NCBI GenBank assembly: GCA_016744855.1 | Contig: JADGDO010000016.1 | Span: forward strand, 1 to 64,000 | Length of the DNA: 64,000 bases | Source of the DNA: Candidatus Fermentibacteraceae bacterium | Lineage (GTDB): Bacteria; Fermentibacterota; Fermentibacteria; Fermentibacterales; JCC-6 | Direction: 5' to 3' | In this document: positions 1-64,000 of the stretch, piece after piece | Layout: the number at the start of each line of letters is the position of its first letter | How positions within the stretch are numbered: the first letter of the stretch is position 1 | Position numbers and translations under genes: made by a program | Notes under the pieces: generated by a model | The model's input: the letters and a program-made list of their open reading frames with translations, nothing else | What the model was told of the DNA's origin: nothing | Databases searched by the model: none

Positions 1-213
1 CACTCTACCATGCGATAGTGTGGTCTTATGCGGTATTAGCATCCGTTTCCAGATGTTGTCCCCCTGTGAAAGGTTGGTTGTTCACGCGTTACTCACCCGT
101 TCGCCACTGTCATGAATATCTGTACCGAAGTACATCAACTAATCTCGTTCGACTTGCATGCCTTATCCACGCCGCCAGCGTTCGTCCTGAGCCAGGATCA
201 AACTCTCCGCAAA
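1..213 (-). rRNA. rrs: 16S ribosomal RNA, 5' end (partial)
   Basis: The reverse complement carries the near-universal 16S start AGAGTTTGATCCTGGCTCAG (positions 187-206), followed by GAACGCTGGCGGC, the GCAAGTCGAACG segment and GTGGCGAACGGGTGAGTAACGCGT. These are the conserved 5' domain of bacterial 16S rRNA. The gene runs off the left edge of the window, so only about the first 210 nt are present. The mature 5' end is placed by homology a few bases before AGAGTTTG and is uncertain by a few nt. Tandem promoters lie upstream at 460-488 and 642-670. Confidence 0.97.
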
Positions 214-459
214 TTTATATGCGATTATTTGTTTCCTGTTGTATTTATTTTTGTTCTCTGCAGTCACAGATCTCTGCAAATGTCATCAAGTGACACTAAT
301 GCAAAATAAACCCCGAAGGGCCTATAAGCAAAAGAAACTTACACGTAATAGATTCTTAAACATTGCTTCTTCTTCCAGTTATTTCAATCATCGGGCACCT
401 TACCGGTGCTCCGCGGAGGCGGCCTGCGCTTCAAGCGCTCCTGCCCCTAGCGGCTCTCA

Positions 460-488
460 ATTCTAATCAGTCACTCTGCAGGTGTCAA
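460..488 (-). promoter_or_regulatory. rRNA promoter P2 (proximal)
   Basis: On the minus strand TTGACA (483-488) is followed after exactly 17 bp by TAGAAT (460-465). It reads toward the 16S gene about 245 bp downstream. It shares the block TTGACACCTGC and the -10 TAGAATTG with P1 180 bp upstream. A small inverted repeat (CCCACTT...AAGTGGG, about 491-507) sits just upstream of the -35 box and would lie inside the P1 transcript. Confidence 0.85.
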
Positions 489-641
489 CCCCACTTCTGA
501 AGTGGGCGAAAACCGCAGTTTTAAAGGCCAAAAATGACCCGAAAATCTGCTCCGCAGTGCTGACAAAAATCGTGCACCTTCCCGGTGCTAACGCCCGGGG
601 AGCACTGTTTTAAAACAGGGTGCTTACCCGGCACGAGCCCA

Positions 642-670
642 ATTCTAAAGCCCCAACGAGCAGGTGTCAA
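642..670 (-). promoter_or_regulatory. rRNA promoter P1 (distal)
   Basis: On the minus strand TTGACA (665-670) and TAGAAT (642-647) are separated by exactly 17 bp, a full consensus sigma-70-type promoter. It has the same TTGACACCTGC and TAGAATTG blocks as P2. A perfect 14-bp palindrome CTGTTTTAAAACAG (605-618) lies roughly 20-30 bp after the expected start of transcription. Confidence 0.85.
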
Positions 671-838
671 GCGTAGATTCTCAAGCTGTTGAATATGACA
701 GTTATAGACGATCTCAAACTTTCAAAAAGCCAGCCTCACTGCTTCCCCGAAAAAAGTCAACGGAAGTTAGCTTTCACAAACCACTCTATGTTGACATGGT
801 TTACATATTCAAGGATGTTCTTTCTTGTAAGGAGTAAT

Positions 839-1468
839 ATGAAAAAGGAAAGCTACCACCACGGGAATCTTTATGACACTCTTATTGAGAAGTCTATAGA
901 GATTATTGAAATGCAGGGTCCTGAATTTATCAACCTCAGAGACCTCAGTCTATCTGTAGGAGTTTCGAGAACAGCTCCTTACAGGCACTTCAAGAGCAAA
1001 GCTCACCTTCTTACAGCTGTTGCTGCCAGAGGGTTCTCTATGCTTGAGACGGCTTGCTCTGATGTACCCCAGGGAGATCCTGCTGAGCGTTTGATAGAAC
1101 TCTGCAATGGGTATCTTCATTTCGCCTTAGCAAACCCAGGTTTGTATGGGGTGATGTTTGCCCCCGAGAGATACCATAATCCTGTACAGGAGGAACTTCG
1201 ATCTGCTTCAGATAAAGCATTCCTGAAGCTGGAACTTGTTCTGATGGAATTACCCGGTGTAAAGCCTGCTGAGCTCAATGCAGGGGCAGTCTGGGCAATG
1301 GTTCACGGGCTTGCGATCATTATAAATCAGAACCTTGTCCAGGTCATCGGGCAGGGAAGACCAGACTCAGCTGCCATTCCATCATCCGCTCTAAAGAAAG
1401 ATGTTAAACTATTGATCAATCATGCCCTGGAAGTGCTCGCTGTTGGGCTCGCCTCACCTTCTCTCTAA
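839..1468 (+). CDS. TetR/AcrR-family transcriptional regulator with WHG-type C-terminal domain
   Basis: A 209-residue DNA-binding repressor. The N-terminus (KKESYHHGNLYDTLIEKS, then LRDLSLSVGVSRTAPYRHFKSK at about residues 42-63) is a TetR helix-turn-helix of the subgroup whose C-terminal domain carries a conserved W-HG signature; AVWAMVHGLAI is visible near residue 158. The ATG at 839 was chosen because AAGGAG lies just upstream; an in-frame upstream extension to 689 has no SD and is unlike the family. A TTGACA (791-796) overlaps a loose inverted repeat TATGT-N11-ACATA (787-807), which could be its own operator. It stands alone, so its target is unknown; it may be its own gene or the secreted-protein gene convergent with it. 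Confidence 0.93.
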   Translation: MKKESYHHGNLYDTLIEKSIEIIEMQGPEFINLRDLSLSVGVSRTAPYRHFKSKAHLLTAVAARGFSMLETACSDVPQGDPAERLIELCNGYLHFALANPGLYGVMFAPERYHNPVQEELRSASDKAFLKLELVLMELPGVKPAELNAGAVWAMVHGLAIIINQNLVQVIGQGRPDSAAIPSSALKKDVKLLINHALEVLAVGLASPSL

Positions 1469-1470
1469 AA

Positions 1471-1500
1471 AAATGGAGGGAGCATCTGCTCCCCCCATTT
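1471..1500. terminator. bidirectional rho-independent terminator
   Basis: AAATGGAGGGAGC and GCTCCCCCCATTT form a 13-bp stem with one mismatch around a short loop, between two convergent genes. On the minus strand the stem is followed by a run of seven T, so it probably ends the 1527-2381 transcript best; on the plus strand a T-rich tail (ACTCTTCTTT) follows. Confidence 0.75.
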
Positions 1501-1526
1501 ACTCTTCTTTAGTATTATTTTAACTC

Positions 1527-2381
1527 TTAAAAGGAATTCTTGATAGCTCCCCAAGAGGTTGTGGCAAGAGACTGGGTAGAAAGAGAAACCGTGAACTCAA
1601 CCATACGATAGCCAGACGTAGGTCCGTATGTCCAGAAGAAGTGACCTGTGGCATCGCAGTACGCTAGCCCGAGTGAAACCATTACAGAGCTTGAGTATGG
1701 TGATTCAACACTACCTATATAGGATATTTCAGAGCCATCCCAGCTGTAGAAGAAGAACATTCCCATATCAAAAACGCCAACGGCAATGCCCGTATTGCCT
1801 CCCTCGAGAGGGAAAGTTGCAACACCGCTACCCTGCTGTGTGGCACCTATCTCAGGAATTGACCATGTTTCTGAGCTCCCACCGGGCTGAAATCTGCACA
1901 ACTCATCGGTGTATCCATTGATAACTGTCCAGTAGTGAGTGCCGTCAAACGAAAATCCCCTGCTGTACTTTCCACCGGGATCATCCTGAGTTCCCCAGGT
2001 AACACCAACATCATCAGACTGATAGAAACTGAATGAATCAAAATCATTTACGATTATTTCAGAAACAGTATCTCCCGTGTTACTGCAGGCAAGGCCCCAT
2101 GAATGGCCCTCAGAAGCCGGTGGAAGAGTGATGCTCTGAGAAGTCTGTCCATCTTCCCATATACGGATGACGTCATCACCATTATCAATTCCAAGAACAA
2201 CTGGACCGGAGGTAGTTTGCATTACAGTCAAATCCAATGCTTTTTCCGGAAGAGTCCACTCATCAACAATCTCAATCACAATATCTTTTGTATCTGGATT
2301 AGGATCTGTAAGCTGCAAAAAAGATTCCTGCATCGCGAACGCTGAAGCAACACAAGCAAGAGCAATAATGAAGAATTTCAT
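1527..2381 (-). CDS. secreted protein of unknown function
   Basis: A 284-residue product with a clear signal peptide (MKFFIIALACVASAFA, cleavage expected near residue 16). The mature part is rich in Gly, Ser, Thr and Trp, with spaced W-G-D segments (HSWGLACSNTGD, VGVTWGTQDDPGG, YSWDGSEISYIG). That suggests a beta-rich, possibly propeller-like fold; no catalytic motif is recognisable. Unlike the other large secreted proteins here it lacks the PNP...GxY sorting tail and ends ATTSWGAIKNSF. An SD GGAAAGG precedes the ATG and a promoter lies at 2444-2473. I do not recognise the family; secretion is well supported, function is not. Confidence 0.8.
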   Translation of the reverse strand: MKFFIIALACVASAFAMQESFLQLTDPNPDTKDIVIEIVDEWTLPEKALDLTVMQTTSGPVVLGIDNGDDVIRIWEDGQTSQSITLPPASEGHSWGLACSNTGDTVSEIIVNDFDSFSFYQSDDVGVTWGTQDDPGGKYSRGFSFDGTHYWTVINGYTDELCRFQPGGSSETWSIPEIGATQQGSGVATFPLEGGNTGIAVGVFDMGMFFFYSWDGSEISYIGSVESPYSSSVMVSLGLAYCDATGHFFWTYGPTSGYRMVEFTVSLSTQSLATTSWGAIKNSF

Positions 2382-2443
2382 GCGAAAGCCTTTCCGTTTC
2401 TGTTTCTGTTTTCAATTTAATTCGGTTCCGAACTATCGCCCTA

Positions 2444-2473
2444 TATATAGGACACACTTACAGATCAAGTCAA
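2444..2473 (-). promoter_or_regulatory. promoter of the secreted protein gene
   Basis: On the minus strand TTGACT (2468-2473) and TATATA (2444-2449) are 18 bp apart, about 60 bp upstream of the ATG at 2381. Confidence 0.6.
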
Positions 2474-2544
2474 CTCAGTTTTCAACATCAACTTAATCAG
2501 TAGAATTAACTAAAACAGATCAAAACTTTAGATAGGCTTTATTG

Positions 2545-3042
2545 CTATGAATCGGAGGGGGAGAGATTATCTCTCACGGGTGGATTGGAGGTTCTTTCAG
2601 TATTAGCTCTTTTAAGATTTTCCAGTGCTTTGCTCAGCAGAGTACAGAGTTCAACTCTCTCTTCATTGCTGAAATCCTGGTAAATTGTATCCAGTAGTCT
2701 GTCCGACATGCTCCCAAAACGTGATTCAAGGATTCTTGATTTCTCTGTTGCAGCTACTCCAACCTGTCTTCTATCACCGGGTATTGACTGTCTTTCCACG
2801 TAGTCTCTGGCTTCAAGCGTATCTATAACACCTGTAATTGTAGACTTTGCCCTTCCAGTCTTCTCAACAAAAGTTTTCATCGTTATCGGAGGGGGACTTG
2901 TCAGAAGAATTTCAAAGATTGTACCATGGGCTGTTTCCACATCGCTAAACCCAGCGCTATCTAATTCAGTGCGCATAAACTCATTAGCTTGATGCCTTAT
3001 GAGGGAAACTTTTCTTACAATACCTCTTATCTCCTTATTCAT
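2545..3042 (-). CDS. MarR-family transcriptional regulator
   Basis: A 165-residue winged-helix repressor. ETAHGTIFEILLTSPPPITMKTFVEKTGRAKSTITGVIDTLEARDYVER matches the MarR helix-turn-helix, and SIPGDRRQVGVAATEKSR is the beta-wing with its typical D-R-R-Q. The flanking long helices for dimerisation are present. The start is the ATG at 3042, which has GAGGTG seven bases upstream; a TTG 15 bases further upstream is less likely. A perfect 7-bp inverted repeat TTTCCAG-N10-CTGGAAA (3071-3094) lies just upstream of the SD and is a good candidate autoregulatory operator. The divergent membrane-protein gene at 3256 may be a target. Confidence 0.93.
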   Translation of the reverse strand: MNKEIRGIVRKVSLIRHQANEFMRTELDSAGFSDVETAHGTIFEILLTSPPPITMKTFVEKTGRAKSTITGVIDTLEARDYVERQSIPGDRRQVGVAATEKSRILESRFGSMSDRLLDTIYQDFSNEERVELCTLLSKALENLKRANTERTSNPPVRDNLSPSDS

Positions 3043-3070
3043 AGTACACCTCTTCAATAGTTACAATTGA

Positions 3071-3094
3071 TTTCCAGATACATACTACTGGAAA
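3071..3094. promoter_or_regulatory. inverted repeat, candidate MarR operator
   Basis: TTTCCAG (3071-3077) and CTGGAAA (3088-3094) are perfect 7-bp arms with a 10-bp spacer, located about 29-52 bp upstream of the marR-like start codon. Size and position fit the palindromic operators that MarR dimers bind. Binding is inferred from position only. Confidence 0.5.
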
Positions 3095-3228
3095 CCTCAT
3101 CTCTCCTGACATTCAAGAAGTTTGCCGGTGAATCTTCCTGATGTAAACCAGAGGATAACATACTATCCATGTGGATGAGAAAGCAGTATCGGGTATCTCC
3201 CCGATCATCCACTTCCTGCTGACCACAA

Positions 3229-3249
3229 TTTGCCTTATAAGTAAGCAAA
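3229..3249. promoter_or_regulatory. inverted repeat upstream of the membrane protein gene
   Basis: TTTGC (3229-3233) and GCAAA (3245-3249) flank a partly symmetric AT-rich centre (CTTATAAGTAA). It lies immediately before the start of the 3256 gene, so a bound protein would block it. It differs from the 3071-3094 repeat, so a second regulator or chance are both possible. Confidence 0.3.
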
Positions 3250-3255
3250 CCATGA

Positions 3256-3753
3256 ATGGAGGATCTCTTGTCACTTATTTTCTTACTGTATTCACTGATT
3301 GTTCCAATGGCAATGAACACTGAAACACCCGACGAATTTCTTGAGATTCTTGCCTCCAGTGATGCTGAGATATGGGTTGAACACCAACTTACAGGCAATT
3401 CTCCAGAAGAAATTCAGGCTGACAGTATCAGATCTGTTTTGGAGTTGAAGAGAAGCCTCTCTGTTGATTCTGGTGAGAGAATTCTGCAGGACGTGGAAGG
3501 AGGCTACAGGGTAATTTTCCCTGAAACTCGTTGGACCTGGAGGATGGATGGAGGAAGAATAGGCTCTGTTTCAGGTGAAACAATAATTGAATGGCATCCG
3601 GGAGGTTATTCCTGGGTAACAGTACCTCTGATGAAGGATGAGGGTAAAGTTATCGGTCGGAAAGAATCTGTCTGCATGGGAGTAACAATAACTGCGACAA
3701 TATTTTTTATTGGAATAATTGCTGTCTGGTATGCTAAAAGAAGATACAGCTGA
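3256..3753 (+). CDS. membrane-anchored protein of unknown function
   Basis: A product of up to 165 residues with a hydrophobic N-terminus (LLSLIFLLYSLIVPMAM; signal peptide or first membrane segment) and a second membrane segment near the C-terminus (VTITATIFFIGIIAVWYA, about 143-160) followed by KRRYS. The positive-inside rule puts the roughly 120-residue middle domain outside the cytoplasm. That domain has an acidic helical first half and a Gly/Trp-rich second half. The start is ambiguous: ATG at 3256 lacks a good SD, whereas a TTG at 3268 has GGAGG five bases upstream and would give 161 residues. No family is recognised. Confidence 0.7.
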   Translation: MEDLLSLIFLLYSLIVPMAMNTETPDEFLEILASSDAEIWVEHQLTGNSPEEIQADSIRSVLELKRSLSVDSGERILQDVEGGYRVIFPETRWTWRMDGGRIGSVSGETIIEWHPGGYSWVTVPLMKDEGKVIGRKESVCMGVTITATIFFIGIIAVWYAKRRYS

Positions 3754-3758
3754 TATCC

Positions 3759-4025
3759 TTACTCGAAGCGATCCCATTCACCGGAAAAATCGAGAACTTC
3801 AATGGGACCTTCACGATCCTGTTCACCCACAGTCATTGCCTTGTCGAGGAACTCATCAAGATCACGCTGAAGAAAAACAGAAGTAGTAAGAAGTGATTGA
3901 AACTGAGAATACTCATCCCGATTCTGAACAGGAACTCCCTCTACTTCACCCATCGACTCTTTCATCTTGCGAAGAAGAGATGAGAGTGCCATAGATAGTT
4001 CATTTGCCTGCTTGTATATACTCAT
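3759..4025 (-). CDS. small alpha-helical protein of unknown function
   Basis: An 88-residue, acidic, probably all-helical protein (MSIYKQANELSMALSSLLRKM..., ending EWDRFE) without a signal peptide or membrane segment. It is the last gene of a three-gene unit. The SD AAGGTGA overlaps the TGA stop of the hydrolase gene only seven bases before its ATG, so the two are translationally coupled. The heptad-like hydrophobic spacing suggests helix pairing. Function is unknown; coupling suggests a role tied to the PAP2-hydrolase fusion. Confidence 0.75.
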   Translation of the reverse strand: MSIYKQANELSMALSSLLRKMKESMGEVEGVPVQNRDEYSQFQSLLTTSVFLQRDLDEFLDKAMTVGEQDREGPIEVLDFSGEWDRFE

Positions 4026-4032
4026 TTATCAT

Positions 4033-5412
4033 TCACCTTTTTCTTTTCCATATCATTTCCAGGGAGTCATTCAGTGCAGCTACAAGCGCACTCTCCGAGG
4101 CATTTCTACCAGTAGGATGCCCTTGGCCTTCAAGTACTGTAATACTACAGGATTCGCTGAGTGTACTTTCTGCCATGAGCTTGCCTTCTTCCGGCGGAGA
4201 AACTCTATCTCCGTCACAGTATATATACTCCACTGCGCAACCCCTGTTCAAGTACTGCAACCAGAAAACAGGTTTAAAGCTCTCCAGATTGCGCACAGCC
4301 CAACCGGGCATCAGTAATTTCAGGAAAGCTACTCCTGCTCTGCCGGTTCGATTTCGAGCAGCCTGGAAGAATGAGCTGTACGATCCATGTACAACAATAC
4401 CAGCCGGAACAAGTTCCCCTGCCAGAGAGCAGGCTTTTATAGCGGAAGATCCACCCATGGAGGTCCCGTAAACAACTGTGTCTTTCGTCATGTATCCGGA
4501 GTCTGTAGCAAACTGAAGCGCACCTAAAATATCATGAACCTCATCTGTACCCGCTGTGGCCAGTTTCGCTTGATGACCGTCAGTTCCCCGCATAGGAACA
4601 AGAAGAAATGAAGCACCATTAATCTCTTTCAGTTTCTCCCCAAGCTCAGCCCTGGATAGAAATGATCCACCTAGACCGTGTACGAAAACAACCAGTTTCT
4701 CAGAGCCTTTCAAGAGGTATCCTGTCACCTCATGCCCATCAAGAGAAGACCACCTTTGTTCTTCCCACATTTTTCCCGGAACACCTGTAGCTTGATGCTG
4801 ACAGTACCGGAACATGTTGGCAAATCCGGTGATACCTGGCCTTCGAAGCCTCTTTCGGAGAAAAATCCAAACGAGGAAACCTGATAAAGAACCTATGAAC
4901 CAACCTGCAATCACATCTGTAGGATAATGAACAGCAAGGTATACACGGCTGAATCCGACAACAAGGGTAAAAAGCAACGCTGGTATCGCGGCAGGTGGAT
5001 AGACTAGAGCGGTAAATACAGCCAGACCTGCTGAGTTCGCTGCATGATTAGATGGGAAGCTTCTTCTTCCCCCGGTACGCAGCCTGCAGTCAAGAAGTAG
5101 AGAAATAGATTCATCTCGATTTGGTCGGGTTCTTTTTACATTGTGTTTCAGGAATGTTCCGGCCTGATCTGTAAGTGCTATACAGAGGATAAGACCGAGA
5201 ATATAGACTCTGGGGTTAATTCTCTGAAAGCGTGTTCCCGGATGAGGAAGTTTTCTGCCTGCAATTAGAAGAAGAACAACGGCGACAGCAATGAATGGAT
5301 ACCAATTATGCTTGTCAGTAATGATAAGCATAGCTCTTGTCAGAAAGGGGTTTTCCAGCTGAAGATTTACAAATTTCAGCAGCTGCAGGTCGTATGAGAA
5401 AAAGGTATTCAC
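4033..5412 (-). CDS. PAP2-family lipid phosphatase fused to alpha/beta hydrolase
   Basis: A 459-residue two-domain protein. Residues 1-190 are a polytopic PAP2 phosphatase with all three signature motifs: K-N6-RP as KHNVKRTRP (89-97), PSNH (120-123) and SR-N5-H-N3-D (155-166; catalytic His162). This family dephosphorylates lipid phosphates or pyrophosphates such as undecaprenyl pyrophosphate or phosphatidylglycerol phosphate at the membrane. Residues about 215-459 are an alpha/beta hydrolase with VFVHGLGG (oxyanion region, 242-249), the nucleophile elbow GTSMG (Ser318) and a candidate catalytic His in GQGHPTG. A lipid substrate handled in two steps (dephosphorylation, acyl hydrolysis) is inference. 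The ATG overlaps the upstream stop (ATGA). Confidence 0.88.
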   Translation of the reverse strand: MNTFFSYDLQLLKFVNLQLENPFLTRAMLIITDKHNWYPFIAVAVVLLLIAGRKLPHPGTRFQRINPRVYILGLILCIALTDQAGTFLKHNVKRTRPNRDESISLLLDCRLRTGGRRSFPSNHAANSAGLAVFTALVYPPAAIPALLFTLVVGFSRVYLAVHYPTDVIAGWFIGSLSGFLVWIFLRKRLRRPGITGFANMFRYCQHQATGVPGKMWEEQRWSSLDGHEVTGYLLKGSEKLVVFVHGLGGSFLSRAELGEKLKEINGASFLLVPMRGTDGHQAKLATAGTDEVHDILGALQFATDSGYMTKDTVVYGTSMGGSSAIKACSLAGELVPAGIVVHGSYSSFFQAARNRTGRAGVAFLKLLMPGWAVRNLESFKPVFWLQYLNRGCAVEYIYCDGDRVSPPEEGKLMAESTLSESCSITVLEGQGHPTGRNASESALVAALNDSLEMIWKRKR

Positions 5413-6518
5413 CGGATACTAATCTCAACTGTATGAGTGAAAGATGGCGAGTTGAAAGGAATGGAATGCCATAAGCCGTTATCAGCCAGGTATTCAGCAT
5501 GAAAAGTAATTCCTGAAACCCCGTTAAACCAGCTCTTCATAATGGGAGGATGCAAAGATCCGAAAGAAGTAAAACCTAATGGGTAGGGGGAAACCACCAT
5601 CCACTCAAAAGGTTTCACATATGCAGCGAGGAGGAATCCAATATCACCATTACCGATCATCCTCCCGGGAACTACAAGAGAAGGTATCTGCAATCTTCTT
5701 AAGAGAGCAGCACCCAGTGAAGCAGCAGAAGCAGAATTCATGATTTCTCCCCGAAGAGCCAATTCCGAGAGTGGGAAGAAGAGAATTTGTTCTGTAAGCG
5801 GAGTAGCGCTGCTGTACAAAATGGAAATCTCATCCATGACCCGTCCAAGAAGCCTGACAGGATTCGGTTCGTTTGCAGCAAGAACAGTGGCCTTAATGTA
5901 TACCGGGTCATCACCGGCCCAGAATACCTCAGTATCCAAACAACTGTCCAGAAATGGATCTTCTCCGGGAAAAGGAACCATAGCTTCATCAGTGGACGAC
6001 AAAGTTGAGATGGTAAAAGAAAAAGGTATTACAGAAACATCCTGTGAAAACTCAATTTCGAAAGCACCTTCAGATACTCCGTTCAGTTCGAGCCATCCAT
6101 TTGAAATGGAAGAAGAGCCTGATATGCCGACAATCTCAATTTCAGGTGGACCTTCAGCAGTCTGCCATGGTAATACTGAGGGAATGGGGAGAACGATACT
6201 GACAGAGTCTCCAGGTTGAAACTCTCCTGAGAAATGAATGCTCACAGAGGTTTTGAATGGCTGAAAACTCCCTAGCCCCATGAGTGGACAGTCCATGCTC
6301 CAACCTCCGTCACAGAGATCGCGGAGAAGCCCTGCTCTGTTCCACAAGAGTTGATCTGACCATTCACATCCATCGATCATTTCGGCAGCCTGCTGATAGT
6401 CGTTTCTAAAAAAGAAACGCTCAGCTGCGGAGAGTACGGTCTGATTACTGCTGTCTGCAACAAGTAGGCAAAACAGAATGGTTACTATTGAGTTAATCAT
6501 ATGCTGTAAGATATTCAC
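5409..6518 (-). CDS. secreted protein with degenerate transglutaminase-like C-terminus
   Basis: A 369-residue product starting at a GTG (6518; an in-frame ATG at 6500 is the alternative). A hydrophobic N-terminal stretch (INSIVTILFCLLVADS) indicates export. A short TPR-like helical segment (AERFFFRNDYQQAAEMIDG) is followed by a beta-sandwich-like middle. Near residues 262-315, SAASLGAALLRRLQIPSLVV and EWMVVSPYPLG resemble the transglutaminase/protease core pattern (C-xx-xA-LLRxxGIPAR ... H-W ... DP). The catalytic Cys position is Ala/Ser and no clear His follows, so any such domain would be inactive. The assignment is tentative. The stop overlaps the start of the PAP2-hydrolase gene, so they are co-translated. 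Confidence 0.7.
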   Translation of the reverse strand: MNILQHMINSIVTILFCLLVADSSNQTVLSAAERFFFRNDYQQAAEMIDGCEWSDQLLWNRAGLLRDLCDGGWSMDCPLMGLGSFQPFKTSVSIHFSGEFQPGDSVSIVLPIPSVLPWQTAEGPPEIEIVGISGSSSISNGWLELNGVSEGAFEIEFSQDVSVIPFSFTISTLSSTDEAMVPFPGEDPFLDSCLDTEVFWAGDDPVYIKATVLAANEPNPVRLLGRVMDEISILYSSATPLTEQILFFPLSELALRGEIMNSASAASLGAALLRRLQIPSLVVPGRMIGNGDIGFLLAAYVKPFEWMVVSPYPLGFTSFGSLHPPIMKSWFNGVSGITFHAEYLADNGLWHSIPFNSPSFTHTVEISIR

Positions 6519-6595
6519 TTTATCCGAAGAGAGCCACAGTGTGGTAATACTTCTATTACTCTGTTATCTTTCTTCCCACCCTGAAAAGAGGTAAA

Positions 6596-8098
6596 GTGGA
6601 CAGAAAAGCAGTAATATCTCCACCGGTAATAACAGCTTCAGAAGTTCCAGCCGGTGCATTCATGCTTGCCGGAGGACTTGCTGCAAGAGGCATTCAAGCC
6701 CCCATCCACGACTTGTCACTTGGTTTCTTCAGATGGCTCTTTCTAGAGCACGCACCACAGCAGGGTTATGCAAACTGTACCCCGTCACTTGAATACCTGA
6801 TGTCTCCGGGTACCGATCTCTATGATCCACACAAGCACAGAAGCGTATGTGGTGTACTTCAATCGGTTCTGAAAGTTTACAAAAAAAAATTCCCCGGCTG
6901 GCAACTTTCGCTGATGGACAGCGTTCCTCCGGGAGTTGCCCATTCAACAGCAGGTCTGGTTTCAATGGCTCAAAGCGGATCAACTCCTTTCAGCGAGTAT
7001 TTCAGAAAATGGATAAGAGAAACATCCGGAACCTTTGACCATGCGCTAATTTCTCTGGCATATCTCTCACAACTCCCTGCTGCTGTAGAAATTGCATGGT
7101 TGCTTGAAGAATCTGGCATTAGGGTTACTGTTGGGGGTTCACTCGCAACTGCTCTTCACGATACCGGAACAGGGTTGGAACTTCTAAGAAGCTGTTTCCG
7201 AGAGATAGCTCTGGATGATGGTCGCTCGCTAACAGGAGAAACCGAACCATTTCTTTCAAAGGTGGTCTGGCCGGAATTTGCAAATCACTGGAAGTATCTG
7301 AGTTCAAGACCCATTATCCCGTTCCCTCTTACTACAGGTTGCACCTGGAATAGATGTCTCTTCTGCCCCGATAGAGACAAGCCTTTTTCTGATGTCGCAA
7401 CAGCAAATCTTAAAAATCTTCTTGCAGGTGGGCCAGACAATCCTGTTCTTCACCTTATTGATTCGGAAATACCACCACGTACAATCGCCGGTATGCTTCC
7501 TCTTCTTAAAGGGAAAACCTCAGGTTTTTATGGTTTTGCAAGACCACAGGCAGAATGGCTAAAAAACGATCTCCTTGCTAAAATGTCAGATTCTGGATGC
7601 CTTATGCTTCAGACAGGAGCAGAGAGCGGGAGCAGTGTGATTCTTAAGAAGTTCATGAAAGGCTTCTCACCTGATACCGCTGAAAAGGTGATAGCAGCAA
7701 TTTCAGACACAGGTATGAGAAACTATGTTTATCTGCTGTTCGGTCTTCCCGGTGAGAACAATGAAGACAGAATTCTCACTCTGGAAATGGTCAAAAGGCT
7801 TCAGGGTAAAATTGATTTTATGAACCTTTCAGTTTTCAATCTTCCAGAAAAGTGCGAGCTTACAGACAGAGCAGAGGAATTTGGAATAATTCCGGGAGAA
7901 TATGACAGTGAGGCTTCTGTTCTCCGATTCTACCGACCATTTCAAAGCATCGATGGTTCTGACCCCAGAAGAGAAGCCAGAGAATTTATCAAGAATGTTT
8001 TCAAACAAGATCAAGCTGTTGTTCCAGTTCTTCAATCTACACCGAGATGGTTCCGTGCCGGTCACATGGCCTTAATGAAGAGGACTACTTCCCTTTAA
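6596..8098 (+). CDS. radical SAM protein, CX4CX2C type
   Basis: A 500-residue protein of the B12-binding/radical SAM superfamily. The N-terminal 220 residues resemble a Rossmann-type corrinoid-binding region by layout (FDHALISLAYLSQLPAAVEIAWLLEESGIRVTVGG) but lack the DxHxxG cobalt-ligand motif. The 4Fe-4S ligands are in GCTWNRCLFC (residues about 249-258), spaced CX4CX2C rather than the usual CX3CX2C, as in some COG1032 proteins. QTGAESGS and YVYLLFGLPGE match the later radical SAM strands. The GTG start has GAGG upstream. It stands alone between divergent and convergent genes and its substrate cannot be inferred. Its 3' end overlaps the convergent DUF389 gene by 14 bp. Confidence 0.85.
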   Translation: MDRKAVISPPVITASEVPAGAFMLAGGLAARGIQAPIHDLSLGFFRWLFLEHAPQQGYANCTPSLEYLMSPGTDLYDPHKHRSVCGVLQSVLKVYKKKFPGWQLSLMDSVPPGVAHSTAGLVSMAQSGSTPFSEYFRKWIRETSGTFDHALISLAYLSQLPAAVEIAWLLEESGIRVTVGGSLATALHDTGTGLELLRSCFREIALDDGRSLTGETEPFLSKVVWPEFANHWKYLSSRPIIPFPLTTGCTWNRCLFCPDRDKPFSDVATANLKNLLAGGPDNPVLHLIDSEIPPRTIAGMLPLLKGKTSGFYGFARPQAEWLKNDLLAKMSDSGCLMLQTGAESGSSVILKKFMKGFSPDTAEKVIAAISDTGMRNYVYLLFGLPGENNEDRILTLEMVKRLQGKIDFMNLSVFNLPEKCELTDRAEEFGIIPGEYDSEASVLRFYRPFQSIDGSDPRREAREFIKNVFKQDQAVVPVLQSTPRWFRAGHMALMKRTTSL

Positions 8099-8948
8099 GC
8101 CTGCTGATCTTACGCACAGCAAAAACAATAGCACCGGATAGAATGATACAGGCAAGGTTGAGCGAAAAAAGAGACAACCCTCCCTGCCAACCAGAGTATC
8201 CCCCTCCCCAAAGCAACCCGGCTGTAACTAGTGGAGGCATAAGGGCAACAGCGACCATTACCCCGATAAGAGTTGATGATCCCCCGGTACAAAGGGCAAT
8301 CGCCCCGGCAGCACCTGAAGCAAGAGCCAAAACAATATCGGATGGTCCGGCCTGTATTCGGGAAGTTATCTCAGAGAGAGTGGGATCGACAGTAAGCAGC
8401 ATTCCCAGAATTGCCGAGAAGGCCACCGCAATAGCGCTGCGAACCAGCATTTCCCTGAAAGAGAGGAGCAATAGCTTCCTATCTCCATGAATCAAACTTA
8501 GTGAGAGTCCGACACTGGGACCCAGCAGAGGAGCAATCACCATTGCTCCGATCAGAATGGTCGCACTGTTTCTATACAAGCCTGAAGCGGCAACCACGGC
8601 AGAAAGAAATGTAAGAATCCAGGTGGAAGGAGAAGGACTGGTCATCTCTACAACATCCTGCTTCAATTCATCATAACTTATCATCCCGGAGGAACCCTCA
8701 TCTTCGGGAATCGAAGCCTCCACAGGAAGGCAAACAATTCTGATATCATCAATGGTGTCTGCAAGAGTAGAGCTTAGGGTTCTTGTTACTGTCTCGCTGC
8801 TTGCCGAATCGGTAAGTATATGAAGCTGAGAATGGGTTTCAGAGAGTCGTTCAGTCCACATTGAAGTAATTTTTAGACCACTCACAGAGGACCGCGCCAG
8901 TTCAAGTCTCCCGGTTGGAAGAAATACTTCTATCAGTCTTCCTGCCAT
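8085..8948 (-). CDS. DUF389-family integral membrane protein
   Basis: A 287-residue protein. The cytoplasmic N-terminal third (MAGRLIEVFLPTGRL..., an ACT-like regulatory region in the family) is followed by about five or six membrane segments from residue 110. The family signature is clear in AVVAASGLYRNSATILIGAMVIAPLLGPSVGL (two contiguous family blocks) and VMVAVALMPPLVTAGLLWG. DUF389 proteins are widespread with no established transport or signalling role. It is the last gene of the minus-strand unit 12535-8085 and its start overlaps the SGNH hydrolase stop by 16 bp. Confidence 0.88.
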   Translation of the reverse strand: MAGRLIEVFLPTGRLELARSSVSGLKITSMWTERLSETHSQLHILTDSASSETVTRTLSSTLADTIDDIRIVCLPVEASIPEDEGSSGMISYDELKQDVVEMTSPSPSTWILTFLSAVVAASGLYRNSATILIGAMVIAPLLGPSVGLSLSLIHGDRKLLLLSFREMLVRSAIAVAFSAILGMLLTVDPTLSEITSRIQAGPSDIVLALASGAAGAIALCTGGSSTLIGVMVAVALMPPLVTAGLLWGGGYSGWQGGLSLFSLNLACIILSGAIVFAVRKISRLKGK

Positions 8949-10435
8949 AACATCTCCTCACTTTCAAGATAATTTATGAGGAATTCGGATGCAATGTTCC
9001 CTGTAAAAGCTGCACCTGCTTCTGTCATGTGCATACTGTCATAGAAATAGTCTTGACTGTGAGGAACTTCTGAAGCAAGATCCAATACAGCAACATCTTC
9101 CTGAATACATATCTCAATCAGATCACTGTTTAGCATTTCCAGCATTCGCGAAAATGTTGCAGCTGAAATTGGTCGGTCAGAACCGCCAACCCATTGCTGC
9201 GTTTCGAGGACCCCTCTCCAGTAATCATTGTCTTGATAAAGAAGCGGTTGAGTCATGAAAACAGGAGTGATTCCAAGAACACGGCACTCCTGAATAATCA
9301 GTCGAATTCGCCGCTGGTAATACCCGGGATCTTCCAGCAGTTCATGAATATCCTCTGGGAGAGGAATCTCTTCCTCAGTCATTGCCACTTCATGATAGTA
9401 TGGGTCAACACTCTGACTAATGACAGGCGCACCATCCATATAGACTTTTTTTATTTTGTACAAAGTTTGAAGAACCATGCTGCGGGAGAAGAGGGATTGT
9501 CTTATCCCGGAATCAGGAAGCCTGTCCACTGTGCCTCTACTCCCTCTAAGCAGCGGACCCATGTCATTTACTCCTACAAGAAATAGAGCAATATCGGGTT
9601 TGATAATCGAGAGGACCTCTCGGACAAAAAGAAAATGAGTGTCCGCAGAGTGTCTTGGAATTCCTCCGTTGCCAACCCAGGTCAGGGGATGAATTTCCCG
9701 TAGCCTGTTCTGTATAACACGCGACCAGGTCAGATCATCATCGAGATAGTAGTTTGCAGTTGTGCTGCCTCCCACAGTAACAATAGTCAGGTATTCATCC
9801 CATTGCACGGGAGGGTCTTCTCCACGCAAGCCCCACATATTTGTCGACAGCGTTCCTCCCGGTGTCACTCCGGGAAGGTCCACTTCAAGAGTAACTTTCT
9901 GATACGGCTTCAGACCGAATCTGGGATTAAAAATGCTCCGGGGTAACAAAACATGCAGAGCAAGTTCAGCAATAACAAATGCAATAACCAGAGAAATGAT
10001 CATAAGAACAGTTCCACCGATAGCAGTCTTTCGCTTTGATGGCTCATAGAGAGCTGTTACCAGAATACCAGGGCTTACAGATAGAAGTGCTGCTCCAATA
10101 ACGAAACTCTTTCTCTGAAGAATTGGCACAGGAAAGAGAAACCAGATGACTAAAAACAATACCGGAAGAAGTGTAAGAAGAATCCCCGCAGCAATATCAG
10201 GTATTCGGGATACAACTGGAAACAATCGTTTCTGCACTACACCCGGTATAGTAAACAAAGCTAAAGCGGTTACCAGAGAGAGAAAGAGGACAAGAAGAAC
10301 ACCAGCGACAGAAGGTGACCATCTTCCAAGAATTGTCCCATCTGAACTTTGAGAAGTAAAAAAAACAAAAAATACAAATGCAAGGGCAATGCATACGATT
10401 CCCAGAGTTGTTCTTAGAAATGTTGTGCTACCCAT
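8933..10435 (-). CDS. membrane-anchored SGNH/GDSL-family hydrolase
   Basis: A 500-residue protein with about five membrane segments in the first 170 residues, then a periplasmic SGNH esterase domain. Block I is VTVGGSTT, with the nucleophile in GGST (about residue 222); block II Gly is in VGNGG; block III is GVND; and block V DSMHMTEAG carries the catalytic Asp-x-x-His near the C-terminus. Such proteins deacetylate or deacylate cell-envelope glycans or lipids; the substrate here is unknown. The start overlaps the PIN-PhoH stop as TAATG. Confidence 0.85.
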   Translation of the reverse strand: MGSTTFLRTTLGIVCIALAFVFFVFFTSQSSDGTILGRWSPSVAGVLLVLFLSLVTALALFTIPGVVQKRLFPVVSRIPDIAAGILLTLLPVLFLVIWFLFPVPILQRKSFVIGAALLSVSPGILVTALYEPSKRKTAIGGTVLMIISLVIAFVIAELALHVLLPRSIFNPRFGLKPYQKVTLEVDLPGVTPGGTLSTNMWGLRGEDPPVQWDEYLTIVTVGGSTTANYYLDDDLTWSRVIQNRLREIHPLTWVGNGGIPRHSADTHFLFVREVLSIIKPDIALFLVGVNDMGPLLRGSRGTVDRLPDSGIRQSLFSRSMVLQTLYKIKKVYMDGAPVISQSVDPYYHEVAMTEEEIPLPEDIHELLEDPGYYQRRIRLIIQECRVLGITPVFMTQPLLYQDNDYWRGVLETQQWVGGSDRPISAATFSRMLEMLNSDLIEICIQEDVAVLDLASEVPHSQDYFYDSMHMTEAGAAFTGNIASEFLINYLESEEMLWQED

Positions 10436-11766
10436 TAAAGAATATCACTTGCAAGCTCAGCAAGTTTACTGCGCTCTCCCCTGACAAGGTTGATGTGTGC
10501 ATAAATGCTCTGCCCCTTCATTCTACTGACTAGGTAAGCCAGTCCATTTGATCTGCTGTCAAGGTAGGGTGTATCGATCTGGTAGATGTCACCTGTAAAG
10601 ACAAATTTTGTACCCTCACCGGCTCTTGTAATAATTGTTTTGATCTCATGGGGAGTAAGATTCTGAGCTTCATCAACAATGAAGAAAACCTTGTTGAGAC
10701 TTCTACCTCTAATGTAAGCAAGGGGTGTGATGATGAGCTTTTCAGAATCAACCATATCCTGTACCATTTTGAATTCATTACTCTCTCTTGCAAACTTGTT
10801 TCTTATCACACCCAGGTTATCCCACAGAGGATGCATGTAGGGATCGAGCTTGGATTGAATGTCTCCGGGAAGAAAACCCATATCCCTGTTCGAGAGAGGA
10901 ACTACGGGACGGGCCAGATACAGCTGACGGAACTTCTTCCTGAGTTCAAGGGCAGCGGAGAGAGCAAGAAGAGTTTTTCCGGTTCCAGCTTTTCCAGTAA
11001 GAGTAACTAACTGAACATCCGGGTCAAGAAGTGCATGAAGAGCAAAGGCCTGCTCTGCATTCCTAGGGTCAATTCCGAAAGCACGGCTTTTCTTTACTCG
11101 ATGGAGTTTTTTGTCAGCAGGTGAGTGGTATGCCAGAGCGCTTCTGCTACCATTCCTCAAAATGTAAAATTGGTTTGCTGATGGTTCCTCTTCAAGAAAC
11201 ACCTGTTCCGGGTCTATTGAGCATGTATCCTCGTACAATGCAGTGATGGCTGTCTCGGATACCCCCTCAACCAGAGTGCTCCCTGAGTACAGATCATCTG
11301 GGCAGGCTATTTTATCTGTTATGTAATCCTCTGCAGTCATACCGACAGCAAGAGCCTTCATTCTGAGGTTGATATCTTTAGTAACTAGAACAACACTTTC
11401 ACCGGGAATCTCCTTCTGAACTTCCACTGTAACTGCAAGAATCCTGTGATCCGGAGTGTCTTCCGTAAAAATACCCTCTAGGGCACTAATGCCGTTCATT
11501 GCATGTCTGACAATAACGCGCCCTCTGCCGGCACCGAGTGAGATGCCCTCCGGAGGCATCCCCTCATCAGCAAGTGAATCAAGCTGTCTTATAAAAGATC
11601 TTGCAGAGAAATTGATGGGATCGCTTCCCTTTTTAAATGAATCAAGCTCTTCCAGAACTGTGATGGGAATGACAACATCGTGCTCCTGAAAATGATCCAG
11701 ACACTGATGATCGTGCAGAACAACATTGGTGTCCAGTACAAAGGTGCTTTTCTCTCTCTTAGTCAT
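10435..11766 (-). CDS. PIN domain-PhoH family ATPase (YlaK/PhoH2 type)
   Basis: A 443-residue fusion of an N-terminal PIN nuclease domain (STFVLDTNVVLHD with the first acidic residue, VLEELDSFK, VTKDINLRMKA) and a C-terminal PhoH-like ATPase: Walker A TGKAGTGKTLLAL, Walker B FFIVDEAQN, and the sensor segment FTGDIYQIDTPYLD. Family members act as RNA helicase-nucleases in RNA turnover. The ATG at 11766 was chosen because GAGGG lies four bases upstream, directly after the birA stop; a GTG at 11823 would overlap birA and lacks an SD. Confidence 0.93.
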   Translation of the reverse strand: MTKREKSTFVLDTNVVLHDHQCLDHFQEHDVVIPITVLEELDSFKKGSDPINFSARSFIRQLDSLADEGMPPEGISLGAGRGRVIVRHAMNGISALEGIFTEDTPDHRILAVTVEVQKEIPGESVVLVTKDINLRMKALAVGMTAEDYITDKIACPDDLYSGSTLVEGVSETAITALYEDTCSIDPEQVFLEEEPSANQFYILRNGSRSALAYHSPADKKLHRVKKSRAFGIDPRNAEQAFALHALLDPDVQLVTLTGKAGTGKTLLALSAALELRKKFRQLYLARPVVPLSNRDMGFLPGDIQSKLDPYMHPLWDNLGVIRNKFARESNEFKMVQDMVDSEKLIITPLAYIRGRSLNKVFFIVDEAQNLTPHEIKTIITRAGEGTKFVFTGDIYQIDTPYLDSRSNGLAYLVSRMKGQSIYAHINLVRGERSKLAELASDIL

Positions 11767-11767
11767 A

Positions 11768-12535
11768 TTACCCTCTTTCTTCGGGAACAGTGTTAAGCTC
11801 ACCCGATACAAACCGGGTTTCACCGAGTTCCGTTAAAAGCACAAGGGAACCGTCTGCATCCACTCTAAGGAGAGTACCGTGATATTCCTCTCGACCTCCC
11901 AGCAAAGTTACAGTTTTCCCCTTTTTCCAGAGAATGGAATTTAGTTCATCAATTGTGGAGTCCAATGGATTGTCTTCTCTTCTACTCCATGAAGAATCCA
12001 GCTCGAAAAGCAATTCTCCCAAAAGCTCTTCTGCTTGTGGGGCATCAGAGAACTCAGACCATGCACCCGGTGGAAGAAACTTCCGGTCTGGAATATCGGG
12101 GAATGAGGTTAGGTTTACTCCAATCCCGAGAATAAACCAGCTCTCAGGGAAGGTCCCAGCCTCAGCAATGATTCCTGCAATCTTCTTCCCCTCCACAACA
12201 ACATCGTTAGGCCATTTAACACTGGCCTCGATGCCTCTTCGCTTAAGCAAGCGAGTCAAGACAACAGCCGTAAGAAGAGAAACACAAGGAGCAAGGTTTA
12301 TAGGAGGAGATGGTTTCAGAAGAAAACTTGAGTAAAAACCACCGACTGGAGAAATCCAGGCTCTACCCGTTCTACCACGTCCTGAAGTTTGTGATGATGC
12401 AATGATTACAGTTCTATCCTGAAGCAGAGCCAGCTTTTCTCGCATCAGGAGCTGAGTAGAAGTGACCGTTTGCTCAGCAAAGATAGTCCACTGATTTAGT
12501 TTATATGGTGTTGCCATATGATCAATATAACCCAT
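11768..12535 (-). CDS. birA: biotin--[acetyl-CoA-carboxylase] ligase
   Basis: A 255-residue group I biotin protein ligase that makes biotinyl-AMP and biotinylates the acceptor lysine of carboxylases. The signature GRGRTGRAW (adenylate-binding loop), KWPNDV and the later KIAGIIAE are present, followed by the small C-terminal SH3-like domain (GKTVTLLGGREEYHGTLLRVDADGSLVL). It lacks the N-terminal DNA-binding domain of E. coli BirA, so it should not act as a repressor. Start at 12535 with GGGGA six bases upstream; ATG at 12517 is possible. It is the first gene of a run with the PIN-PhoH, SGNH and DUF389 genes. Confidence 0.95.
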   Translation of the reverse strand: MGYIDHMATPYKLNQWTIFAEQTVTSTQLLMREKLALLQDRTVIIASSQTSGRGRTGRAWISPVGGFYSSFLLKPSPPINLAPCVSLLTAVVLTRLLKRRGIEASVKWPNDVVVEGKKIAGIIAEAGTFPESWFILGIGVNLTSFPDIPDRKFLPPGAWSEFSDAPQAEELLGELLFELDSSWSRREDNPLDSTIDELNSILWKKGKTVTLLGGREEYHGTLLRVDADGSLVLLTELGETRFVSGELNTVPEERG

Positions 12536-12588
12536 ACATATTCCCCGGTCACCGCCGAGAGAGAAGCTGGTGAATGTGACAGAAAAAG

Positions 12589-12617
12589 TTGCCCTGTTGG
12601 GTGGAAATTATTATGAT
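12589..12617 (+). promoter_or_regulatory. promoter of tRNA-Lys
   Basis: TTGCCC (12589-12594), 17-bp spacer, TATGAT (12612-12617), 12 bp before the tRNA. The -10 block ATTATGATACCGC is repeated before the next tRNA. Confidence 0.75.
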
Positions 12618-12628
12618 ACCGCCTCGGT

Positions 12629-12704
12629 GGGCCGCTAGCTCAGTAGGCAGAGCATCTGACTTTTAATCAGAGGGTCGGGGGTTCGATCCCCCCGCGGCTC
12701 ACCA
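12629..12704 (+). tRNA. tRNA-Lys (anticodon TTT)
   Basis: A full cloverleaf of 76 nt with encoded CCA. The acceptor arm GGGCCGC pairs with GCGGCTC (one G-T), the anticodon stem TCTGA/TCAGA encloses the loop CTTTTAA (anticodon TTT), and the T arm GGGGG-TTCGATC-CCCCC is perfect. Confidence 0.97.
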
Positions 12705-12729
12705 GATCGTTTTTCGGGTCAATTCTTTA

Positions 12730-12758
12730 TTGACGGAAACAACCGAAAACATTATGAT
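12730..12758 (+). promoter_or_regulatory. promoter of tRNA-Glu
   Basis: TTGACG (12730-12735), 17-bp spacer, TATGAT (12753-12758), with the same ATTATGATACCGC block as the tRNA-Lys promoter. The two tRNAs can therefore be transcribed independently. Confidence 0.78.
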
Positions 12759-12775
12759 ACCGCTCGCTTCTTTGT

Positions 12776-12850
12776 GGCCCCATCGTCCAATGGTAAGGAC
12801 ACCGGCCTTTCACGCCGGCAATACGGGTTCGATCCCCGTTGGGGTCACCA
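12776..12850 (+). tRNA. tRNA-Glu (anticodon TTC)
   Basis: A 75-nt cloverleaf with encoded CCA. The acceptor arm GGCCCCA pairs with TGGGGTC (one G-T), the anticodon stem CCGGC/GCCGG encloses CTTTCAC (anticodon TTC), and the T loop is TTCGATC. Confidence 0.97.
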
Positions 12851-12884
12851 AGAAGAAATCCCTCAAGGTTGTATATGTCAAGAA

Positions 12885-12908
12885 GCCCTGTTTCAGGGTC
12901 TTTTTTTT
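12885..12908 (+). terminator. rho-independent terminator after tRNA-Glu
   Basis: The stem CCCTG/CAGGG with a TTT loop (12886-12898), extended by a G-T pair, is followed by TC and eight T. Confidence 0.75.
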
Positions 12909-13061
12909 GTTCCAACACTCCAATGACATTTTCTAATGCTTCCCTCAATTGATCCAATTTCTGCTCAGTTGGGAACGTTCCACCTGTGGTAAACGTATCT
13001 TTTTCTCCGTCAACTAATTCTGCTCTTATTCAGGAGATAACTCTGATAGGAGGTTAGTCCA

Positions 13062-13322
13062 GTGAAGTATACAATTACACTGTTTATGCTACTCTTGGGA
13101 ACAGCTGCAGCAGATTCAACAACTGTATTCGAAACCCAGTTCGCAACAATGCCGGATGGATGGTACACCCACGAATGGAATTTCAACGGGCAAACGAGAG
13201 CCTGGATAGACGAGTGGGTCACCAGTGCCGAACCGCCATACAGTTTCTCCGCTACTATGGGCTCGCAGGTACAACCGGGGAAGTTATCACTCCTCGGCTC
13301 ACCGAAGAGAGCATCCGACTGA
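13062..13322 (+). pseudogene. truncated secreted protein (N-terminal fragment)
   Basis: The GTG start has AGGAGG eight bases upstream, and the product begins with a good signal peptide (KYTITLFMLLLGTAAA). The mature part (TVFETQFATMPDGWYTHEWNFNGQTRAW..., SYSFS-like SAEPPYSFSATMGS) looks like the first strand pairs of a carbohydrate-binding or cleaved-adhesin-type beta domain. Near residue 70 the composition changes (QVQPGKLSLLGSPKRASD) and translation stops after 86 residues, much shorter than such domains. A downstream plus-strand frame continues briefly but only as the shadow of the convergent gene. It is therefore probably a decayed gene; a genuine short secreted protein is the alternative. 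Confidence 0.55.
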
Positions 13323-13352
13323 CAGGCAGCCTTATGAGGGGTTTTTGCTATA

Positions 13353-13862
13353 TCAGATGGGGCGCGAAAAGGTGCAACCGGCTGTAATCCTGCGAAATAT
13401 TCCATCGAACCCGTATACCCTGGATTCAATGCACAGAGACATACCGGAGGGTTTTTCAAATACAAGCATATTCAGTCCCAGATAGGGCATGAAACCTCCA
13501 TCCATTGCGGGGTCATAGCCGGGACCGATGCAATCAGCATTATAGATATGGGGAGCTGTTACCCGAATCCGCAAAGCCCCTCCTGCAAGCGCCCTAAGCT
13601 TCCATAATCTGGGAGAGAAGAGACCTGCTCTAAAATTTACGAATGTGAAAGTATACTCTCCATTGGAGAGTAGATTGAAGTCCAAACCAACTTCAGTCCA
13701 CCTTAAAGGCGAAAACATCATTCCCGCATCTAGTCCACCGTATCCGCTGCTGTCTCCCTGGAAATAGTCCATGGAGGCATAGTATCCCACCCTCCCATAG
13801 TATTCAGAAGATTCGGATGGGACTGTGATACCGGCAAGGCAGCAGATCAGAAGTTGTATCAT
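13353..13862 (-). CDS. small exported beta-barrel-like protein
   Basis: A 169-residue product with a short signal peptide (MIQLLICCLAGITVPSES). The mature part has alternating hydrophobic and polar residues with many Tyr, Phe and Gly: YYGRVGYYASMDYF, GLDAGMMFSPLRWTEVGLDFNLL, YTFTFVNFRAGLF, ITAGCTFSRPI at the C-terminus. This fits an eight-stranded outer-membrane barrel or porin-like fold ending in a membrane strand. An SD AAAGGATATGA precedes the ATG. No family is identified; the barrel is inferred from the strand pattern. Confidence 0.7.
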   Translation of the reverse strand: MIQLLICCLAGITVPSESSEYYGRVGYYASMDYFQGDSSGYGGLDAGMMFSPLRWTEVGLDFNLLSNGEYTFTFVNFRAGLFSPRLWKLRALAGGALRIRVTAPHIYNADCIGPGYDPAMDGGFMPYLGLNMLVFEKPSGMSLCIESRVYGFDGIFRRITAGCTFSRPI

Positions 13863-14020
13863 TCATATCCTTTCGAGTCAATCATTCACCATTTCGACAT
13901 GCTTGGTCATCAGGGAGAGATAACCATTGTATCTGAATATCGAATTTACCCATCACTGAACAAGAGAGATGGTCTATGCAGAAGAGCCAAAGGGGTAGGC
14001 AAAATCAACTGCAGGCTGAT

Positions 14021-15208
14021 TTAAATCTGAATCCGCGGTATTTCAGATGGTATCTGAACAAGTACTTCATAATTCAGATACTGTGAAAGTGCGGAAAAGG
14101 AACTCACAGAAATCTCGGTACCTTTTTGGTTACCGATTATCACAACCTCATCACCTTTTCGCGCTTCAGGAATCGTTGTCACATCGGCCATGAGCATGTT
14201 CATGTTCACAACCCCTGAAACTGGAGCGCGTTTACCTCGGACAAGAACATACCCACAGTTACTCAGATCCCTTGAAAATCCGTGAGAGTACCCTATAGGA
14301 ATTGCAGCAAAACAGCTGCTAACAGTTGTTAAACAAGAGTTACCGTAACCAACGAATTTCCCTGGTGCAACAGCATGCAATGACATTATCTGTGTTTTCC
14401 AACTAATCACACGTTTCAACGGAGATGGTATCTTGATCGGTTCATCCCCATCGGGCTTGAGACCATAGTTCAGGAGGTAGTTCATCTTGGTTTCGCTAGT
14501 GGGCCAAAATCCATACATGGCAATGCCCACCCGAACCATGTCCATCCTGGTTTCTGGATAGGTGAGAGTTGCAGCGGAACAAGCGGTATGTCTTATCCCT
14601 GTTGCGATGCCCTGGGATACCAGAAGGTTACACAACTCGTTGTACTTCTCCATCTGTTTCTGAATCCTATAGTAATTGGCTATCGATTCAGCTCCTGCGT
14701 AATGGGTGGCGGTTCCAACAACCTCAATCCTGCCATGAGATTTCTTAATGATTTGAGCCACTTCTTGCAGGTCGTTCTTTGTTAAGCCTGTTCGATGAAA
14801 GCCAGTCTCCAGTTCAAGATGAATATGGGCATTTGCAGCTGTATTCTTCACAGCTTCCGTGGTGGCTTTCAATCTGTCCATTGAAGAGACGTAGAATGAA
14901 ATGCCGTTTTCAATCGCCCAAGGAAGCATTTCATCTGCTATGAAGCCCATAATCATGATCTGGCTATTTTCGTTTTTTACAGCGAGTGTTCTTGCTGCCT
15001 CGTCGGAAGAAAATACTGAAAAATGATTTATACCTACCATCTCGGCCATCGGCACCATCTGCTCAATTCCATGGCCATAAGCGTTTCCCTTGATCACGAA
15101 GGAAAGACGGCAATCACTTCCAATAATGCTTCGTATGAAATCCGCATTAGTCCGAAGATTGCTTAAGTTCAGCTCGATCCTTGAGGAATGGAGGTTGTTA
15201 ATAATCAA
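14021..15208 (-). CDS. alr: alanine racemase-family PLP enzyme
   Basis: A fold-type III PLP enzyme of about 395 residues. FVIKGNAYGHG holds the PLP-binding lysine (family VxKANAYGHG); HLELETGFHRTGL, MVRVGIAMYG and the C-terminal GYGNSC (general-base Tyr region) and VSGVVNMNMLMADVT follow the Alr order. It likely interconverts L- and D-alanine for peptidoglycan, though the catalytic-site segments are less canonical than usual (GNAYGHG, VNMNM for VCMDQ), so another amino acid is possible. The start is taken as TTG at 15208 with AAAGGA eight bases upstream; a TTG at 15235 has a poorly placed SD. It is preceded two bases upstream by the stop of a small ORF. Confidence 0.87.
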   Translation of the reverse strand: MIINNLHSSRIELNLSNLRTNADFIRSIIGSDCRLSFVIKGNAYGHGIEQMVPMAEMVGINHFSVFSSDEAARTLAVKNENSQIMIMGFIADEMLPWAIENGISFYVSSMDRLKATTEAVKNTAANAHIHLELETGFHRTGLTKNDLQEVAQIIKKSHGRIEVVGTATHYAGAESIANYYRIQKQMEKYNELCNLLVSQGIATGIRHTACSAATLTYPETRMDMVRVGIAMYGFWPTSETKMNYLLNYGLKPDGDEPIKIPSPLKRVISWKTQIMSLHAVAPGKFVGYGNSCLTTVSSCFAAIPIGYSHGFSRDLSNCGYVLVRGKRAPVSGVVNMNMLMADVTTIPEARKGDEVVIIGNQKGTEISVSSFSALSQYLNYEVLVQIPSEIPRIQI

Positions 15209-15210
15209 TT

Positions 15211-15456
15211 TCAGAATCCTTTCAGTAACTTGCAACCTACAAGAATCCAGTCCTTAGTCAACCACCCCTGCAACATATCTTCGAATAGAGAAAAGCTTCT
15301 CTTTTCAAAACCGATATTCGGACACATAAACAGCATGGATGCTTCAATCGACTTTCCAGGAGATGCTCTTCTATGAAAAACAGTAATGATTGAGTGCGAT
15401 GTATCGCGATAGATTATCTGCAATATACCATTCTTCAATCCCAAGAGCGCCTGCAT
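15211..15456 (-). CDS. possible small protein upstream of alr
   Basis: An 81-codon open frame that ends two bases before the alr TTG start, so the alr SD lies inside its last codons. It encodes a Lys/Phe/Leu-rich product (NGILQIIYRDTSHSII..., MLQGWLTKDWILVGCKLL) with no recognisable family and no SD at its ATG. It is listed because it fills most of the 330-bp gap between the divergent racemase genes and its end is precisely coupled. It could equally be chance or a gene remnant. Confidence 0.3.
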   Translation of the reverse strand: MQALLGLKNGILQIIYRDTSHSIITVFHRRASPGKSIEASMLFMCPNIGFEKRSFSLFEDMLQGWLTKDWILVGCKLLKGF

Positions 15457-15501
15457 AATCTATTTAATTACTAATTTTATATAATAGTGTTATTTGCCCT
15501 A

Positions 15502-15529
15502 TTGACTTGCCATATTTGAGTATTATATT
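15502..15529 (+). promoter_or_regulatory. promoter of the GNAT-racemase pair
   Basis: TTGACT (15502-15507), 16-bp spacer, TATATT (15524-15529), about 36 bp upstream of the GNAT start in a very AT-rich stretch. Confidence 0.6.
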
Positions 15530-15564
15530 ATGTTTTCATTAGTTAAAAACAAGGATGTGAATAG

Positions 15565-16011
15565 ATGATATGTATCGAGACTATCAGCTCCATGGAGGAA
15601 CTTGAAAAGTTCACCACTGTCGAGAAATTTTCGGCAAAACTGCATGAGATGCTGATGCCCTTCGAAGACGACCTTTGCCAGATTCGAGATGGTATTGACT
15701 ATGCAATGGATAATTCAGGCAGTAGAGGCGGATTCATTCTTGCTGCATTGGACGGAAAGGATATCGTCGGAGCATTGGTGATGCTTAGAACCAATATGGC
15801 CGGTTATGTGCCCGAGAACCTTCTTCTCTATGTAGCTGTGGATAAAGGTACTCGCGGAAAGGGTACTGGAACTCAATTGATAAATAATGCTTTGAAGCAC
15901 GCAGAAGGAAATGTAAAACTGCACGTTGAATATGATAACCCTGCGAAAGCGCTCTATGAAAAAATCGGTTTCATCTCAAAGTACGCCGATATGAGATACT
16001 CAAATGAATAG
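15565..16011 (+). CDS. GNAT-family N-acetyltransferase
   Basis: A 148-residue acetyltransferase. The acetyl-CoA pyrophosphate loop is RGKGTGTQLI (about residues 99-108), preceded by the beta4 strand NLLLYVAVDKGTRG and followed by VKLHVEYDNPAKALYEKIGF, the conserved GNAT C-terminal motif with the catalytic-type Tyr. AAGGA lies upstream of the ATG. The stop overlaps the next gene's ATG by 8 bp, so it is translated together with the racemase-like protein. This suggests the two act on the same amino acid or amine, for example N-acetylating its D-form; that is inference. Confidence 0.92.
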   Translation: MICIETISSMEELEKFTTVEKFSAKLHEMLMPFEDDLCQIRDGIDYAMDNSGSRGGFILAALDGKDIVGALVMLRTNMAGYVPENLLLYVAVDKGTRGKGTGTQLINNALKHAEGNVKLHVEYDNPAKALYEKIGFISKYADMRYSNE

Positions 16012-17080
16012 ACTACTTATAAATACAGAGGCAATCCTTCATAATTACGACTACATCAAAAGACTTGTTGGTATGCACGACAGCTCTCTAACTGTTGTCA
16101 CCAAAGCTTTTTGCGGCCACACTGCCGCTGTTAAGGCCCTAGTAGAGGGTGGTATTGAATCCATAGCTGATTCAAGGCTGGAAAACCTAAAAGCAATTAC
16201 AGAGAATCAAACGAAAGCGGAGAAATGGTATCTGAAACCTCCTCATCCAGAAGAACTTGAGGACGTGGTCAGATACTCGGATGTATCACTGAACACCGAG
16301 CTCAGTATTGTAAAACAGATTAACAAAGTTGCACAGAAAGCTGGTGTCATCCACAAGATTCTGCTGATGATCGAGCTGGGAGACCTGCGAGAAGGAATTC
16401 TTCCGGGAACTCTTGTAGAGATGTACAACGATGTGTTCAACCTTAAGAACATTGAGATCATCGGTATTGGAACGAACTTGGGTTGCCTTTCCGGTACGGT
16501 TCCGGGAATGGATCAACTTATGCAACTCGTTCTTTACAAAGAACTCCTAGAATTGAAGTTCAACAGGAAGATTCAACTGCTTTCCGCAGGGTCCAGCGCA
16601 AGCCTGCCCTTCCTTCTGAATGGCCTTATTCCAAAGCAGGTAAACCATTTCCGGGTTGGCGAATCCATACTGCTGGGAATCGACATCTTGCAGGGTGGTG
16701 TAATGGCAGGGCTACGAGAAGACGGTTTCATCTTGGAAGCTGGTGTGGTAGAGATAAAGAAGAAGAACCTGGCACCAACAGGCGAGTTTAACGATGAGTT
16801 ACAACCCTTCGGTCCTCCGGGTGAGCAGAAGCAGTACGCTCCTGGCGAAAGAGGATTCAGGGCTGTGGTCACAATCGGGGAACTCGACACTGACATAGCA
16901 GGACTTACTCCCTTGAACAAAGAGTATGAGATAGCAGGAGCAAGCAGCGATCTTGCGGTGCTCAATGTAGGAAGTGTTGACTCGAGTCTTAGTGTGGGAG
17001 ATTTGATAAGATTTAAAGTCAGCTACTCCGCACTGATAAGGCTAATGAACAACAAATACACGGAAAAAATATTGGTCTGA
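16004..17080 (+). CDS. alanine/ornithine racemase-family PLP enzyme
   Basis: A 358-residue fold-III PLP enzyme distinct from the nearby Alr. It matches the ornithine racemase (Orr/YhfX-like) subgroup as I know it: VTKAFCGH with the PLP lysine, GGIESIADSRLENL, SDVSLNTELSIVKQI, KILLMIELGDLREGI, IGIGTNLGCLSGTVP, SAGSSASLPFL and FRVGESILLGID. The subgroup includes the ornithine racemase of Clostridium sticklandii. The substrate here is unproven; ornithine, lysine or alanine are possible. It overlaps the GNAT gene by 8 bp and is divergent from alr. Confidence 0.88.
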   Translation: MNRLLINTEAILHNYDYIKRLVGMHDSSLTVVTKAFCGHTAAVKALVEGGIESIADSRLENLKAITENQTKAEKWYLKPPHPEELEDVVRYSDVSLNTELSIVKQINKVAQKAGVIHKILLMIELGDLREGILPGTLVEMYNDVFNLKNIEIIGIGTNLGCLSGTVPGMDQLMQLVLYKELLELKFNRKIQLLSAGSSASLPFLLNGLIPKQVNHFRVGESILLGIDILQGGVMAGLREDGFILEAGVVEIKKKNLAPTGEFNDELQPFGPPGEQKQYAPGERGFRAVVTIGELDTDIAGLTPLNKEYEIAGASSDLAVLNVGSVDSSLSVGDLIRFKVSYSALIRLMNNKYTEKILV

Positions 17081-17161
17081 CGGCATAGAAGAACCTGAAT
17101 TATATGATTAACAGCCTCATGGGCGGTTTCTTGTAATGGAAGAAATAGTGTCATGCAGCTA

Positions 17162-18367
17162 CTATTGAGGCTTTTCTGGAAGTGATACTATGAAGTCTAC
17201 TCTTGCTGGCATTGGTGGAAACTCTATTGTTAGCCTTAGCAGACTGTAATTTTTAATATTTCTTCCAATGCGCTGAAAACAAGCAGTAATAAGATCGGAA
17301 TAAACAGGAACGCCGGGCAGTGGTACCGGAGACCTGCCACTCTTGTATACAACGGGTTGCTCATAAAGTGGAAGTTTATCTCCTGGTGTCATTGCAGAGT
17401 AATCTGATGCAGGAAAGATTAAACTCCACATCTCTACTTCCCAGGCACTGTTTGAGAATTCCTCCGGTAAAAATAGCTCAACAACGTATTTTCTGGTTGG
17501 TGTTCTTGAAGAGTTTTGCAAAGCCGCACCATCGTTGATAACTCTTCTGTACAGATTTCCTGCATTTAGCACAGTTTCTGCAGTGAAGATAGTTATAGCA
17601 CTCTTTATGCCAATTTCGTCACTTTTGATATAAAAACTACTTCGTCCAAATCGATCTTTAACAGAACCGAATTCAGGTAGTTCCTTTGAGGAAAAGTCCT
17701 TAAGAACAGGAGGGCCATGCTTTTCACAGGGAAAAAGAAATTCGCTTTGCGTGGTGTTTTTAAGAATTCCTTTCTCATCAAGTATTGAGGTGACTGAAAA
17801 CCTCCAGGGTACTTGAGGCCTTGTACGGTATAGGCCCACTTGTCCTTGGATTCTGCAGATGTCCATTGAGGCGGGGTTCTTCTTGGAGGGTATCAGAATA
17901 CATGTAGAAAGCTGAACATCACTCTGAACTCCAAAAGTATAGCTGTTTCCTTCAAATGATTTTCTTCTGTGAAGACAGTCGTTAGATGTTCTTTCCTCTG
18001 TCGAGAGACCGGCAAGCATTATCTCAAGTTCTTTACGGCTTCCAGCATAAGATCGGACAAGCCATTCCAACTTTTTGAAAGAATCACTGAGAGCCTGTAC
18101 TACATTGACGGGTACTCCGGCTTTTCCTGCCTGAGAAGCAAAGTTCAGCAGTGCCTTCTTACCTGGAAGGTATTTTCCTACGCTGAATAAATCTGCTGAG
18201 TTTGCAAGGTGGCTGACTTTCCAAGCAAGGTTCATATCAATCTCTAACAGATTCTTCAGATCGACAGGGCGAACAGCAACAGGGTCTCCAAAGCAGGAGA
18301 TGATTTGAATAAGTGCATCCTGTATTCCACCAAGCACTTCGGTGGCTTCCGTCTCAAACTCGCTCAA
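17162..18367 (-). CDS. protein of unknown function
   Basis: A 401-residue cytoplasmic protein with no signal peptide. It starts at TTG with AAAGG seven bases upstream. The first 130 residues are helical (ETEATEVLGGIQDALIQII, DLKNLLEIDMNLAWKVSHLANSADL, DSFKKLEWLVRSYAGSRKELEIML). The rest is mixed alpha/beta with several Cys and ends in a beta-rich region. The LKNLLEIDMNLAWKV segment could be a helix-turn-helix that discriminates a ligand or partner, but I cannot support this further. It is monocistronic and convergent with the racemase pair. I do not recognise the family. Confidence 0.75.
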   Translation of the reverse strand: MSEFETEATEVLGGIQDALIQIISCFGDPVAVRPVDLKNLLEIDMNLAWKVSHLANSADLFSVGKYLPGKKALLNFASQAGKAGVPVNVVQALSDSFKKLEWLVRSYAGSRKELEIMLAGLSTEERTSNDCLHRRKSFEGNSYTFGVQSDVQLSTCILIPSKKNPASMDICRIQGQVGLYRTRPQVPWRFSVTSILDEKGILKNTTQSEFLFPCEKHGPPVLKDFSSKELPEFGSVKDRFGRSSFYIKSDEIGIKSAITIFTAETVLNAGNLYRRVINDGAALQNSSRTPTRKYVVELFLPEEFSNSAWEVEMWSLIFPASDYSAMTPGDKLPLYEQPVVYKSGRSPVPLPGVPVYSDLITACFQRIGRNIKNYSLLRLTIEFPPMPARVDFIVSLPEKPQ

Positions 18368-18496
18368 TTAAGTACCTTTCTGTTTTTAATAGTATAATCT
18401 AATTTCTTAAAAAAAGGAGAGTTTTCACACTCTGTTGGTAGAGTAGCGATGAAGCATGCGATCTAAATTGAGTAATGAATGCAAATATTGTTGGGG

Positions 18497-18525
18497 TTGA
18501 CAGTAACTGGTTGTTCTAATATAAA
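18497..18525 (+). promoter_or_regulatory. promoter of the propeller gene
   Basis: TTGACA (18497-18502), exactly 17 bp, TATAAA (18520-18525). A near-palindromic AT element (TTGTAAAAAATTTTTACAA, 18567-18585) lies between it and the SD AGGAGG and could be an operator. Confidence 0.75.
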
Positions 18526-18602
18526 AACTCTGTCCACGGAGGCTTATTTTTTGAGAGTTATAAAATTTGTAAAAAATTTTTACAATACTAGGAGGGGTAA
18601 AA

Positions 18603-20825
18603 ATGCTAGTACAGTTTCTTGTCTTCATTACACTTGCGGGGTATGGGCCCTGGGCGTCGATTGGCCCAGAAGGTGGTGACGTTAACACACCTGTTCAGTC
18701 GCCTTCAAACGCACAGGAGCTCTGGGCTCTTTCAGGGACAAACCCAACCCAGGTGCTTCACTCAACAGACGCCGGAGAAACCTGGGAGACTCTCTCCTCT
18801 TTCACCGGCAGCACACCATATGACATGATTGCATGCCCAAATGGTAACCTGGTCGTGGGAGGCGGTAGTAGAACGTGGACCTCTACCAATGGAGGAGAAT
18901 CCTGGACCACAAACAGCTTCTCAAACACCACCTTCTATGATCTTGAACCCCACCCAAGCAATTCAAACGAGGTCTTTGCATCGGGGTATGCCTACGACAG
19001 TGGTTGGAAATTTGCCTATATGCATTCCGCCGATGGTGGGAATAGCTTCTCTACTACATTTATTCCAGTTAGCGGAACATTCACGCAAAGCTACGGCAAA
19101 TCTATTGCCGTATCAAAAAGTGACCCATCTGTTATTCTTCTTGGGGGATACGCCTACTCAACTACTACAGATGCGAACGTGCCCTTTGTGTTTAAAAGCT
19201 CCAACGGCGGTACGTCCTTCACAGATGTGACGCCTGCTGCAGCTGCATCTCAATACTACTTCTATGGTGTTGGAATTCACCCAACAGACCCCAGCATAAT
19301 GCTTGCTGGCTCTCTCTACAGTATGTATCGCTCAACCGATGGAGGTTCAAACTGGTCAGTCGCTGCGGCAAGCCAGACATACAGCTACGACATAACCTTT
19401 AGCGATGCTGACCCCAACCTTGTAATGGCCGCTGGAAACAGCAGGGTTTACAGCTCAACAAATGCCGGTGTCTCCTGGACAACTCAAACAACAGGGCTCA
19501 CAGGTTTATCTGGTATTCAGTCGGTTGTTTTAGACTGGAACAACGCTTCAAATGCCTTCACAAGCAGTACATCAGGATTTCATAAATCCACAAACGGGGG
19601 AAGTTCCTGGACCGAGATACTGGAAGGTCTTCTCGTAGGAAGAGTACTTGCTTTGGAAGAGTCTCAAGGCTGGCTCTTTATGAACATGCAGGACATGGGA
19701 CTATTCAAGACCCCAGCAACCGGTTCACCTGTCTGGGAGGAGGTGACCACCCCCCTCGCATGCGGAGATTTTTGCGACATATGCGCAGATGGCTCAGGTA
19801 CTCTGCTTGCCCTAGAGGGAAGTGGTTGAGGAAACTCCGAGCTCTACAGGAGCACAGACGGAGGTTCCGTCTGGACGCAGGCTGACAGTTACTATGGAGA
19901 CGGTTACGGTATGGTCTATGCCGGAGGTTCAACATTCTGGAGCTGCGGTTATAAGTATACTTCACCCAACTACATGGGAGTTGTATCTCAATCAACCAAT
20001 GGTGGATCGACCTGGACACGGCACACACTATATTCAGGAACTGGGTATGGATACATAAGAGCGATAGCAGTTGACCCATCTGATTCAGATAAAGTGTATG
20101 CGCTTGGCTACGATAACAGTGCATACAAAATTCATACAAGTACTGACGCAGGTGCCAGCTGGACAGTATCTACTGCAGCGGGATACACTGGAACACCATA
20201 TGATCTCTTGGTTGACCCTTCCAACCCTTCGCACCTTGCCGCAGCAACTTCAGGTGGTCTCTATCACTCCACCAACGGCGGAACAAACTGGAGCAAAGTT
20301 ACCTCAAGCTTCTCAACCAGCTACAGCCTCTACCAATCTGATTTTCTTGGTGGTCTTGTAATCTGCAGCACAACTGGAATTTGGGTATGGAACAACTGGG
20401 CAGGAACCCCCACCCACTATGGTGAAGATCCAGGAACACCAGCAGTTCAGTGCGTTATTGAAACACCGGAAAGCTACCTTGTTGCTGGCACACTTGGCGC
20501 AGCAGCATGGCGGTCCTACTGTGGTACATCAGTTTCCGAAAGCTCATCCTCCCCTGTTGAGAACCCGAGAGCTGTTACCATAAGTCCAAACCCGGTCAGT
20601 AATCAATTCGCTGCTCTCACATTTACCCTACCATCCGGTGGCTACACCAGGGTGAGTGTTTATGATGTCACTGGCAGAATTGTAAGCGACCTTAGTTCAG
20701 GTGAAATGGCAACCGGAGCTCATCAACTTTCACTAACTACCGATAACATTCAACCGGGAGTTTACTTCGCAGTGGTCCGCACAGGTGAAGCAGTACTCTC
20801 TGGAAGATTCGTAGTAGCAGAATAG
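18603..20825 (+). pseudogene. secreted Asp-box (BNR) beta-propeller with sorting tail, interrupted by in-frame TGA
   Basis: One reading frame runs from the ATG at 18603 (AGGAGG upstream) to 20825 and is broken only by a TGA at 19827-19829. Eleven Asp-box repeats of the S-T-D/N-G-G-x-x-W type (STDAGETW, STNGGESW, STDGGSNW, STNAGVSW, STNGGSSW, STDGGSVW, STNGGSTW and others) continue across the stop, as in sortilin/Xyl74-like propellers. Residues after about 655 form the secretion sorting tail (SPNPVSN...VSVYDVTGRIVSDL...GVYFAVV...VVAE). The intact protein would have 740 residues. A one-base change GGA to TGA (Gly to stop) explains the break. It could be a real nonsense mutation, a sequencing error or readthrough; the upstream half alone would be 408 residues without a sorting tail. 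Confidence 0.85.
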
Positions 20826-20845
20826 AGTAAAATACAAGCAAGAAG

Positions 20846-20880
20846 GCAAACCCGTGGACTATCGTTCATGGGTTTGCTTT
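20846..20880 (+). terminator. terminator after the propeller gene
   Basis: GCAAACCCGTG (20846-20856) pairs with CATGGGTTTGC (20867-20877) through 11 bp including a G-T pair, followed by a short T run. Confidence 0.7.
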
Positions 20881-20940
20881 TAGATGAATACCTGCGAAAA
20901 TGATAAAAAGAGATAACTCAATTTAACTTGCAATACCTGA

Positions 20941-22683
20941 CTATTTACCCGCCCAGTTACTGGCGATTGAAGCCTCTGCAATGACCGGAAGATCCTTTAG
21001 GTAAACGCGGCCGGCTTCTTCCATGGTTTCCGTGAGGAGAAGAGCTGTTTCTTCTGCTCTTTCCTCGTCGCATTCGAGTACTATCTCATCATGTACAACG
21101 GCAGCAATAAGAGTGTTTGTATCCCTGAGTTTCTTATACAACATGCCGAGCGCGTTTTTCAGAATATCAGCAGCCGTTCCCTGAATCGGGGTATTATAGC
21201 GGCCGGACAACCCTGAATCTCTGCTGTATGTATGCTTCCTGCCAGCCAGAGTTCTGGAAACGAGGGGCTTTTTCTGCTTAATCTTGCTGTGCCATGCTTC
21301 AAGGCCTTTGTAACCCTCAAAGAATCTCTTCTTAAAAACTTCAGCCTCCGCTTGTGACATCTCGACACCGTATGTTTCTTTAGCATATGTCTTAAGTCCC
21401 TCAGAACCCATTCCAAAAACAAGACCAAAATTAACAGCTTTTGCAGCCTGTCTCTCTTGTTTTGTTATCAAATTGATCTGTTTTTGAAGAACCAGTGAAG
21501 CTGTCAGTCTATGCAGGTCCTCTCCATTATTGTAAGCCTCTATCATCCTCGAGTCACCCGATACCTGTGCAATAACTCGGAGCTCAATCTGTGAATAATC
21601 GGCTATAACAAGTTTTCTACCTTGGGGTGCAGTAAAGCATTGGCGGAAGGCTTTTTGCCTGGGGATCTGCTGGATGTTCGGGCCTCCGCAGCTCATTCTC
21701 CCGCTCCAAGCTCCCATCTGACGGTACTGAGGATGCAGTCTCCCTGTTGATTTGTTTATCTGCTTTGGGATAGAGTAGAGAAAACTTGTCAGAGCTTTCG
21801 ACGCATGTCTGTACTTAAGCAGGGAAACAACAATCGGATGGTTGTCATATTCGGCAAGACTGTGCTTGGATGTATTCTTAACCTCTATACCGTTTTCATT
21901 TAGCATTTTAAGAATCTGCTTGTTGCTGTTAACATTGTTACCGTAGGAGTAATGATTTTCAAAGAAACCCAGCTGTACGGCAGGATAACCAATAAAGGGA
22001 TACAACTCCGATAAAGCTTCTTCCTCTGTTTTTTTCGTTTCCTCAAGCAATAGGGTCCACTTGTCCATATCCAGATAAATACCACTGAATTCCATGGAGG
22101 CAACTGCATAAACGCATGAAAATTCTAGGCGTGCGGCCTCGATAAGCAGGTTCTTTTTTAGTTCTTCAAGAAGGAGTTTTCTCAGCTCAAGAAGAATCTC
22201 TGCATCCTTAGCAGCATATACTAGCTGGCTGCTTCTTAAATCAGAGGTGAAATTACTTTTTTGCTCTTCTTTAGACAGGTATCTATTCAGGTAATGTTGA
22301 GAAAGAGACGCAAGACTGGCACTTTTCGGGCCTCCCGAAGTACGGAGAAGTCTTGCAGCAAGCATTGTGTCAAAAATCCAACCCTCAACCGCAATATTCT
22401 CAGACCAGAGGAACTTCAAATCAAATTTGGCATTTTGTAACACTTTTACCGAAGGGGTACTCAAAATGAGAGAAATTTCTTCTGCAGCTTCTGGTAGAAG
22501 GCTGAAACAATCAAAGATGACAGTTGCTGAACCCTCAACGGCAATCTGTATCAACCGCAACCTGTCTGTATGGGGATCAAGACCTGTTGTTTCAGTATCT
22601 ACTCCCATAACTCTGGCAGAGCGCAGAGAAGCAGAAATGTTCTGAAGCTGATCCATTCTTTCGATTAGAAGCCAGTCTGACAT
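20941..22683 (-). CDS. polA: family A DNA polymerase (PolI type) lacking the 5' nuclease domain
   Basis: A 580-residue polymerase. Residues 1-190 are a 3'-5' proofreading exonuclease with intact motifs: Exo I DTETTG (Asp29, Glu31), Exo II NAKFDLKFL, Exo III YAAKDAE. Residues 260-580 are the polymerase domain: RMSCGGPNIQQIPR, motif A DYSQIELR, the O-helix RQAAKAVNFGLVFG (motif B), TPIQGTAADI and motif C VHDEIVLE. There is no FEN-type 5'-3' exonuclease, and the protein is far shorter than the roughly 900 residues of typical PolI. Aquificales-type and some phage-like polymerases have this size. Whether the genome has another PolI or a separate 5' nuclease cannot be seen here. Confidence 0.95.
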   Translation of the reverse strand: MSDWLLIERMDQLQNISASLRSARVMGVDTETTGLDPHTDRLRLIQIAVEGSATVIFDCFSLLPEAAEEISLILSTPSVKVLQNAKFDLKFLWSENIAVEGWIFDTMLAARLLRTSGGPKSASLASLSQHYLNRYLSKEEQKSNFTSDLRSSQLVYAAKDAEILLELRKLLLEELKKNLLIEAARLEFSCVYAVASMEFSGIYLDMDKWTLLLEETKKTEEEALSELYPFIGYPAVQLGFFENHYSYGNNVNSNKQILKMLNENGIEVKNTSKHSLAEYDNHPIVVSLLKYRHASKALTSFLYSIPKQINKSTGRLHPQYRQMGAWSGRMSCGGPNIQQIPRQKAFRQCFTAPQGRKLVIADYSQIELRVIAQVSGDSRMIEAYNNGEDLHRLTASLVLQKQINLITKQERQAAKAVNFGLVFGMGSEGLKTYAKETYGVEMSQAEAEVFKKRFFEGYKGLEAWHSKIKQKKPLVSRTLAGRKHTYSRDSGLSGRYNTPIQGTAADILKNALGMLYKKLRDTNTLIAAVVHDEIVLECDEERAEETALLLTETMEEAGRVYLKDLPVIAEASIASNWAGK

Positions 22684-22767
22684 GGTAACTCTCTGTGTAT
22701 GAAAAAATCAAAGATGCATGAAACCCATTATACTGCTGTCAACAGAGCAGAGAACTCGTACGTTTTA

Positions 22768-23115
22768 TTAATCCCTTATGAAATGCGGTACCTCAGGCGG
22801 TAGAACCAGAGACATTTCGATCAAACCTGCAACTTCTCCAGCAGAATCCCTCCATGCGCTCTGATGGATAAGTTTTTTTACTCCCATTTTTTCTACAGTG
22901 TAAACATTGCTTCCGCCAGTTGAGAGCAGTTCCTCAATAATTCTTCTTGCTCTGGGGCCATGGCTGGCCAGCAGACTAGTTCCTACAAGTGCTTTCCCAC
23001 CCCGTGATGACCAGGTCTCCACAGCTGCTTCATTCATATAAACAACCGTGTGATTACTGTCCGAAACAGTAACCGCCCCGGGAAAACCGGATATCCAATC
23101 AGGAATCTTTATCAT
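22768..23115 (-). CDS. single PAS-domain protein
   Basis: A 115-residue protein that is essentially one PAS fold: GAVTVSDSNHTVVYMNEAAVETWSSRGGKALVGTSLL (the family's xDxxGxIxYMN start), then YTVEKMGVKKLIHQSAWRDSAGEVAGLIEMSLVLP (last strands). There is no output domain, so it may bind a small ligand or dimerise with another PAS protein; the three-PAS protein at 25052-27331 is a candidate partner. GGAGG precedes the ATG. It lies in the minus-strand run endonuclease-DUF998-PAS-polymerase. Confidence 0.82.
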   Translation of the reverse strand: MIKIPDWISGFPGAVTVSDSNHTVVYMNEAAVETWSSRGGKALVGTSLLASHGPRARRIIEELLSTGGSNVYTVEKMGVKKLIHQSAWRDSAGEVAGLIEMSLVLPPEVPHFIRD

Positions 23116-23147
23116 ACATCCTCCATCCAGGGGTAAATGCAGCTAAA

Positions 23148-23810
23148 TTATTCTGAAAGCGAACTGCTGCCGTGGCGTTTCAGATAGATTGTAACTGTGA
23201 GTACCCAGGCAAGAACAGTAAAAAAGACAGACCATTCCAGAAGAGGAGCCAACCAGATTTCCGGACGGACATCAGAAGACACAGCGAGAGGCTTTGCTGC
23301 ATGGTGCGCAGACTCTGAGATAAACACAAAGATGAACGATGTAAATGCTGTGAGTATGCCCGGTATGGAAACATATTTGCGAAACTTGGTTGCCCTCGAA
23401 AAAAGAACATAACCGGAGAAAATTACAGACAAAATCATGGCTGATCTAAAGAAGGTCATTGCAACTGGTACGTGAACATGCATGTTGTTCATTGGAAAAA
23501 CACCGACTAAGGCACCCGATAACCCTGTTACAATTCCCATAACCAAGAACAAGCGGCCGAAGATTCCGCCGATAAATCGCCCAAGATCTGCAAGAAAAAC
23601 AGCAAGAAAAATGCAACCGACAATTAGACCTATGTTGAAAACCGGAGCAAATCGAGATACACCGATCTGCCCCAGTTCAGAGATATAGTGATTTAGAGCT
23701 GAATAACTCTCCCCAGTATTCCCTCTGTAAAACATTGCAGTAAACAAGGAAGAAGAAATAATAAGTATGGAGCCGCAAAAACCGCTTGAGATCAGCAGTT
23801 TGAGTTTCAT
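23148..23810 (-). CDS. DUF998-family membrane protein
   Basis: A 220-residue protein with six predicted membrane segments. The family features NHYISELGQIGVSRFAPVFNIGLIVG, LVGVFPMNNMHVHVPVA and the conserved His pair in SESAHHAAKP fit DUF998. No function is established for the family. Its ATG overlaps the endonuclease stop as TAATG, so it is translationally coupled to the secreted nuclease gene. Confidence 0.85.
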   Translation of the reverse strand: MKLKLLISSGFCGSILIISSSLFTAMFYRGNTGESYSALNHYISELGQIGVSRFAPVFNIGLIVGCIFLAVFLADLGRFIGGIFGRLFLVMGIVTGLSGALVGVFPMNNMHVHVPVAMTFFRSAMILSVIFSGYVLFSRATKFRKYVSIPGILTAFTSFIFVFISESAHHAAKPLAVSSDVRPEIWLAPLLEWSVFFTVLAWVLTVTIYLKRHGSSSLSE

Positions 23811-24910
23811 TACAACCCGGTTCGAACCATTCTAAGACTACTGGTTTCAGTATCAGTGGTCAAAACTGCAAAATAGATTCCAGGAGAAAGTTGGTTTCCG
23901 TTTTCATCGGTTCCGTTCCAGGAAACTTGGTTAGCTTCGGAAGTACAGGAGACATCTTCCAGCAGCGAACAAATCATTCGACCGCTGGTGTCATAGAGAC
24001 GCAAAGAACCATTCGTGCCCATAGGAACAGTGTAGGAAAAACTGGTAAAAGAAGAGAACGGGTTGGGAGAACTCTGAACACAAACTGCTGTTAACTGAGT
24101 TTCGTCTTCTATTCCGGAGATCGGATCGTAGATATACTGTACATATTCAGGGTGATCAATAAAAGGATTTCTGTTATCCTGAATTAGATAAACAGCATCA
24201 TTGCGTTCGGTCTCCTTGGTGCTTACCGGATCATTCTCGTGCCATTCAATAAGCATATCCACAGCCCAATCTTCAAGGTCAGCACCATCGGCCATAGCAC
24301 TTCCTGCCCAACCGTTGTCTTCACCCTTGTAACGGGTAGCCATATAGAAATAGGTACGGGCAAAGTCTCCCTTGTAACCGTCTATAGGCTCGAAAGCTGT
24401 TCCTGAATAACCGGGTGTAACAGAAGAGCCAAGTCTGCTGCCGTTCTGTGATACCCAGGTTGTGGAACCTACTTCAGCATAAGGGTAGTTGCTTCTGCGA
24501 TTATTTACGTAAATATCGCTTGGTACAATATGAAAGAGGTCGGTGTTCATAGGTGCATTATCATTGAACCAGCTCTTGGGCCAGGAGTGTTCTCTATTGT
24601 ATCCCTCTCCTTCACCGCTTGCACTACCACTAAAGTCATCTCCCAAGGTATACAGGTACGGAGGTGTACCACCGGGAACATCAGAATACATATCCCAAAC
24701 TTTGTTACCGTATCGGTCGTCAGTAGTGTAAAATGCCGTTTTGATTGCATTGTAACTTATTGAGGTATGGTTATCAATAATATTATGAAGCGCCCACTGA
24801 AGAGATTCTCCGGAAAGCCCCTGCGCTGAGTCGTAGTATCCTGCAGGAATACCAGCTAGGGAAACAACGGGGAGAAGAACAATCATCAATGAGTAAAATC
24901 TTTTTGTCAT
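23810..24910 (-). CDS. secreted endonuclease I family protein with sorting tail
   Basis: A 366-residue exported nuclease. A signal peptide (MTKRFYSLMIVLLPVVSLAG) is followed by an EndA/endonuclease I domain: YNREHSWPKSWF with the HNH-like catalytic His, TDLFHIVPSDIYVNNRRSNYPY, GDFARTYFYMATRY and NPFIDHPEYVQYIY. It should degrade extracellular DNA, probably with a divalent metal. The C-terminal 85 residues (SSPNPFSSFTSFSY..., LRLYDTSGRMI..., GIYFAVLTTD...) are a type IX-like sorting domain. The ATG at 24910 has GAGAGG six bases upstream; the frame is open 18 bases further up but without SD. Confidence 0.93.
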   Translation of the reverse strand: MTKRFYSLMIVLLPVVSLAGIPAGYYDSAQGLSGESLQWALHNIIDNHTSISYNAIKTAFYTTDDRYGNKVWDMYSDVPGGTPPYLYTLGDDFSGSASGEGEGYNREHSWPKSWFNDNAPMNTDLFHIVPSDIYVNNRRSNYPYAEVGSTTWVSQNGSRLGSSVTPGYSGTAFEPIDGYKGDFARTYFYMATRYKGEDNGWAGSAMADGADLEDWAVDMLIEWHENDPVSTKETERNDAVYLIQDNRNPFIDHPEYVQYIYDPISGIEDETQLTAVCVQSSPNPFSSFTSFSYTVPMGTNGSLRLYDTSGRMICSLLEDVSCTSEANQVSWNGTDENGNQLSPGIYFAVLTTDTETSSLRMVRTGL

Positions 24911-25051
24911 GTGAGGCCTCTCGTTCATGTATTGAAATCGAATCTACATTGCAATAATAGCACAGATTCTCAAAATTAGAAAGTCATAGGAAGCTGCTTC
25001 AAGAGAGTCCGTGTTTCACCAAAGTGAGTTGGGTGTTGTAACAGAAGAGGG

Positions 25052-27331
25052 TCAGCGCAGAGAGTAGTCCGTAATTATCGGTGAGTTTGAATCAGAAGCA
25101 GCCAGAACTCGGAGGAGACACTCTCTTAGTGTGTTAAGACTCAGTGGCTTACGAAGTAGAGCCGAACAACCTTCGGCATGGCAAGAATCAATATCCCCCG
25201 TTTTCAATTGAGAAGAAAGGACCAGTAAACGAGTTCGTTGCCCCACCAGACTGTCCTGTCTGATTAACTGGGCCATGACCAGTCCAGTCATTTCATCAGA
25301 ATCACCATCAAGAATCGAAACTTGTACAGGTATTTTGTTTTCAACTGCCTCTCTGAGTTTCAAGAGAGCTTCGGTTTGATTAGCAACTGCAGTTACCCGA
25401 CAGCCAAGGGTTTCAAGCATTTTCTTATAAACAGATAAGGCCTCATGTTTCCTTTCCATAACCAGTACATGCGTTCCCTCCAGACTTATCCCGGTTATTT
25501 CTTCATAGTCGAGAGTTTTTTCCAGTGGTATGCTCAGCCAAGCAACAGTACCGGAATCAGCATTCGTCTGAAGATGAAACTCCCCCCCGGCTGCCTGAAC
25601 AAATTTCCGACAGGATGTCATACCTTTACTATCCCAGTGCTCATTTTCATCATCAAACTGTTTGCTCTGCCGCTTGTACTGGAACTGGGATGCTGGAAAA
25701 CTAACAGAAAATTTCACTTGCATAGTAGCATCTGTTGAAAATTCATAAGAAGCACATATTTCAATTCGATCATTGAATGACCTTCGAATTGCATAATCCA
25801 GAATAAAGTGAAGAACCGATTCTATTCCGAGAACCGGACCTAAGAAAAGAGCAGGGAGAGAAGAATCAATGCTGATATCAATTTGTGTTTCAGACCCCAT
25901 GCTTCTGTGATAAGTCATAAGACGCTTCATAAGAAGCTTCTCAATAAGAAATTCACACTTTTCAAGAGAAAAATCTCCTGACATCCCCATATTATCCTGT
26001 AGAGCATGAACGGAAGCAGTAAGGTTCTCACAATGATTTTGAAGAGTTCTCAAAATTTTCTGACTGTCCTCCGACTCGGTCATTTCAGAAAGGACATCTA
26101 CGAGGCCGGCAATTCCACTAAGCGCTGCAATTTTACCGGAAAGTAGTTTCCCGTGACGGGGTCTTCTGGTGTGGTGTCCATGAAGTGGCTTACCATTGCT
26201 TGCTTTAAGAGCTGCCAACTCACGTCTAAGCCTTTCTTTCTCAAACGGTAATGGTTCAGGATGCTCAATAAACGCTTCCAAAAGTAGGTCTTCCGAGTTC
26301 AAATGAATGGGAATCACTGTCTTGAGAACAGGAATTTGATGCCCATCTTTGTGAAGAACAAAACGCTCTGACTGATCAATAGACTGGTTAAGGTCGAGAA
26401 TCGGACACATATCAACAAGAGCCGGGCAAAATACAGAATGGCAAATCCGGCCGCTAAGCTCTCCTAACTTCCATCCGGTAACATCACACGCTTTCGAATT
26501 GATTTGCCTGATTTTTCTATTTCGATCGATAATCACAACACCTACCGGAAGATCTTCAAGAATTTTCCGGGTTGATGAAAGCGTTCTCTTTAAAGTTTCA
26601 GCGGTTCTAACTTCAGTCGTTATATCCCTGTTCCCTCCACGATAGCCTTTCAACTTACCTTCCTCATCAAAAATCGGGATTCCGCTTGTTGAGAAAACTA
26701 CATCGGCACCGTCTTTAGTAATTGCAACATTCTCAAGACTGGAAAAACTCTCAGTTCTTAAGGAAATGCGACTGAAGCTGGAGACAATTTTTTTTGCTTC
26801 TGATGGAACCATAAAGTCAAAAGGAGTTTTCCCAAAGAACTCTTCAGGCCTGTATCCTGTTGACTTGTAAGCAGAGGGAGAAACGTATGTAAAGATTCCG
26901 GAGGGATCAACCTCCCATAGCCAGTCAAATCCGGAAATGGAAATCTCTCTGTACCTCTCGAGAGATTTTGTCAGGAGATTTCTTTCAATAATTCGGCGGG
27001 AAACATTTCGGATGATCGCAATATATCCGATGAGATTGCCCTCTTGATCAACCCTAGGAGAAAGGGACAACTCAACAGGAACACGTTCTTTGTCCATTGT
27101 AAGCAGATGAACTTCGAGAAGAGAAGAGGTTTGCATCTCTTTCACTGCTTCGCGATCTTCAGGAGTGGCAACAAATTCTAGGAAAAGGGTCTCTGCAATA
27201 TTCTTATAGGATGGGACCTGAACCATGCGAAGAAATGACGGGTTTGCATACTCAAAAATAAAATCCTGATTCAGCGCAGCTACGCCTTCATTCAACTGCT
27301 GAAAAAGAGTCAAGTCACTGTGGCTATTCAA
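25052..27331 (-). CDS. PAS-PAS-PAS / degenerate histidine kinase / receiver protein
   Basis: A 759-residue soluble sensor protein. Three PAS domains occupy about residues 5-120, 125-240 and 260-370, with the usual GYIAIIRNVSRR, GYRGGNRDITTE and VTGWKLGELSGR boundaries. Residues 390-625 have the layout of a histidine kinase core but lack the catalytic residues: no H-E-x-x-P box (LSGIAGLVDVLSEM instead), no N-box Asn (ILDYAIRRS), no DxGxG; the last strand GTVAWLSIPL remains. Residues 635-745 are a receiver domain with a possible phosphoacceptor Asp (ILDGDSDEMTG) and the conserved Lys (LRKPL), but without the usual N-terminal acidic pair. TTG start. It is the last gene of the DUF4097 operon and a likely pseudokinase. 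Confidence 0.87.
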   Translation of the reverse strand: MNSHSDLTLFQQLNEGVAALNQDFIFEYANPSFLRMVQVPSYKNIAETLFLEFVATPEDREAVKEMQTSSLLEVHLLTMDKERVPVELSLSPRVDQEGNLIGYIAIIRNVSRRIIERNLLTKSLERYREISISGFDWLWEVDPSGIFTYVSPSAYKSTGYRPEEFFGKTPFDFMVPSEAKKIVSSFSRISLRTESFSSLENVAITKDGADVVFSTSGIPIFDEEGKLKGYRGGNRDITTEVRTAETLKRTLSSTRKILEDLPVGVVIIDRNRKIRQINSKACDVTGWKLGELSGRICHSVFCPALVDMCPILDLNQSIDQSERFVLHKDGHQIPVLKTVIPIHLNSEDLLLEAFIEHPEPLPFEKERLRRELAALKASNGKPLHGHHTRRPRHGKLLSGKIAALSGIAGLVDVLSEMTESEDSQKILRTLQNHCENLTASVHALQDNMGMSGDFSLEKCEFLIEKLLMKRLMTYHRSMGSETQIDISIDSSLPALFLGPVLGIESVLHFILDYAIRRSFNDRIEICASYEFSTDATMQVKFSVSFPASQFQYKRQSKQFDDENEHWDSKGMTSCRKFVQAAGGEFHLQTNADSGTVAWLSIPLEKTLDYEEITGISLEGTHVLVMERKHEALSVYKKMLETLGCRVTAVANQTEALLKLREAVENKIPVQVSILDGDSDEMTGLVMAQLIRQDSLVGQRTRLLVLSSQLKTGDIDSCHAEGCSALLRKPLSLNTLRECLLRVLAASDSNSPIITDYSLR

Positions 27332-27349
27332 TATGTCAATTCTTTCCTG

Positions 27350-28123
27350 TCAGAGAACACCGATCCTTCTAATTGCAATATCTCCATTGGCTGTTACAAT
27401 GCTGGCCATACTGTCCCCGTCAATGAAAAAGCTTTCATCTATCTCAAGTCCGTCAACGCTGATATCACCATTGCCTGTGGAAATCTCGAAACCTGTATTC
27501 ACGGGGATATTTACAAGAATGTCACCATTAGAAGATTCAATCTTCATCAAGTCATTAAGCACAATCAGAGAAGCAGAAATATCACCATTGGATGTGGAAA
27601 TTTCTAATGAACCTTTCTGCTCTGACAATTCAACCATAATATCACCATTAGAACTCACTAGTCCATTTGCGGAAATTGCTGAAATCTGCATGTCACCATT
27701 TGATGCAAAGACCTCTACAAAAACATCACCGTCTATAAAAGTGTCACCATTCTGAGTGTTGTTTACAACGATGTAATCAGAATTATATGGAATTCTGACC
27801 GCGAAATCGACTGAACAACCGAAGATTTTATCAGGATAATCGACAAGAACCGAAAGATTCTCACCCATTTTTTCAAAGTGGATATCCAGATCCTCTGGTA
27901 CTCCTACGGATGAGTCTCCATATATCAGTGTTTCTATCTGGACGAAATCGGATTCCCATTCAGTAACTTCCAAATCTCCGTTGGTATTCTGAAAATTTAT
28001 CTCGCTACCCTTTGTGAGTTCATAGTCTTCCGTTCTTACTTCAACGAGATCCTGATTAACCCTGATAACTACACATGAGGCGATAAGGCATGCAGCGGAT
28101 AAGACAAACATCTCCTGTTTCAT
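27350..28123 (-). CDS. DUF4097-like repeat lipoprotein
   Basis: A 257-residue lipoprotein with a signal peptide and lipobox IASC (Cys17). The mature part is a series of about 20-residue turns ending in NGD(I/M/L): NTNGDLEV, NTQNGDTF, SNGDMQIS, SSNGDIMV, TSNGDISA, SSNGDILV, GNGDISV, TANGDIAI. This is the DUF4097-type right-handed beta-helix-like pattern. It sits in the same operon as a cytoplasmic DUF4097 protein with MGGGI turns. The gap to the DUF2089 gene is 8 bp and to the PAS protein 18 bp. Function is unknown; an envelope polymer or sensor is inferred from context. Confidence 0.83.
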   Translation of the reverse strand: MKQEMFVLSAACLIASCVVIRVNQDLVEVRTEDYELTKGSEINFQNTNGDLEVTEWESDFVQIETLIYGDSSVGVPEDLDIHFEKMGENLSVLVDYPDKIFGCSVDFAVRIPYNSDYIVVNNTQNGDTFIDGDVFVEVFASNGDMQISAISANGLVSSNGDIMVELSEQKGSLEISTSNGDISASLIVLNDLMKIESSNGDILVNIPVNTGFEISTGNGDISVDGLEIDESFFIDGDSMASIVTANGDIAIRRIGVL

Positions 28124-28131
28124 TTCTTCTC

Positions 28132-28497
28132 CTAAGAATTTTCTGTCAGAGAACCTAAAGCATCATCAACACTGATTTCTCCTCTGTGAAGTCGCTCCAG
28201 TACACTGATCGAGCTATTGCTAGTCTCAGCAGGCTTCTCCAGTGCATTAAACATTTCCTCTATCCGGGTCCTTGCAGTCGGGTAGGAAACCCCGAGCATG
28301 CGTTGAACGGCCTTGAGGTTTCCCCTGGCAAGAAGAAATAGTTCGAGAAGGCCTCTGTTATCAGGATCCAACGAACACAATGGACACATGGAGAAATCAC
28401 CTGATACCTCTGTTTTACAGTCAGAGCATACATATTTTACCGGATTTAGAACACCATTGCATGAAGGACACCTTGATGGTGCCACTGCTTTATTCAT
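28132..28497 (-). CDS. DUF2089 zinc-ribbon/helix-turn-helix regulator
   Basis: A 121-residue protein. The N-terminus has two Cys pairs (RCPSCNG, YVCSDCKTE) plus a third (MCPLC), forming a zinc ribbon. Then FLLARGNLKAVQRMLGVSYPTARTRIEEMFNAL is the DUF2089 helix-turn-helix with its characteristic GNLK and SYPTxR. The C-terminal VLERLHRGEISVDDALGSL is a short helical pair of the SHOCT-like type, and the same pattern starts the neighbouring DUF4097 protein. The ATG at 28497 has AAGGGGA upstream and overlaps that gene's stop by 8 bp. It probably regulates this operon. Confidence 0.88.
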   Translation of the reverse strand: MNKAVAPSRCPSCNGVLNPVKYVCSDCKTEVSGDFSMCPLCSLDPDNRGLLELFLLARGNLKAVQRMLGVSYPTARTRIEEMFNALEKPAETSNSSISVLERLHRGEISVDDALGSLTENS

Positions 28498-29398
28498 CTG
28501 CTTCCCCTTCAATCTTAATTCCTCCACCCATGGATGTAACTGCGAGCTTCGACGGTTCATCCTCTTCTCCATACAATACTGTTACTTTCGACTTTGCATG
28601 TCCATGTCCGGACTCGGAAATAATCTCAGGGTTGTTCCCACCGACATTTATTGACCCACCCAGAGTTGTTGCACTAACAAGAACGGGAACATCATCAACC
28701 AGGTGAATAGAGATACCACCGCCCATAGTTTTGGCTTTTGAATCTCCATGCCACGATTTGTCGAGAGAAATATTCAGACCTCCGCCCATGGTCTTGATAG
28801 AGAATCGATCTCCGGGTTTGAAAATCTCTATGCCTCCGCCCATGGTCTTTAGCTCAACAGGAACATTCACATTGCTGGAACTAATGCCTCCACCTTTTGA
28901 AAATACATTAACAGAAGCCAGTGAATCGGGAACTTCCACACTGAGTTTACCACTTCTCAAAACAAGAATTCTCTTGTTATCCCTATTGCCTGACTCAATA
29001 CATGCTTCCTCATTGTCGAGTGAGGCTCTGAGAGTAGAGTCTTCGCTTCTGGAAAGGAAAACAGAGATATTTTCTCCTCTGTCTACGTCACCATGAATAA
29101 CAAGATCTCTGCCCTCTTCGATTTCCTCTGAAATAGACTTAACCTTTTCAAAATCAACGCTTTCATAAGCATCAAAAGATTTTCTGCCTTTGAAAACATC
29201 ACCCATTGTGGCTTGAATCATAGGTCCTATTTCATTGAGCATAGATCTCGTATGATTGGTTCTTTTTCTCCTGGGTGCTCTGCCAAGCTCCGGTCCGCGA
29301 CTCGAAGAACCAAGTGCTTCTAGAAGCTTAACGCCCTCAGCAGCAGTAATAGTACCATCTGCTACCATCTCAAGTACTCTTTCTTTCTCATTAGCCAT
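28490..29398 (-). CDS. SHOCT-like/DUF4097 repeat protein
   Basis: A 302-residue protein without a signal peptide, so probably cytoplasmic. Residues 1-30 (ERVLEMVADGTITAAEGVKLLEALG) form the SHOCT-like helical module found at the start of YvlB-type proteins. A basic linker (RAPRRKRTNHTR) follows. From about residue 70 a beta-helix-like DUF4097 domain carries repeated turns with GGGI: SKGGGISS, TMGGGIEI, TMGGGLNI, TMGGGISI, TLGGSINV, SMGGGIKI. It is the first gene of the operon driven by the promoter at 29440-29468. Confidence 0.87.
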   Translation of the reverse strand: MANEKERVLEMVADGTITAAEGVKLLEALGSSSRGPELGRAPRRKRTNHTRSMLNEIGPMIQATMGDVFKGRKSFDAYESVDFEKVKSISEEIEEGRDLVIHGDVDRGENISVFLSRSEDSTLRASLDNEEACIESGNRDNKRILVLRSGKLSVEVPDSLASVNVFSKGGGISSSNVNVPVELKTMGGGIEIFKPGDRFSIKTMGGGLNISLDKSWHGDSKAKTMGGGISIHLVDDVPVLVSATTLGGSINVGGNNPEIISESGHGHAKSKVTVLYGEEDEPSKLAVTSMGGGIKIEGEADE

Positions 29399-29439
29399 TT
29401 CAACACCTTCTTTCTTGTTCCCAATCTTGACCTAGAACA

Positions 29440-29468
29440 ATGATAATACCAGCTTACCATTTTGTCAA
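29440..29468 (-). promoter_or_regulatory. promoter of the DUF4097/PAS operon
   Basis: On the minus strand TTGACA (29463-29468) and TATCAT (29440-29445) are exactly 17 bp apart, about 40 bp before the ATG at 29398. Confidence 0.8.
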
Positions 29469-29499
29469 GCGTTGGTTGCAATTATAGAAACATTGCTGG

Positions 29500-30147
29500 C
29501 TATTTTGTGTTCAATGTTCTATCGAGCTTATCAACGTGAGCGTAAATTTCCTCCATCTCAGAGAGAAGACGGCTTTTCAGCTCGTTGATTCCCACTTCGA
29601 GATCCTGTGTTGCCTGACTAAATCTGTTAATGAACTGTGCATTCTCTGCTTCCATAAAAAGAGAAAGCAGTCTGTCCGGAGTAAGTGGATTATTTCTGGC
29701 GTCTCCTCTGATCTTATACGTTCCACCGGAGGTGCTGTACGGTCTGCGGGTTCCTGGAGGTATCTCCACTCGAAGGAACGGTTTCTTTCCTTCGCAATTC
29801 TCCACAATAACGAATACTTCAATAGGAGGAACACAACTTCCGGCTTTGCCAAGAATGGAAAGTTTTGCACGGTCTCCTATTTCACAGCCGACGATCTCAG
29901 TCATTTGTCTTCCCAGGCTATCGTTCGTTTCCTTCACACCGAGAAGAATGGTTCCGCCTGTTTCAGTGTTTGCAAACGAAACAACATCATCGGAGGAGAG
30001 ACCTCCGACGGATTCTTTAAAATCAAGGGTGCGGCTTTCCTGACTTCCCAGCAATTCTTCTGCCTTCTCAGAAAGCCCTGCATATTCTGTTATCATCTGA
30101 AGCTGTGTCAGTGCAGTCTCTCCATCCATGGGTTTGTCTCTTCCCAT
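29500..30147 (-). CDS. AlbA_2 (Schlafen-like) domain protein
   Basis: A 215-residue protein. Residues 35-165 match the AlbA_2 putative nucleic-acid-binding domain: LGSQESRTLDFKESVGGLSSDDVVSFANTETGGTILLGVKE (start, in two family blocks), PFLRVEIPPGTRRPYSTSGGTYKIRGDARNNPLTPDRLLSLF (end). A C-terminal coiled coil (NRFSQATQDLEVGINELKSRLLSEMEEIYAHVDKLD) follows. AlbA_2 proteins often act as regulators or RNases in stress or toxin contexts; which applies here is unknown. The gene overlaps the repeat-protein gene by 40 bp (or 22 bp if it starts at 30129, where GGGAAG is a better-placed SD). Confidence 0.85.
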   Translation of the reverse strand: MGRDKPMDGETALTQLQMITEYAGLSEKAEELLGSQESRTLDFKESVGGLSSDDVVSFANTETGGTILLGVKETNDSLGRQMTEIVGCEIGDRAKLSILGKAGSCVPPIEVFVIVENCEGKKPFLRVEIPPGTRRPYSTSGGTYKIRGDARNNPLTPDRLLSLFMEAENAQFINRFSQATQDLEVGINELKSRLLSEMEEIYAHVDKLDRTLNTK

Positions 30148-30446
30148 TCCGCTTGATACTCGTATTCACAAAAATACACTTTCAGGTCTGCCTGGTAGGC
30201 GTACTCGACATAATGTATTGATACATCAGCCTGATACTCGTAATCACAGAAGAACCATAGACAATCGTCGTCGTCTGCCTGGTACTCATACTCTGTCGCA
30301 AAAACAGAAGCATCAGCCTGGTATTCGTACTCAGTTACAAACACATTGATATCAGCCTGGTACTCGTACTCGGCTATGAAAACTGATCCTGCAGAAACCG
30401 TTCCTGCAAGTAGAAGAAAAACTGCAATAAACAAAAATCTGTGCAT
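30108..30446 (-). CDS. exported EYEYQAD-repeat protein (septoil-knot-like)
   Basis: A 112-residue secreted protein. A signal peptide (MHRFLFIAVFLLLAGTVSA) is followed by six near-identical 13-residue units of the form x-V-F-hydrophobic-x-E-Y-E-Y-Q-A-D-x, at about residues 22-100, with a three-residue insertion (DDC) after the third. The Y-x-Y-Q-A-D consensus matches the Pfam family that I recall as the 7(1) septoil knot domain, predicted to form one of the most complex protein knots; I am fairly but not fully sure of that name. The ATG at 30446 was chosen for AGGAGGTG just upstream. A promoter lies at 30466-30494. It overlaps the AlbA_2 gene, with which it forms an operon. Confidence 0.85.
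   Translation of the reverse strand: MHRFLFIAVFLLLAGTVSAGSVFIAEYEYQADINVFVTEYEYQADASVFATEYEYQADDDDCLWFFCDYEYQADVSIHYVEYAYQADLKVYFCEYEYQAEWEETNPWMERLH
30153..30377 (-). repeat. coding direct repeats of about 39 bp
   Basis: Six imperfect copies of a 39-bp unit around a GAGTAYSAGGCTGA-type core encode the EYEYQAD units. The copies differ mostly at third positions, so this is an old protein repeat, not a recent tandem expansion and not a CRISPR array. Confidence 0.75.
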
Positions 30447-30465
30447 TTCACACCTCCTACTCGGC

Positions 30466-30494
30466 ATGATACTTTGTTTTTACTTCATGCACAA
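30466..30494 (-). promoter_or_regulatory. promoter of the EYEYQAD-repeat gene
   Basis: On the minus strand TTGTGC (30489-30494) and TATCAT (30466-30471) are 17 bp apart, with the SD following directly. Confidence 0.6.
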
Positions 30495-30655
30495 TACTTA
30501 TGAACAATGGCAAAGCCTCATCCCTCAAGTGACAGTAACTTCTGATCCTATAGTCTTCATTCGTATCTGCTCTCTATGTTGCTAGCCCTTCAGAAATCAC
30601 ACTTGTCCATTTATGCTTCCATATGCGAATAGTCCTCAGCTCAGTTATTTCTCTC

Positions 30656-30684
30656 TTGTTTATAGACGGGCTTTCTTTTAGAAT
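30656..30684 (+). promoter_or_regulatory. promoter of the first C25 peptidase gene
   Basis: TTGTTT (30656-30661), 17 bp, TAGAAT (30679-30684), 36 bp before the ATG. Confidence 0.6.
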
Positions 30685-30720
30685 CTTGAAAACCCTGTAC
30701 TAATAATCAAAGGAGCTTAA

Positions 30721-33129
30721 ATGAAAGCAATTTCAATGTTAATTGTTCTTGCAGCAGTTGCTGGAGCAGAGTGGATTGATTTCGGAATGGATGGTCTTCC
30801 TGCAGCGGAGATTACAGTTCTTGAATCCACACCTTCAGAAATGCTTATTGAACTGAATGTCCCAGGAATCGAGATTGACCAAATAACAGAAGAGGGTAAA
30901 ATCTACCACGAGCTTTCCATCCCGGGTTCGATACCGAATACAACCGGAGAAGGCCACCCCTCAATTCCATCAGTTTCCTTTCTCGCTGCTATACCAGAGG
31001 CGGGTGTTTCAAGAATAACAGTCGAGAACTCCACATGGATTGATCTCGGTCTCTACACACCTTCACCAATGCAGCCAATTCCAGTAGATAACTCATACGA
31101 AAGTATACCTTTCACCGTTGTTCCATCTACGTATACAGGTACACTTCCAGCGGAACAGGCTTCCTGGATAGAAGACGGTGTACTCCGCGGTGTAAATATC
31201 GGAAGGTTTAACATCTCTCCTGTGAAATGGGATGCTGAAAGTGGTATGCTCTCCAGCGCAGCGAGAATGACAATCAGAGTTGAATTTACCGGTTCTGTTT
31301 CACTCGAGCAGCGCCTCAACAGCAGGTTCTGGCACTCAACTTTCACTCAGATGCTTGTAAACTCTGAAGTGCTTGGTGCTCCAGTTGTATCTGTTACCAG
31401 CAACAGAGCAGAGCCGGTTATTGCACGTACAAGAACCGAGGCTGATGACATTACAGCCGCAGATTTTTTGATACTTGCAGGTGACGACTTTGTAGACACA
31501 ATGATGGATGATTTCATTTCCAGCAAAACCGAGCAGGGCTTCCTGACTGCTGTTGTTGCTGCAGGCTCATGGGACCAGGTAACCATCAAAAGCTATGTGC
31601 AGGACGCGTACGATAACTGGTCGATACCTCCAAGTTTTGTACTCTTTGTTGGTGACTCAGGTGACCTTGCTCCCTGCACCATGAACTCGATGAGCGGAGA
31701 TAACAGATACTGCTGCGTAGACGGAACCGATTACATTGCAGATATTTTCTACGGCCGTTTCGTAACAGGATCAGATAACTACCCTGCTGTAGAAGAAAAA
31801 ATCCTCAAATGGGAATTTGATCCTCTTATGGACAGTAGTTTCTGGAACAACGGCCTGTGTGCCGGAATGCTTGAAGTAACGGGCACAGTATCCAACAGAT
31901 GGTTTCTATATACCTGTGAAGCTGTACGTAACACATATCAGGATATCTATGGAAAAACTTTCGCCAGAGAGTACGTAACAAATGCCACTGCAAACCCCCC
32001 TTATTACTATAGGAATAGCCTTCCCAGCGCGGGAGAGATGGTACCCTCAGACATAACCTGGGATGGTGATGCCGCAGGTATACTTGAAAGCCTTAACGAC
32101 GGAGTTTTCCTGGTTCAGCACAGAGACCACGGTGAGATAACCGGTTGGGCTGATCCATCATTCCATACATCTGATCTTGCTAACCTATCTAATGGTGAGA
32201 AAACTCCCATGATAATGAGTATCAACTGCCTAACCGGAAAGTTTGTCAGTAACTGCTTTGCTGAGAATTTCTTTGCAAGACCTGATGGAGCAGTGGCAGT
32301 CGTAGCTGCAGTTGAGGTTAGCTATAGCTACTTCAACGATTATTTCTGCTACGGTCTTTATAAAAGCTTCAATGATGAATGCTCAAGTCCTCCTTTCACC
32401 TATACTGAACCGGGTGGAAACTACATGGGTGGGCAGGCTTTGATATGTGGAAAACTTGAAATGCAAGCTGCAGCCCCTTTCAATCCGTATGGAAGCTGGG
32501 AGAGCTATGCTGAAGACGAATGGGATCTTTTCCAGTGGTTCGGTGACCCCACAATGGATATGAGAACTGAAGTTCCTCATTCCCTTACTGTGAATGCGCC
32601 ATTTGACCTTCCTTCAGGATCAACCTCAGCTGTCTTTGGTGTAACCGATTCAGAAGGAGCGGTAGAAGGTGCAATGGTTTGCATGATGCACGAAAGCGAC
32701 CTATGGGTATCAGGTGTGACCAATGCATCTGGAACTGTTACGCTTACCTTTGATGCAGTCGGAGCTATCGATGACATTACTTATATGGTAACATCGCACA
32801 ATTCCTTACCTTACGAAGGTGTTTTGAATGGTGTAGGAGTTGAAGGTACAGTCTCTGGTGTTGTGACCGGTTTGATTGGAACCCCCTACCCCAATCCAGC
32901 AACCTCTACACTTTCTTTCCCTGTAACTCTGAACGCGGCAGGAACAGTAAGCATAACTGTATTTGATATAAGCGGTAGAAAAGTAGATACCATATCTGTA
33001 GGAGAACTGGGAGCCGGTTCCCACACTCTGGTCTGGGATGTTAATGAAGTCCCTCAGGGTGTTTACATGGCTAGAATAGCAGATGTTAACGGTTCTATAA
33101 CGAATCACAGAATCGTAATAGCCAAATAG
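30721..33129 (+). CDS. gingipain-like C25 cysteine peptidase with sorting tail
   Basis: An 802-residue secreted peptidase. Signal peptide MKAISMLIVLAAVAGA, then a propeptide-like region ending with FWHSTFTQMLVNSEVLG. The C25 domain (about 245-600) contains ADFLILAGDDFVD, SFVLFVGD, DIFYGRFV, the catalytic His470 in HRDHG and Cys503 in SINCLTGKF. The 33-residue His-Cys spacing is the same as I recall for gingipain R. An Ig-like domain follows, then the C-terminal sorting domain (GTPYPNPATSTLSFP..., ITVFDISGRKVDTI..., GVYMARIAD..., HRIVIAK). AAAGGAG precedes the ATG. It should be an extracellular protease. A close paralogue lies immediately downstream. Confidence 0.93.
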   Translation: MKAISMLIVLAAVAGAEWIDFGMDGLPAAEITVLESTPSEMLIELNVPGIEIDQITEEGKIYHELSIPGSIPNTTGEGHPSIPSVSFLAAIPEAGVSRITVENSTWIDLGLYTPSPMQPIPVDNSYESIPFTVVPSTYTGTLPAEQASWIEDGVLRGVNIGRFNISPVKWDAESGMLSSAARMTIRVEFTGSVSLEQRLNSRFWHSTFTQMLVNSEVLGAPVVSVTSNRAEPVIARTRTEADDITAADFLILAGDDFVDTMMDDFISSKTEQGFLTAVVAAGSWDQVTIKSYVQDAYDNWSIPPSFVLFVGDSGDLAPCTMNSMSGDNRYCCVDGTDYIADIFYGRFVTGSDNYPAVEEKILKWEFDPLMDSSFWNNGLCAGMLEVTGTVSNRWFLYTCEAVRNTYQDIYGKTFAREYVTNATANPPYYYRNSLPSAGEMVPSDITWDGDAAGILESLNDGVFLVQHRDHGEITGWADPSFHTSDLANLSNGEKTPMIMSINCLTGKFVSNCFAENFFARPDGAVAVVAAVEVSYSYFNDYFCYGLYKSFNDECSSPPFTYTEPGGNYMGGQALICGKLEMQAAAPFNPYGSWESYAEDEWDLFQWFGDPTMDMRTEVPHSLTVNAPFDLPSGSTSAVFGVTDSEGAVEGAMVCMMHESDLWVSGVTNASGTVTLTFDAVGAIDDITYMVTSHNSLPYEGVLNGVGVEGTVSGVVTGLIGTPYPNPATSTLSFPVTLNAAGTVSITVFDISGRKVDTISVGELGAGSHTLVWDVNEVPQGVYMARIADVNGSITNHRIVIAK

Positions 33130-33142
33130 CTACATTCAGCGT

Positions 33143-33169
33143 GGCGGAGATGGTAATACTATCTCCGCC
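33143..33169 (+). terminator. hairpin between the C25 genes
   Basis: GGCGGAGAT (33143-33151) pairs perfectly with ATCTCCGCC (33161-33169). The following T run is weak (TTGT), so termination may be partial. Confidence 0.55.
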
Positions 33170-33224
33170 TTGTAGCATCTTCTCTCATATTCTCCCCTAA
33201 TCTAAATCGCTTCTTTCTTTTGTC

Positions 33225-33253
33225 TTGCAGAAGAATCAATCTGCTAATATTTT
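33225..33253 (+). promoter_or_regulatory. promoter of the second C25 peptidase gene
   Basis: TTGCAG (33225-33230), 17 bp, TATTTT (33248-33253), about 38 bp before the ATG. Confidence 0.5.
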
Positions 33254-33291
33254 AGACAGGTATTTTTTCAACCGCGGAAAAAGGAGAAAAC

Positions 33292-35715
33292 ATGAGAATT
33301 ACAGTCCTGTTGATGGTATGTCTTGCAGCAATGGCGGCAGCCGAATGGATTGATTTCGGCACCACAGATCGAGGTAATGCTTCACTTGAGGTAGTCGAGT
33401 ACTCGACAACTGGCTTCACAGTAGAGATTACACTTCCGGGTTTTTCAAATCTTATGGAAACACAGAATGGGATGGCATTTAACTCGCTCAGTGTTCCTTC
33501 TATGACACCATACGCTGAATTTGAAGGTGCACCAATGTTGCCCAAGGCTTCATTTATGGCTGCAATACCTGACAATCCATCAGTTTCCGTTATCGTAGAA
33601 ACTCTTAGCGAAGAAATTACTTTTCATGGGATAAACCCTTCACCAATGCAACCAATCCCTGCAGATGACAGCTACGAACCAGTTCCTTTCACCTATTCCG
33701 CTGAGGCATACAGTGAAGGAACATATCCTTCCGTTAATGCTGTTTTTGAACCAACAGGCACAATTCGCGGAGTGAACATTGGCAGATTTAACATTCTTCC
33801 GTTCCAGTGGAATGCGCAAACTGCTACGCTTACAGTAACTCCCCGGGTTCGAGTAACAGTAGATTTCGGAGCAAGTCTTTCATTCGATCAGAGACTCAAC
33901 AGTAGATTTTTCTCGAATACGTTCAGCACACTTGTTAACTCTGATCTCATAGGTACTCCAGTAAACCGTGTATCATCGGGATCTGTTGAAGCTGTAAAAG
34001 CTTACAACAGAAGGGATGCTGATGATATAACGGCAGCTGATCTTCTTATTATCGCTGGAGATGACTTTGTTGATACAATGATGGACACTTTCCTGGAAGC
34101 AAAGATGGAGCAGGGCTATCTTACTGCCATCGTTGCTGCAGGATCCTGGTCTCAAGCAGACATCAAAGATTACATCCAGAATGCATATGATAACTGGGCA
34201 ATACCACCAAGTTTCGTTCTGTTCGTTGGAGATCAGCCTGAACTAACCAGTTACAGCGCTTCAACAGGAATGTACAGCGACAACAGATATGTATGCATGG
34301 ACGGCTCAAGCGACTACCAGGCAGACATTTTCACTGGACGCTTTGTAACTCCAACCAATAACTACCCAATAGTTGAACAGAAAATTCTGAAGTGGCAGTT
34401 CGAACCACTGATGGATTCAGATTTCTGGAATAACGTGCTCTGCGCTGGGTATCTTCAGGCAACCAGCTCTTCAAGCACGACAGCTGAGCGCTGGTTCTGT
34501 TTCACCTGTGAGACAGTTCGTGACACATATCAGGACATCTACGGGAAAACGGTACAAAGAGAGTACACAAAAAATACCTCAGCCTCTCCTCCATACTACT
34601 ACAGGAGCAATCTCCCCAGTGCCGGTCAGGAAATACCTTCTGACATTACCTGGGACGGAGATGCCGCAGGAATACAGGCCAGTATAAATGACGGTGTTTT
34701 CCTTGTTCAGCATCGTGACCATGGAAGTGTTGGTGGATGGGGTGACCCGCATTTCTATATTGCTGATCTTGCTGGTCTTGCTAACGGTGAAAAAACACCA
34801 ATGGTAATGAGTGTAAACTGCCTGACAGGTAAGTTTGACGAAGACTGTTTTGCAGAAAACCTTTTCCGAATGGATGGAGGTGCTGTCGGAGTACTCGCCG
34901 CAACAGAGGTAAGCTACAGTTATTGGAATGACTATCTCTGCTACGGACTCTACGCTTCATTCAATGATGAGTACACAAGCCCTCCGGCACTCTACACCAA
35001 CCCCACTGGAAACTACCTGACCGGTCAAGCGTTGATGTGTGCGAAAATTGAAATGGAAACTTCCGCACCAATGTGTCCTTACCCTACAAACAGAGCTGAA
35101 ACAGAATGGGATCTATTCCACTGGTTCGGCGATCCTACTATGGATATGAGAACTGAGATACCGCATTCAATTACTGTAGATGCACCATACAATCTTCCAT
35201 CCGGATCAACATCAGCTTTTTTCGGAGTTACTGATGCAGATGGTCCCGTAGAAGGCGCAATGGTTTGCATGCAACACGAAAGCGGTCTTTGGGTTTCGGG
35301 TATAAGTAATGCATCTGGAAGTGTTACACTTTCCTTCGATGCTATCGGAGCAATTGATGACATTACTTATATGGTAACTGCCCACAATGCACTACCTGAT
35401 AAGGGTGTTATTAACGGTGTTGCTGTTGAGGGTACAACCACAGGTGTAGTTACAGCTTTTGTTGGAACACCTTATCCCAACCCCGCAACCTCTTCAATAT
35501 CCTTCCCTGTCACTACAGATGCAGCTGGTACTCTTAACATCACTGTTTTCGATCTCTCAGGAAGAGCAGTCAAGACTGTTTCTGATGGCGAGATTGGGGC
35601 AGGTTCCCACACAATTGTCTGGGATGTTACAGAGATTCCAAAGGGAGTTTACATGGCCAGAACAACAGACCACAACGGCTCTGTAACCACCAGAAGAATC
35701 GTTATTACCAGATAG
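33292..35715 (+). CDS. gingipain-like C25 cysteine peptidase with sorting tail (paralogue)
   Basis: An 807-residue paralogue of the preceding gene with the same order of domains and long identical stretches (SFVLFVGD, DTYQDIYGKT, SDITWDGDAAGI, AIDDITYMVT). The catalytic His477 is in HRDHG and Cys510 in SVNCLTGKF, again 33 residues apart. Differences concentrate in the propeptide and in substrate-facing loops, for example TSYSASTGMYSDNRYVCMDGSS. The sorting tail is conserved (GTPYPNPATSSISFP..., RRIVITR). GGAG precedes the ATG. Tandem duplication followed by divergence probably gave two proteases of different specificity. Confidence 0.93.
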   Translation: MRITVLLMVCLAAMAAAEWIDFGTTDRGNASLEVVEYSTTGFTVEITLPGFSNLMETQNGMAFNSLSVPSMTPYAEFEGAPMLPKASFMAAIPDNPSVSVIVETLSEEITFHGINPSPMQPIPADDSYEPVPFTYSAEAYSEGTYPSVNAVFEPTGTIRGVNIGRFNILPFQWNAQTATLTVTPRVRVTVDFGASLSFDQRLNSRFFSNTFSTLVNSDLIGTPVNRVSSGSVEAVKAYNRRDADDITAADLLIIAGDDFVDTMMDTFLEAKMEQGYLTAIVAAGSWSQADIKDYIQNAYDNWAIPPSFVLFVGDQPELTSYSASTGMYSDNRYVCMDGSSDYQADIFTGRFVTPTNNYPIVEQKILKWQFEPLMDSDFWNNVLCAGYLQATSSSSTTAERWFCFTCETVRDTYQDIYGKTVQREYTKNTSASPPYYYRSNLPSAGQEIPSDITWDGDAAGIQASINDGVFLVQHRDHGSVGGWGDPHFYIADLAGLANGEKTPMVMSVNCLTGKFDEDCFAENLFRMDGGAVGVLAATEVSYSYWNDYLCYGLYASFNDEYTSPPALYTNPTGNYLTGQALMCAKIEMETSAPMCPYPTNRAETEWDLFHWFGDPTMDMRTEIPHSITVDAPYNLPSGSTSAFFGVTDADGPVEGAMVCMQHESGLWVSGISNASGSVTLSFDAIGAIDDITYMVTAHNALPDKGVINGVAVEGTTTGVVTAFVGTPYPNPATSSISFPVTTDAAGTLNITVFDLSGRAVKTVSDGEIGAGSHTIVWDVTEIPKGVYMARTTDHNGSVTTRRIVITR

Positions 35716-35735
35716 TACTGAAAGTTGATAAGACG

Positions 35736-35771
35736 ACAGGGGCAGCATAATCAATGTTGCCCCTGTTTTTT
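35736..35771. terminator. strong rho-independent terminator
   Basis: ACAGGGGCA pairs with TGCCCCTGT, with the inner CAT/ATG extending the stem, followed on the plus strand by TTTTTT (35766-35771). It ends the C25 transcript and lies at the 3' end of the convergent tamB gene, whose stop codon it touches. Confidence 0.85.
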
Positions 35772-38700
35772 AATATCTGTAAGTGTAGTGCAATTCGAGA
35801 GAGGGTTCTTGATTCCCGGTGAATGTGCTTTTCGTGCTACCTTCGAAGAAGAAATCTCTGTTGAAGTAATACTGAGCTCTCAATGTGCCAGCTTCAGAAG
35901 AGAATACATCGCTGGAAAAACTAACAAACAGATCAGGTAGTACATATTTGCCTGCATTAACCACAAGAGAGGTTGAATCAGAGGAGAAATCCGGAGTTAG
36001 CTGAAGAGCATCCAGTCCTACATCATCGCGGATGCTTCTAGCAAGCCACTGTCCAAGATAATTACCGGCCACACTACCAAGTGCATTACTGTCAAACTGC
36101 TGCAACTCACCGTAGGTCATCCCCGCTGTCAAAAGAGTCGCAATATCTCGGTCGTCAATATTACCCGAGGGACCTGTTCCTGCAAGGATGAAATCTGGCT
36201 CATCAGGATTCCCGGTTACTGTAACTGTCACAGTATATTCTTCCCCGGTAACAGAGCTTCTTATTTGGGCAACAGCCTGGATATTAAGTTCTACTCCAAG
36301 AGGGGCTGTCTGCAAAATGCGAACATCACCCTGTGTTATCTGAAAATCTCTGCCAAGAAGGTATACAGCACCGCGTACTGCCTTTACTTCCCCGCCGACA
36401 AGAACTTGACCTCTCAGTGTTGATAAATCCATTGCTACTGACAATTCGACATTTGCAAAACTGTTTCTGAACCAGATTCCCCTCTCTCCGGTTATCCTAA
36501 TGTTCAGGTCAAGAGGAAGTTCTGCTTCAGGGGCTGCTGCACCTCCACTCGAACCCTCCAGTGTGCCTCCTCCACCCATCGAAATTGTGGCCTCGTCTAT
36601 AGTGAGTTTACCTCTAATTCTTGGTTTTTCACTTAAGTCCTCACTATCTGCAAAAAGATTTCCTGAAATCTGAAGCCATCCAACCCCTGCAACAAGAGTC
36701 TCCCATCTGTCGAAATCGGCATCGAAACTGTAACTGTTCAAAGAGAGCGGAATAGTACCCTCTTCAAAAGAAAGGTTTTCTTCGATTCCAAGAAGAACTG
36801 TAGTTTGCAGGCTGGTATTCTGTCCTTCACCGGAAGTTAGTGTAAATCTTCCGTTGTATGAATCATCGGCCTGCTGGTCAGGATATGTGAGGTAAGCGGA
36901 AACGCCGGGGAACTCAATACCAGGATTGGTCAAGTATAGTTTCTGAAAATGAGAAGCAAGACCGATAGAAAGCTCGGCTGAATCTCTCTGATACTCTACT
37001 CTTGCGCTCACGCTGGCACCGCTTGTTTTAAAGGGCATTGGCAGTAGATAGAATAACTCATCACCAACGCCGGTCAGTTCTGCTTCAAGCCAGCAGACAT
37101 CAGGAAGGCCAACTTCAAGCTGGTGTTCTGAATCCCAAATCCGATCCATACCGATTCTGAAACCTGATCTCACCCCTTCGGTCCAGGTCCAGATTCCATC
37201 AATTATCAGTGAATCTTGTATCGAGTGAATATCTATGGTCAAGCTGTCGGATTGATCCCAATCGTCATATGTAGGGTGTTGAATATCTGCAGAGAAAACG
37301 GTCTGAAGATCTCCCATTGCACCTGAAGAAGAAAACTTGGCCCCGAGTATACCGGAGATTGGCACATCCAGACCGAGCATAGTGGTGAATGAGGCAATAT
37401 CAACACCGGACAGAATTGCAGAAACAGCAATAGAATCAGCATTCATCCATCCATCTGCGGTTATATCTCCGGAGGGCAAATCAAGCCAGAGTGTATCCAG
37501 AGCAAACCCGGAACTGTCAGAAACGAATTCCATATCACCTTGAGATATCAGTCGGAGTTTGCCTGCCCTGGTTAAAGCAATTCCATCCATGTCAAAAGCA
37601 AGGCTGTCGACACCATATTGAAAATTACCTGAGAGATCCAGGGAAAGATCACCCGGCGCACCCAGTGTAAGGCTGTCAAGATCGATTGAGCCGGGCTCTG
37701 CACTAAAAACAGCACTCAGGGAATAAGCAGCCCCTGCAATGAGAATTGAGTCAACATTCAGTCCGCCTCTTCCCTCTATTCCAGCACGGTCAACGCTTAG
37801 GTCTCCAGTAAAGTTCAACTTTCCGGCGATCAAATCATTGTATGAAAGGGATTCGAAATCGATAGTTCCAGAGGCATCAAAATCTTCAGGCTCTCCTGAA
37901 ACATTCAGGTCTGCACTGAATTCAGTAAAAGATAAATTTAGTGAATCAGAGATACCGGCCGAATCAATCGAGATTATCCCGTTCATCTGCATTCCAGAAC
38001 TACCGCTTGAGAATGAACCTGAGAAAGCTGCATTTCTGACACCTATACCGGCATTTGCGAAAGAACCCAGTCCAATATCTCCATTCAAGGAGAAAGCTGA
38101 CATATTTCCCTCACCATTTGCACGAACGGTTAAACCTCTTGCTCCGGAAACAAGCGGATCGGTAAATGCGGAAAGTATTCCACAATTATCAATTGATGCA
38201 TCAACAACTGCGTTCCATGCTACAGGGGTAAAATCATAGCCAAGAGAGGTTGCAAATTCTGAAGAGACACTGCCACCGTCAAAAGCAGTCTGGAGGTTGC
38301 CGGACAATTCTCTCTGATTGACAGTACAATCAAGTATCAGACTGGCTACCGAATAGCCATTCACTCTACTTTGATTCAAATTACATGAAACTCTTCCACT
38401 GTTAAAAAAGATTCCTGTTCCGGTCCCTGAAGCTGAAAGGGTACCTGTAATATCACTACCCGGGAATTCCTCAAGGAGAACTGACGGGTCGGTATTGTAA
38501 AACGAAGAGGAAAATGATCCCTGCCACACCAGACTCTCGTAGTTAAAACTACCGGAAGCCCCTGCAGAAAGTCCTGGTGCGGAAAGCGAGAGTCCATCAA
38601 GTGTGCACTGTTCTCTGGAAGAAACAATGCTGTCTGCAGCCAGATTAACCTCAATGGAGTTATAGCTGACTTTTCCATCTGAAAGAATGACAGTTACAAG

Positions 38701-39507
38701 AGGGTTCATAATGGACCCGGATCCGTGACCGGCAATCACACCGGTAGCAACCGGAGCTTCGGGGATGAATTCTGTGGAAACATTTCCATTGAAAGAAATA
38801 TTGAATGTACTATCTGAATTGAGATAACATGAAAGGTTTATGGTTCCGGGAGGGCAGTCTATAATGAAGTTCTCGAGAGTAGTTCTGGTTGAATCAAGAA
38901 ACAGAGATCCGGAGGCAGAAACAGTACCAAACAATGGAATGAATGCTGACGCTTCCCGGATTTCAAGTTCAATCTGCTCAATATTCGAGATTTTAGCATT
39001 AAGGCTCATTGAATCAACAAGGATCAGCCCGTTTGCATCTGCAACTCTGCCGTATGGAACTATGATTGTATCTGTTCTTGTGACCATTCCTGCCATAGTT
39101 CCGAGGAAAATAGGTGCAAGAGATGAGTCCGGAGGCTCGCCAGAAGGAAGAGGTGCACGAATATCAAGACTGTCGGCAAAAATGCTCTCCACATTGGTCA
39201 GAACAAGATAGTCGTATACACTGCCTTTAACATCAGCTCCGAAAATAGCGACACGGAGTTCCTTCTCATTGGTAACCACAACAGAGTCGGCTCGTACGTA
39301 AGTAAAAAGATCTGTAGAAGCTCCATAAACATGTACAGGATCACCATTGTCTGATGTTATTTTAAGAACAATTGAATGGATCAGACCACCAAGGGAGCCG
39401 GAAGCAAGCAGCAGATAGAATGCTACCATAACCAGAACAGAGACTGCTAGTCCTGTTAAAAAACAACCGGGAGTTTTCTTCTTGCTAGAAGGCTTGGCCA
39501 ATGGCAA
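35770..39507 (-). CDS. tamB: TamB-like translocation/assembly protein
   Basis: A 1245-residue protein with one N-terminal membrane anchor (about 15-37) and a very long periplasmic beta-taco region of repeating strands (SGNFQYG..., DLSLDLSGN..., ADGWMNADSIAVSA). The C-terminal TamB/DUF490 domain is recognisable in RGQVLVGGEVKAVRGAVYLLGRDFQITQGDVRI, TVTVTGNPDEPDF, DRDIATLLTAGM, and the last strands LRAQYYFNRDFFFEGS...LHYTYRY. It spans the periplasm and works with the Omp85 protein encoded directly upstream in outer-membrane protein assembly or lipid transport. The TTG start has GGAAAGGTG upstream and overlaps the Omp85 gene by 23 bp. Confidence 0.92.
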   Translation of the reverse strand: MPLAKPSSKKKTPGCFLTGLAVSVLVMVAFYLLLASGSLGGLIHSIVLKITSDNGDPVHVYGASTDLFTYVRADSVVVTNEKELRVAIFGADVKGSVYDYLVLTNVESIFADSLDIRAPLPSGEPPDSSLAPIFLGTMAGMVTRTDTIIVPYGRVADANGLILVDSMSLNAKISNIEQIELEIREASAFIPLFGTVSASGSLFLDSTRTTLENFIIDCPPGTINLSCYLNSDSTFNISFNGNVSTEFIPEAPVATGVIAGHGSGSIMNPLVTVILSDGKVSYNSIEVNLAADSIVSSREQCTLDGLSLSAPGLSAGASGSFNYESLVWQGSFSSSFYNTDPSVLLEEFPGSDITGTLSASGTGTGIFFNSGRVSCNLNQSRVNGYSVASLILDCTVNQRELSGNLQTAFDGGSVSSEFATSLGYDFTPVAWNAVVDASIDNCGILSAFTDPLVSGARGLTVRANGEGNMSAFSLNGDIGLGSFANAGIGVRNAAFSGSFSSGSSGMQMNGIISIDSAGISDSLNLSFTEFSADLNVSGEPEDFDASGTIDFESLSYNDLIAGKLNFTGDLSVDRAGIEGRGGLNVDSILIAGAAYSLSAVFSAEPGSIDLDSLTLGAPGDLSLDLSGNFQYGVDSLAFDMDGIALTRAGKLRLISQGDMEFVSDSSGFALDTLWLDLPSGDITADGWMNADSIAVSAILSGVDIASFTTMLGLDVPISGILGAKFSSSGAMGDLQTVFSADIQHPTYDDWDQSDSLTIDIHSIQDSLIIDGIWTWTEGVRSGFRIGMDRIWDSEHQLEVGLPDVCWLEAELTGVGDELFYLLPMPFKTSGASVSARVEYQRDSAELSIGLASHFQKLYLTNPGIEFPGVSAYLTYPDQQADDSYNGRFTLTSGEGQNTSLQTTVLLGIEENLSFEEGTIPLSLNSYSFDADFDRWETLVAGVGWLQISGNLFADSEDLSEKPRIRGKLTIDEATISMGGGGTLEGSSGGAAAPEAELPLDLNIRITGERGIWFRNSFANVELSVAMDLSTLRGQVLVGGEVKAVRGAVYLLGRDFQITQGDVRILQTAPLGVELNIQAVAQIRSSVTGEEYTVTVTVTGNPDEPDFILAGTGPSGNIDDRDIATLLTAGMTYGELQQFDSNALGSVAGNYLGQWLARSIRDDVGLDALQLTPDFSSDSTSLVVNAGKYVLPDLFVSFSSDVFSSEAGTLRAQYYFNRDFFFEGSTKSTFTGNQEPSLELHYTYRY

Positions 39508-41284
39508 AATACACCTTTCCTCTTTTCAATGAATTCTCCCACGTCGGTGCGAATCCGTAATCCACTCTGATTGGTCCTATCAACGTGTTGTACCTTATTC
39601 CGATTCCTGTTCCGAATCCGGTGCTTCCCTTTGAAATCTGTTGTAACTCACTCCAGACACCACCAGCATCACAAAACAAAACTACACCCAAATTGCCTAT
39701 TATTGAAAATCTTGCTTCAACATTTCCAAGTACCATTACATTTCCACCAACGGGGTTCCCATCTTCATCTGCCGGCCCGAGAGTTTGAAACTCATAACCG
39801 CGAACAGTTGTTCCTCCACCCAGATAAAGGCGATCATCAGGAGGTACATTTGTCTCTCCGGAATAGCCCACAGAAACACTACCAGCAGCTCTACCTGCCA
39901 GAACTAATCTCTCTGCGAAAGGAAGGAAAAGTCTGTACTCGCTGTCAACAGTGTAGAAATCAATATTCCCACCGGCAATTCCACCTGACACACTACCGGC
40001 TATTTTGAACCAGGTACCAGTTACCGGGTTAAGCAGGGGTTTTCTGGAGTCCCTCGTAAAACCACTGCTTATTCTAGCAGTATTGGTCCAATCCTGCACC
40101 AGCTCTGTAGAATCCTCCATGGTTGAACGGTATCGAAGTCTTTCTATTCTGTAACCTGCTGTGTATCTCCAGATGTCCATGAATTTTCTTGTGAAGCTGA
40201 GCTCACCACCATAACTGCGTTCCTCCTGGTGATCTCTCTGCATGTAGTAATAATCCGCTTTGAGCTGAGCACTCCATCTGGTAGAGAGAAACCAGGGTTC
40301 CTCATAGACAATCTGGGGTTCAAACTCGTTACCGGAATTATCTCCGGAGAAATATCTTGTATATGTGCCTCCGAGGCGGAGAACCTGATTGTTACCCATG
40401 ATGTTGGGTTGCCTCCAGTAGACAGATCCAAAGAGCGCTTCCGGTGAAATGTAACCACTGGCGACTTCAATTTCGATGTAGTCCTGTTCTTTTACATTTA
40501 CAACAACATCAATTGTATCTCTGCCTTCAGTCAGACCATTGTAGTCAATCTGTATGCTGCTGAAGAGACCGAGAGTATATACTAAAGAGAGACCTTCCCT
40601 CATCTTCTTCATGTTAAGGGGGTCACCTCTGGAAATGTCAAATTCTCTTAGCACAACTTCATCCCGAACACTCTCAAGGCCGGAAACACTAATTCCTCCG
40701 AGATAGCAGACCGATCCGCTCTCTATGGTAAGCAGGATGTCCCTGTGATTATCTGAAGAATCTTCAGCAAATTCACCAAGCTCCAGTTGAACATCTGCGC
40801 GCAGATATCCCAGAGTGGAATAGAGGCTCAAGACTGAGCTTTTGAAGGACAAGGTATCAACCGGAGATATTGGGGAACCATACATTATGGGAGAGGTCTG
40901 ATCCAGCTGTATGGCTGTGAGAGTGCTGTCTCCTAAAAAGGTAAGCTCTCCCCTCAAACTCTGTCTATTGGGGATCACATTGATTTTTACCTCGTATACA
41001 TCAGCTTCCCATCTGGGCCATACGACAGTTGCAGAGCAATCCAGATAACCCTGTGCCCTTAGATTTGAACACACTGCATCTCGAACCTGATTGCTGGAAA
41101 CCATAAATATGGATACACCTTCATGCAGTCCGCTTCCCCGCAGTAAATCTTCATCAGATAGAGGAAGATTGCCGGAGAAGGTAACCGTATCTATAGTAGG
41201 TTCAGACAATGCTTCAACTTTTCCACAAAAAGAAAGCAACATCAATAACAGTGGAACAGTTGTCGATAATATTTTTTTAGTCAT
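39485..41284 (-). CDS. tamA: Omp85-family outer membrane assembly protein (TamA/BamA type)
   Basis: A 599-residue outer-membrane protein: signal peptide (MTKKILSTTVPLLLMLLSFC...), about three POTRA domains (residues 33-265; IDTVTFSGN, LRGELTFLGDS, LGGISVSGLESVRDEVVLREFDISRGD, IDVVVNVKEQ), and a 16-strand-type barrel from residue 270. The barrel contains DRLYLGGGTTVRGYEF, the conserved VRGF/Y loop of Omp85, and ends in GKVYFAIGQAF with a terminal Phe. Pairing with tamB and the low POTRA count favour TamA over BamA, but this is inference. The start lies 42 bp from the divergent thiD-nudix gene. Confidence 0.9.
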   Translation of the reverse strand: MTKKILSTTVPLLLMLLSFCGKVEALSEPTIDTVTFSGNLPLSDEDLLRGSGLHEGVSIFMVSSNQVRDAVCSNLRAQGYLDCSATVVWPRWEADVYEVKINVIPNRQSLRGELTFLGDSTLTAIQLDQTSPIMYGSPISPVDTLSFKSSVLSLYSTLGYLRADVQLELGEFAEDSSDNHRDILLTIESGSVCYLGGISVSGLESVRDEVVLREFDISRGDPLNMKKMREGLSLVYTLGLFSSIQIDYNGLTEGRDTIDVVVNVKEQDYIEIEVASGYISPEALFGSVYWRQPNIMGNNQVLRLGGTYTRYFSGDNSGNEFEPQIVYEEPWFLSTRWSAQLKADYYYMQRDHQEERSYGGELSFTRKFMDIWRYTAGYRIERLRYRSTMEDSTELVQDWTNTARISSGFTRDSRKPLLNPVTGTWFKIAGSVSGGIAGGNIDFYTVDSEYRLFLPFAERLVLAGRAAGSVSVGYSGETNVPPDDRLYLGGGTTVRGYEFQTLGPADEDGNPVGGNVMVLGNVEARFSIIGNLGVVLFCDAGGVWSELQQISKGSTGFGTGIGIRYNTLIGPIRVDYGFAPTWENSLKRGKVYFAIGQAF

Positions 41285-41326
41285 GATTATGTGAAACCTA
41301 ACACACAGAAAGCCAAAGAGGCCATA

Positions 41327-42646
41327 GTGAATTCAAGACCGGTAATACTTTTTGCAGGAGGAACAGATCCAAGCGGTGGAGCAGGTTTGGCAGCTGACTT
41401 AAAAAGCTGTTCTGCTCTCGGAGGACACGGTTGTATCTCCGTTACTGCGATAACGATACAGAATAGTGGTGGTGTCGACTCATGGATTCCGGTAAAGCCT
41501 TCTAAAATCATTGATCAGATGAACGCAACCTGTGACGACGGTTTGCCGGATGGTGTAAAAACCGGAATGCTCGGCAGCAGAGAAGCAGTTAAGGCTGTTG
41601 CTTCGGTTATCAGCACTAGATTGAAGGCAGTTCCCTACGTTCTCGACCCAGTCATGGTTGCAGGGTCGGGAGACGGCCTCGCAGAAGAAAGCCTTGAAGC
41701 AGCAATCATTGAACACCTTCTTCCTCTTGCAACTCTTGTAACACCGAACCTTGATGAGGCGGAGGCCTTTACCGGGAAACCCGTCAGAGACCGGGGTGCG
41801 ATGGAGAAGGCAGCTATCGAGATAAAAGCAATGGGGGCTCAGAATGTGCTTCTCAAAGGGGGGCATCTGGAGGGAGAACCTGCCGATGTGCTTGTTTCTT
41901 CGAAGGGAATTACCTGGTTTCCAGGTAGCAGGATCGTTCCTGGGAAAGTCCACGGTACAGGCTGTACACTTGCCTCTGCCTGTGCTACTCTCCTGGCTGC
42001 CGGGTATTCACCTGAAAAAGCTGTAGGAAACTCGCTGGCCTATCTCAGAGGGGCAATAGCCGGAAGCTTCCAAAGAGATCTTGGCGTGCTTCTGGGACAT
42101 TTCGCTCCGATGGGAGCACTTCCCGGCGTGAATGATGGAGGAGCGTTCTACAAAACTCCAAGATTCTGCCCCTCCTGTGCCGGAGAACTTGTAAAGGCAG
42201 AACCACATCCAATCTGTGGCAGATGCGGGTTAATCTTCTACCGAAATCCCCTACCGGCAGTAATACTTCTACTCGAAAAGAAGGGTGAAGTGCTTCTGGC
42301 TCGAAGAGCAATGGCACCTGCAAAGGGTGAACTAGGATTCCCAGGTGGTTTCGTCGACCTTGGTGAATCCCCCGAAATGGCTGCTATGCGTGAGCTTAAA
42401 GAGGAGACCACACTAACTGGTGCATCTTTAGAACTAATAGGGTCAGACATGGACCATACCGATTATGGTAGTGTTGTACTATACATCTACAGAGTAAGGA
42501 ACTGGCAGGGAACGCCTCTTGCATCAGATGATGTAGCTGAATTGATTTGGACCGAGGTAAATGAAATTCCAGGATTGGCCTTCAAAGCCCACGATAGATT
42601 AGCGGAAAGAGTTAAAAACGAAGGGAGCTATAATGGCACTTGTTAA
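41327..42646 (+). CDS. thiD: ThiD (HMP-P kinase) fused to zinc-ribbon Nudix hydrolase
   Basis: A 439-residue two-enzyme fusion. Residues 1-250 are ThiD, which phosphorylates hydroxymethylpyrimidine (phosphate) for thiamine synthesis: GGTDPSGGAGLAADL, DGVKTGML, LDPVMVAGSG, TPNLDEAEAFTG, LLKGGH, GTGCTLASA. A zinc ribbon (FCPSC...ICGRC) then leads into a Nudix domain with the box GFVDLGESPEMAAMRE-LKEE, in which the late Gly of GX5EX7REUXEEXGU is Thr. Nudix proteins hydrolyse nucleoside-diphosphate-X compounds; a thiamine-pyrophosphate or damaged pyrimidine substrate is possible. The GTG at 41327 was chosen because AAAGAGG lies five bases upstream; GTG at 41291 has none. Confidence 0.9.
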   Translation: MNSRPVILFAGGTDPSGGAGLAADLKSCSALGGHGCISVTAITIQNSGGVDSWIPVKPSKIIDQMNATCDDGLPDGVKTGMLGSREAVKAVASVISTRLKAVPYVLDPVMVAGSGDGLAEESLEAAIIEHLLPLATLVTPNLDEAEAFTGKPVRDRGAMEKAAIEIKAMGAQNVLLKGGHLEGEPADVLVSSKGITWFPGSRIVPGKVHGTGCTLASACATLLAAGYSPEKAVGNSLAYLRGAIAGSFQRDLGVLLGHFAPMGALPGVNDGGAFYKTPRFCPSCAGELVKAEPHPICGRCGLIFYRNPLPAVILLLEKKGEVLLARRAMAPAKGELGFPGGFVDLGESPEMAAMRELKEETTLTGASLELIGSDMDHTDYGSVVLYIYRVRNWQGTPLASDDVAELIWTEVNEIPGLAFKAHDRLAERVKNEGSYNGTC

Positions 42647-42845
42647 ATGTGCATGGTGTAAGGGAACAGGTATTGACGGTGTTGGCGATTCACCTTGCGA
42701 TGTTTGTGGTGGAGACGGTTACTTGAATGTTCCCGAACCGGCAACTCCTTGTGCCAGGTGTAAAGGAGCCGGCAAAATTTACAATGAAGTGCTTGAAGAA
42801 TTCGGCAGTTGTGGTGGATGCAACGGTTCGGGTTGGGCCAACTGA
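42633..42845 (+). CDS. mini DnaJ-type zinc-finger protein
   Basis: A 70-residue protein consisting almost only of four CxxCxGxG repeats: CAWCKGTG, CDVCGGDG, CARCKGAG, CGGCNGSG. They would bind two zinc ions as in the cysteine-rich domain of DnaJ, but there is no J domain or substrate-binding domain. AAGGGAG precedes the ATG and the start overlaps the thiD-nudix stop by 14 bp, so the two are co-translated. It could be a small redox or zinc chaperone; function is unknown. Confidence 0.88.
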   Translation: MALVKCAWCKGTGIDGVGDSPCDVCGGDGYLNVPEPATPCARCKGAGKIYNEVLEEFGSCGGCNGSGWAN

Positions 42846-42860
42846 GAATTTGATAGAAAA

Positions 42861-42898
42861 AGGGTGTCAATCTCGATAACGAGATGACACCCCTTTTT
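42861..42898. terminator. bidirectional rho-independent terminator
   Basis: GGGTGTCA-A-TCTCG (from 42862) pairs with CGAGA-TGACACCC around an ATAA loop. It is flanked by AAAAA on one side and TTTTT on the other, serving the convergent zinc-finger and helicase genes. Confidence 0.85.
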
Positions 42899-42910
42899 AT
42901 TTATTAGAAG

Positions 42911-44350
42911 CTAATAGCTATTTTGCTGTCTTCTTCCACCGGAACGGTTAGCATTCGAACTTCCCTGAGAACGACCGCCCCTGCGCCCGCCGTTTCTTCG
43001 GCTTCCACCGCTTCTTCCACCACCGCTTCTGCTTGTATTGTTCCAGCTGCCTTTCGGGGCCGAGCTGCCTCTTCCAAAATTCTTCGGTGCTGGTTTAAGA
43101 GATTTTGAAGCTTCCTCGCTGTGATATGCATGATGCATATCTGCAGGTACCTGGCTTCCTAGAAGTTTTTCGATCTCTCTTAGATATGATCTGTCTTCGG
43201 AAGTGCAGAAGGAAATGGCATCACCCTCTGAACCTGCTCTTGCAGTACGACCGATTCTGTGTACATAGGTCTCGGATTCCACAGGAAGATCATAGTTGAA
43301 AACATGGGTTATATCATCAACATCCAACCCTCGGGCGGCAACATCAGTAGCGACAAGAACACGGTAATGACCTTTCTTGAAGCCATCCAGTGCTCTCGTT
43401 CTCATAGCCTGACTTTTGTTGCCATGTATAGCTGTTGCTTTTATTCCCAGAGCAGCAAGTTTCTTTGAAACCTTGTTTGCCGTGTGTTTCATCTGTGTGA
43501 AAATAATTGCTTTTTTTACTTTTCTGTCATCAAGCATAGATGCAAGAAGAGAATCCTTGTTTCCCTTATCTACAAATAGTACCTTCTGTGTAATACTGTC
43601 TAGAGTTGGCTTGTCAGGCTCAATTGTAATACGAACAGGATCTTTTACCATTGTTTTTGCAAGCAATTCCATTTTGGGTGCCATCGTTGCAGAAAAGAAG
43701 AGAGTTTGACGGGTGTCCGGAATTTCTTCAAGAACTTTATTGATATCATGGATGAATCCCATATCCAGCATGCGGTCGACCTCATCGAGGATGAAGACCT
43801 CTACCTCGTCAAGGTGAATGAAGCCCTGTGACATCAGATCAAGAAGCCTGCCGGGAGTGGCAACAAGAATATCAACACCCCTGTTAAGTGCCTTAACCTG
43901 ACTGTACTGTTTAACTCCTCCGAAAATCACAAAATGATGAAGGTTTAAATACTTCCCATAGGTCAATACACTGTCGCCGATCTGGGCAGCGAGTTCCCTT
44001 GTAGGAGCAAGAATTAAAGCTCTTGGAGTTCCTCTTCTTGGTCTGGTTTTGTGACGGGAAAGGCGCTGAAGTAAAGGGAGGGTGAAAGCAGCTGTCTTAC
44101 CGGTACCGGTTTGGGCAGTTCCAAGAAGATCCCTGCCTTCAACAAGGTGAGGAATAGATTTCTCCTGAATTGGTGTAGGTGTTACATATCCTTCAAGTGC
44201 AATTGCCTGCTGAACAGCAGGGATAAGAGCACCAAAAGCTCCATCCAGCGGCTTTTCCAGAGGTTTTGGAGTGAGCCTTGGACGGTGCACCTGTTTCGGT
44301 TCAGAACTGCGATAACGTCTTCTAGACGCATTTGATGCGTAATTTTTCAT
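42911..44350 (-). CDS. rhlE: DEAD-box RNA helicase, RhlE type
   Basis: A 479-residue ATP-dependent RNA helicase: Q motif (GYVTPTPIQEKSIP), motif I AQTGTGKT, Ia PTRELAAQ, Ib TPGRLLDL, II DEVD, III SATM, V VATDVAARGLDVD, VI HRIGRTARAG. Motif II reads DEVD instead of DEAD, a tolerated variant. The C-terminal 60 residues are Gly/Arg/Ser-rich (GGRSGGSRRNGGRRGGRSQG), an RNA-binding tail. A 5' leader of about 190 nt with hairpins lies between promoter and ATG, suggesting post-transcriptional, for example cold, control as known for other DEAD-box genes. Confidence 0.94.
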   Translation of the reverse strand: MKNYASNASRRRYRSSEPKQVHRPRLTPKPLEKPLDGAFGALIPAVQQAIALEGYVTPTPIQEKSIPHLVEGRDLLGTAQTGTGKTAAFTLPLLQRLSRHKTRPRRGTPRALILAPTRELAAQIGDSVLTYGKYLNLHHFVIFGGVKQYSQVKALNRGVDILVATPGRLLDLMSQGFIHLDEVEVFILDEVDRMLDMGFIHDINKVLEEIPDTRQTLFFSATMAPKMELLAKTMVKDPVRITIEPDKPTLDSITQKVLFVDKGNKDSLLASMLDDRKVKKAIIFTQMKHTANKVSKKLAALGIKATAIHGNKSQAMRTRALDGFKKGHYRVLVATDVAARGLDVDDITHVFNYDLPVESETYVHRIGRTARAGSEGDAISFCTSEDRSYLREIEKLLGSQVPADMHHAYHSEEASKSLKPAPKNFGRGSSAPKGSWNNTSRSGGGRSGGSRRNGGRRGGRSQGSSNANRSGGRRQQNSY

Positions 44351-44540
44351 TAATTTTCCTGGTCCGGGGTTAATACAAATCTCTACCCGCCGGACGCGTG
44401 GGAAAGAAAGGACCGCAACAAATGCGGTAGTCGAGCATCCGATAATATTGAATGGGATGCGCGGTATTTACTGACTGGCAACACCTGGGACGGGATCACC
44501 ACTGGTCAGCGAAACCGTCGCGAGAGATAAGCCTCTCAGT
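44351..44540 (-). promoter_or_regulatory. long structured 5' leader of rhlE
   Basis: Between the promoter and the helicase ATG about 190 nt hold several inverted repeats on the minus strand: GAGAGGCTTATCTCTC (44522-44537), GCATCCCATTCAATATTATCGGATGC as a long-loop pair (about 44435-44460), and CCGCATTTGTTGCGG (44412-44426). No open frame with an SD is found in the leader. A regulatory RNA element or cold-responsive 5' UTR is likely; no known riboswitch class is recognised. Confidence 0.5.
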
Positions 44541-44544
44541 TTGT

Positions 44545-44573
44545 AATATACACAAACACCTTAAAACAGGCAA
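44545..44573 (-). promoter_or_regulatory. promoter of rhlE
   Basis: On the minus strand TTGCCT (44568-44573) and TATATT (44545-44550) are 17 bp apart. Confidence 0.6.
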
Positions 44574-44596
44574 ATTACGGAAACCCGACGCGGGAT

Positions 44597-45304
44597 TTAT
44601 TCACTCCTCTTCATCAGCTCTTCAAAGTATTCGGGTACTTTCGCTTCAAAAGTCATTTTTTCTTTTGAGTGCGGATGGGTGATTATCAGTTTAGCTGCGT
44701 GCAGAGCAAGTTTTCCCTTTTCCTTGACTCCGTACCTTTTGTCAGCAAAAACAGGGTGACCCATGTCTGAAAAGTGAACACGTATCTGATTCTTTCTACC
44801 TGTTAACAGATCGACTTCAACAAAGCTGTAGAGGTCTGTCTCGCGAAGAACACGGTATCCGGTTCTTGCAAGCTTTCCGGATTTTTCATCGTCTGTTGAA
44901 TGCATTTTGTATGTACTGTCCTCTGTGAGATATGAGGTGACCAAACCTTCCTTTTCTTTCAGAGAACCGTGAACAACAGCATAATATGTTTTCTCGAACT
45001 GATGCCATTTATCCTGTAGATAGAGTTTAGCCTGCGGTGTTTTAGCAAACAGAATGATGCCGGATGTGTCTCTGTCGAGACGGTGAACAATGTAAACACG
45101 ATTCTGTGATTTTCTGTTTCCCTTTTTTACATACTCCCTTAGAAGGTAGTAAGCTGTGTTTTCCTTTACCTTGTCTGTGCCCATGGTAAGCAATCCACTG
45201 ATCTTATCTATAACCAGAATGTCTCTATCCTCGTGCAGGATAGATATCCCCCTGGGCCAGTGTCTTCGCGAAGGAACCTTGAGAACAGTTTTTTTCTCCG
45301 GCAT
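44597..45304 (-). CDS. RluA-family RNA pseudouridine synthase
   Basis: A 235-residue pseudouridine synthase. VYIVHRLDRDTSGIILFAKT carries the catalytic Asp in HRLDxxTSG; earlier ILHEDRDILVIDKISGLLTM and later VDLLTGRKNQIRVHF and GHPVFADKRYG are the other family motifs. There is no N-terminal S4 domain. It isomerises uridine in rRNA or tRNA; the target cannot be told from sequence. It is the last gene of the YehS-VF530-RluA run and ends just before the rhlE promoter. Confidence 0.93.
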   Translation of the reverse strand: MPEKKTVLKVPSRRHWPRGISILHEDRDILVIDKISGLLTMGTDKVKENTAYYLLREYVKKGNRKSQNRVYIVHRLDRDTSGIILFAKTPQAKLYLQDKWHQFEKTYYAVVHGSLKEKEGLVTSYLTEDSTYKMHSTDDEKSGKLARTGYRVLRETDLYSFVEVDLLTGRKNQIRVHFSDMGHPVFADKRYGVKEKGKLALHAAKLIITHPHSKEKMTFEAKVPEYFEELMKRSE

Positions 45305-45328
45305 AATCTTTACTCCAAAAAAGAATAG

Positions 45329-45598
45329 CTATCTTCTATTAAGACGCTTCATCTCTGTTTTTCTACGTTTTCGTTTTTCTCTCTTAACTGTGACAAGGTA
45401 GAGCTCTTCTACTTTTTTCCTCGCCCATGGGGTTTTACGAAGAAATTTCAAACTGGACTTCACTGAAGGGTCAGTGTCGAAACAGCGTATCTTTATGAGC
45501 TGGCCCAAATCCTCCCAGCCATAAGATTCCTGAAGTTTAACTACAATTTGCTCAAGTGTAATCCCGTGAAGGGGATTGTTGATCTGCTGTTCAGACAT
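45329..45598 (-). CDS. VF530 / DUF2132 family small protein
   Basis: An 89-residue protein matching the VF530 DNA-binding family almost throughout: [48 protein letters not shown] and KVEELYL, with a basic tail ([18 protein letters not shown]). The Vibrio fischeri homologue has a helical DNA-binding fold. It lies 9 bp after yehS and 24 bp before the RluA gene, so it is co-transcribed. Confidence 0.93.
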
Positions 45599-45607
45599 AT
45601 TACTGAT

Positions 45608-46078
45608 TTACTCCTCTGCACTAGGGCGATACTTCAACTGAACACCCTTGAGAAATCTGCGTAGAGTCTGATCATTGCACTCCCGGTAATGTTTGTGCGA
45701 TGGTTTGCGAAAAAGCGAGCTCAACTCGTGTTTGCTGAATGTGAAGCCTGCCAGATTCATGATTTCAAGAATGTCTTCAGCTTTCAGATTCAAAGCAATT
45801 CTTAGTTTTTTGAAAATCATATTGTTCGTCAATTTCTGCTCCGGTTGCTGTATCGGACCATCTTTGGCCCCTCTTAACTCAACAATCAAACCGTTAAGAA
45901 ACTGAGAAAACTGAACATCGGTACATTTCTGAAAATCTGGGTTATCTTCCCGACTGAGCCAGTTACAAACCTGATTTCTTGTTACCTGCAGCTCGGAGTG
46001 AGCAAAAATCTTTATCATTCCGGAATCATTGATATCAAGGGAATAGCGAATACGTCGCATGACATCATTGTTAAACAC
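45608..46078 (-). CDS. yehS: DUF1456 (YehS) family protein
   Basis: A 156-residue protein with two copies of the DUF1456 domain: NDVMRRIRYSLDINDSGMIKIFAHSELQVTRNQVCNWL and NNMIFKKLRIALNLKAEDILEIMNLAGFTFSKHELSSLFRKP, each followed by a C-D-xx-L/F-xx-FLNG/FLKG segment. The family is widespread and has no defined function. GGAG precedes the GTG start. It is the first gene of the run with VF530 and RluA. Confidence 0.93.
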   Translation of the reverse strand: MFNNDVMRRIRYSLDINDSGMIKIFAHSELQVTRNQVCNWLSREDNPDFQKCTDVQFSQFLNGLIVELRGAKDGPIQQPEQKLTNNMIFKKLRIALNLKAEDILEIMNLAGFTFSKHELSSLFRKPSHKHYRECNDQTLRRFLKGVQLKYRPSAEE

Positions 46079-46186
46079 TGGCTCTCCTAACTAAGATTTT
46101 CAATTGGTATCTATTTAATGCAATCAACAGCTTAACATACTGCAAAGCAGGACAAAGGCAGTCTGCGGCTTAAATTAGAGGATTTA

Positions 46187-46217
46187 AAGGTGCCTGCACG
46201 AAATATGCAGACACCTT
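46187..46217 (-). terminator. candidate terminator of the long fabD operon
   Basis: AAGGTG-C-CTGCA pairs with TGCAG-A-CACCTT around a 7-nt loop, 10 bp after the fabD stop on the minus strand. The trailing TTTAAATC is only moderately T-rich. Confidence 0.5.
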
Positions 46218-46226
46218 AGATGGAGA

Positions 46227-47156
46227 TCAGCTCAGTGCGTCGAGGGTTTTCTTGAGGGCATCTGAGTCATGGGTGCCGTAAACAGTGATATCCTTGTTTC
46301 TGGATAAAAGACCCTGGAGAACTCTACCGGGTCCAACTTCAACAAATGTGTCGAATCCGTTTTCTATCATTAGTTTCATTGAATCCGCCCACAAAACAGG
46401 TGAAGTCACCTGTTTGATAAGAAGTTCTCTGCTTTCTTCAACACCGGTGATGTAGTTGGCTGTTACATTAGCAACCAATGCTATACCAGGATCAAAAAAG
46501 GCAGCTTCTCTTACTGGTCTTTCTAGACCTCTTGCCGCGTCATCCATCAACGGGCTGTGCCATGCGCCCGAAACCTTCAGGGGAATAACCCTTCGTGCAC
46601 CGGCATCCTTGCAAAGCTGACCAGCGTATTCAAGAGGGATCTTTGCTCCTGAGATAACAACCTGCCCTTTCGAGTTCATATTTGCAACCCCTACAGGCCC
46701 CTTTGAACTTGCTTTATTAACAATCTCTGTCACTTTTTCCAGATCCATACCAAGAATAGCTTGCATACCCCCGGGATACATATCTGCACACTTCTGCATG
46801 AGTTCACCACGGATTCTGGTAAGTCTTACTGCCGTTTCCGGCATAAGAACACCTGCAGCAACAAGTGCTGAATACTCACCAAGGCTGTGTCCGGCGGTAC
46901 CCTCAGGCTGAATACCGGCAACCTGCAATATTCGAAGCGTAGCTATGCTTACCATCGTGATCGCTGGTTGAGCATAGTTTGTCTGCGTTAGTTTCTCGGC
47001 AGGTCCGCTGCCTATAATATCCGACAACTCATGAAGTCCACTGAATTCATAGCTTCTACCCAGAAAGTCAGCTGCCTCAGGATAATCTTTAAGATGTTCC
47101 TGCATACCAACTGCCTGTGATGCCTGTCCAGGGAACAGAAAGGCAATTCTTCCCAT
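46227..47156 (-). CDS. fabD: malonyl-CoA:ACP transacylase
   Basis: A 309-residue FabD that transfers malonyl from CoA to acyl carrier protein in fatty acid synthesis. FLFPGQASQAVGM is the N-terminal motif (GQGSQ in most), GHSLGEYSAL holds the nucleophilic Ser, RGELMQ the Arg, and GAWHSPLM the catalytic His. The full length is typical. Unusually it is not next to acpP, fabG or fabH but ends a long mixed operon; its ATG overlaps the MFS-SpeE stop as TAATG. Confidence 0.96.
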   Translation of the reverse strand: MGRIAFLFPGQASQAVGMQEHLKDYPEAADFLGRSYEFSGLHELSDIIGSGPAEKLTQTNYAQPAITMVSIATLRILQVAGIQPEGTAGHSLGEYSALVAAGVLMPETAVRLTRIRGELMQKCADMYPGGMQAILGMDLEKVTEIVNKASSKGPVGVANMNSKGQVVISGAKIPLEYAGQLCKDAGARRVIPLKVSGAWHSPLMDDAARGLERPVREAAFFDPGIALVANVTANYITGVEESRELLIKQVTSPVLWADSMKLMIENGFDTFVEVGPGRVLQGLLSRNKDITVYGTHDSDALKKTLDALS

Positions 47157-49684
47157 TAAAATTCCTCCTGTGCAAGAGATTGCGCCCTGTTTATTTCTAT
47201 TACCAAATCAAGATTCCTCTGCCACTCCGGATCAGCTTCCCAAGCCATATCTGCAAGTTCGAGTGCTTCACGGAATCGACCTTCATTATACAAGAGTTCT
47301 GCGCCTGTGGATAGAGCAGCAGAATGCCACCTTCTCCCCATGGCTGTTTCGATCTCTTCACTTTGGAATAAGAGAGCAGCCTGTGGAAGCATAGTATTCC
47401 AGTAAATAATCTGCCCGGTGTGCACCGGACTAGTCTCCTCATCAATGTTCATCGAGAGTATAAGCGACATGTTCTCACCTATAGTTTCCTGTGGATCCCC
47501 TTTGCACTTCCTTATAAGAAACTGGCATGGAGCAAGATCATCAGTATTTGACCGAAGAGGTGATTCAATGGCAGCAATCAGCTCATGGTCAGAAAGAAGA
47601 GGTAGAAGAAACGCCGGCTCATTCTCTCTGAAACCAGTCTGATTGAGTTGCTCAGAGGCTGCTCTGTCACTGAACATAGCTGCAAGATCGAGATGAAGAG
47701 GCTCTGCAGAACCTATCAGTATTGCATGTCTACCACCGGCAGGATGCAGAGCAGCATGGGGAAAAACTCGACTCCAGGTTGACAAAATCCTTGAAAATTC
47801 CTCAACAGGCAACTTGTGGAGTGGTACCCATTGGGCAGCTACCCCGTCTGCCTCAAGTTTTGAAAGAACAAGAGAATAGTACTCTTCAGTATAAAGAAGC
47901 CAGCTTTCACTAGAACCTGGATGTGTAGCATCACACACAATCAGATCAAACTTTCTGTCTGAACCCAGCAGGAAGTTTCTTCCGTCATCACCAACCAGCT
48001 CAAATCTGCTGTCAAGATCAGGGCGGCGATTCTGTTCTGCAAAATGAACTGCTGCAAGAACTACCTCGGGACAAATTTCAGCACATACTAGGGTATCAAT
48101 TGGATGGGTCAACAAAGCTCCGCATGTAATTCCTCCACCCATGGCCACAGCCATAGCCGTTTCAGCATCTGAATTGTATCCCCATGGGAGGTGACCAAGA
48201 AGGTAAAAAGCTTCAAGAGATGCTTGATCAACCGGCACTTCCTCCACACCGTTGATCCTCAGACTTCTGTGGTTGTCCCATTCTCTACCGAAAACAGCAA
48301 CCGTTGCGGTTCTGCCTTCTTGAAAATAAGAAAGAGTCATACCGGCAGGAGGCCTGGAGCCGGGTGAATATGCTGAAAGAACAAGAACAACAGAAAGAAC
48401 TGCGCCAGCAGCAGCAAGCAAAGACAAGGCAAGTCTGCGCGATTTCCAGAAAGCAAAGAAGCCAATAGAGGCGTTAAGGCATGCAAGAAGGAGTACAGAT
48501 GGAGTTACACCGAGAAATCTGAAAAGAACCTGAGAAGCCAGGATAGGTCCGAGTGCAGCACCGAAACAGTTTGCCATTGAGAGAGTACCCACGTCCTCAC
48601 CGAGTTTCTGCTCTCTGGCTGCAGCTTTTACCATCAGAGGGAAGGTAATCCCCATTAAGACAGTTGATGGAAGCATATAAATCATAGCAGTCAGAACATC
48701 ACCTGTGACGCTGCCGGTCCATCCACTTATAAAGGTAAGTTTACGCGAAAGAGACATAAAACTACCCAGTGCAGAAAGTGGAATAACACTTGCAATACCC
48801 AGAAGAATCTGAACAATTCCGAAAGAGACCAGAGGGAATTTGAATGAAGTGGCTATACGCCGGCCGACAATACTTCCAATTCCTATTCCCAGAAGAACCA
48901 TCATTCCCATCGTTGCAAAAGCATATGTACTGTTACCGAGCACAAAAGTCAGCTGGCGGCTCCAGACCATTTCCCAGGAAAGTGCAAGCATTCCACTGGC
49001 AAAATACATCCATAGAAAGAACTGTGCAGGTTTTGCCCCACTCTCTTTCTCCTCTTTTAACGGAGTTTTCACCTTCAGCTCTGAAGATCTGATCAGCAAT
49101 AAAGATACAGTCGTAAGGGTGGCTCCAACCACTAGAGTTAAAATGATTCCGATTGCTTCCAGTAGAAAAAAACCGGCAAGAAATCCACCAAGAGCAGAGC
49201 CTAGAGAATTCAAACCATACAGTCTGGACACTCTCGAGACGCCCCCCTGTCCCTCAACCATCCTTGCCATCGAAGGTACAATTCCACCAGCAAAAAAGGT
49301 TGCAGGAAAAATCATAAGAAGAGCGATTAGGAGTCTTGCTGGAAGCTGGAGGCCCAAGCTGTATAGAACCGGGTAAATAACTGCAGCCAAAGGAGAAATA
49401 AGGAGCGGAATGAAAGAGAAAATTGCTGCACCGGCAGCGGTCACTCTCAAGACGGAAAGAGGGTTTGCTGACTGCTCGGCTTTTCTCCCGAAAAATCTTC
49501 CGCCGAATCCAAGACCAAGCATGAAAGCCGTTAATACAATAGCAGTTGAGTCGATGCTTCCGCCTGTAATTAAAAGCAGCTGGCGGTTCCATGCAATCTG
49601 TGCCAAAAGAATCCCTGAGCCCGACAAAAGAGCGAAAAAAGAAATATTTACGGACCTGATTTTATCATTTACCAAAGTAAACAC
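47156..49684 (-). CDS. MFS-like membrane domain fused to spermidine synthase-like domain
   Basis: An 842-residue protein. Residues 1-430 contain about 12-14 membrane segments of the fused MFS/spermidine synthase family (LTAFMLGLGFGGRFFGR, LYGLNSLGSALGGFLAGF, MANCFGAALGPILAS). Residues 445-690 form a Rossmann aminopropyltransferase-like domain: MAVAMGGGITCGALL, VGDDGRNFL, DLIVCDATHPGSSESWLLYTEEYY. The C-terminus has one TPR-like pair (AELLYNEGRFREALELADMAWEADP). The substrate is unknown in this family. GTG start at 49684, or TTG at 49675 which gives a better distance to AGGGAA. It overlaps the secreted-protein gene upstream and fabD downstream. Confidence 0.88.
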   Translation of the reverse strand: MFTLVNDKIRSVNISFFALLSGSGILLAQIAWNRQLLLITGGSIDSTAIVLTAFMLGLGFGGRFFGRKAEQSANPLSVLRVTAAGAAIFSFIPLLISPLAAVIYPVLYSLGLQLPARLLIALLMIFPATFFAGGIVPSMARMVEGQGGVSRVSRLYGLNSLGSALGGFLAGFFLLEAIGIILTLVVGATLTTVSLLLIRSSELKVKTPLKEEKESGAKPAQFFLWMYFASGMLALSWEMVWSRQLTFVLGNSTYAFATMGMMVLLGIGIGSIVGRRIATSFKFPLVSFGIVQILLGIASVIPLSALGSFMSLSRKLTFISGWTGSVTGDVLTAMIYMLPSTVLMGITFPLMVKAAAREQKLGEDVGTLSMANCFGAALGPILASQVLFRFLGVTPSVLLLACLNASIGFFAFWKSRRLALSLLAAAGAVLSVVLVLSAYSPGSRPPAGMTLSYFQEGRTATVAVFGREWDNHRSLRINGVEEVPVDQASLEAFYLLGHLPWGYNSDAETAMAVAMGGGITCGALLTHPIDTLVCAEICPEVVLAAVHFAEQNRRPDLDSRFELVGDDGRNFLLGSDRKFDLIVCDATHPGSSESWLLYTEEYYSLVLSKLEADGVAAQWVPLHKLPVEEFSRILSTWSRVFPHAALHPAGGRHAILIGSAEPLHLDLAAMFSDRAASEQLNQTGFRENEPAFLLPLLSDHELIAAIESPLRSNTDDLAPCQFLIRKCKGDPQETIGENMSLILSMNIDEETSPVHTGQIIYWNTMLPQAALLFQSEEIETAMGRRWHSAALSTGAELLYNEGRFREALELADMAWEADPEWQRNLDLVIEINRAQSLAQEEF

Positions 49685-52671
49685 TTCCCTGTTAGTGTAT
49701 TTTGCTCTCCTGACAGTAATAGAAAATACAATCCTGCTGACATGTTTTCCCTGGTAATATCGGATACTATAAGTGACCCAGTACCATGCCCATTCCAGAT
49801 AGTTTTTACCTTTCTACCGGCCAAATCATAAAGTGCCAGCTCTCCCATCTGCCCAGTGGAAACTAAAAAGGAAACAGTGGTTTTTCCCGGAGCACTGGTA
49901 GCAGTGCTCAACGACCACCCCTGCCCCTGTCCCCCGCCTCCATCAAAGGAGAGTGTGACAAGACTGGCTGTAACTCCAGACATAGTAGAATAATCTAGCT
50001 CCAGCAGCGAACCTGTTGCAGAATGGATCAACCCGGGGGCGAAACCCTCTGAAGAAATAATAGAATAACTCGAAGGAAGGTCATTGAAAACTATTCCGGG
50101 GTCAAAAGGCGTCTGAGAGGTTGACTCATTTACCGCGATAACAAGAACGGTATCAGAGGTTTCATTTTCAAGTGCTATAAAATTCAGCAGAGTATCTGCT
50201 TCAGTGCGGTTAAAAACCTCTTCATCAGTCATTACTCTCCATGTGGGATCAACCAGGGCTGAAAGATAATCTGTGCCATTGCTTTCCCCGTTACCGGTGA
50301 GTGAAGCAACGGCGTTGTGGACGACTCCAACCATATCCACATTTTCAACATCCGAGCTGGGTCCCCAGTTCTGAAGAAGGAAAGGAGCTCTGGTGATTCC
50401 GTCATCTCCCCCATTTCCACTCATCATGGAGAGATCAAGAGCATAAAACACAAGACCGCGAGCCCCTGCAACCAAAGGTGCTGTTACCTCGTAAAGCATC
50501 GTGTCGGCTGAAGCGCAATAGCTGGGGAGTGCAAAAGCATGTCTTCCATACGATTGAATCACAGCAAAAAGTGCGTTCTCACGAGTTGTCTGCTCCACCC
50601 CCAGATTCATACCAACCTGATGCACTTCAGGGAACCACTGAAAGCGGTACTGGTCAAATACATCATTATAAATTTCACTGAGGGGGGCATAGTAACCCGT
50701 CTCTGATGGGATCAGAGCACTTCTGTAAGCATCTCTTGTATGCATGACTCGAAGACTTGTAATAACAGTATCTCCACTGCAATAGTTCAGTTTGCCAACA
50801 TTGATTACACCGGAAGAGAGACCGGTATTCATAGAAGAGCTTCCAGTGTAGACATCACCACCTTCAACGGTGAAAACCAGTGAATCAAAATATCTGTAAT
50901 CGTTAAGAAAAAGATCAAATCCGTTTACCCGGCCGGGTAAACCAGAAACAGCGATAGAATCCAGCTGGTCGAGAGGATTTCCTATTGAAGGGCCACTGGC
51001 AGCAACAATTCTTTCACTGTCACCAAACCACCCGACCAACTGATCTCTACCAGCAAAGAAGGGGGGTGAATTACTGTCAATTCTAGAAATGCGTATTACA
51101 TCAGGCATCTCTGAAGAACCGAATAGATCAGTGAAAAGTGAAGCTCCCCCATTGGGGAAGAACTCCCATGCATCTCTACTGATCTGATTCAGAGTTTGGT
51201 AATTGCCCTCGTCATCGATAATCAGGAAGCCGTTAGTTACTACTTCCTGGGCTGTTCCTGTTTTGTACCAGGTACCCCAAAAGGTTCCCCATACCGCAGT
51301 TTCAGCTGCAAAATTTAATACAACAGGTTCATCAAATGCAGTTTCAATTTCAGTTGACCCTGGACCAGAAGCCGTGTAAAGCATAAGGGAAAGATTACCA
51401 CCCTCATCCTGCAGACCGGCCAGAATAGCAAGCCTTCCATGCCCTATGATTCCATCAACTTCCTGTAGATCATTCCAGTAATCCGTTTGCCCTACAGAAA
51501 AAAACAGGGGAGTCAGCAAGTCTGAACCTGGGAACTCAGGCAATGCCCTAAAAACCGGTAGTCCCGCTTCGCTTACAAGCACTATTGCGTCATCTACAGA
51601 AAAAGAGTTTTCCCATAGAACAATCCCGCTGTTCACATAACCGGGAGCTTCCTGAGAAGCATATCCTGCTCTAAAATCAGATGATTCAACAGCATCAGGT
51701 TCAAATGGCAATGGAGATGTCCATACAGTTTCAAGGGTTAAATCAATTCCATTCCATATAACTTCATCGATAACAATCTTTGCTGAATCTCCTGATGCGA
51801 ATACTCTGACAACCTCATCTTTACTGTTTAGTGCCTGAATCTGCATGGGATCATTTTGAATAAAATCTGTTGCCGCTGTAAAAAGAAGATCATCCATAGT
51901 GCATTCCAAAAGATCTGTTCTTCTACTGTTTTTCTTTACGGGGTACATATCCATGGCGACGACGTCTGTAAATCGAGACATTCTGTTTAGAACTGATGTA
52001 GTATCAGTGTAATACTCTATCTGCCCTGAGGAGTCCTTCGTGCCATATCTGGCAAAATAGCACATAACAGGAAGATTGAGTTCAGTACGGATTTTTTCGT
52101 TCCAGTATGAAACATACTCATACCACTGGGAGGCCTGTTCAGGATAAACAACAGCTTTCACATCAGGTTCATCAAAGGAAAAACAACCGATAACTTCCCC
52201 CTCATACAAACCGGCTGTCTGATCAAGATAGAGTTTTAAATACTCGACTACTGCCTGGCTGTGTGTACTTTCCAGAAGATCCGTTCTTAACCCTCCAAGC
52301 ATGAGATGAAGACCGATATTCCTTACGTCTTCTGCAAGAGGGAAAAAATCATCACCGGGGTCACCGGGATTCTCGGGGAACCATAAATCAGCGAGTTCCC
52401 CTCTAACCAGAGCTGTGTTGAATCCACTTTCGAACGATTCCTCTAAAATGGAGTGAATGGGGTTAAACTGAGGAAAACCATAGATGTCACGCCAGATGTC
52501 AATCAGATTGCTTGCCGAGCGTACATCCCAGACAACCGGGAAGATAACAGTCTCTTCCTCCGGGGAAGTCTGGGAATGGTAGGAATAATTATGTCCATGC
52601 TTCTGCCACATGTTTTCACCAAACAATGGGCAGGCAATAATTACAAGAGTGAATACAAACCGTTTAAGCAC
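49669..52671 (-). CDS. large secreted glycosidase-like protein with sorting tail
   Basis: A 1000-residue product with signal peptide (LKRFVFTLVIIACPLFG). Residues about 45-260 resemble a TIM-barrel glycoside hydrolase: FNTALVRGELADLWFPEN, IGLHLMLGGL, GEVIGCFSFDEPD (possible catalytic acid), LPVMCYFARYG, DVVAMDMYPVK. A long beta-rich middle and a second barrel-like segment (HAFALPSYCASADTMLYEVTAPLVAGARGLVFYALDLS) follow. The last 80 residues are a sorting-tail variant (LALYDLAGRKVKTIWNG..., GLYFLLLSGEQ...GKCLLW). GTG start overlapping the TolC-like stop (TAGTG). The enzyme class is inferred from fold pattern only. Confidence 0.75.
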   Translation of the reverse strand: MLKRFVFTLVIIACPLFGENMWQKHGHNYSYHSQTSPEEETVIFPVVWDVRSASNLIDIWRDIYGFPQFNPIHSILEESFESGFNTALVRGELADLWFPENPGDPGDDFFPLAEDVRNIGLHLMLGGLRTDLLESTHSQAVVEYLKLYLDQTAGLYEGEVIGCFSFDEPDVKAVVYPEQASQWYEYVSYWNEKIRTELNLPVMCYFARYGTKDSSGQIEYYTDTTSVLNRMSRFTDVVAMDMYPVKKNSRRTDLLECTMDDLLFTAATDFIQNDPMQIQALNSKDEVVRVFASGDSAKIVIDEVIWNGIDLTLETVWTSPLPFEPDAVESSDFRAGYASQEAPGYVNSGIVLWENSFSVDDAIVLVSEAGLPVFRALPEFPGSDLLTPLFFSVGQTDYWNDLQEVDGIIGHGRLAILAGLQDEGGNLSLMLYTASGPGSTEIETAFDEPVVLNFAAETAVWGTFWGTWYKTGTAQEVVTNGFLIIDDEGNYQTLNQISRDAWEFFPNGGASLFTDLFGSSEMPDVIRISRIDSNSPPFFAGRDQLVGWFGDSERIVAASGPSIGNPLDQLDSIAVSGLPGRVNGFDLFLNDYRYFDSLVFTVEGGDVYTGSSSMNTGLSSGVINVGKLNYCSGDTVITSLRVMHTRDAYRSALIPSETGYYAPLSEIYNDVFDQYRFQWFPEVHQVGMNLGVEQTTRENALFAVIQSYGRHAFALPSYCASADTMLYEVTAPLVAGARGLVFYALDLSMMSGNGGDDGITRAPFLLQNWGPSSDVENVDMVGVVHNAVASLTGNGESNGTDYLSALVDPTWRVMTDEEVFNRTEADTLLNFIALENETSDTVLVIAVNESTSQTPFDPGIVFNDLPSSYSIISSEGFAPGLIHSATGSLLELDYSTMSGVTASLVTLSFDGGGGQGQGWSLSTATSAPGKTTVSFLVSTGQMGELALYDLAGRKVKTIWNGHGTGSLIVSDITRENMSAGLYFLLLSGEQNTLTGKCLLW

Positions 52672-53975
52672 TACTCTCCAACTCTAGGCATTCTACCCAG
52701 TTGAATCAGAAGAGAAGCTTCTGTTTTAAGGGCACTAACCCTTGCTGAAACAAGGTTTGCTTCGGCCTGGGAGAGATCTGCCTGTGCGGTAAGTAAGTCT
52801 GTCAGTGAAAGAGCTCCCATATCGTAAGACATCATGGAAAGTCTGTACTGTTCCTGTGCCTGCTCCAGCATCAGCTGCGAGTCGGCGTAATACTGAATGT
52901 CTATCTTCAGTGAATTGCTGAGAGATTCAACAGAAGTGCTTACATTGTTTTCCATGGTTTCGAGAGATGCTTCTGAGATAAGAAAGGAAGCTCTGGCTGT
53001 TTTTACTCTCGATTCACGGAGAAATCCGTCAAAAACATTCCACGACAGACTAACACCGGCATTGAAACCGTCATTGTCAAACATCCTATCAACATCATCC
53101 AAAGTATTATCACTCCAGTTCCATCCAGCAGATGCTCTGAGACTCGGCCAGTAAGATCTGCGGGCTGCAGTTGACTGAAGTTCAGAAGCCCTTGCTCTAA
53201 AAGCAGCTCCAATTATCGATGGGTTATCAGAATAATCAAGAGAGATGCGTTCGACAGATTCCAGAGGAAGAGGCTCGATAACAGCATCAGGATCGATCTG
53301 CAAATCATCAACGCCCCTGGTCATACCCGAGGAATTGTAAAGATTGCTGTAGGCTGTAAAAAGAGATTGCGCTTTCCTGGTTACTGCCAGTTTATCACTG
53401 CTTTCCTGGACTTGCACCTGAAGAAGTTGAAGAGTGGTAGTAGCTCCGATTTCGTAAAGGGCTTCCGTTCTTTCCAGCTGATTCATAGATCTCTCATGGG
53501 CGACCTCAGCGGCCTTTTGCAACTCAACTGCCTCAAGAACACCGTAGTATGCATTGATAACATCCATAGTAACATTCAGAATATCATTTCTGTGATCAGC
53601 TTCTGCCGCTCGTACAGAGAACTCGGATGCCTCCATGTAAAGCCAGTTCTGGCCTCCTGACTGCAGTAGCTCTTGAGAAAGAGAAAGACCGGTAGAGAAT
53701 GAATTTGACTCGGTATCCAGTATTTCTCCAGTTGGCAAGGAGGAGCTTGACCACATTCTCGAAGCACCGGCAGAGAGATTGAGCGTGGGCCAGAGAAAAG
53801 ATTTACTACCTGTATGTGAAGCTTCAGAAGAGAAGAGAGAAGCATCAGCTGAGGTTATTGCGGGGGAATTCTGATATGCGAGGGAAACCCAGGCAGAAAG
53901 ATCCAGCTCTCTCACCTGATCCACCTCAGGCTGAGCAGCTAAGAAAACAGAAAAAGCAAGCAACAAAGTTGTCAT
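52671..53975 (-). CDS. TolC-family outer membrane efflux protein
   Basis: A 434-residue outer-membrane factor. A signal peptide (MTTLLLAFSVFLAAQPE) is followed by two TolC repeats with long coiled-coil helices (VAHERSMNQLERTEALYEIGATTTLQLLQVQVQ; QEQYRLSMMSYDMGALSLTDLLTAQADLSQAEANLVSA) and SLSWNVFDGFLRESRVKTA typical of the second barrel strand. GAAGGAGG precedes the ATG. No membrane-fusion protein or inner-membrane pump gene is nearby; it overlaps the Yip1-like gene (ATGA) and the secreted glycosidase-like gene. Confidence 0.93.
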   Translation of the reverse strand: MTTLLLAFSVFLAAQPEVDQVRELDLSAWVSLAYQNSPAITSADASLFSSEASHTGSKSFLWPTLNLSAGASRMWSSSSLPTGEILDTESNSFSTGLSLSQELLQSGGQNWLYMEASEFSVRAAEADHRNDILNVTMDVINAYYGVLEAVELQKAAEVAHERSMNQLERTEALYEIGATTTLQLLQVQVQESSDKLAVTRKAQSLFTAYSNLYNSSGMTRGVDDLQIDPDAVIEPLPLESVERISLDYSDNPSIIGAAFRARASELQSTAARRSYWPSLRASAGWNWSDNTLDDVDRMFDNDGFNAGVSLSWNVFDGFLRESRVKTARASFLISEASLETMENNVSTSVESLSNSLKIDIQYYADSQLMLEQAQEQYRLSMMSYDMGALSLTDLLTAQADLSQAEANLVSARVSALKTEASLLIQLGRMPRVGE

Positions 53976-54598
53976 GATCCTCCTTCGGCTCCCGCAGGAG
54001 CGATAAAGACTGGAAGTGTAAGTAAAAGAATTCCGAATAAATATATGGACCAGGCAAGTCTTTGCCCAAAACTGGTGGATTCATTCCACCCTACAGACAA
54101 ACCTCTGCCCCACAAAAACACTGTTGCCAGAGACGCAAGATCAAGCCTTGCAGCAAAAAGAACAAGAAAGACAGATGACCTTGTAACAGGCATTCCAGTC
54201 ATTACCTCTGCAGGACTCCATGAAAATCCAGCCGGAAGAGAAAAGAGATAAGAGAGGAAAGTGAGCATTGCAATGAGAATCATAAAAGCACCCATGGAAA
54301 GAAAACTGCTTGCAACTGCAGGCCAAAGCGGTTTCTTCCCACCCATTGCAAAGGATAGCACATAAACGGCAAGACCGGCGGCACATGCCAGAATAACTCT
54401 TTCAATTAGTATCCATGCAGGTATCATCAGATCAGCTTCAGAAATTGCAATTCCCTGAAGAATAAACGGTGAAAATCCTATAAACAAAATTACAAGAGCT
54501 GCGCCTGCCAGTGCCTTGTTCTGATTTTTACCGGTTGCAAAAGAATAGGCCTCCTTCGGATTTACAAACTGCATAAATACAGCGGAAAAAGCTTTCAC
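53972..54598 (-). CDS. Yip1-like membrane protein
   Basis: A 208-residue protein with five predicted membrane segments. The N-terminus (FVNPKEAYSFATGKNQNKALAGAALVILFIGFSPF) has the NPxxAF-like start common in bacterial Yip1-domain proteins, and the layout of segments fits. No catalytic residues are visible and function is unknown. It overlaps glgA upstream by 4 bp and the TolC-like gene downstream by 4 bp. Confidence 0.75.
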   Translation of the reverse strand: MKAFSAVFMQFVNPKEAYSFATGKNQNKALAGAALVILFIGFSPFILQGIAISEADLMIPAWILIERVILACAAGLAVYVLSFAMGGKKPLWPAVASSFLSMGAFMILIAMLTFLSYLFSLPAGFSWSPAEVMTGMPVTRSSVFLVLFAARLDLASLATVFLWGRGLSVGWNESTSFGQRLAWSIYLFGILLLTLPVFIAPAGAEGGS

Positions 54599-55995
54599 CT
54601 GTTTTCACCCTCCAGAGTCTTTTCATATACATCTAAGTACCCTTTAATACTGCTATTCCAAGAGAAATCCGTAGCCATGCATCTCCTTCTCAACCAAGCC
54701 CATTTTCTCTTGTCATTCCAATTTTCAAGCAAATTAGCCAGTTCAGCAATGAACTCATTGCTGCCCCCCGAAAAGGAAAATCCGGAATTATCCGGTACGC
54801 TGTCAGAAAGACCGCCAACTGCTCTCACAAGAGGAACAGTGCCATACCGCATTGCCATCATCTGTCCTAGACCGCATGGCTCAAAAACGGAGGGCATAAG
54901 AAAAACATCAGAACCGGCAAAAATTCTTCTTGCAAAACTATCATTATAGGCAATTGTTACTGAAATTCGCTCTGGATTCTTCTTTGCAGCATCAAGTAGC
55001 GCATTCTCAGCCCAGGGGTCACCTGTTCCAAGAATAACAAGACTGAAATCCATTTGTAAAAGTTTTTCTATCTCTGCTGTAACCAGATCAATTCCCTTCT
55101 GCGAAGTAAGTCTTGTAACCATTCCAAGCAGAGGGGCTTTCTGTGAGGGCTTAAGGCCAAGCTCAGAGCAGAGCTGCTTTTTGCATATTGATTTACCCTC
55201 CATTCGTCCGATAAGATAATTCCGGGATATTTTCACATCTGTTGCAGGGTCCCAAAGCGATGTATCAATACCGTTAAGAATTCCTGTAAGCTTATGCGAG
55301 TATTCCCTTAGAACCCCGTCCATGTCACATCCGAACTCCGGTGTTTTTATCTCCTCGGAGTAAGTGGGGCTGACTGTTGTTATCTGGTCAGCAAAAATAA
55401 TTCCACCCTTGAGTGAATTCCAATCACCCCAGAATTCCAATCCATCGATCCTGTAAAGGGTATCGGGCAGAAAGGTGAACGGGTAGTCTGACGAAGGAAA
55501 CCTTCCCTGAAATTGAAGATTGTGAATGGTCAATACGGTTGCTGTATCCACCTCTCGGAGATAGACGGGGATAAGAGATGTCTGCCAGTCATGACAGTGT
55601 ATGATGTCGGGTACAAACCCGTCCAGGCTGGAAATAGAAGCGACAGCTCTACTGAAAAAAGAGAATCTAGCTGCATTATCGTCCCAGGATGAGCCGGCAC
55701 TGGGTCCATACATGCCCTTTCTCCCAAAAAATTCATCCTTCGATACAAGAAATACAGTTAACCCATGTATTTGTGTACTGGCAAGACCGAACGATTCTCC
55801 AAGAAATGTTTTCTCAGGTGATAGCCAGGTTATCTCATGCAAATCAGTATCAATATCGCTGTAAAATGGAATAACTACGGCGGTTTCAATATTGTCTATC
55901 CTGTTCAATGCATCAGGCAGCGCTCCAACAACAGAGCTAAGTCCTCCTGTGCTTGCAAGAGGATACATTTCTGAAGCTGCATGGAGTACTTTCAC
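54595..55995 (-). CDS. glgA: glycogen/starch synthase
   Basis: A 466-residue GT5 glycosyltransferase. The N-terminal HAASEMYPLASTGGLSSVVGALP corresponds to the KxGGLxDV nucleotide-sugar-binding loop, but Ser replaces the usual Lys. DIIHCHDWQTSLIP, TIHNLQFQGRFP, TTVSPTYSEEI and PSVFEPCGLGQMMAMRYGTVPLVRAVGGLSDSV (E-x7-E region) complete the family pattern. It elongates alpha-1,4-glucan from ADP- or UDP-glucose; the Lys-to-Ser change may alter donor handling. GTG start overlapping dedA (TAGTG). No glgB or glgC is present in the window. Confidence 0.93.
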   Translation of the reverse strand: MKVLHAASEMYPLASTGGLSSVVGALPDALNRIDNIETAVVIPFYSDIDTDLHEITWLSPEKTFLGESFGLASTQIHGLTVFLVSKDEFFGRKGMYGPSAGSSWDDNAARFSFFSRAVASISSLDGFVPDIIHCHDWQTSLIPVYLREVDTATVLTIHNLQFQGRFPSSDYPFTFLPDTLYRIDGLEFWGDWNSLKGGIIFADQITTVSPTYSEEIKTPEFGCDMDGVLREYSHKLTGILNGIDTSLWDPATDVKISRNYLIGRMEGKSICKKQLCSELGLKPSQKAPLLGMVTRLTSQKGIDLVTAEIEKLLQMDFSLVILGTGDPWAENALLDAAKKNPERISVTIAYNDSFARRIFAGSDVFLMPSVFEPCGLGQMMAMRYGTVPLVRAVGGLSDSVPDNSGFSFSGGSNEFIAELANLLENWNDKRKWAWLRRRCMATDFSWNSSIKGYLDVYEKTLEGENR

Positions 55996-56603
55996 TATTC
56001 ACTCCTCTTCATTCGAATGATAGAAACAACAACTGCAACAATCACCACAGCAACAGAAATCATCAGGAGAATAGCAGTTAGTTCAGCCATAAAGCTTGAT
56101 GCTCCTTCTAGTTCTATTCCGATAACAGTTCCGGCAAAAACCAGCAGAGCATACCAGAGGGCAATACTTAAAGATGTGCAGAGAAAAACCGTTGATTTCT
56201 TTACTCCTGAAGACGCAGCAGCTATAACAAGAAGAGATCTAATCCCGGGGATGAAACGACTGAATACAAGAATCCAAGGGCCGCGTTCAGCCAGTACTTT
56301 CTTTGCCCTGAGGAAACTGTTTTTTCCTGAAGATCTGATTATTAAGAGTTCCATTTTTTCAAGCTTCCGGCTTCGTCCCATTGAATCAAGAAGGAATGTC
56401 GAGGCAAAGCAGCCGATAAAACCAGGGAGCCAGAGTAAAACATGAGGTATATGCCTGCTGACTCCTAGACCGGAGAGGGCAATGTAAAGAACATCTCCCG
56501 GAAAGGGTGGGAAAAGAGTTTCAATAAAAGAAATCAACCCGAGCAAGATTGCATGCCAAGAGCTGCCGATATTCAGAAAAAACAGCCAGATCGTTTCGGT
56601 CAC
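55995..56603 (-). CDS. DedA-family membrane protein
   Basis: A 202-residue inner-membrane protein of the DedA/SNARE-associated family, now known to include polyprenyl-phosphate and phospholipid flippase-like transporters. ISFIETLFPPFPGDVLYIALSG contains the E-x-xx-PP-x-PG(D/E) motif and FSRFIPGIRSLLVIAAASSGV the conserved [F/Y]xRFxPxxR-G motif. The GTG at 56603 was chosen because GGAGG lies five bases upstream and it overlaps the ispDF stop by 4 bp; the frame extends to 56699 but without SD or homology. Confidence 0.92.
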   Translation of the reverse strand: MTETIWLFFLNIGSSWHAILLGLISFIETLFPPFPGDVLYIALSGLGVSRHIPHVLLWLPGFIGCFASTFLLDSMGRSRKLEKMELLIIRSSGKNSFLRAKKVLAERGPWILVFSRFIPGIRSLLVIAAASSGVKKSTVFLCTSLSIALWYALLVFAGTVIGIELEGASSFMAELTAILLMISVAVVIVAVVVSIIRMKRSE

Positions 56604-57754
56604 ACATCCCTCCGAACCAGTTCGGCAAGTACACTGCAGGCAACACCTTTTCCGAGGGCAAGCTCTCCAATTGTATTGGTTGTTGTCCCCTTTATCCATA
56701 CATTTTCAACAGAGATCCCTGCAATTTCTGAAAGCCTTTCCATAAGGATATTCCGAATGGGAGAGATCTTGGGCTTTTCGCCGATGACAGTTACATCAAG
56801 CCTATCAATAGTCCAGCCGGCTGCCCTCACCTTTTCAACACAGACAGCAAACAGAGCAGAACTGTCAGCATCTTTCCATTCAGCTTTATCAGGAGGAAAG
56901 AATGTTCCGATGTCACCCAGTCTGGCTGCAGACAGAATAGCATCAGCCACAGCATGAAGCACCACATCACCGTCTGAATGACCCATAAGCCCACCGGTAT
57001 CAGAGAGTTTGCATCCACAGAAAAAGAATGGTCGATTGGGATCAAAAGGATGGAAATCAAGGCCAGTACCCAAGGCTCTTTTAGCCTTGTTTAAAAGAAT
57101 TGAAAGCATTTCAGCATCCTCCCTGTCTGTCAGTTTTATATTTTTTCTGGATCCACTGACAGTTACAACCTCTTCGCCGACTGCTTCAAAAGCAGAAGCT
57201 TCGTCGGTGATATCACCCGCTGCAGCCAGAACTTCAAGAAGCCGAGACATATGAAAACCCTGAGGGGTCTGACTCAGTCGAAGCTCCTCTCTGGACAGGG
57301 TATCCAGCACCTTCTCATCGTCTACCCTCTTCACTGTATCCCGCACTGGAATAACCGGTATCACAGCAGGATTGGTCATGCATGCTTCCATAACGAGTCT
57401 GATTGATTCAGAAGTGACGAGAGGTCTCGCGCCATCGTGGATCAGTACATGAGTAACTCCCATTTTTTTCAGAAATTTCAACCCACAGGCTACTGAATCC
57501 TGTCGCCTAATTCCACCGGGAACAGTATCAAGCCCCGGAAATGGGGTCCACCACTTTTGCCAATCTTGTGGTGGCGTAACCACCACAAGATGATCGACAA
57601 ACGGCTTCAAAGCTTTAACAGCATGATTTACTACCGGCTCACCGGCCAGCAAAGTGAATTGCTTGGGTATATCACCACTGAAACGTGCAAACCTGGTACC
57701 GGATCCAGCGGCCACAACAACAGCACCCCAAAGAGGGATATCAGTTCTGGGCAT
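56600..57754 (-). CDS. ispDF: bifunctional IspD-IspF isoprenoid enzyme
   Basis: A 384-residue fusion of two steps of the MEP pathway. Residues 1-225 are MEP cytidylyltransferase (IspD): GAVVVAAGSGTRF, PKQFTLLAGEPVVNHAV, VPGGIRRQDSVACGL, VLIHDGARPLV, QTPQGFH. Residues 230-384 are MECDP synthase (IspF): GTGLDFHPFD with the metal-binding Asp/His, GGLMGHSDGDVVLHAVADAILSA, DIGTFFPP, and the C-terminal GTTTNTIGELALGKGVACSV. The intermediate step (IspE) is not encoded here. Start taken as ATG 57754, overlapping the PIN/TRAM gene by 14 bp; ATG-equivalent 57802 is less likely. Confidence 0.95.
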   Translation of the reverse strand: MPRTDIPLWGAVVVAAGSGTRFARFSGDIPKQFTLLAGEPVVNHAVKALKPFVDHLVVVTPPQDWQKWWTPFPGLDTVPGGIRRQDSVACGLKFLKKMGVTHVLIHDGARPLVTSESIRLVMEACMTNPAVIPVIPVRDTVKRVDDEKVLDTLSREELRLSQTPQGFHMSRLLEVLAAAGDITDEASAFEAVGEEVVTVSGSRKNIKLTDREDAEMLSILLNKAKRALGTGLDFHPFDPNRPFFFCGCKLSDTGGLMGHSDGDVVLHAVADAILSAARLGDIGTFFPPDKAEWKDADSSALFAVCVEKVRAAGWTIDRLDVTVIGEKPKISPIRNILMERLSEIAGISVENVWIKGTTTNTIGELALGKGVACSVLAELVRRDV

Positions 57755-58754
57755 TCTCAGAGCTGCCTTCTGCTGCAACCTTACCGAAGACCATAGTTCC
57801 ACCTTTTGCCCGGAAAGTTGTGTGAGTTGTTACCTGGGTCTCCTTGCCAAGAAGATCCCCGGCTTCATCAACAACAACCATTGTTCCGTCAGAGAGGAAT
57901 CCCACTCCCTGTGAAGAAGTTCTTCCCTTTTTCTGAATCTTAATCGTGAATGAATCTCCGGGCAGAACAACTTCTCTGGAAGCAGGTCCTACCTCAGAAA
58001 GACGAATTACTCTTATACCCTCGCGCTCTGCAGTATCTGCCATGTCCACATCACCTGTGAGCAAGCAGACTTTCTCTTTTCGGAGCCATTCGAGCATACG
58101 ATGTTTTTCTCTTTCACCTTCTCCGAAATCCTGATACTCCATAAGACCACCGGACTGGCCGACAGCTTCTTTTAATCTCTGGATAGTCTCTGTGGCTCTT
58201 CTGGCCCTTCCTCTTTTTACGATGTTCCTGCCGTTCTGCATCTCATCAATACTGTGCTTTACAGACAAAGGAATAGAAAAAGGTCCAGGAAGTAGACCGG
58301 CAAGGGAAAGATCTGCAACCCTTCCATCAACTGCAGCCGAAAGATCAACGAGAACAGGCATATTCCACTCGGCACCAACTTCTTCCTCAATACTGATTAG
58401 CTCAAGCTTTCTTCCCTTATTAACCGCAACTACTGCAAACACATAGGCGAATGCAACCGGAATAAGAACCAACAGATCAGAAAGAGAGGAATTCAAGTTA
58501 TCCCCGCGTACTCCAATTTTTAGAACCAGAATAACAAGCAATCCGATAACAAGTCCCACTGCAGCACCCGTTGTAATGTAAACGAGCTTGTCTGCAGAAA
58601 CCTTAATGATCATCCGTTCAAGAACAGCAGCTACAATTCCAATACCAAGACCAATAAGTCCAATCATCAGGCTTCCTGATGCAAGTGTCCCTGCAAGGCC
58701 GAGGGCAAGAATAAATAGAATACGCACTTCCCAGCCTTTCATCAACTTAACCAT
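57741..58754 (-). CDS. membrane-anchored PIN/TRAM-domain protein (YacL-like)
   Basis: A 337-residue protein with four membrane segments in residues 10-125, a PIN nuclease-fold domain (NMPVLVDLSAAVDGRVADL with the first Asp, SIDEMQNG, VCLLTGDVDMADTAE) and a C-terminal TRAM domain (PGDSFTIKIQKKGRTSSQGVGFLSDGTMVVVDEAGD). This order is that of B. subtilis YacL, commonly next to radA and ispD as here. AAGGAG precedes the ATG and the start overlaps radA by 13 bp. The RNase activity is plausible but unproven for the family. Confidence 0.93.
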   Translation of the reverse strand: MVKLMKGWEVRILFILALGLAGTLASGSLMIGLIGLGIGIVAAVLERMIIKVSADKLVYITTGAAVGLVIGLLVILVLKIGVRGDNLNSSLSDLLVLIPVAFAYVFAVVAVNKGRKLELISIEEEVGAEWNMPVLVDLSAAVDGRVADLSLAGLLPGPFSIPLSVKHSIDEMQNGRNIVKRGRARRATETIQRLKEAVGQSGGLMEYQDFGEGEREKHRMLEWLRKEKVCLLTGDVDMADTAEREGIRVIRLSEVGPASREVVLPGDSFTIKIQKKGRTSSQGVGFLSDGTMVVVDEAGDLLGKETQVTTHTTFRAKGGTMVFGKVAAEGSSENAQN

Positions 58755-60115
58755 TTTTCTCCTTTTTCCACCAGAAGCCCTGAAATTGCAGCAGCAAGTG
58801 TGCTGAATCTGAATTTTGCTCCGGTGTCTTCTTTTTTCTCACGGGCAGAGGCTAGATTGGTAAATCCAAGGTTGCCTGATTCCGCGAGTCTTCTGTCCAT
58901 TCCGGCAACGGGTCTGATCTCGCCACCGAGACCAATTTCCCCGCTCAAAGCCGTATCTTTTTTAAGCGGTCTTTCTAATCTGCTGGATGCAACCGCAAGG
59001 CAAACAGCCATATCTGCTCCGGGATCAACAATATTAAATCCCCCTGCAACATTCACATACACATCCTGATTACCCAGTTCGATTCCACATCTTCGCTCCA
59101 GAACTGCAAGAAGCATTGCAAGGCGGCCCGAGTCAAAACCTGTTGCACGTCTCTGGGGAAAACCGTAATGTGTCGTACTGGTAAGGGCTTGCACTTCCAC
59201 CAGGAAGGGTCTAGTTCCCTCCATGATTGCTGCAACAGCTGAGCCGGCACCAAGCCCCCCATCTCTCTGAAGGAAATAGCCGGATGCATCTGCAACTTCC
59301 TCCAACCCTTTTTCTTTCATTTCAAAAACTCCCAGCTCACTGGTAGAGCCAAATCTATTCTTAACAGCTCTGAGAAGTCTGAATTGATGAAATGAATCAC
59401 CTTCAAAGCTCACTACCGCATCTACAAGATGCTCGAGAACTTTTGGTCCAGCTATTGATCCTTCCTTGGTTACATGTCCAATAACAAATACAGTTAATCC
59501 TCTTGGCTTTGCGAGATTCACAAGGTTGGAGGCGCACTGTCTTACCTGAGAAACAGATCCCGCTGCACTTGAAAGCTGATTCGTATGGAGAGTTTGTATA
59601 GAATCAACAATAAGCACCTGATAGTCATCTGTTTCAATTTTCTTCTCTACAGCAGATAGATCCGTTGTGGGAAGAAGCATAAGATTCTTTGTCGGCTTTC
59701 CAACCCTTCTGGCCCTGTCTGCAACCTGCCCGGGGGACTCTTCTCCCGTGGCATACAGAACATTAAGACCAGAGGAAGCCATATTCATTGCAGCCTGTAT
59801 CATAAGTGTGCTTTTACCTATGCCCGGTTGCCCTCCTATCAGAACAACTGAACCCTTGAAAGCTCCTCCACCGAGAACTCTATCAAACTCACCGATTGAT
59901 GTCGAAATTCTCTCTCCGTTTTCAATATCAACATCAATAATGCTTACCGCATCTATCCGAGAAGGATATCCGGGGGAAACGGAAGACATTGTTTCCATGA
60001 TTTCTTCAACCATGGTGTTCCAGCTTCCGCAATGGGGACACTTGCCGGCCCAGACCGGTGAATCTCCACCGCATTCAGTACAGAAAAAGACAGACTTCGG
60101 TTTTTTCCCAGCCAT
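58742..60115 (-). CDS. radA: DNA repair protein RadA
   Basis: A 457-residue RecA-like branch-migration helicase that acts in homologous recombination. A four-Cys zinc finger (FFCTECG...GKCPHCGSWN), Walker A GGQPGIGKST, Walker B VLIVDSIQT, the RadA-specific KNRFG in AVKNRFGSTSELG, and the C-terminal Lon-protease-like domain (YVNVAGGFNIVDPGADMAVCLAVASS). The ATG overlaps the dnaB stop as TAATG. Confidence 0.97.
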   Translation of the reverse strand: MAGKKPKSVFFCTECGGDSPVWAGKCPHCGSWNTMVEEIMETMSSVSPGYPSRIDAVSIIDVDIENGERISTSIGEFDRVLGGGAFKGSVVLIGGQPGIGKSTLMIQAAMNMASSGLNVLYATGEESPGQVADRARRVGKPTKNLMLLPTTDLSAVEKKIETDDYQVLIVDSIQTLHTNQLSSAAGSVSQVRQCASNLVNLAKPRGLTVFVIGHVTKEGSIAGPKVLEHLVDAVVSFEGDSFHQFRLLRAVKNRFGSTSELGVFEMKEKGLEEVADASGYFLQRDGGLGAGSAVAAIMEGTRPFLVEVQALTSTTHYGFPQRRATGFDSGRLAMLLAVLERRCGIELGNQDVYVNVAGGFNIVDPGADMAVCLAVASSRLERPLKKDTALSGEIGLGGEIRPVAGMDRRLAESGNLGFTNLASAREKKEDTGAKFRFSTLAAAISGLLVEKGEKWLS

Positions 60116-61467
60116 TAAAATCCGTCATCCTGCATATCATCGGGATGAAAAGTCGTCGTAGAAGCATTAAAAATCAGTCTGATGTCGCCTCGCTGTCCTT
60201 TTCTCTGTTTTGCTATTTTAAGAAGTATTCTCCTGAGTCCACCCTGTGCCCTGTCATCCTCATTTCCAGTGTCTGCATTCTCGTCGTGAAGAAACATGAC
60301 CATATCAGCATCCTGCTCTATTGCTCCGGAATCTCTTAGATCACTGAGCCTGGGTGGGCCTTCACGCTTTGCCGCACCTCGACTCAACTGAGACAAAACC
60401 ATCACTGGAACTTTTAAATCTTTAGCCAAACCTTTGAGATCTGAAGAGTTTTTAGCCACCTTGAGCTGATGGCTTTCAACACCATCGTCTCCCTGCATAA
60501 GCTGCAGATAATCTACAAATACAGCAGCAATACCACCCTTCTCCCTCTGAGCAAGGCGTCTTGTCTTAGCTCTTATCTCTGCTGATGAAATTGATGGTGT
60601 ATCGTCTATATAAATGGGAAGTGTGCTGAGGGTCTCGGCGGCATTCTCCAGATCAACAAAAAAACGGTCTGCAAGAGTATTGTCTATAATCGCCTGTATC
60701 CCAACACCTGCCATTGAGCTTATAAGCCTTTGTGTAAGCTGGTCAGCAGTCATCTCCAGGCTAAAGAAAACAACGGCTCCTACTTTCTGTGCCGCAATGT
60801 GACGGGCCATATTCAAGGCAAGACTTGTTTTTCCGACTCCAGGTCTGGCTGCGATAACGTTCATTTCACCTGCATGAAATCCAGTCGTCATCCGGTCGAG
60901 AGGTACAATCCCTGTGGACAGACCGGTAACTCCATCGCTAGCTTCACGCATTTTCTGGAATGTGATAATCGCTTCGGTAGTCAGCTCACTGACTTTGAAG
61001 AAATCTTTCTGTGAGGAAGATGTGCCTATATCAAACATTTTCTGACTCACATCATCCAGAAGCTCGCTGGCATTAACATTGGTTGAAAAAACCTTGTCCA
61101 TACCCAAGCTGGCTATTGTCAGAAACTGCCGGAGAAGCGAACCGTCTTTAACAATTCTGCAGTAACTGAGAACATTAGAGAGAAATGGAAGATCATCTGT
61201 AATCCCCGCTATGTACTCAAGTCCACCGGCTTCTTCTAACTCACCGGTTCTCTCGAGCTCATTGGTTACTGTGACAAGATCAATTGGTTCCCCTCTGGAA
61301 TCAATAATTTTAGATGCCAGAAAAATTCTACGGTGTCTGTTATCGAACAAATCGCTCTCAGTAAGCATTGCAAACACTTCAACTGCAATCATTGGATTCA
61401 GAAGAACACCGGCAAGAACAGCTTTCTCAGCTTCAGCACTCCATGGCTGTTTTCTACCTTCAGTCAT
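60115..61467 (-). CDS. dnaB: replicative DNA helicase DnaB
   Basis: A 450-residue hexameric helicase. The N-terminal DnaB domain (SAEAEKAVLAGVLLNP...DLFDNRHRRIF) is followed by the RecA-like motor: TGFHAGEMNVIAARPGVGKTSLALNMA, VFFSLEMTADQL, FVDYLQLMQG, VMVLSQLSRGAAKR, LSDLRDSGAIEQDADMVMFLHD. No intein is present. Its start overlaps the glycosylase gene by 8 bp. Placement with radA is common; rplI or ssb partners are absent. Confidence 0.97.
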   Translation of the reverse strand: MTEGRKQPWSAEAEKAVLAGVLLNPMIAVEVFAMLTESDLFDNRHRRIFLASKIIDSRGEPIDLVTVTNELERTGELEEAGGLEYIAGITDDLPFLSNVLSYCRIVKDGSLLRQFLTIASLGMDKVFSTNVNASELLDDVSQKMFDIGTSSSQKDFFKVSELTTEAIITFQKMREASDGVTGLSTGIVPLDRMTTGFHAGEMNVIAARPGVGKTSLALNMARHIAAQKVGAVVFFSLEMTADQLTQRLISSMAGVGIQAIIDNTLADRFFVDLENAAETLSTLPIYIDDTPSISSAEIRAKTRRLAQREKGGIAAVFVDYLQLMQGDDGVESHQLKVAKNSSDLKGLAKDLKVPVMVLSQLSRGAAKREGPPRLSDLRDSGAIEQDADMVMFLHDENADTGNEDDRAQGGLRRILLKIAKQRKGQRGDIRLIFNASTTTFHPDDMQDDGF

Positions 61468-62170
61468 TATTTCCCTTCGATTCCCGGGGCAGTCCTGCCT
61501 CTTCCATGAAAGATTTCAGTTTCTTCATATCTTCCCAAACGGGTCTTTTCAAAGCTGGTGAGCGGAGGAGGGCAGCTGGGTGGTAAGTAACAAGAACAGG
61601 TGTACCCATATAGCTGTGAAAGTCTCCCCTTAAAAGACCAATACCAGTCCTGGTGTTCAGTAGAGTTCTTGCTGCGCTTGCTCCAAGAGCTACGATGATT
61701 CCCGGCTTCATGATCTCAATCTGTCGTTGAAGATATTTGCCGCAGATCTCTGACTCCGAGGGTGAAGGGGCTCTGTTGTTAGGCGGTCGGCACTTAACGA
61801 TGTTTGCTATAAATAGTTTTTCCCTACCGAGGCCAATTGATGCAAATATTTTGTCCAGCAACTTCCCTGACTTACCGACAAAAGGTTTTCCGGTTTCATC
61901 TTCAGTTGCCCCAGGTCCTTCTCCGACTATCAGTATACCTGCTTCGGAATTGCCTTCTCCAAAAACAATATTCTTTCTGGTTGAACCAAGATCGCATTTC
62001 ATGCATCCGGAAATTTCCTTCTCGAGCAGGGCCATTTCCCCCGTTATTCCCTCTGGTATGATTGTCTGTTCAACTTCTATTTTTCTCTGAATCCATTCGG
62101 GAAGCACTAAGATCTGATCGGCCCCGAAGCTGGCTACAGCAGCCCAGAATGGATCAATAACCTTACCCAT
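61460..62170 (-). CDS. family 4 uracil-DNA glycosylase (Fe-S)
   Basis: A 236-residue uracil-DNA glycosylase. The first 50 residues are an extra N-terminal region; the core starts with Fe-S ligands in GCMKCDLG and continues with ILIVGEGPGATEDETGKPFVGKSG (motif 1, split), NIVKCRPPNNRAPSPSESEIC (the other two Cys) and VTYHPAALLR (motif 2). It removes uracil from DNA. It overlaps the gmk-coaB gene by 8 bp and dnaB by 8 bp. Confidence 0.95.
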   Translation of the reverse strand: MGKVIDPFWAAVASFGADQILVLPEWIQRKIEVEQTIIPEGITGEMALLEKEISGCMKCDLGSTRKNIVFGEGNSEAGILIVGEGPGATEDETGKPFVGKSGKLLDKIFASIGLGREKLFIANIVKCRPPNNRAPSPSESEICGKYLQRQIEIMKPGIIVALGASAARTLLNTRTGIGLLRGDFHSYMGTPVLVTYHPAALLRSPALKRPVWEDMKKLKSFMEEAGLPRESKGNND

Positions 62171-63452
62171 TACTCAAACCTTCCATTTCGCGTCCCAGCG
62201 CTGCTGCAATTCCGAAAGCAACAAATTTCTTTGATCCATGCATTATTTCGACATCTTCAGTATCCCCGGCAAAGAGCAGAGTTCCCGAGTTGCATGCCGT
62301 TTCCATACCCGTATCCGGTTTATCTCCTCTGTTCAGAAAGATTGCATGAGAACCCTTTTTCATCATTTTCTTACGGGCTCGCAGCAGTGAGGTTTCACCG
62401 TACTCAAGTGCAAACGAAAGAACTGGGCAACTACATGAAAGAGAAACAGTAATATCCGGAGTGGATTCAAGGGCAATGGAGAAATCCCCATCAGTTCTTT
62501 TCAGTTTCCCCGCAACTGGATTCGATGGAGCAAAGTCCGCAACTGCTGCTGCCATAACCAGAAGATCAGCTTCTTTTGTCTCTTTCCCAAGAGCATCGAG
62601 CATCTCTGAAGCGCTGCCTACTTTAACCAAGCGCACCGGCCCGGGAGGGTCCATTTGGAAGGCGGGGCCACTGACAAGAACAACCTCTGCACCTGCATAA
62701 AGAAAGGCCTCGGCAAGAGAAACCCCCATCAAACCACTGGAACGGTTTGAAATGAATCTGACCTCGTCAATCATCTCTCTTGTAGGTCCGGAGGAAACAA
62801 CAACTCGTTTCCCTTTCCAAAAATCAATGCCATTCATGTAATTGCCATGATAGTCCAATGCCTGAACGGGCCATCCAATAGTCTGAAGCTTCATTTTTTC
62901 CGCAAGGAAAATGGTTACAATCTCGGATTTTGCTTTTTCAAGTTCATCGTTACAGACAAAGTAATCGAAAACCCCCATAAATGATACTTCTCCAGCGGCA
63001 GCTTCCATCCGCTTCTCAACTGTTTTTCCTGAATCTGTATTCCTTTGTTCCAAGCGCTTTAAAAGCACTTTGCTGCTGGCAGGTAAAACAAAAATCAGCA
63101 CAGCCGATGGCATAGTCTGCTTAATCTGAACCGCACCCTGAACATCAATATCAAGAACTACATTCTTCCCTAACGCGAGCTGGTTCCGTACCCATGATCC
63201 ATCTGTGCCATACCTGTTTCCATGGACATGAGCCCATTCAAGAAAATAGGAATTTCGAATTCTAGTATCAAATTCATCATCATCGACAAAGAAGTAATCC
63301 CGGCCGTGCATTTCTTCACCGCGCGGTAATCTGGTGGTGGTTGAAACAGAAAAATCTGTTCTGTCATTCCCACCGACAAGATGATGTGCAAGAGTTGTTT
63401 TCCCAGCTCCTGAAGGTCCGGCAAGAACAAAAAGCATTCCACTACTGGACAT
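62163..63452 (-). CDS. gmk: guanylate kinase fused to phosphopantothenoylcysteine synthetase domain (Gmk-CoaB)
   Basis: A 429-residue fusion. Residues 1-190 are guanylate kinase (GMP to GDP): P-loop VLAGPSGAGKTT and the signature TTRLPRGEEMHGRDYFFV, then VVLDIDVQGAVQIK. Residues about 210-429 are the CoaB half of CoaBC: VVVSSGPTREMIDEVRFISNRSSGLMGVSLAEA (split motif), VVLVSGPA, MAAAVADFAPSNPVAGKLKR. The CoaC flavoprotein decarboxylase half is missing and only a roughly 20-residue linker joins the domains. In many bacteria gmk, rpoZ and coaBC are consecutive; here rpoZ and coaC are gone. Start taken at ATG 63452 (AGCAGG upstream); a GTG at 63467 is possible. Confidence 0.92.
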   Translation of the reverse strand: MSSSGMLFVLAGPSGAGKTTLAHHLVGGNDRTDFSVSTTTRLPRGEEMHGRDYFFVDDDEFDTRIRNSYFLEWAHVHGNRYGTDGSWVRNQLALGKNVVLDIDVQGAVQIKQTMPSAVLIFVLPASSKVLLKRLEQRNTDSGKTVEKRMEAAAGEVSFMGVFDYFVCNDELEKAKSEIVTIFLAEKMKLQTIGWPVQALDYHGNYMNGIDFWKGKRVVVSSGPTREMIDEVRFISNRSSGLMGVSLAEAFLYAGAEVVLVSGPAFQMDPPGPVRLVKVGSASEMLDALGKETKEADLLVMAAAVADFAPSNPVAGKLKRTDGDFSIALESTPDITVSLSCSCPVLSFALEYGETSLLRARKKMMKKGSHAIFLNRGDKPDTGMETACNSGTLLFAGDTEDVEIMHGSKKFVAFGIAAALGREMEGLSNG

Positions 63453-64000
63453 TTGCAACCTGCTCACGAAGACCCCCGAGAATATCTTTCATCTCAATCA
63501 CCTGATGTACAGCTTCGGAATTATCGACCTTGGAACCCATGGTGTTCAGTTCCCGATGCATTTCCTGAAGAATGAAACCAAGTTTTCTGCCGCAGTCGTT
63601 TTCTTCCAGAACAAGAAGAGCAGAATGAACATGAGCGGAGAGTCGCTGGAATTCTTCCGAAATATCAATTCTGTCAGAGAGAAGGGCCATTTCCTGAGCC
63701 AGCCGATCATCATTCACCTTGGCATCACCAAGCAATTCAGTTATTCTGTTTTTTCTCTCGCAGAAAAGATGAGTCACCCGCTGGCTGTGTCCTTCAGAGA
63801 CAGGAACGGAAAGTTTATCTATCAATTGCAATTTTTCAGCAAACATCGATGCCAGACCATTTCCCTCTTCACGCCTTGAATTAAGTAAATGCTGAAATGC
63901 TTCTTTCACAGCAGAGAGAAGATTCTGATCAAAACCTTCACCCGCTGAAGGGTCGGGAACACGCATCATGCCAGAGAGGGTTACAAGTCGAAAAGCGTCA
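63442..64000 (-). CDS. yicC: YicC-family endoribonuclease (partial, 5' end beyond window)
   Basis: 186 residues of the C-terminal part; the frame is open to the window edge (DAFRLVTLSGMMRVPD). DISEEFQRLSAHVHSALLVLEENDCGRKLGFILQEMHRELNTMGSK is the strongly conserved YicC/YloC C-terminal domain (DUF1732), ending MKDILGGLREQVANVQ as usual. The family includes endoribonucleases. It is the usual upstream neighbour of gmk and overlaps it by 11 bp. Confidence 0.95.
   Translation of the reverse strand, partial: DAFRLVTLSGMMRVPDPSAGEGFDQNLLSAVKEAFQHLLNSRREEGNGLASMFAEKLQLIDKLSVPVSEGHSQRVTHLFCERKNRITELLGDAKVNDDRLAQEMALLSDRIDISEEFQRLSAHVHSALLVLEENDCGRKLGFILQEMHRELNTMGSKVDNSEAVHQVIEMKDILGGLREQVANVQ

Follow-up and report, generated by a model that had tools for sequence, protein, structure and literature searches.

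Four adjacent genes on the minus strand of a Candidatus Sabulitectum genome (Fermentibacteraceae, Fermentibacterota), here called g1 to g4, form a real and conserved operon, and this operon is a variant of a system hitherto known only as a prediction. Its first two genes, encoding a SHOCT-like/Toastrack protein and a DUF2089 protein, are a known core, which has been extended to four genes in this lineage. The new element described here is a candidate 15-bp operator at g1-g2 promoters which, judging by its sequence and placement, probably switches the pair. Our best explanation is that the four genes make up one transcription unit, in which a widespread two-gene switch has been enlarged in this lineage; taken jointly, all its parts together, we give this explanation slightly less than an even chance.

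Table 1. The operon and its promoter region, in positions of the window (the whole 64,000-nucleotide stretch of DNA that was analysed)
Feature	Position	Strand	Remarks
Sigma-70-type promoter, TTGACA-N17-TATCAT	29440..29468	-	11/12 matches; kept in 10 genus members
Candidate operator, 15 bp, TTGACAAAATGGTAA	29454..29468	-	overlaps -35 box; 12/14 consensus positions, 4/7 palindrome pairs
g1, SHOCT-like/Toastrack	29398-28490	-	302 aa
g2, DUF2089 zinc ribbon/HTH	28132..28497	-	121 aa, ATG at 28497
g3, Toastrack (DUF4097) lipoprotein	28123-27350	-	257 aa; PF13349
g4, three PAS domains, degenerate kinase core and receiver	27331-25052	-	759 aa, TTG start

A sequence-only reading of this DNA had placed a consensus promoter ahead of four tightly packed genes, and the match, the conservation and the short spacing all bear it out. 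The hexamers (TTGACA at 29468-29463, TATCAT at 29445-29440, spacer N17) make the top-scoring of 13 sites in a promoter scan of 6.5 kb, a scan that by itself performs about as chance would (13 found against 10.9 expected). The promoter is taken to be real because TTGACA and TTATCAT are kept in 10 of 10 genus members in an alignment of the upstream regions while the flanking bases drift. The first 8 nt of g2 are also the last 8 of g1 (the mechanical open reading frame of g2 begins too early), g2 and g3 are separated by 8 nt and g3 and g4 by 18 nt, and no terminator-like site was found on the minus strand inside the g1-g4 unit. The same reading had said what would speak against it, namely relatives carrying the genes scattered, or terminators between them; both were looked for and neither was found, gene order being conserved in related genomes and internal terminators lacking.

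The block DUF6150-SLFN-g1-g2-g3-g4-Endonuclease I is kept across the genus wherever contigs reach, with the exceptions that g3 is missing in one genome (L039/L102) and that g4 is split in another, by an apparent frameshift (G002; L107 8147-10472). Beyond the genus, g1-g2 is still present in the family and the order, with g3 found only in UBA6080 (L062/L133). Outside the genus mostly just the g1-g2 pair remains, but it does so over many phyla, the order g1 then g2 recurring in loci labelled Krumholzibacteriota, Eisenbacteria, Muiribacterium, Spirochaetaceae, Chloroflexi, Dormibacteria and Actinomycetota. In a JCC-6 genome (L053/L103) frameshifts run throughout the block, perhaps as sequencing errors. 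The neighbours are constant as well: a Schlafen/AlbA_2 gene and a DUF6150 gene with EYEYQAD repeats (29500-30467, overlapping by about 40 nt) always precede the operon, both in the genus and in UBA6080, and a secreted Endonuclease I with a C-terminal sorting-type domain (23810-24928) always lies downstream of g4. The endonuclease was considered as a fifth operon gene and set aside, as it shows a conserved -10-like region of its own and does not obviously belong to the unit.

The N-terminus of g1 matches the SHOCT-like family PF22746 (E 4e-9; a bihelical module at about residues 2-31), and a beta-helix with a repeated "TMGGGI" follows this module. Pfam does not reach DUF4097 with the window copy of g1 but calls it for 8 relatives out of 18; searched by Foldseek, the AlphaFold2 model (mean pLDDT 82.8) finds solved Toastrack structures (4qrk best, E 1e-8; also 3pet and 4opw). 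Together, the model and the Pfam matches of the relatives indicate that g1 has the right-handed beta-helix Toastrack fold. No signal peptide or membrane segment is evident in g1, which is predicted to be a cytoplasmic partner or sensor; a candidate membrane-binding amphipathic helix (49-76) was dropped for its low hydrophobic moments (maximum about 0.26). The g2 protein has the domains PF09862 (E 1e-16) and PF22747 (E 1e-7), a zinc ribbon plus a helix-turn-helix, and is predicted to be a transcription regulator. Direct sequence matches to the PDB yielded nothing useful for g1 or g2. In the window copy Pfam does not assign the C-terminal stretch of g2 to PF22746, and the g2 of a close relative reaches E 0.002, below the cut-off. 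Compared by hhalign, the module at the N-terminus of g1 proves homologous to that at the C-terminus of g2 (95.4%, E 2e-8), so that this DUF2089 protein, by profile comparison, bears a SHOCT-like C-terminus. A g1-g2 contact is proposed because the two modules are homologous, a likeness which suggests that the proteins meet through them.

DUF2089 proteins of the g2 subclass have a third pair of cysteines (C38, C41) beyond the four of the zinc ribbon, invariant in the alignment and absent from a second DUF2089 gene, type B, that occurs in nearly all genomes of the family (G000 contig C52:132863-132997, L032; L034-L056). The type B gene is accompanied by genes for a small membrane protein, a small SHOCT-like protein and a TGS-type GTPase, and adjoins GlmS/GlmM and a nucleotide-sugar pyrophosphorylase; its promoter, which differs from that of g1, is strongly conserved.

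The two later genes supply an envelope protein and what appears to be a PAS-domain accessory. The g3 protein matches PF13349 with E 1e-8, above the Pfam cut-off and thus placing it in the Toastrack fold, and by inspection it has the signal peptide and lipobox (LIASC) of a lipoprotein, with the cysteine kept in relatives. Profile comparison finds g1 and g3 mutually homologous (91.7%, E 8e-7). The window copy of g3 is about 20 residues longer than all its relatives, equal to one more turn of the beta-helix. In g4, a soluble protein, three PAS domains precede a degenerate histidine-kinase core and a degenerate receiver; Pfam finds the three PAS domains and the receiver, and HATPase only marginally (E 0.03). 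The third PAS domain (26380-26470) contains a conserved Cys-rich motif, ICHS.FCP....CPI, lost in one relative, which is possibly a metal or redox site.

The label "pseudokinase" given to g4 from its sequence proved apt. The motif columns of the H-box read S/D-K-I-A-A-L, and the H-box histidine and the N-box asparagine are missing from eight of eight homologues; on these residues g4 falls short of a catalytic histidine kinase, and we infer a conserved pseudokinase accessory. That it is still an active hybrid kinase, working through unusual residues, is very improbable. Its profile does match kinase structures (RetS is among the best solved ones), the receiver lysine is retained, and the phosphoacceptor aspartate is present in six of the eight homologues, the window copy having both residues; but the two catalytic motifs are lost throughout, and the receiver aspartate has become asparagine in the other two homologues. 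The second acidic residue of the receiver is also lost in several of the eight. (An AlphaFold2 model of the C-terminal half of g4 is poor, with a mean pLDDT of 47.6, and was left out of the argument.) A different reading would make only g1-g2, perhaps with g3, the functional unit, g4 being an independent PAS protein that simply stands downstream in this genus. This is possible, if doubtful: g4 is confined to the genus, it diverges faster (41-51% identity against 71-82% for g2), and all g1-g2 loci outside the genus lack it, generic PAS proteins excepted. Against it, every genus member with enough contig has g4, even the one without g3 (L039/L102), the spacing is short and no terminator intervenes. 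We therefore keep g4 in the unit in the preferred explanation, where it most likely would add a cytoplasmic cue through protein contact, its kinase core being presumably incapable of autophosphorylation.

The candidate operator, TTGmCAAnTTGkmAA, is a near-palindrome of 15 bp that overlaps the -35 box at g1 promoters. It precedes g1-g2 in Fermentibacterota and in several other phyla, and is rare elsewhere. The exact 15-mer TTGACAAWTTGTAAA, searched for in 30 genomes of the family, is present no more than once in any of them; in sister genera it is found about once per genome. Five of its seven occurrences are at this operon, and in two genomes it lies at an exported Toastrack gene instead. A relative has the element in the palindromic form TTGACAAATTGTAAA; in sister genera the bases that follow TTGACA are also conserved, as a near-palindrome like TTGACAAAWTTRTAAA, and distant loci show TTGACAAATTGGCAA, TTGCCAATTTGGCAA, TTGACAAAATGTAAA and similar sequences ahead of g1. 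In Sabulitectum itself the right half of the element is degenerate (3-4 of 7 palindrome pairs). A looser pattern searched in this genome gives no enrichment over a reversed control (32 vs 37 sites). Three wider definitions were tried and rejected: as an element of DUF2089 genes in general it fails, most other subclasses being without it; type B promoters are conserved yet do not contain it; and a version built from the -10 side (ATTATCAT) has its other matches in the genus at unrelated genes.

The best site in 31 of 41 loci outside Fermentibacterota contains TTGMCA. With the consensus fixed after part of the test set had been seen and with overlapping test data, and with counts taken over related species rather than independent observations, at least 5 of the 8 non-hexamer positions match at 30 of the 31 element sites but at 4.7% of the 191 TTGMCA sites elsewhere in these loci; the figures for at least 7 are 16 of 31 and 0 of 191. 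A motif-free test, subject to the same relatedness, finds at least 5 of 7 palindrome pairs in 20 of 31 sites and in 9 of 517 controls. For Fermentibacterota, again counting related species, the mean is 5.48 at the operon (21/33 with at least 6) and 3.19 at promoter-like intergenic TTGMCA sites (0/32 with at least 6). A later hold-out search added a single clean positive of the same subclass (L340, 14/14); L324 matched in part (12/14) and L349 was a miss.

Beyond the operon, similar elements may connect g3-like exported proteins with the regulator. Two Aegiribacteria genomes carry the exact 15-mer a second time, ahead of a stand-alone exported Toastrack gene whose orthologues occur across the family. 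In the Aegiribacteria and Sabulitectum orthologues TTGACA lies some 66 nt ahead of the start and 10-14 of the 14 consensus positions match, the exceptions being a Sabulitectum copy with TTCGACA and another copy without such a site in the stretch examined; the orthologue of the present genome (contig C41, L306) has TTGACAATATAGAAA. The weight of this candidate link rests on position and orthology, because the looser pattern is not enriched in this genome. Exporters also appear. A Dormibacteria-type genome has a second copy of the element before an ABC ATPase and permease, and an MFS_3 exporter comes after g1-g2 in Chloroflexi-labelled and Dormibacteria-type loci, although exporters downstream of g1-g2 could be separate units.

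The mechanism we propose is autorepression. The g2 protein would bind the near-palindrome over the -35 box and repress the operon's strong promoter, while g1, in the cytoplasm, would control g2 by pairing its N-terminal SHOCT-like module with the C-terminal one of g2. A disturbance of the envelope would alter this contact, and release would yield more g1-g2 together with an envelope output, which here would be g3 and the second exported Toastrack protein encoded elsewhere in the genome, and in other lineages MFS or ABC exporters. No transmembrane partner is found in the operon, though envelope sensing by g1 is proposed. The element takes in the -35 hexamer of a near-consensus promoter, where a classical repressor would be expected to bind, and autorepression is the most likely scheme. 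The signalling layout that had been suggested for these genes gains support from the conserved order, the homologous SHOCT-like modules and the element common to the unlinked exported Toastrack gene.

Two other readings of the element have to be weighed against repression by g2. It might reflect mere preference for a strong promoter (TTGACA with an A/T-rich spacer), the operon being constitutive and DUF2089 acting elsewhere or on protein partners. Six of the 14 consensus positions are indeed those of the -35 hexamer, and the palindrome is weak in Sabulitectum; but the spacer positions are not common to other promoter-like TTGMCA sites of the same genomes, GC-rich lineages hold TTGGCAA rather than an A/T run, and the exact 15-mer is nearly unique in each genome, all of which makes this reading unlikely. 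The sign may also be the reverse, g2 (or g1 and g2 jointly) acting as an activator, with the element recruiting polymerase when envelope stress turns g2 on. An element that adjoins or overlaps the -35 region is where class II activators are also found, and Lia-type systems are activated (PMC10269926). Near-consensus hexamers with a spacer of 16-17 nt in the aligned relatives, however, normally need no activator, and here the -35 hexamer lies inside the element itself, so an activator is improbable in our view.

The sequence-only reading had taken the operon for an undescribed system, and this stands only in part. Operons of DUF2089 with Toastrack have been noted already and predicted to be Lia-like transducers of membrane signals (PMC11237479), and the contexts are the same, a DUF2089 protein with zinc ribbon, helix-turn-helix and SHOCT-like C-terminus beside a SHOCT-like/Toastrack protein; the part that holds is that the main text of that paper gives no DNA site, no PAS pseudokinase and no four-gene form with a lipoprotein. 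The partners stressed there are LiaI-LiaF-TM, PspC or B-box proteins and an operon-linked sigma factor, whereas none of these domains is found in the four genes; they are known in some variants only, so that their absence is compatible with membership. Toastrack is held there to be intracellular, as far as the paper's main text goes, whereas g3 is an exported lipoprotein. LiaX, in the LiaFSR system of enterococci, likewise has a helical N-terminal part and a C-terminal Toastrack, the latter inhibiting the stress-signalling system (PMC10269926). Both g1 and g3 match it weakly in NCBIfam (NF038025; 23.9 and 22.2 bits against a cut-off of 350), but the regulator here is DUF2089 rather than LiaR, and LiaF and LiaS are not in the operon. 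The g3 lipoprotein also matches part of the LiaG profile (NF049997; 30.3 bits against a cut-off of 285). For g4 the closest parallel, by profile match, is with the RetS-type pseudo- or atypical hybrid kinases, the analogy being a kinase core used for contact and not catalysis; g4 differs in being soluble, with three PAS domains.

The broadest picture, which we offer tentatively and regard as somewhat unlikely, is of a DUF2089 subclass with its own conserved operator that would control an envelope response in many phyla, with Toastrack proteins on both sides of the membrane, a cytoplasmic, SHOCT-tethered one as partner of the switch and exported ones as output, to which the PAS pseudokinase would add a further input in Sabulitectum; it would amount to a one-component, kinase-free counterpart of Lia. 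The candidate operator is the most useful new feature, since it would make testable a prediction whose source (PMC11237479) names no DNA target in its main text. Both DUF2089 and Toastrack proteins occur widely, and the element may serve as a handle for reading their regulons. Through this candidate site the regulator is already connected with an unlinked exported Toastrack gene here and with an ABC exporter in another lineage.

Follow-up and report, generated by a model that had tools for sequence, protein, structure and literature searches.

The genes for guanylate kinase (Gmk) and phosphopantothenoylcysteine synthetase (CoaB), essential and normally separate neighbors, are here joined in one gene encoding a single two-part protein. 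The gene lies in a window of 64,000 nucleotides, the whole stretch of DNA that was analyzed, from a draft genome of 107 contigs that is 94.85% complete. Comparison of the protein with its relatives makes it very probable that the fusion is a true bifunctional enzyme, with both halves active, that had a single origin, in the ancestor of the uncultured phylum Ca. Fermentibacterota. The features on which the analysis was based are as follows.

62163..63452, minus strand: gmk::coaB fusion gene, 429 residues from the ATG, identified by its open frame and Pfam and NCBIfam matches.
62907..63434, minus strand: guanylate kinase domain, residues 12-187, with P-loop and GMP-site residues intact.
62820..62906, minus strand: inter-domain segment, residues 188-216, of which residues 196-216 show no change of length in 28 of 28 aligned relatives.
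62277..62819, minus strand: CoaB/DFP core domain, identified by Pfam match, with Asn241, Asp311 and Lys321 invariant in 29 of 29 proteins.
63442..63999, minus strand: yicC, of which the window contains the C-terminal part, immediately upstream of the fusion, identified by Pfam and NCBIfam.
61460..62170, minus strand: family 4 uracil-DNA glycosylase (udg), directly downstream of the fusion and the same neighbor in outgroups.
60115..61467, minus strand: dnaB replicative helicase, the gene after udg and also the same neighbor in outgroups.

The ATG at 63452, which overlaps the yicC stop, is the more likely start of the fusion gene over an alternative GTG that extends the frame to 62163-63467 on the minus strand (434 residues); residues are numbered from the GTG. 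The overlap with yicC is 11 nt and that with udg at the 3' end is 8 nt. Both domains are complete, as the earlier note had claimed for a Gmk joined directly to CoaB in one frame. Guanylate_kin (PF00625) matched residues 12-187 with an E-value of 3.5e-44 and DFP (PF04127) matched residues 217-397 with an E-value of 5.5e-51 (173.5 bits against a cut-off of 22, profile 1-185 of 186), the two joined by a linker of approximately 30 residues. The kinase half scored 212.7 bits with the NCBIfam guanyl_kin model TIGR03263 (cut-off 160.45), covering profile positions 1-178 of 180, and on this score belongs to that family. The CoaBC model TIGR00521 returned 144.3 bits, below its cut-off of 219.7, and covered the CoaB half only (profile 184-388 of 392); since CoaC is moreover encoded by a separate gene, the product would not be classed as a bifunctional CoaBC. 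The score with the coaB_strep model TIGR02114 was 49.5 bits (cut-off 217.2) compared to 144.3 with TIGR00521, indicating a CoaB half closer to the CoaBC type. The arrangement resembles the split system of coaB_strep and coaC_strep (TIGR02113) in that CoaB and CoaC are on separate polypeptides, and differs from it in the type of CoaB and in the fusion to Gmk.

The closest solved structures by sequence were guanylate kinases for residues ∼8-195 and CoaB or CoaBC proteins for residues 218-424. Relative to the bacterial kinases of E. coli (2AN9) and S. aureus (4QRH), the N-terminal half is a whole kinase with P-loop, GMP-site and lid residues, unlike them only in that the C-terminal tail continues into CoaB. 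Relative to bacterial CoaBC proteins (M. smegmatis 6TGV and E. coli 1U7Z), the CoaB half is homologous over its length (6TGV 190-405, 5INT 5-208) and retains the site Asn, Asp and first Lys, whereas the N-terminal partner is Gmk instead of CoaC. An AlphaFold model built from 17 alignment rows was weak over CoaB (mean pLDDT 61, pTM 0.48, with residues 225-246 and 263-347 under 50) and the packing of the domains is not readable from it.

Thirty fusion loci were fetched and the 29 proteins spanning both domains were aligned, leaving out one cut locus (L015). The kinase residues of the P-loop, GMP site and lid were invariant in all 29, including Ser42, Arg46, Arg49, Glu77, Tyr86, Thr88 and Asp108, the roles of which we assume from the yeast and E. 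coli enzymes. The CoaB half was equally constant at Asn241, Asp311, Lys321, Phe352 and other residues; the catalytic Asn, the metal-binding Asp and the first Lys of the K-x-K-K motif presumably correspond to N210, D279 and K289 of E. coli CoaB. That motif reads K-x-x-R in the fusion, with the first Lys and the fourth-position Arg present in 29/29 and the third-position Lys in 9/29. According to one study the K-x-K-K motif is conserved widely across bacteria with few exceptions (PMC7794376). The altered form was considered as a hallmark of the fusion and rejected, since an unfused outgroup CoaBC (L157) reads K-L-Q-R; for the same reason K-x-K-K, typical and not universal, was not taken as defining CoaB.

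Matches to the fusion were found in 41 of the 42 Ca. Fermentibacterota genomes and in all nine genera. Forty of them show the two domains joined, including two (G020 and G038) in which the gene is cut by contig ends and the join can still be seen; in G037 the ends of the fusion are on two contigs and G025 gave no match. Contigs of both G037 and G038 (L163, L165, L076) break after fusion residue 117, and the two G038 pieces overlap by ∼120 nt, as expected of breaks in k-mer assembly. The DFP domain was detected once in each of 40 of the 42 genomes and is always that of the fusion gene. A search of the contigs of the window's own genome likewise recovered one DFP and one Guanylate_kin domain, both belonging to the fusion. 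In a single draft genome (G027, L016:1477-3444), one open frame of 656 residues continues from Gmk-CoaB through to the uracil-DNA glycosylase downstream. Its similarity to the fusion stops at residue 405 and the glycosylase follows; this apparent CoaB-glycosylase fusion is probably a frameshift.

Beyond the phylum the fusion was not found in the samples searched, which is the outcome of sampling and no proof that it is absent. Among the matches listed (at least ∼138 bits) from a search of 385 genomes, 343 of them outside the phylum, none crosses both domains. A search of 386 genomes (mostly the same sample) at a threshold of 1e-60 produced three matches, all in Fermentibacterota, and none in the 383 others. 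The phyla of the outgroup genomes G175 and G295 contained the fusion in 0 of 8 and 0 of 2 genomes, respectively. In a scan of named genomes, 8 of the 80 loci kept were fusions, one cut at a contig end and all from Ca. Sabulitectum or Fermentibacteraceae, and the other 72 matched the kinase part only. A candidate precursor, family f120 (G158 and G295), was rejected: its matches, which extended to residues 229-231 across stops, proved to be separate gmk genes, and G295 has an unfused coaBC. No report of a Gmk-CoaB fusion was found in the literature searched, which covered few subscription journals, in agreement with the earlier note, which knew of no described enzyme of this kind.

Trees of each half were constructed with 28 fused sequences and either 21 guanylate kinase outgroups or five CoaB outgroups with long branches. 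All 28 fused sequences fell on one side of one branch in both trees, with branch values of 100/99 for the kinase and 94/95 for CoaB, and pairwise distances in the two halves correlated at 0.95 (378 pairs). The stem was 1.61 long for CoaB compared to 0.4 for the kinase. A long CoaB stem fits the loss of contacts with CoaC, although the small number of outgroups makes this no more than a hint; the same stem and small outgroup leave some room for a CoaB half that has changed function or is of foreign origin.

The genes flanking the fusion are also conserved. The cluster in the phylum is ordered yicC, gmk::coaB, udg, dnaB and radA. In all 11 genomes with a wide context, representing 8 of the 9 genera, yicC lies before and the family 4 glycosylase gene (udg4) after the fusion; where the contig continues beyond udg4, dnaB and radA follow, and then a gene that resembles PIN-domain genes by a weak Pfam match. 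The last of these, the neighbor after radA at 57741-58754 of the window, is kept in the cluster and is only weakly PIN-domain-like (E 0.066), with no NCBIfam match. The outgroups for gene order were 13 genomes with top-scoring kinases and thus are not a random sample. Three from other phyla (G295, G175 and G312) have the order yicC-gmk-coaBC-udg4-dnaB. In G312, G125 and G059 gmk directly abuts coaBC, and G175 and G295 have between the two a small gene that is rpoZ-like by eye. That rpoZ is only weakly identified, the small gene having no Pfam support in G295 and a weak rpoZ match (E 0.016) in the related G158. The other eight of the 13 have gmk with no two-half coaBC match beside it or are cut by a contig end. 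Since the flanks are common to the fusion and the outgroup gmk-coaBC clusters, the best interpretation of the fusion is that a yicC-gmk-coaBC-udg-dnaB cluster collapsed in place, supporting the proposal in the earlier note of a collapsed yicC-gmk-rpoZ-coaBC cluster.

The same note had described rpoZ as absent and the CoaC half as missing from the cluster, with CoaC to be supplied elsewhere or by another route. A scan of the window for CoaC and rpoZ found neither within or directly beside the fusion gene; both are missing from the cluster and present elsewhere in the genome. The Flavoprotein domain of CoaC (PF02441) was found as one copy each in 39 of the 42 phylum genomes; the three lacking it (G018, G021 and G002) are 61, 66 and 77% complete, respectively. 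One scanned example matched the CoaC half of the coaBC_dfp model (profile 5-177), and a conserved His, the stretch P-x-MN-x-RMW and the motif CG are common to 35 aligned rows; we take these to be the motifs of CoaC. These proteins look like stand-alone CoaC, the supply from elsewhere in the genome that the earlier note had anticipated. In the 35 of the 39 genomes examined for adjacency (30 loci together with L167 and L169-L172), the next gene downstream of coaC is invariably mtnA, encoding methylthioribose-1-phosphate isomerase. In the window's own genome CoaC is a fragment (C20:4-249), truncated where contig C20 starts, and the coaC tail and mtnA are both present (L167:1-1184). The pairing of coaC with mtnA is a new partnership (L167:1-1184, L035-L064). 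The rpoZ gene was detected in 39 of the 42 genomes with E-values of at most 0.001, of which 38 exceed the cut-off, and never at the place of the fusion; the copy in the window's own genome (L166:4496-4759, contig C63 of G000) is divergent, scoring 29.5 bits against a Pfam cut-off of 26. It is far from gmk, and the widespread gmk-rpoZ pairing (PMC9973325) is broken.

Several alternatives were weighed against a bifunctional enzyme. The window is from a draft assembly and the contigs of some relatives end inside the gene, as might be expected if two contigs had been joined, or a stop missed, through an error of assembly or binning. Such an artefact is rejected, its probability being next to nil, because the same joined frame occurs in 40 of 42 genomes of nine genera, many of them separately assembled, with no gaps in the linker and conserved neighbors on both sides; the assembly join for which the earlier note recommended a check is thereby excluded. 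It is improbable that the frame is real and two proteins are nonetheless made from it, by an internal start or by cleavage, such that the fusion serves translational coupling only. Some of the sequences do have an ATG, GTG or TTG before CoaB, in some cases with a Shine-Dalgarno-like stretch, whereas no start position is common to all 29 aligned fusions and two of the 29 have none of these codons in the 40 preceding the CoaB core. The spacing is also against it, with 53 residues separating the CoaB core from the final kinase strand in 29/29. Linker residues 196-216 are without gaps in 28/28 (L016 left out) with a mean pairwise difference at 62% of sites, and in the same set Trp217 is kept in 28/28 and Pro200 and Gly213 in 27/28; however, the gap-free linker is less striking than it seems, as the kinase half is likewise gap-free in this alignment.

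The long CoaB stem and the altered K-x-K-K motif might also be read as signs that the CoaB half was repurposed and makes no phosphopantothenoylcysteine, serving for example in nucleotide binding that regulates Gmk. This is very improbable, considering that the fusion contains the sole DFP domain of each genome, that a stand-alone CoaC requiring the product of CoaB is retained and that the catalytic Asn, the Asp and the first Lys are invariant. Nor are nucleotides likely to be channelled or shared between the halves, as the earlier note had conceived. Both halves belong to nucleotide-binding families; however, CoaB uses CTP and releases CMP, whereas Gmk turns GMP into GDP and CMP is not known to be a Gmk substrate. 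With the GMP-selecting residues of the Gmk half invariant and no substrate or product in common, a transfer of nucleotides from one half to the other is not expected, and the probability of channelling is slight in the extreme.

In the preferred reading, that of a bifunctional enzyme, the N-terminal half would be a functional guanylate kinase specific for GMP (ATP + GMP to ADP + GDP) and the C-terminal half the only phosphopantothenoylcysteine synthetase of the genome (CTP + phosphopantothenate + cysteine to phosphopantothenoylcysteine + CMP + PPi). Starting from an ancestral cluster yicC-gmk-(rpoZ)-coaBC-udg-dnaB, the stretch between gmk and coaB, comprising rpoZ if present and the CoaC half of coaBC, would have left and the flanking pieces become one frame, with the pathway completed in trans by coaC, now a separate gene upstream of mtnA. 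Most likely each site works independently of the other, and the fusion would provide a fixed 1:1 expression. The Gmk half would occupy the N-terminal place held by CoaC in CoaBC. CoaB is a dimer in known structures. Dimerization and activity of M. smegmatis CoaB require CoaC and E. coli CoaB is active alone (PMC7794376; for further background on CoaB, PMC8205227). That Gmk supports the CoaB dimer in place of CoaC is a guess.

In characterized Gmk dimers the lid of each subunit is positioned by the C-terminal tail of its partner, which thereby decides whether (p)ppGpp is inhibitory; this effect on lid position and (p)ppGpp sensitivity has been reported for the B. subtilis and E. coli enzymes (PMC6783271). 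CoaB is joined, at fixed length, to exactly that tail, and a regulatory coupling is therefore a testable idea: CoaB might sense movement of the Gmk lid or alarmone binding in Gmk, or conversely Gmk might respond to CoA bound at CoaB. By analogy with these kinases it is conceivable, if rather unlikely, that the fusion couples the guanine-nucleotide state to coenzyme A synthesis. If so, one protein would act as a joint brake on the supply of GTP and CoA, and in any event the fusion is a ready-made protein for testing joint regulation of the two syntheses. The fusion may also serve as a molecular marker of Ca. Fermentibacterota. By cutting the ties of both gmk and coaB and joining the two to each other, the phylum has performed a clean natural experiment, which would demonstrate that CoaB is able to function when a different partner takes the place of CoaC.
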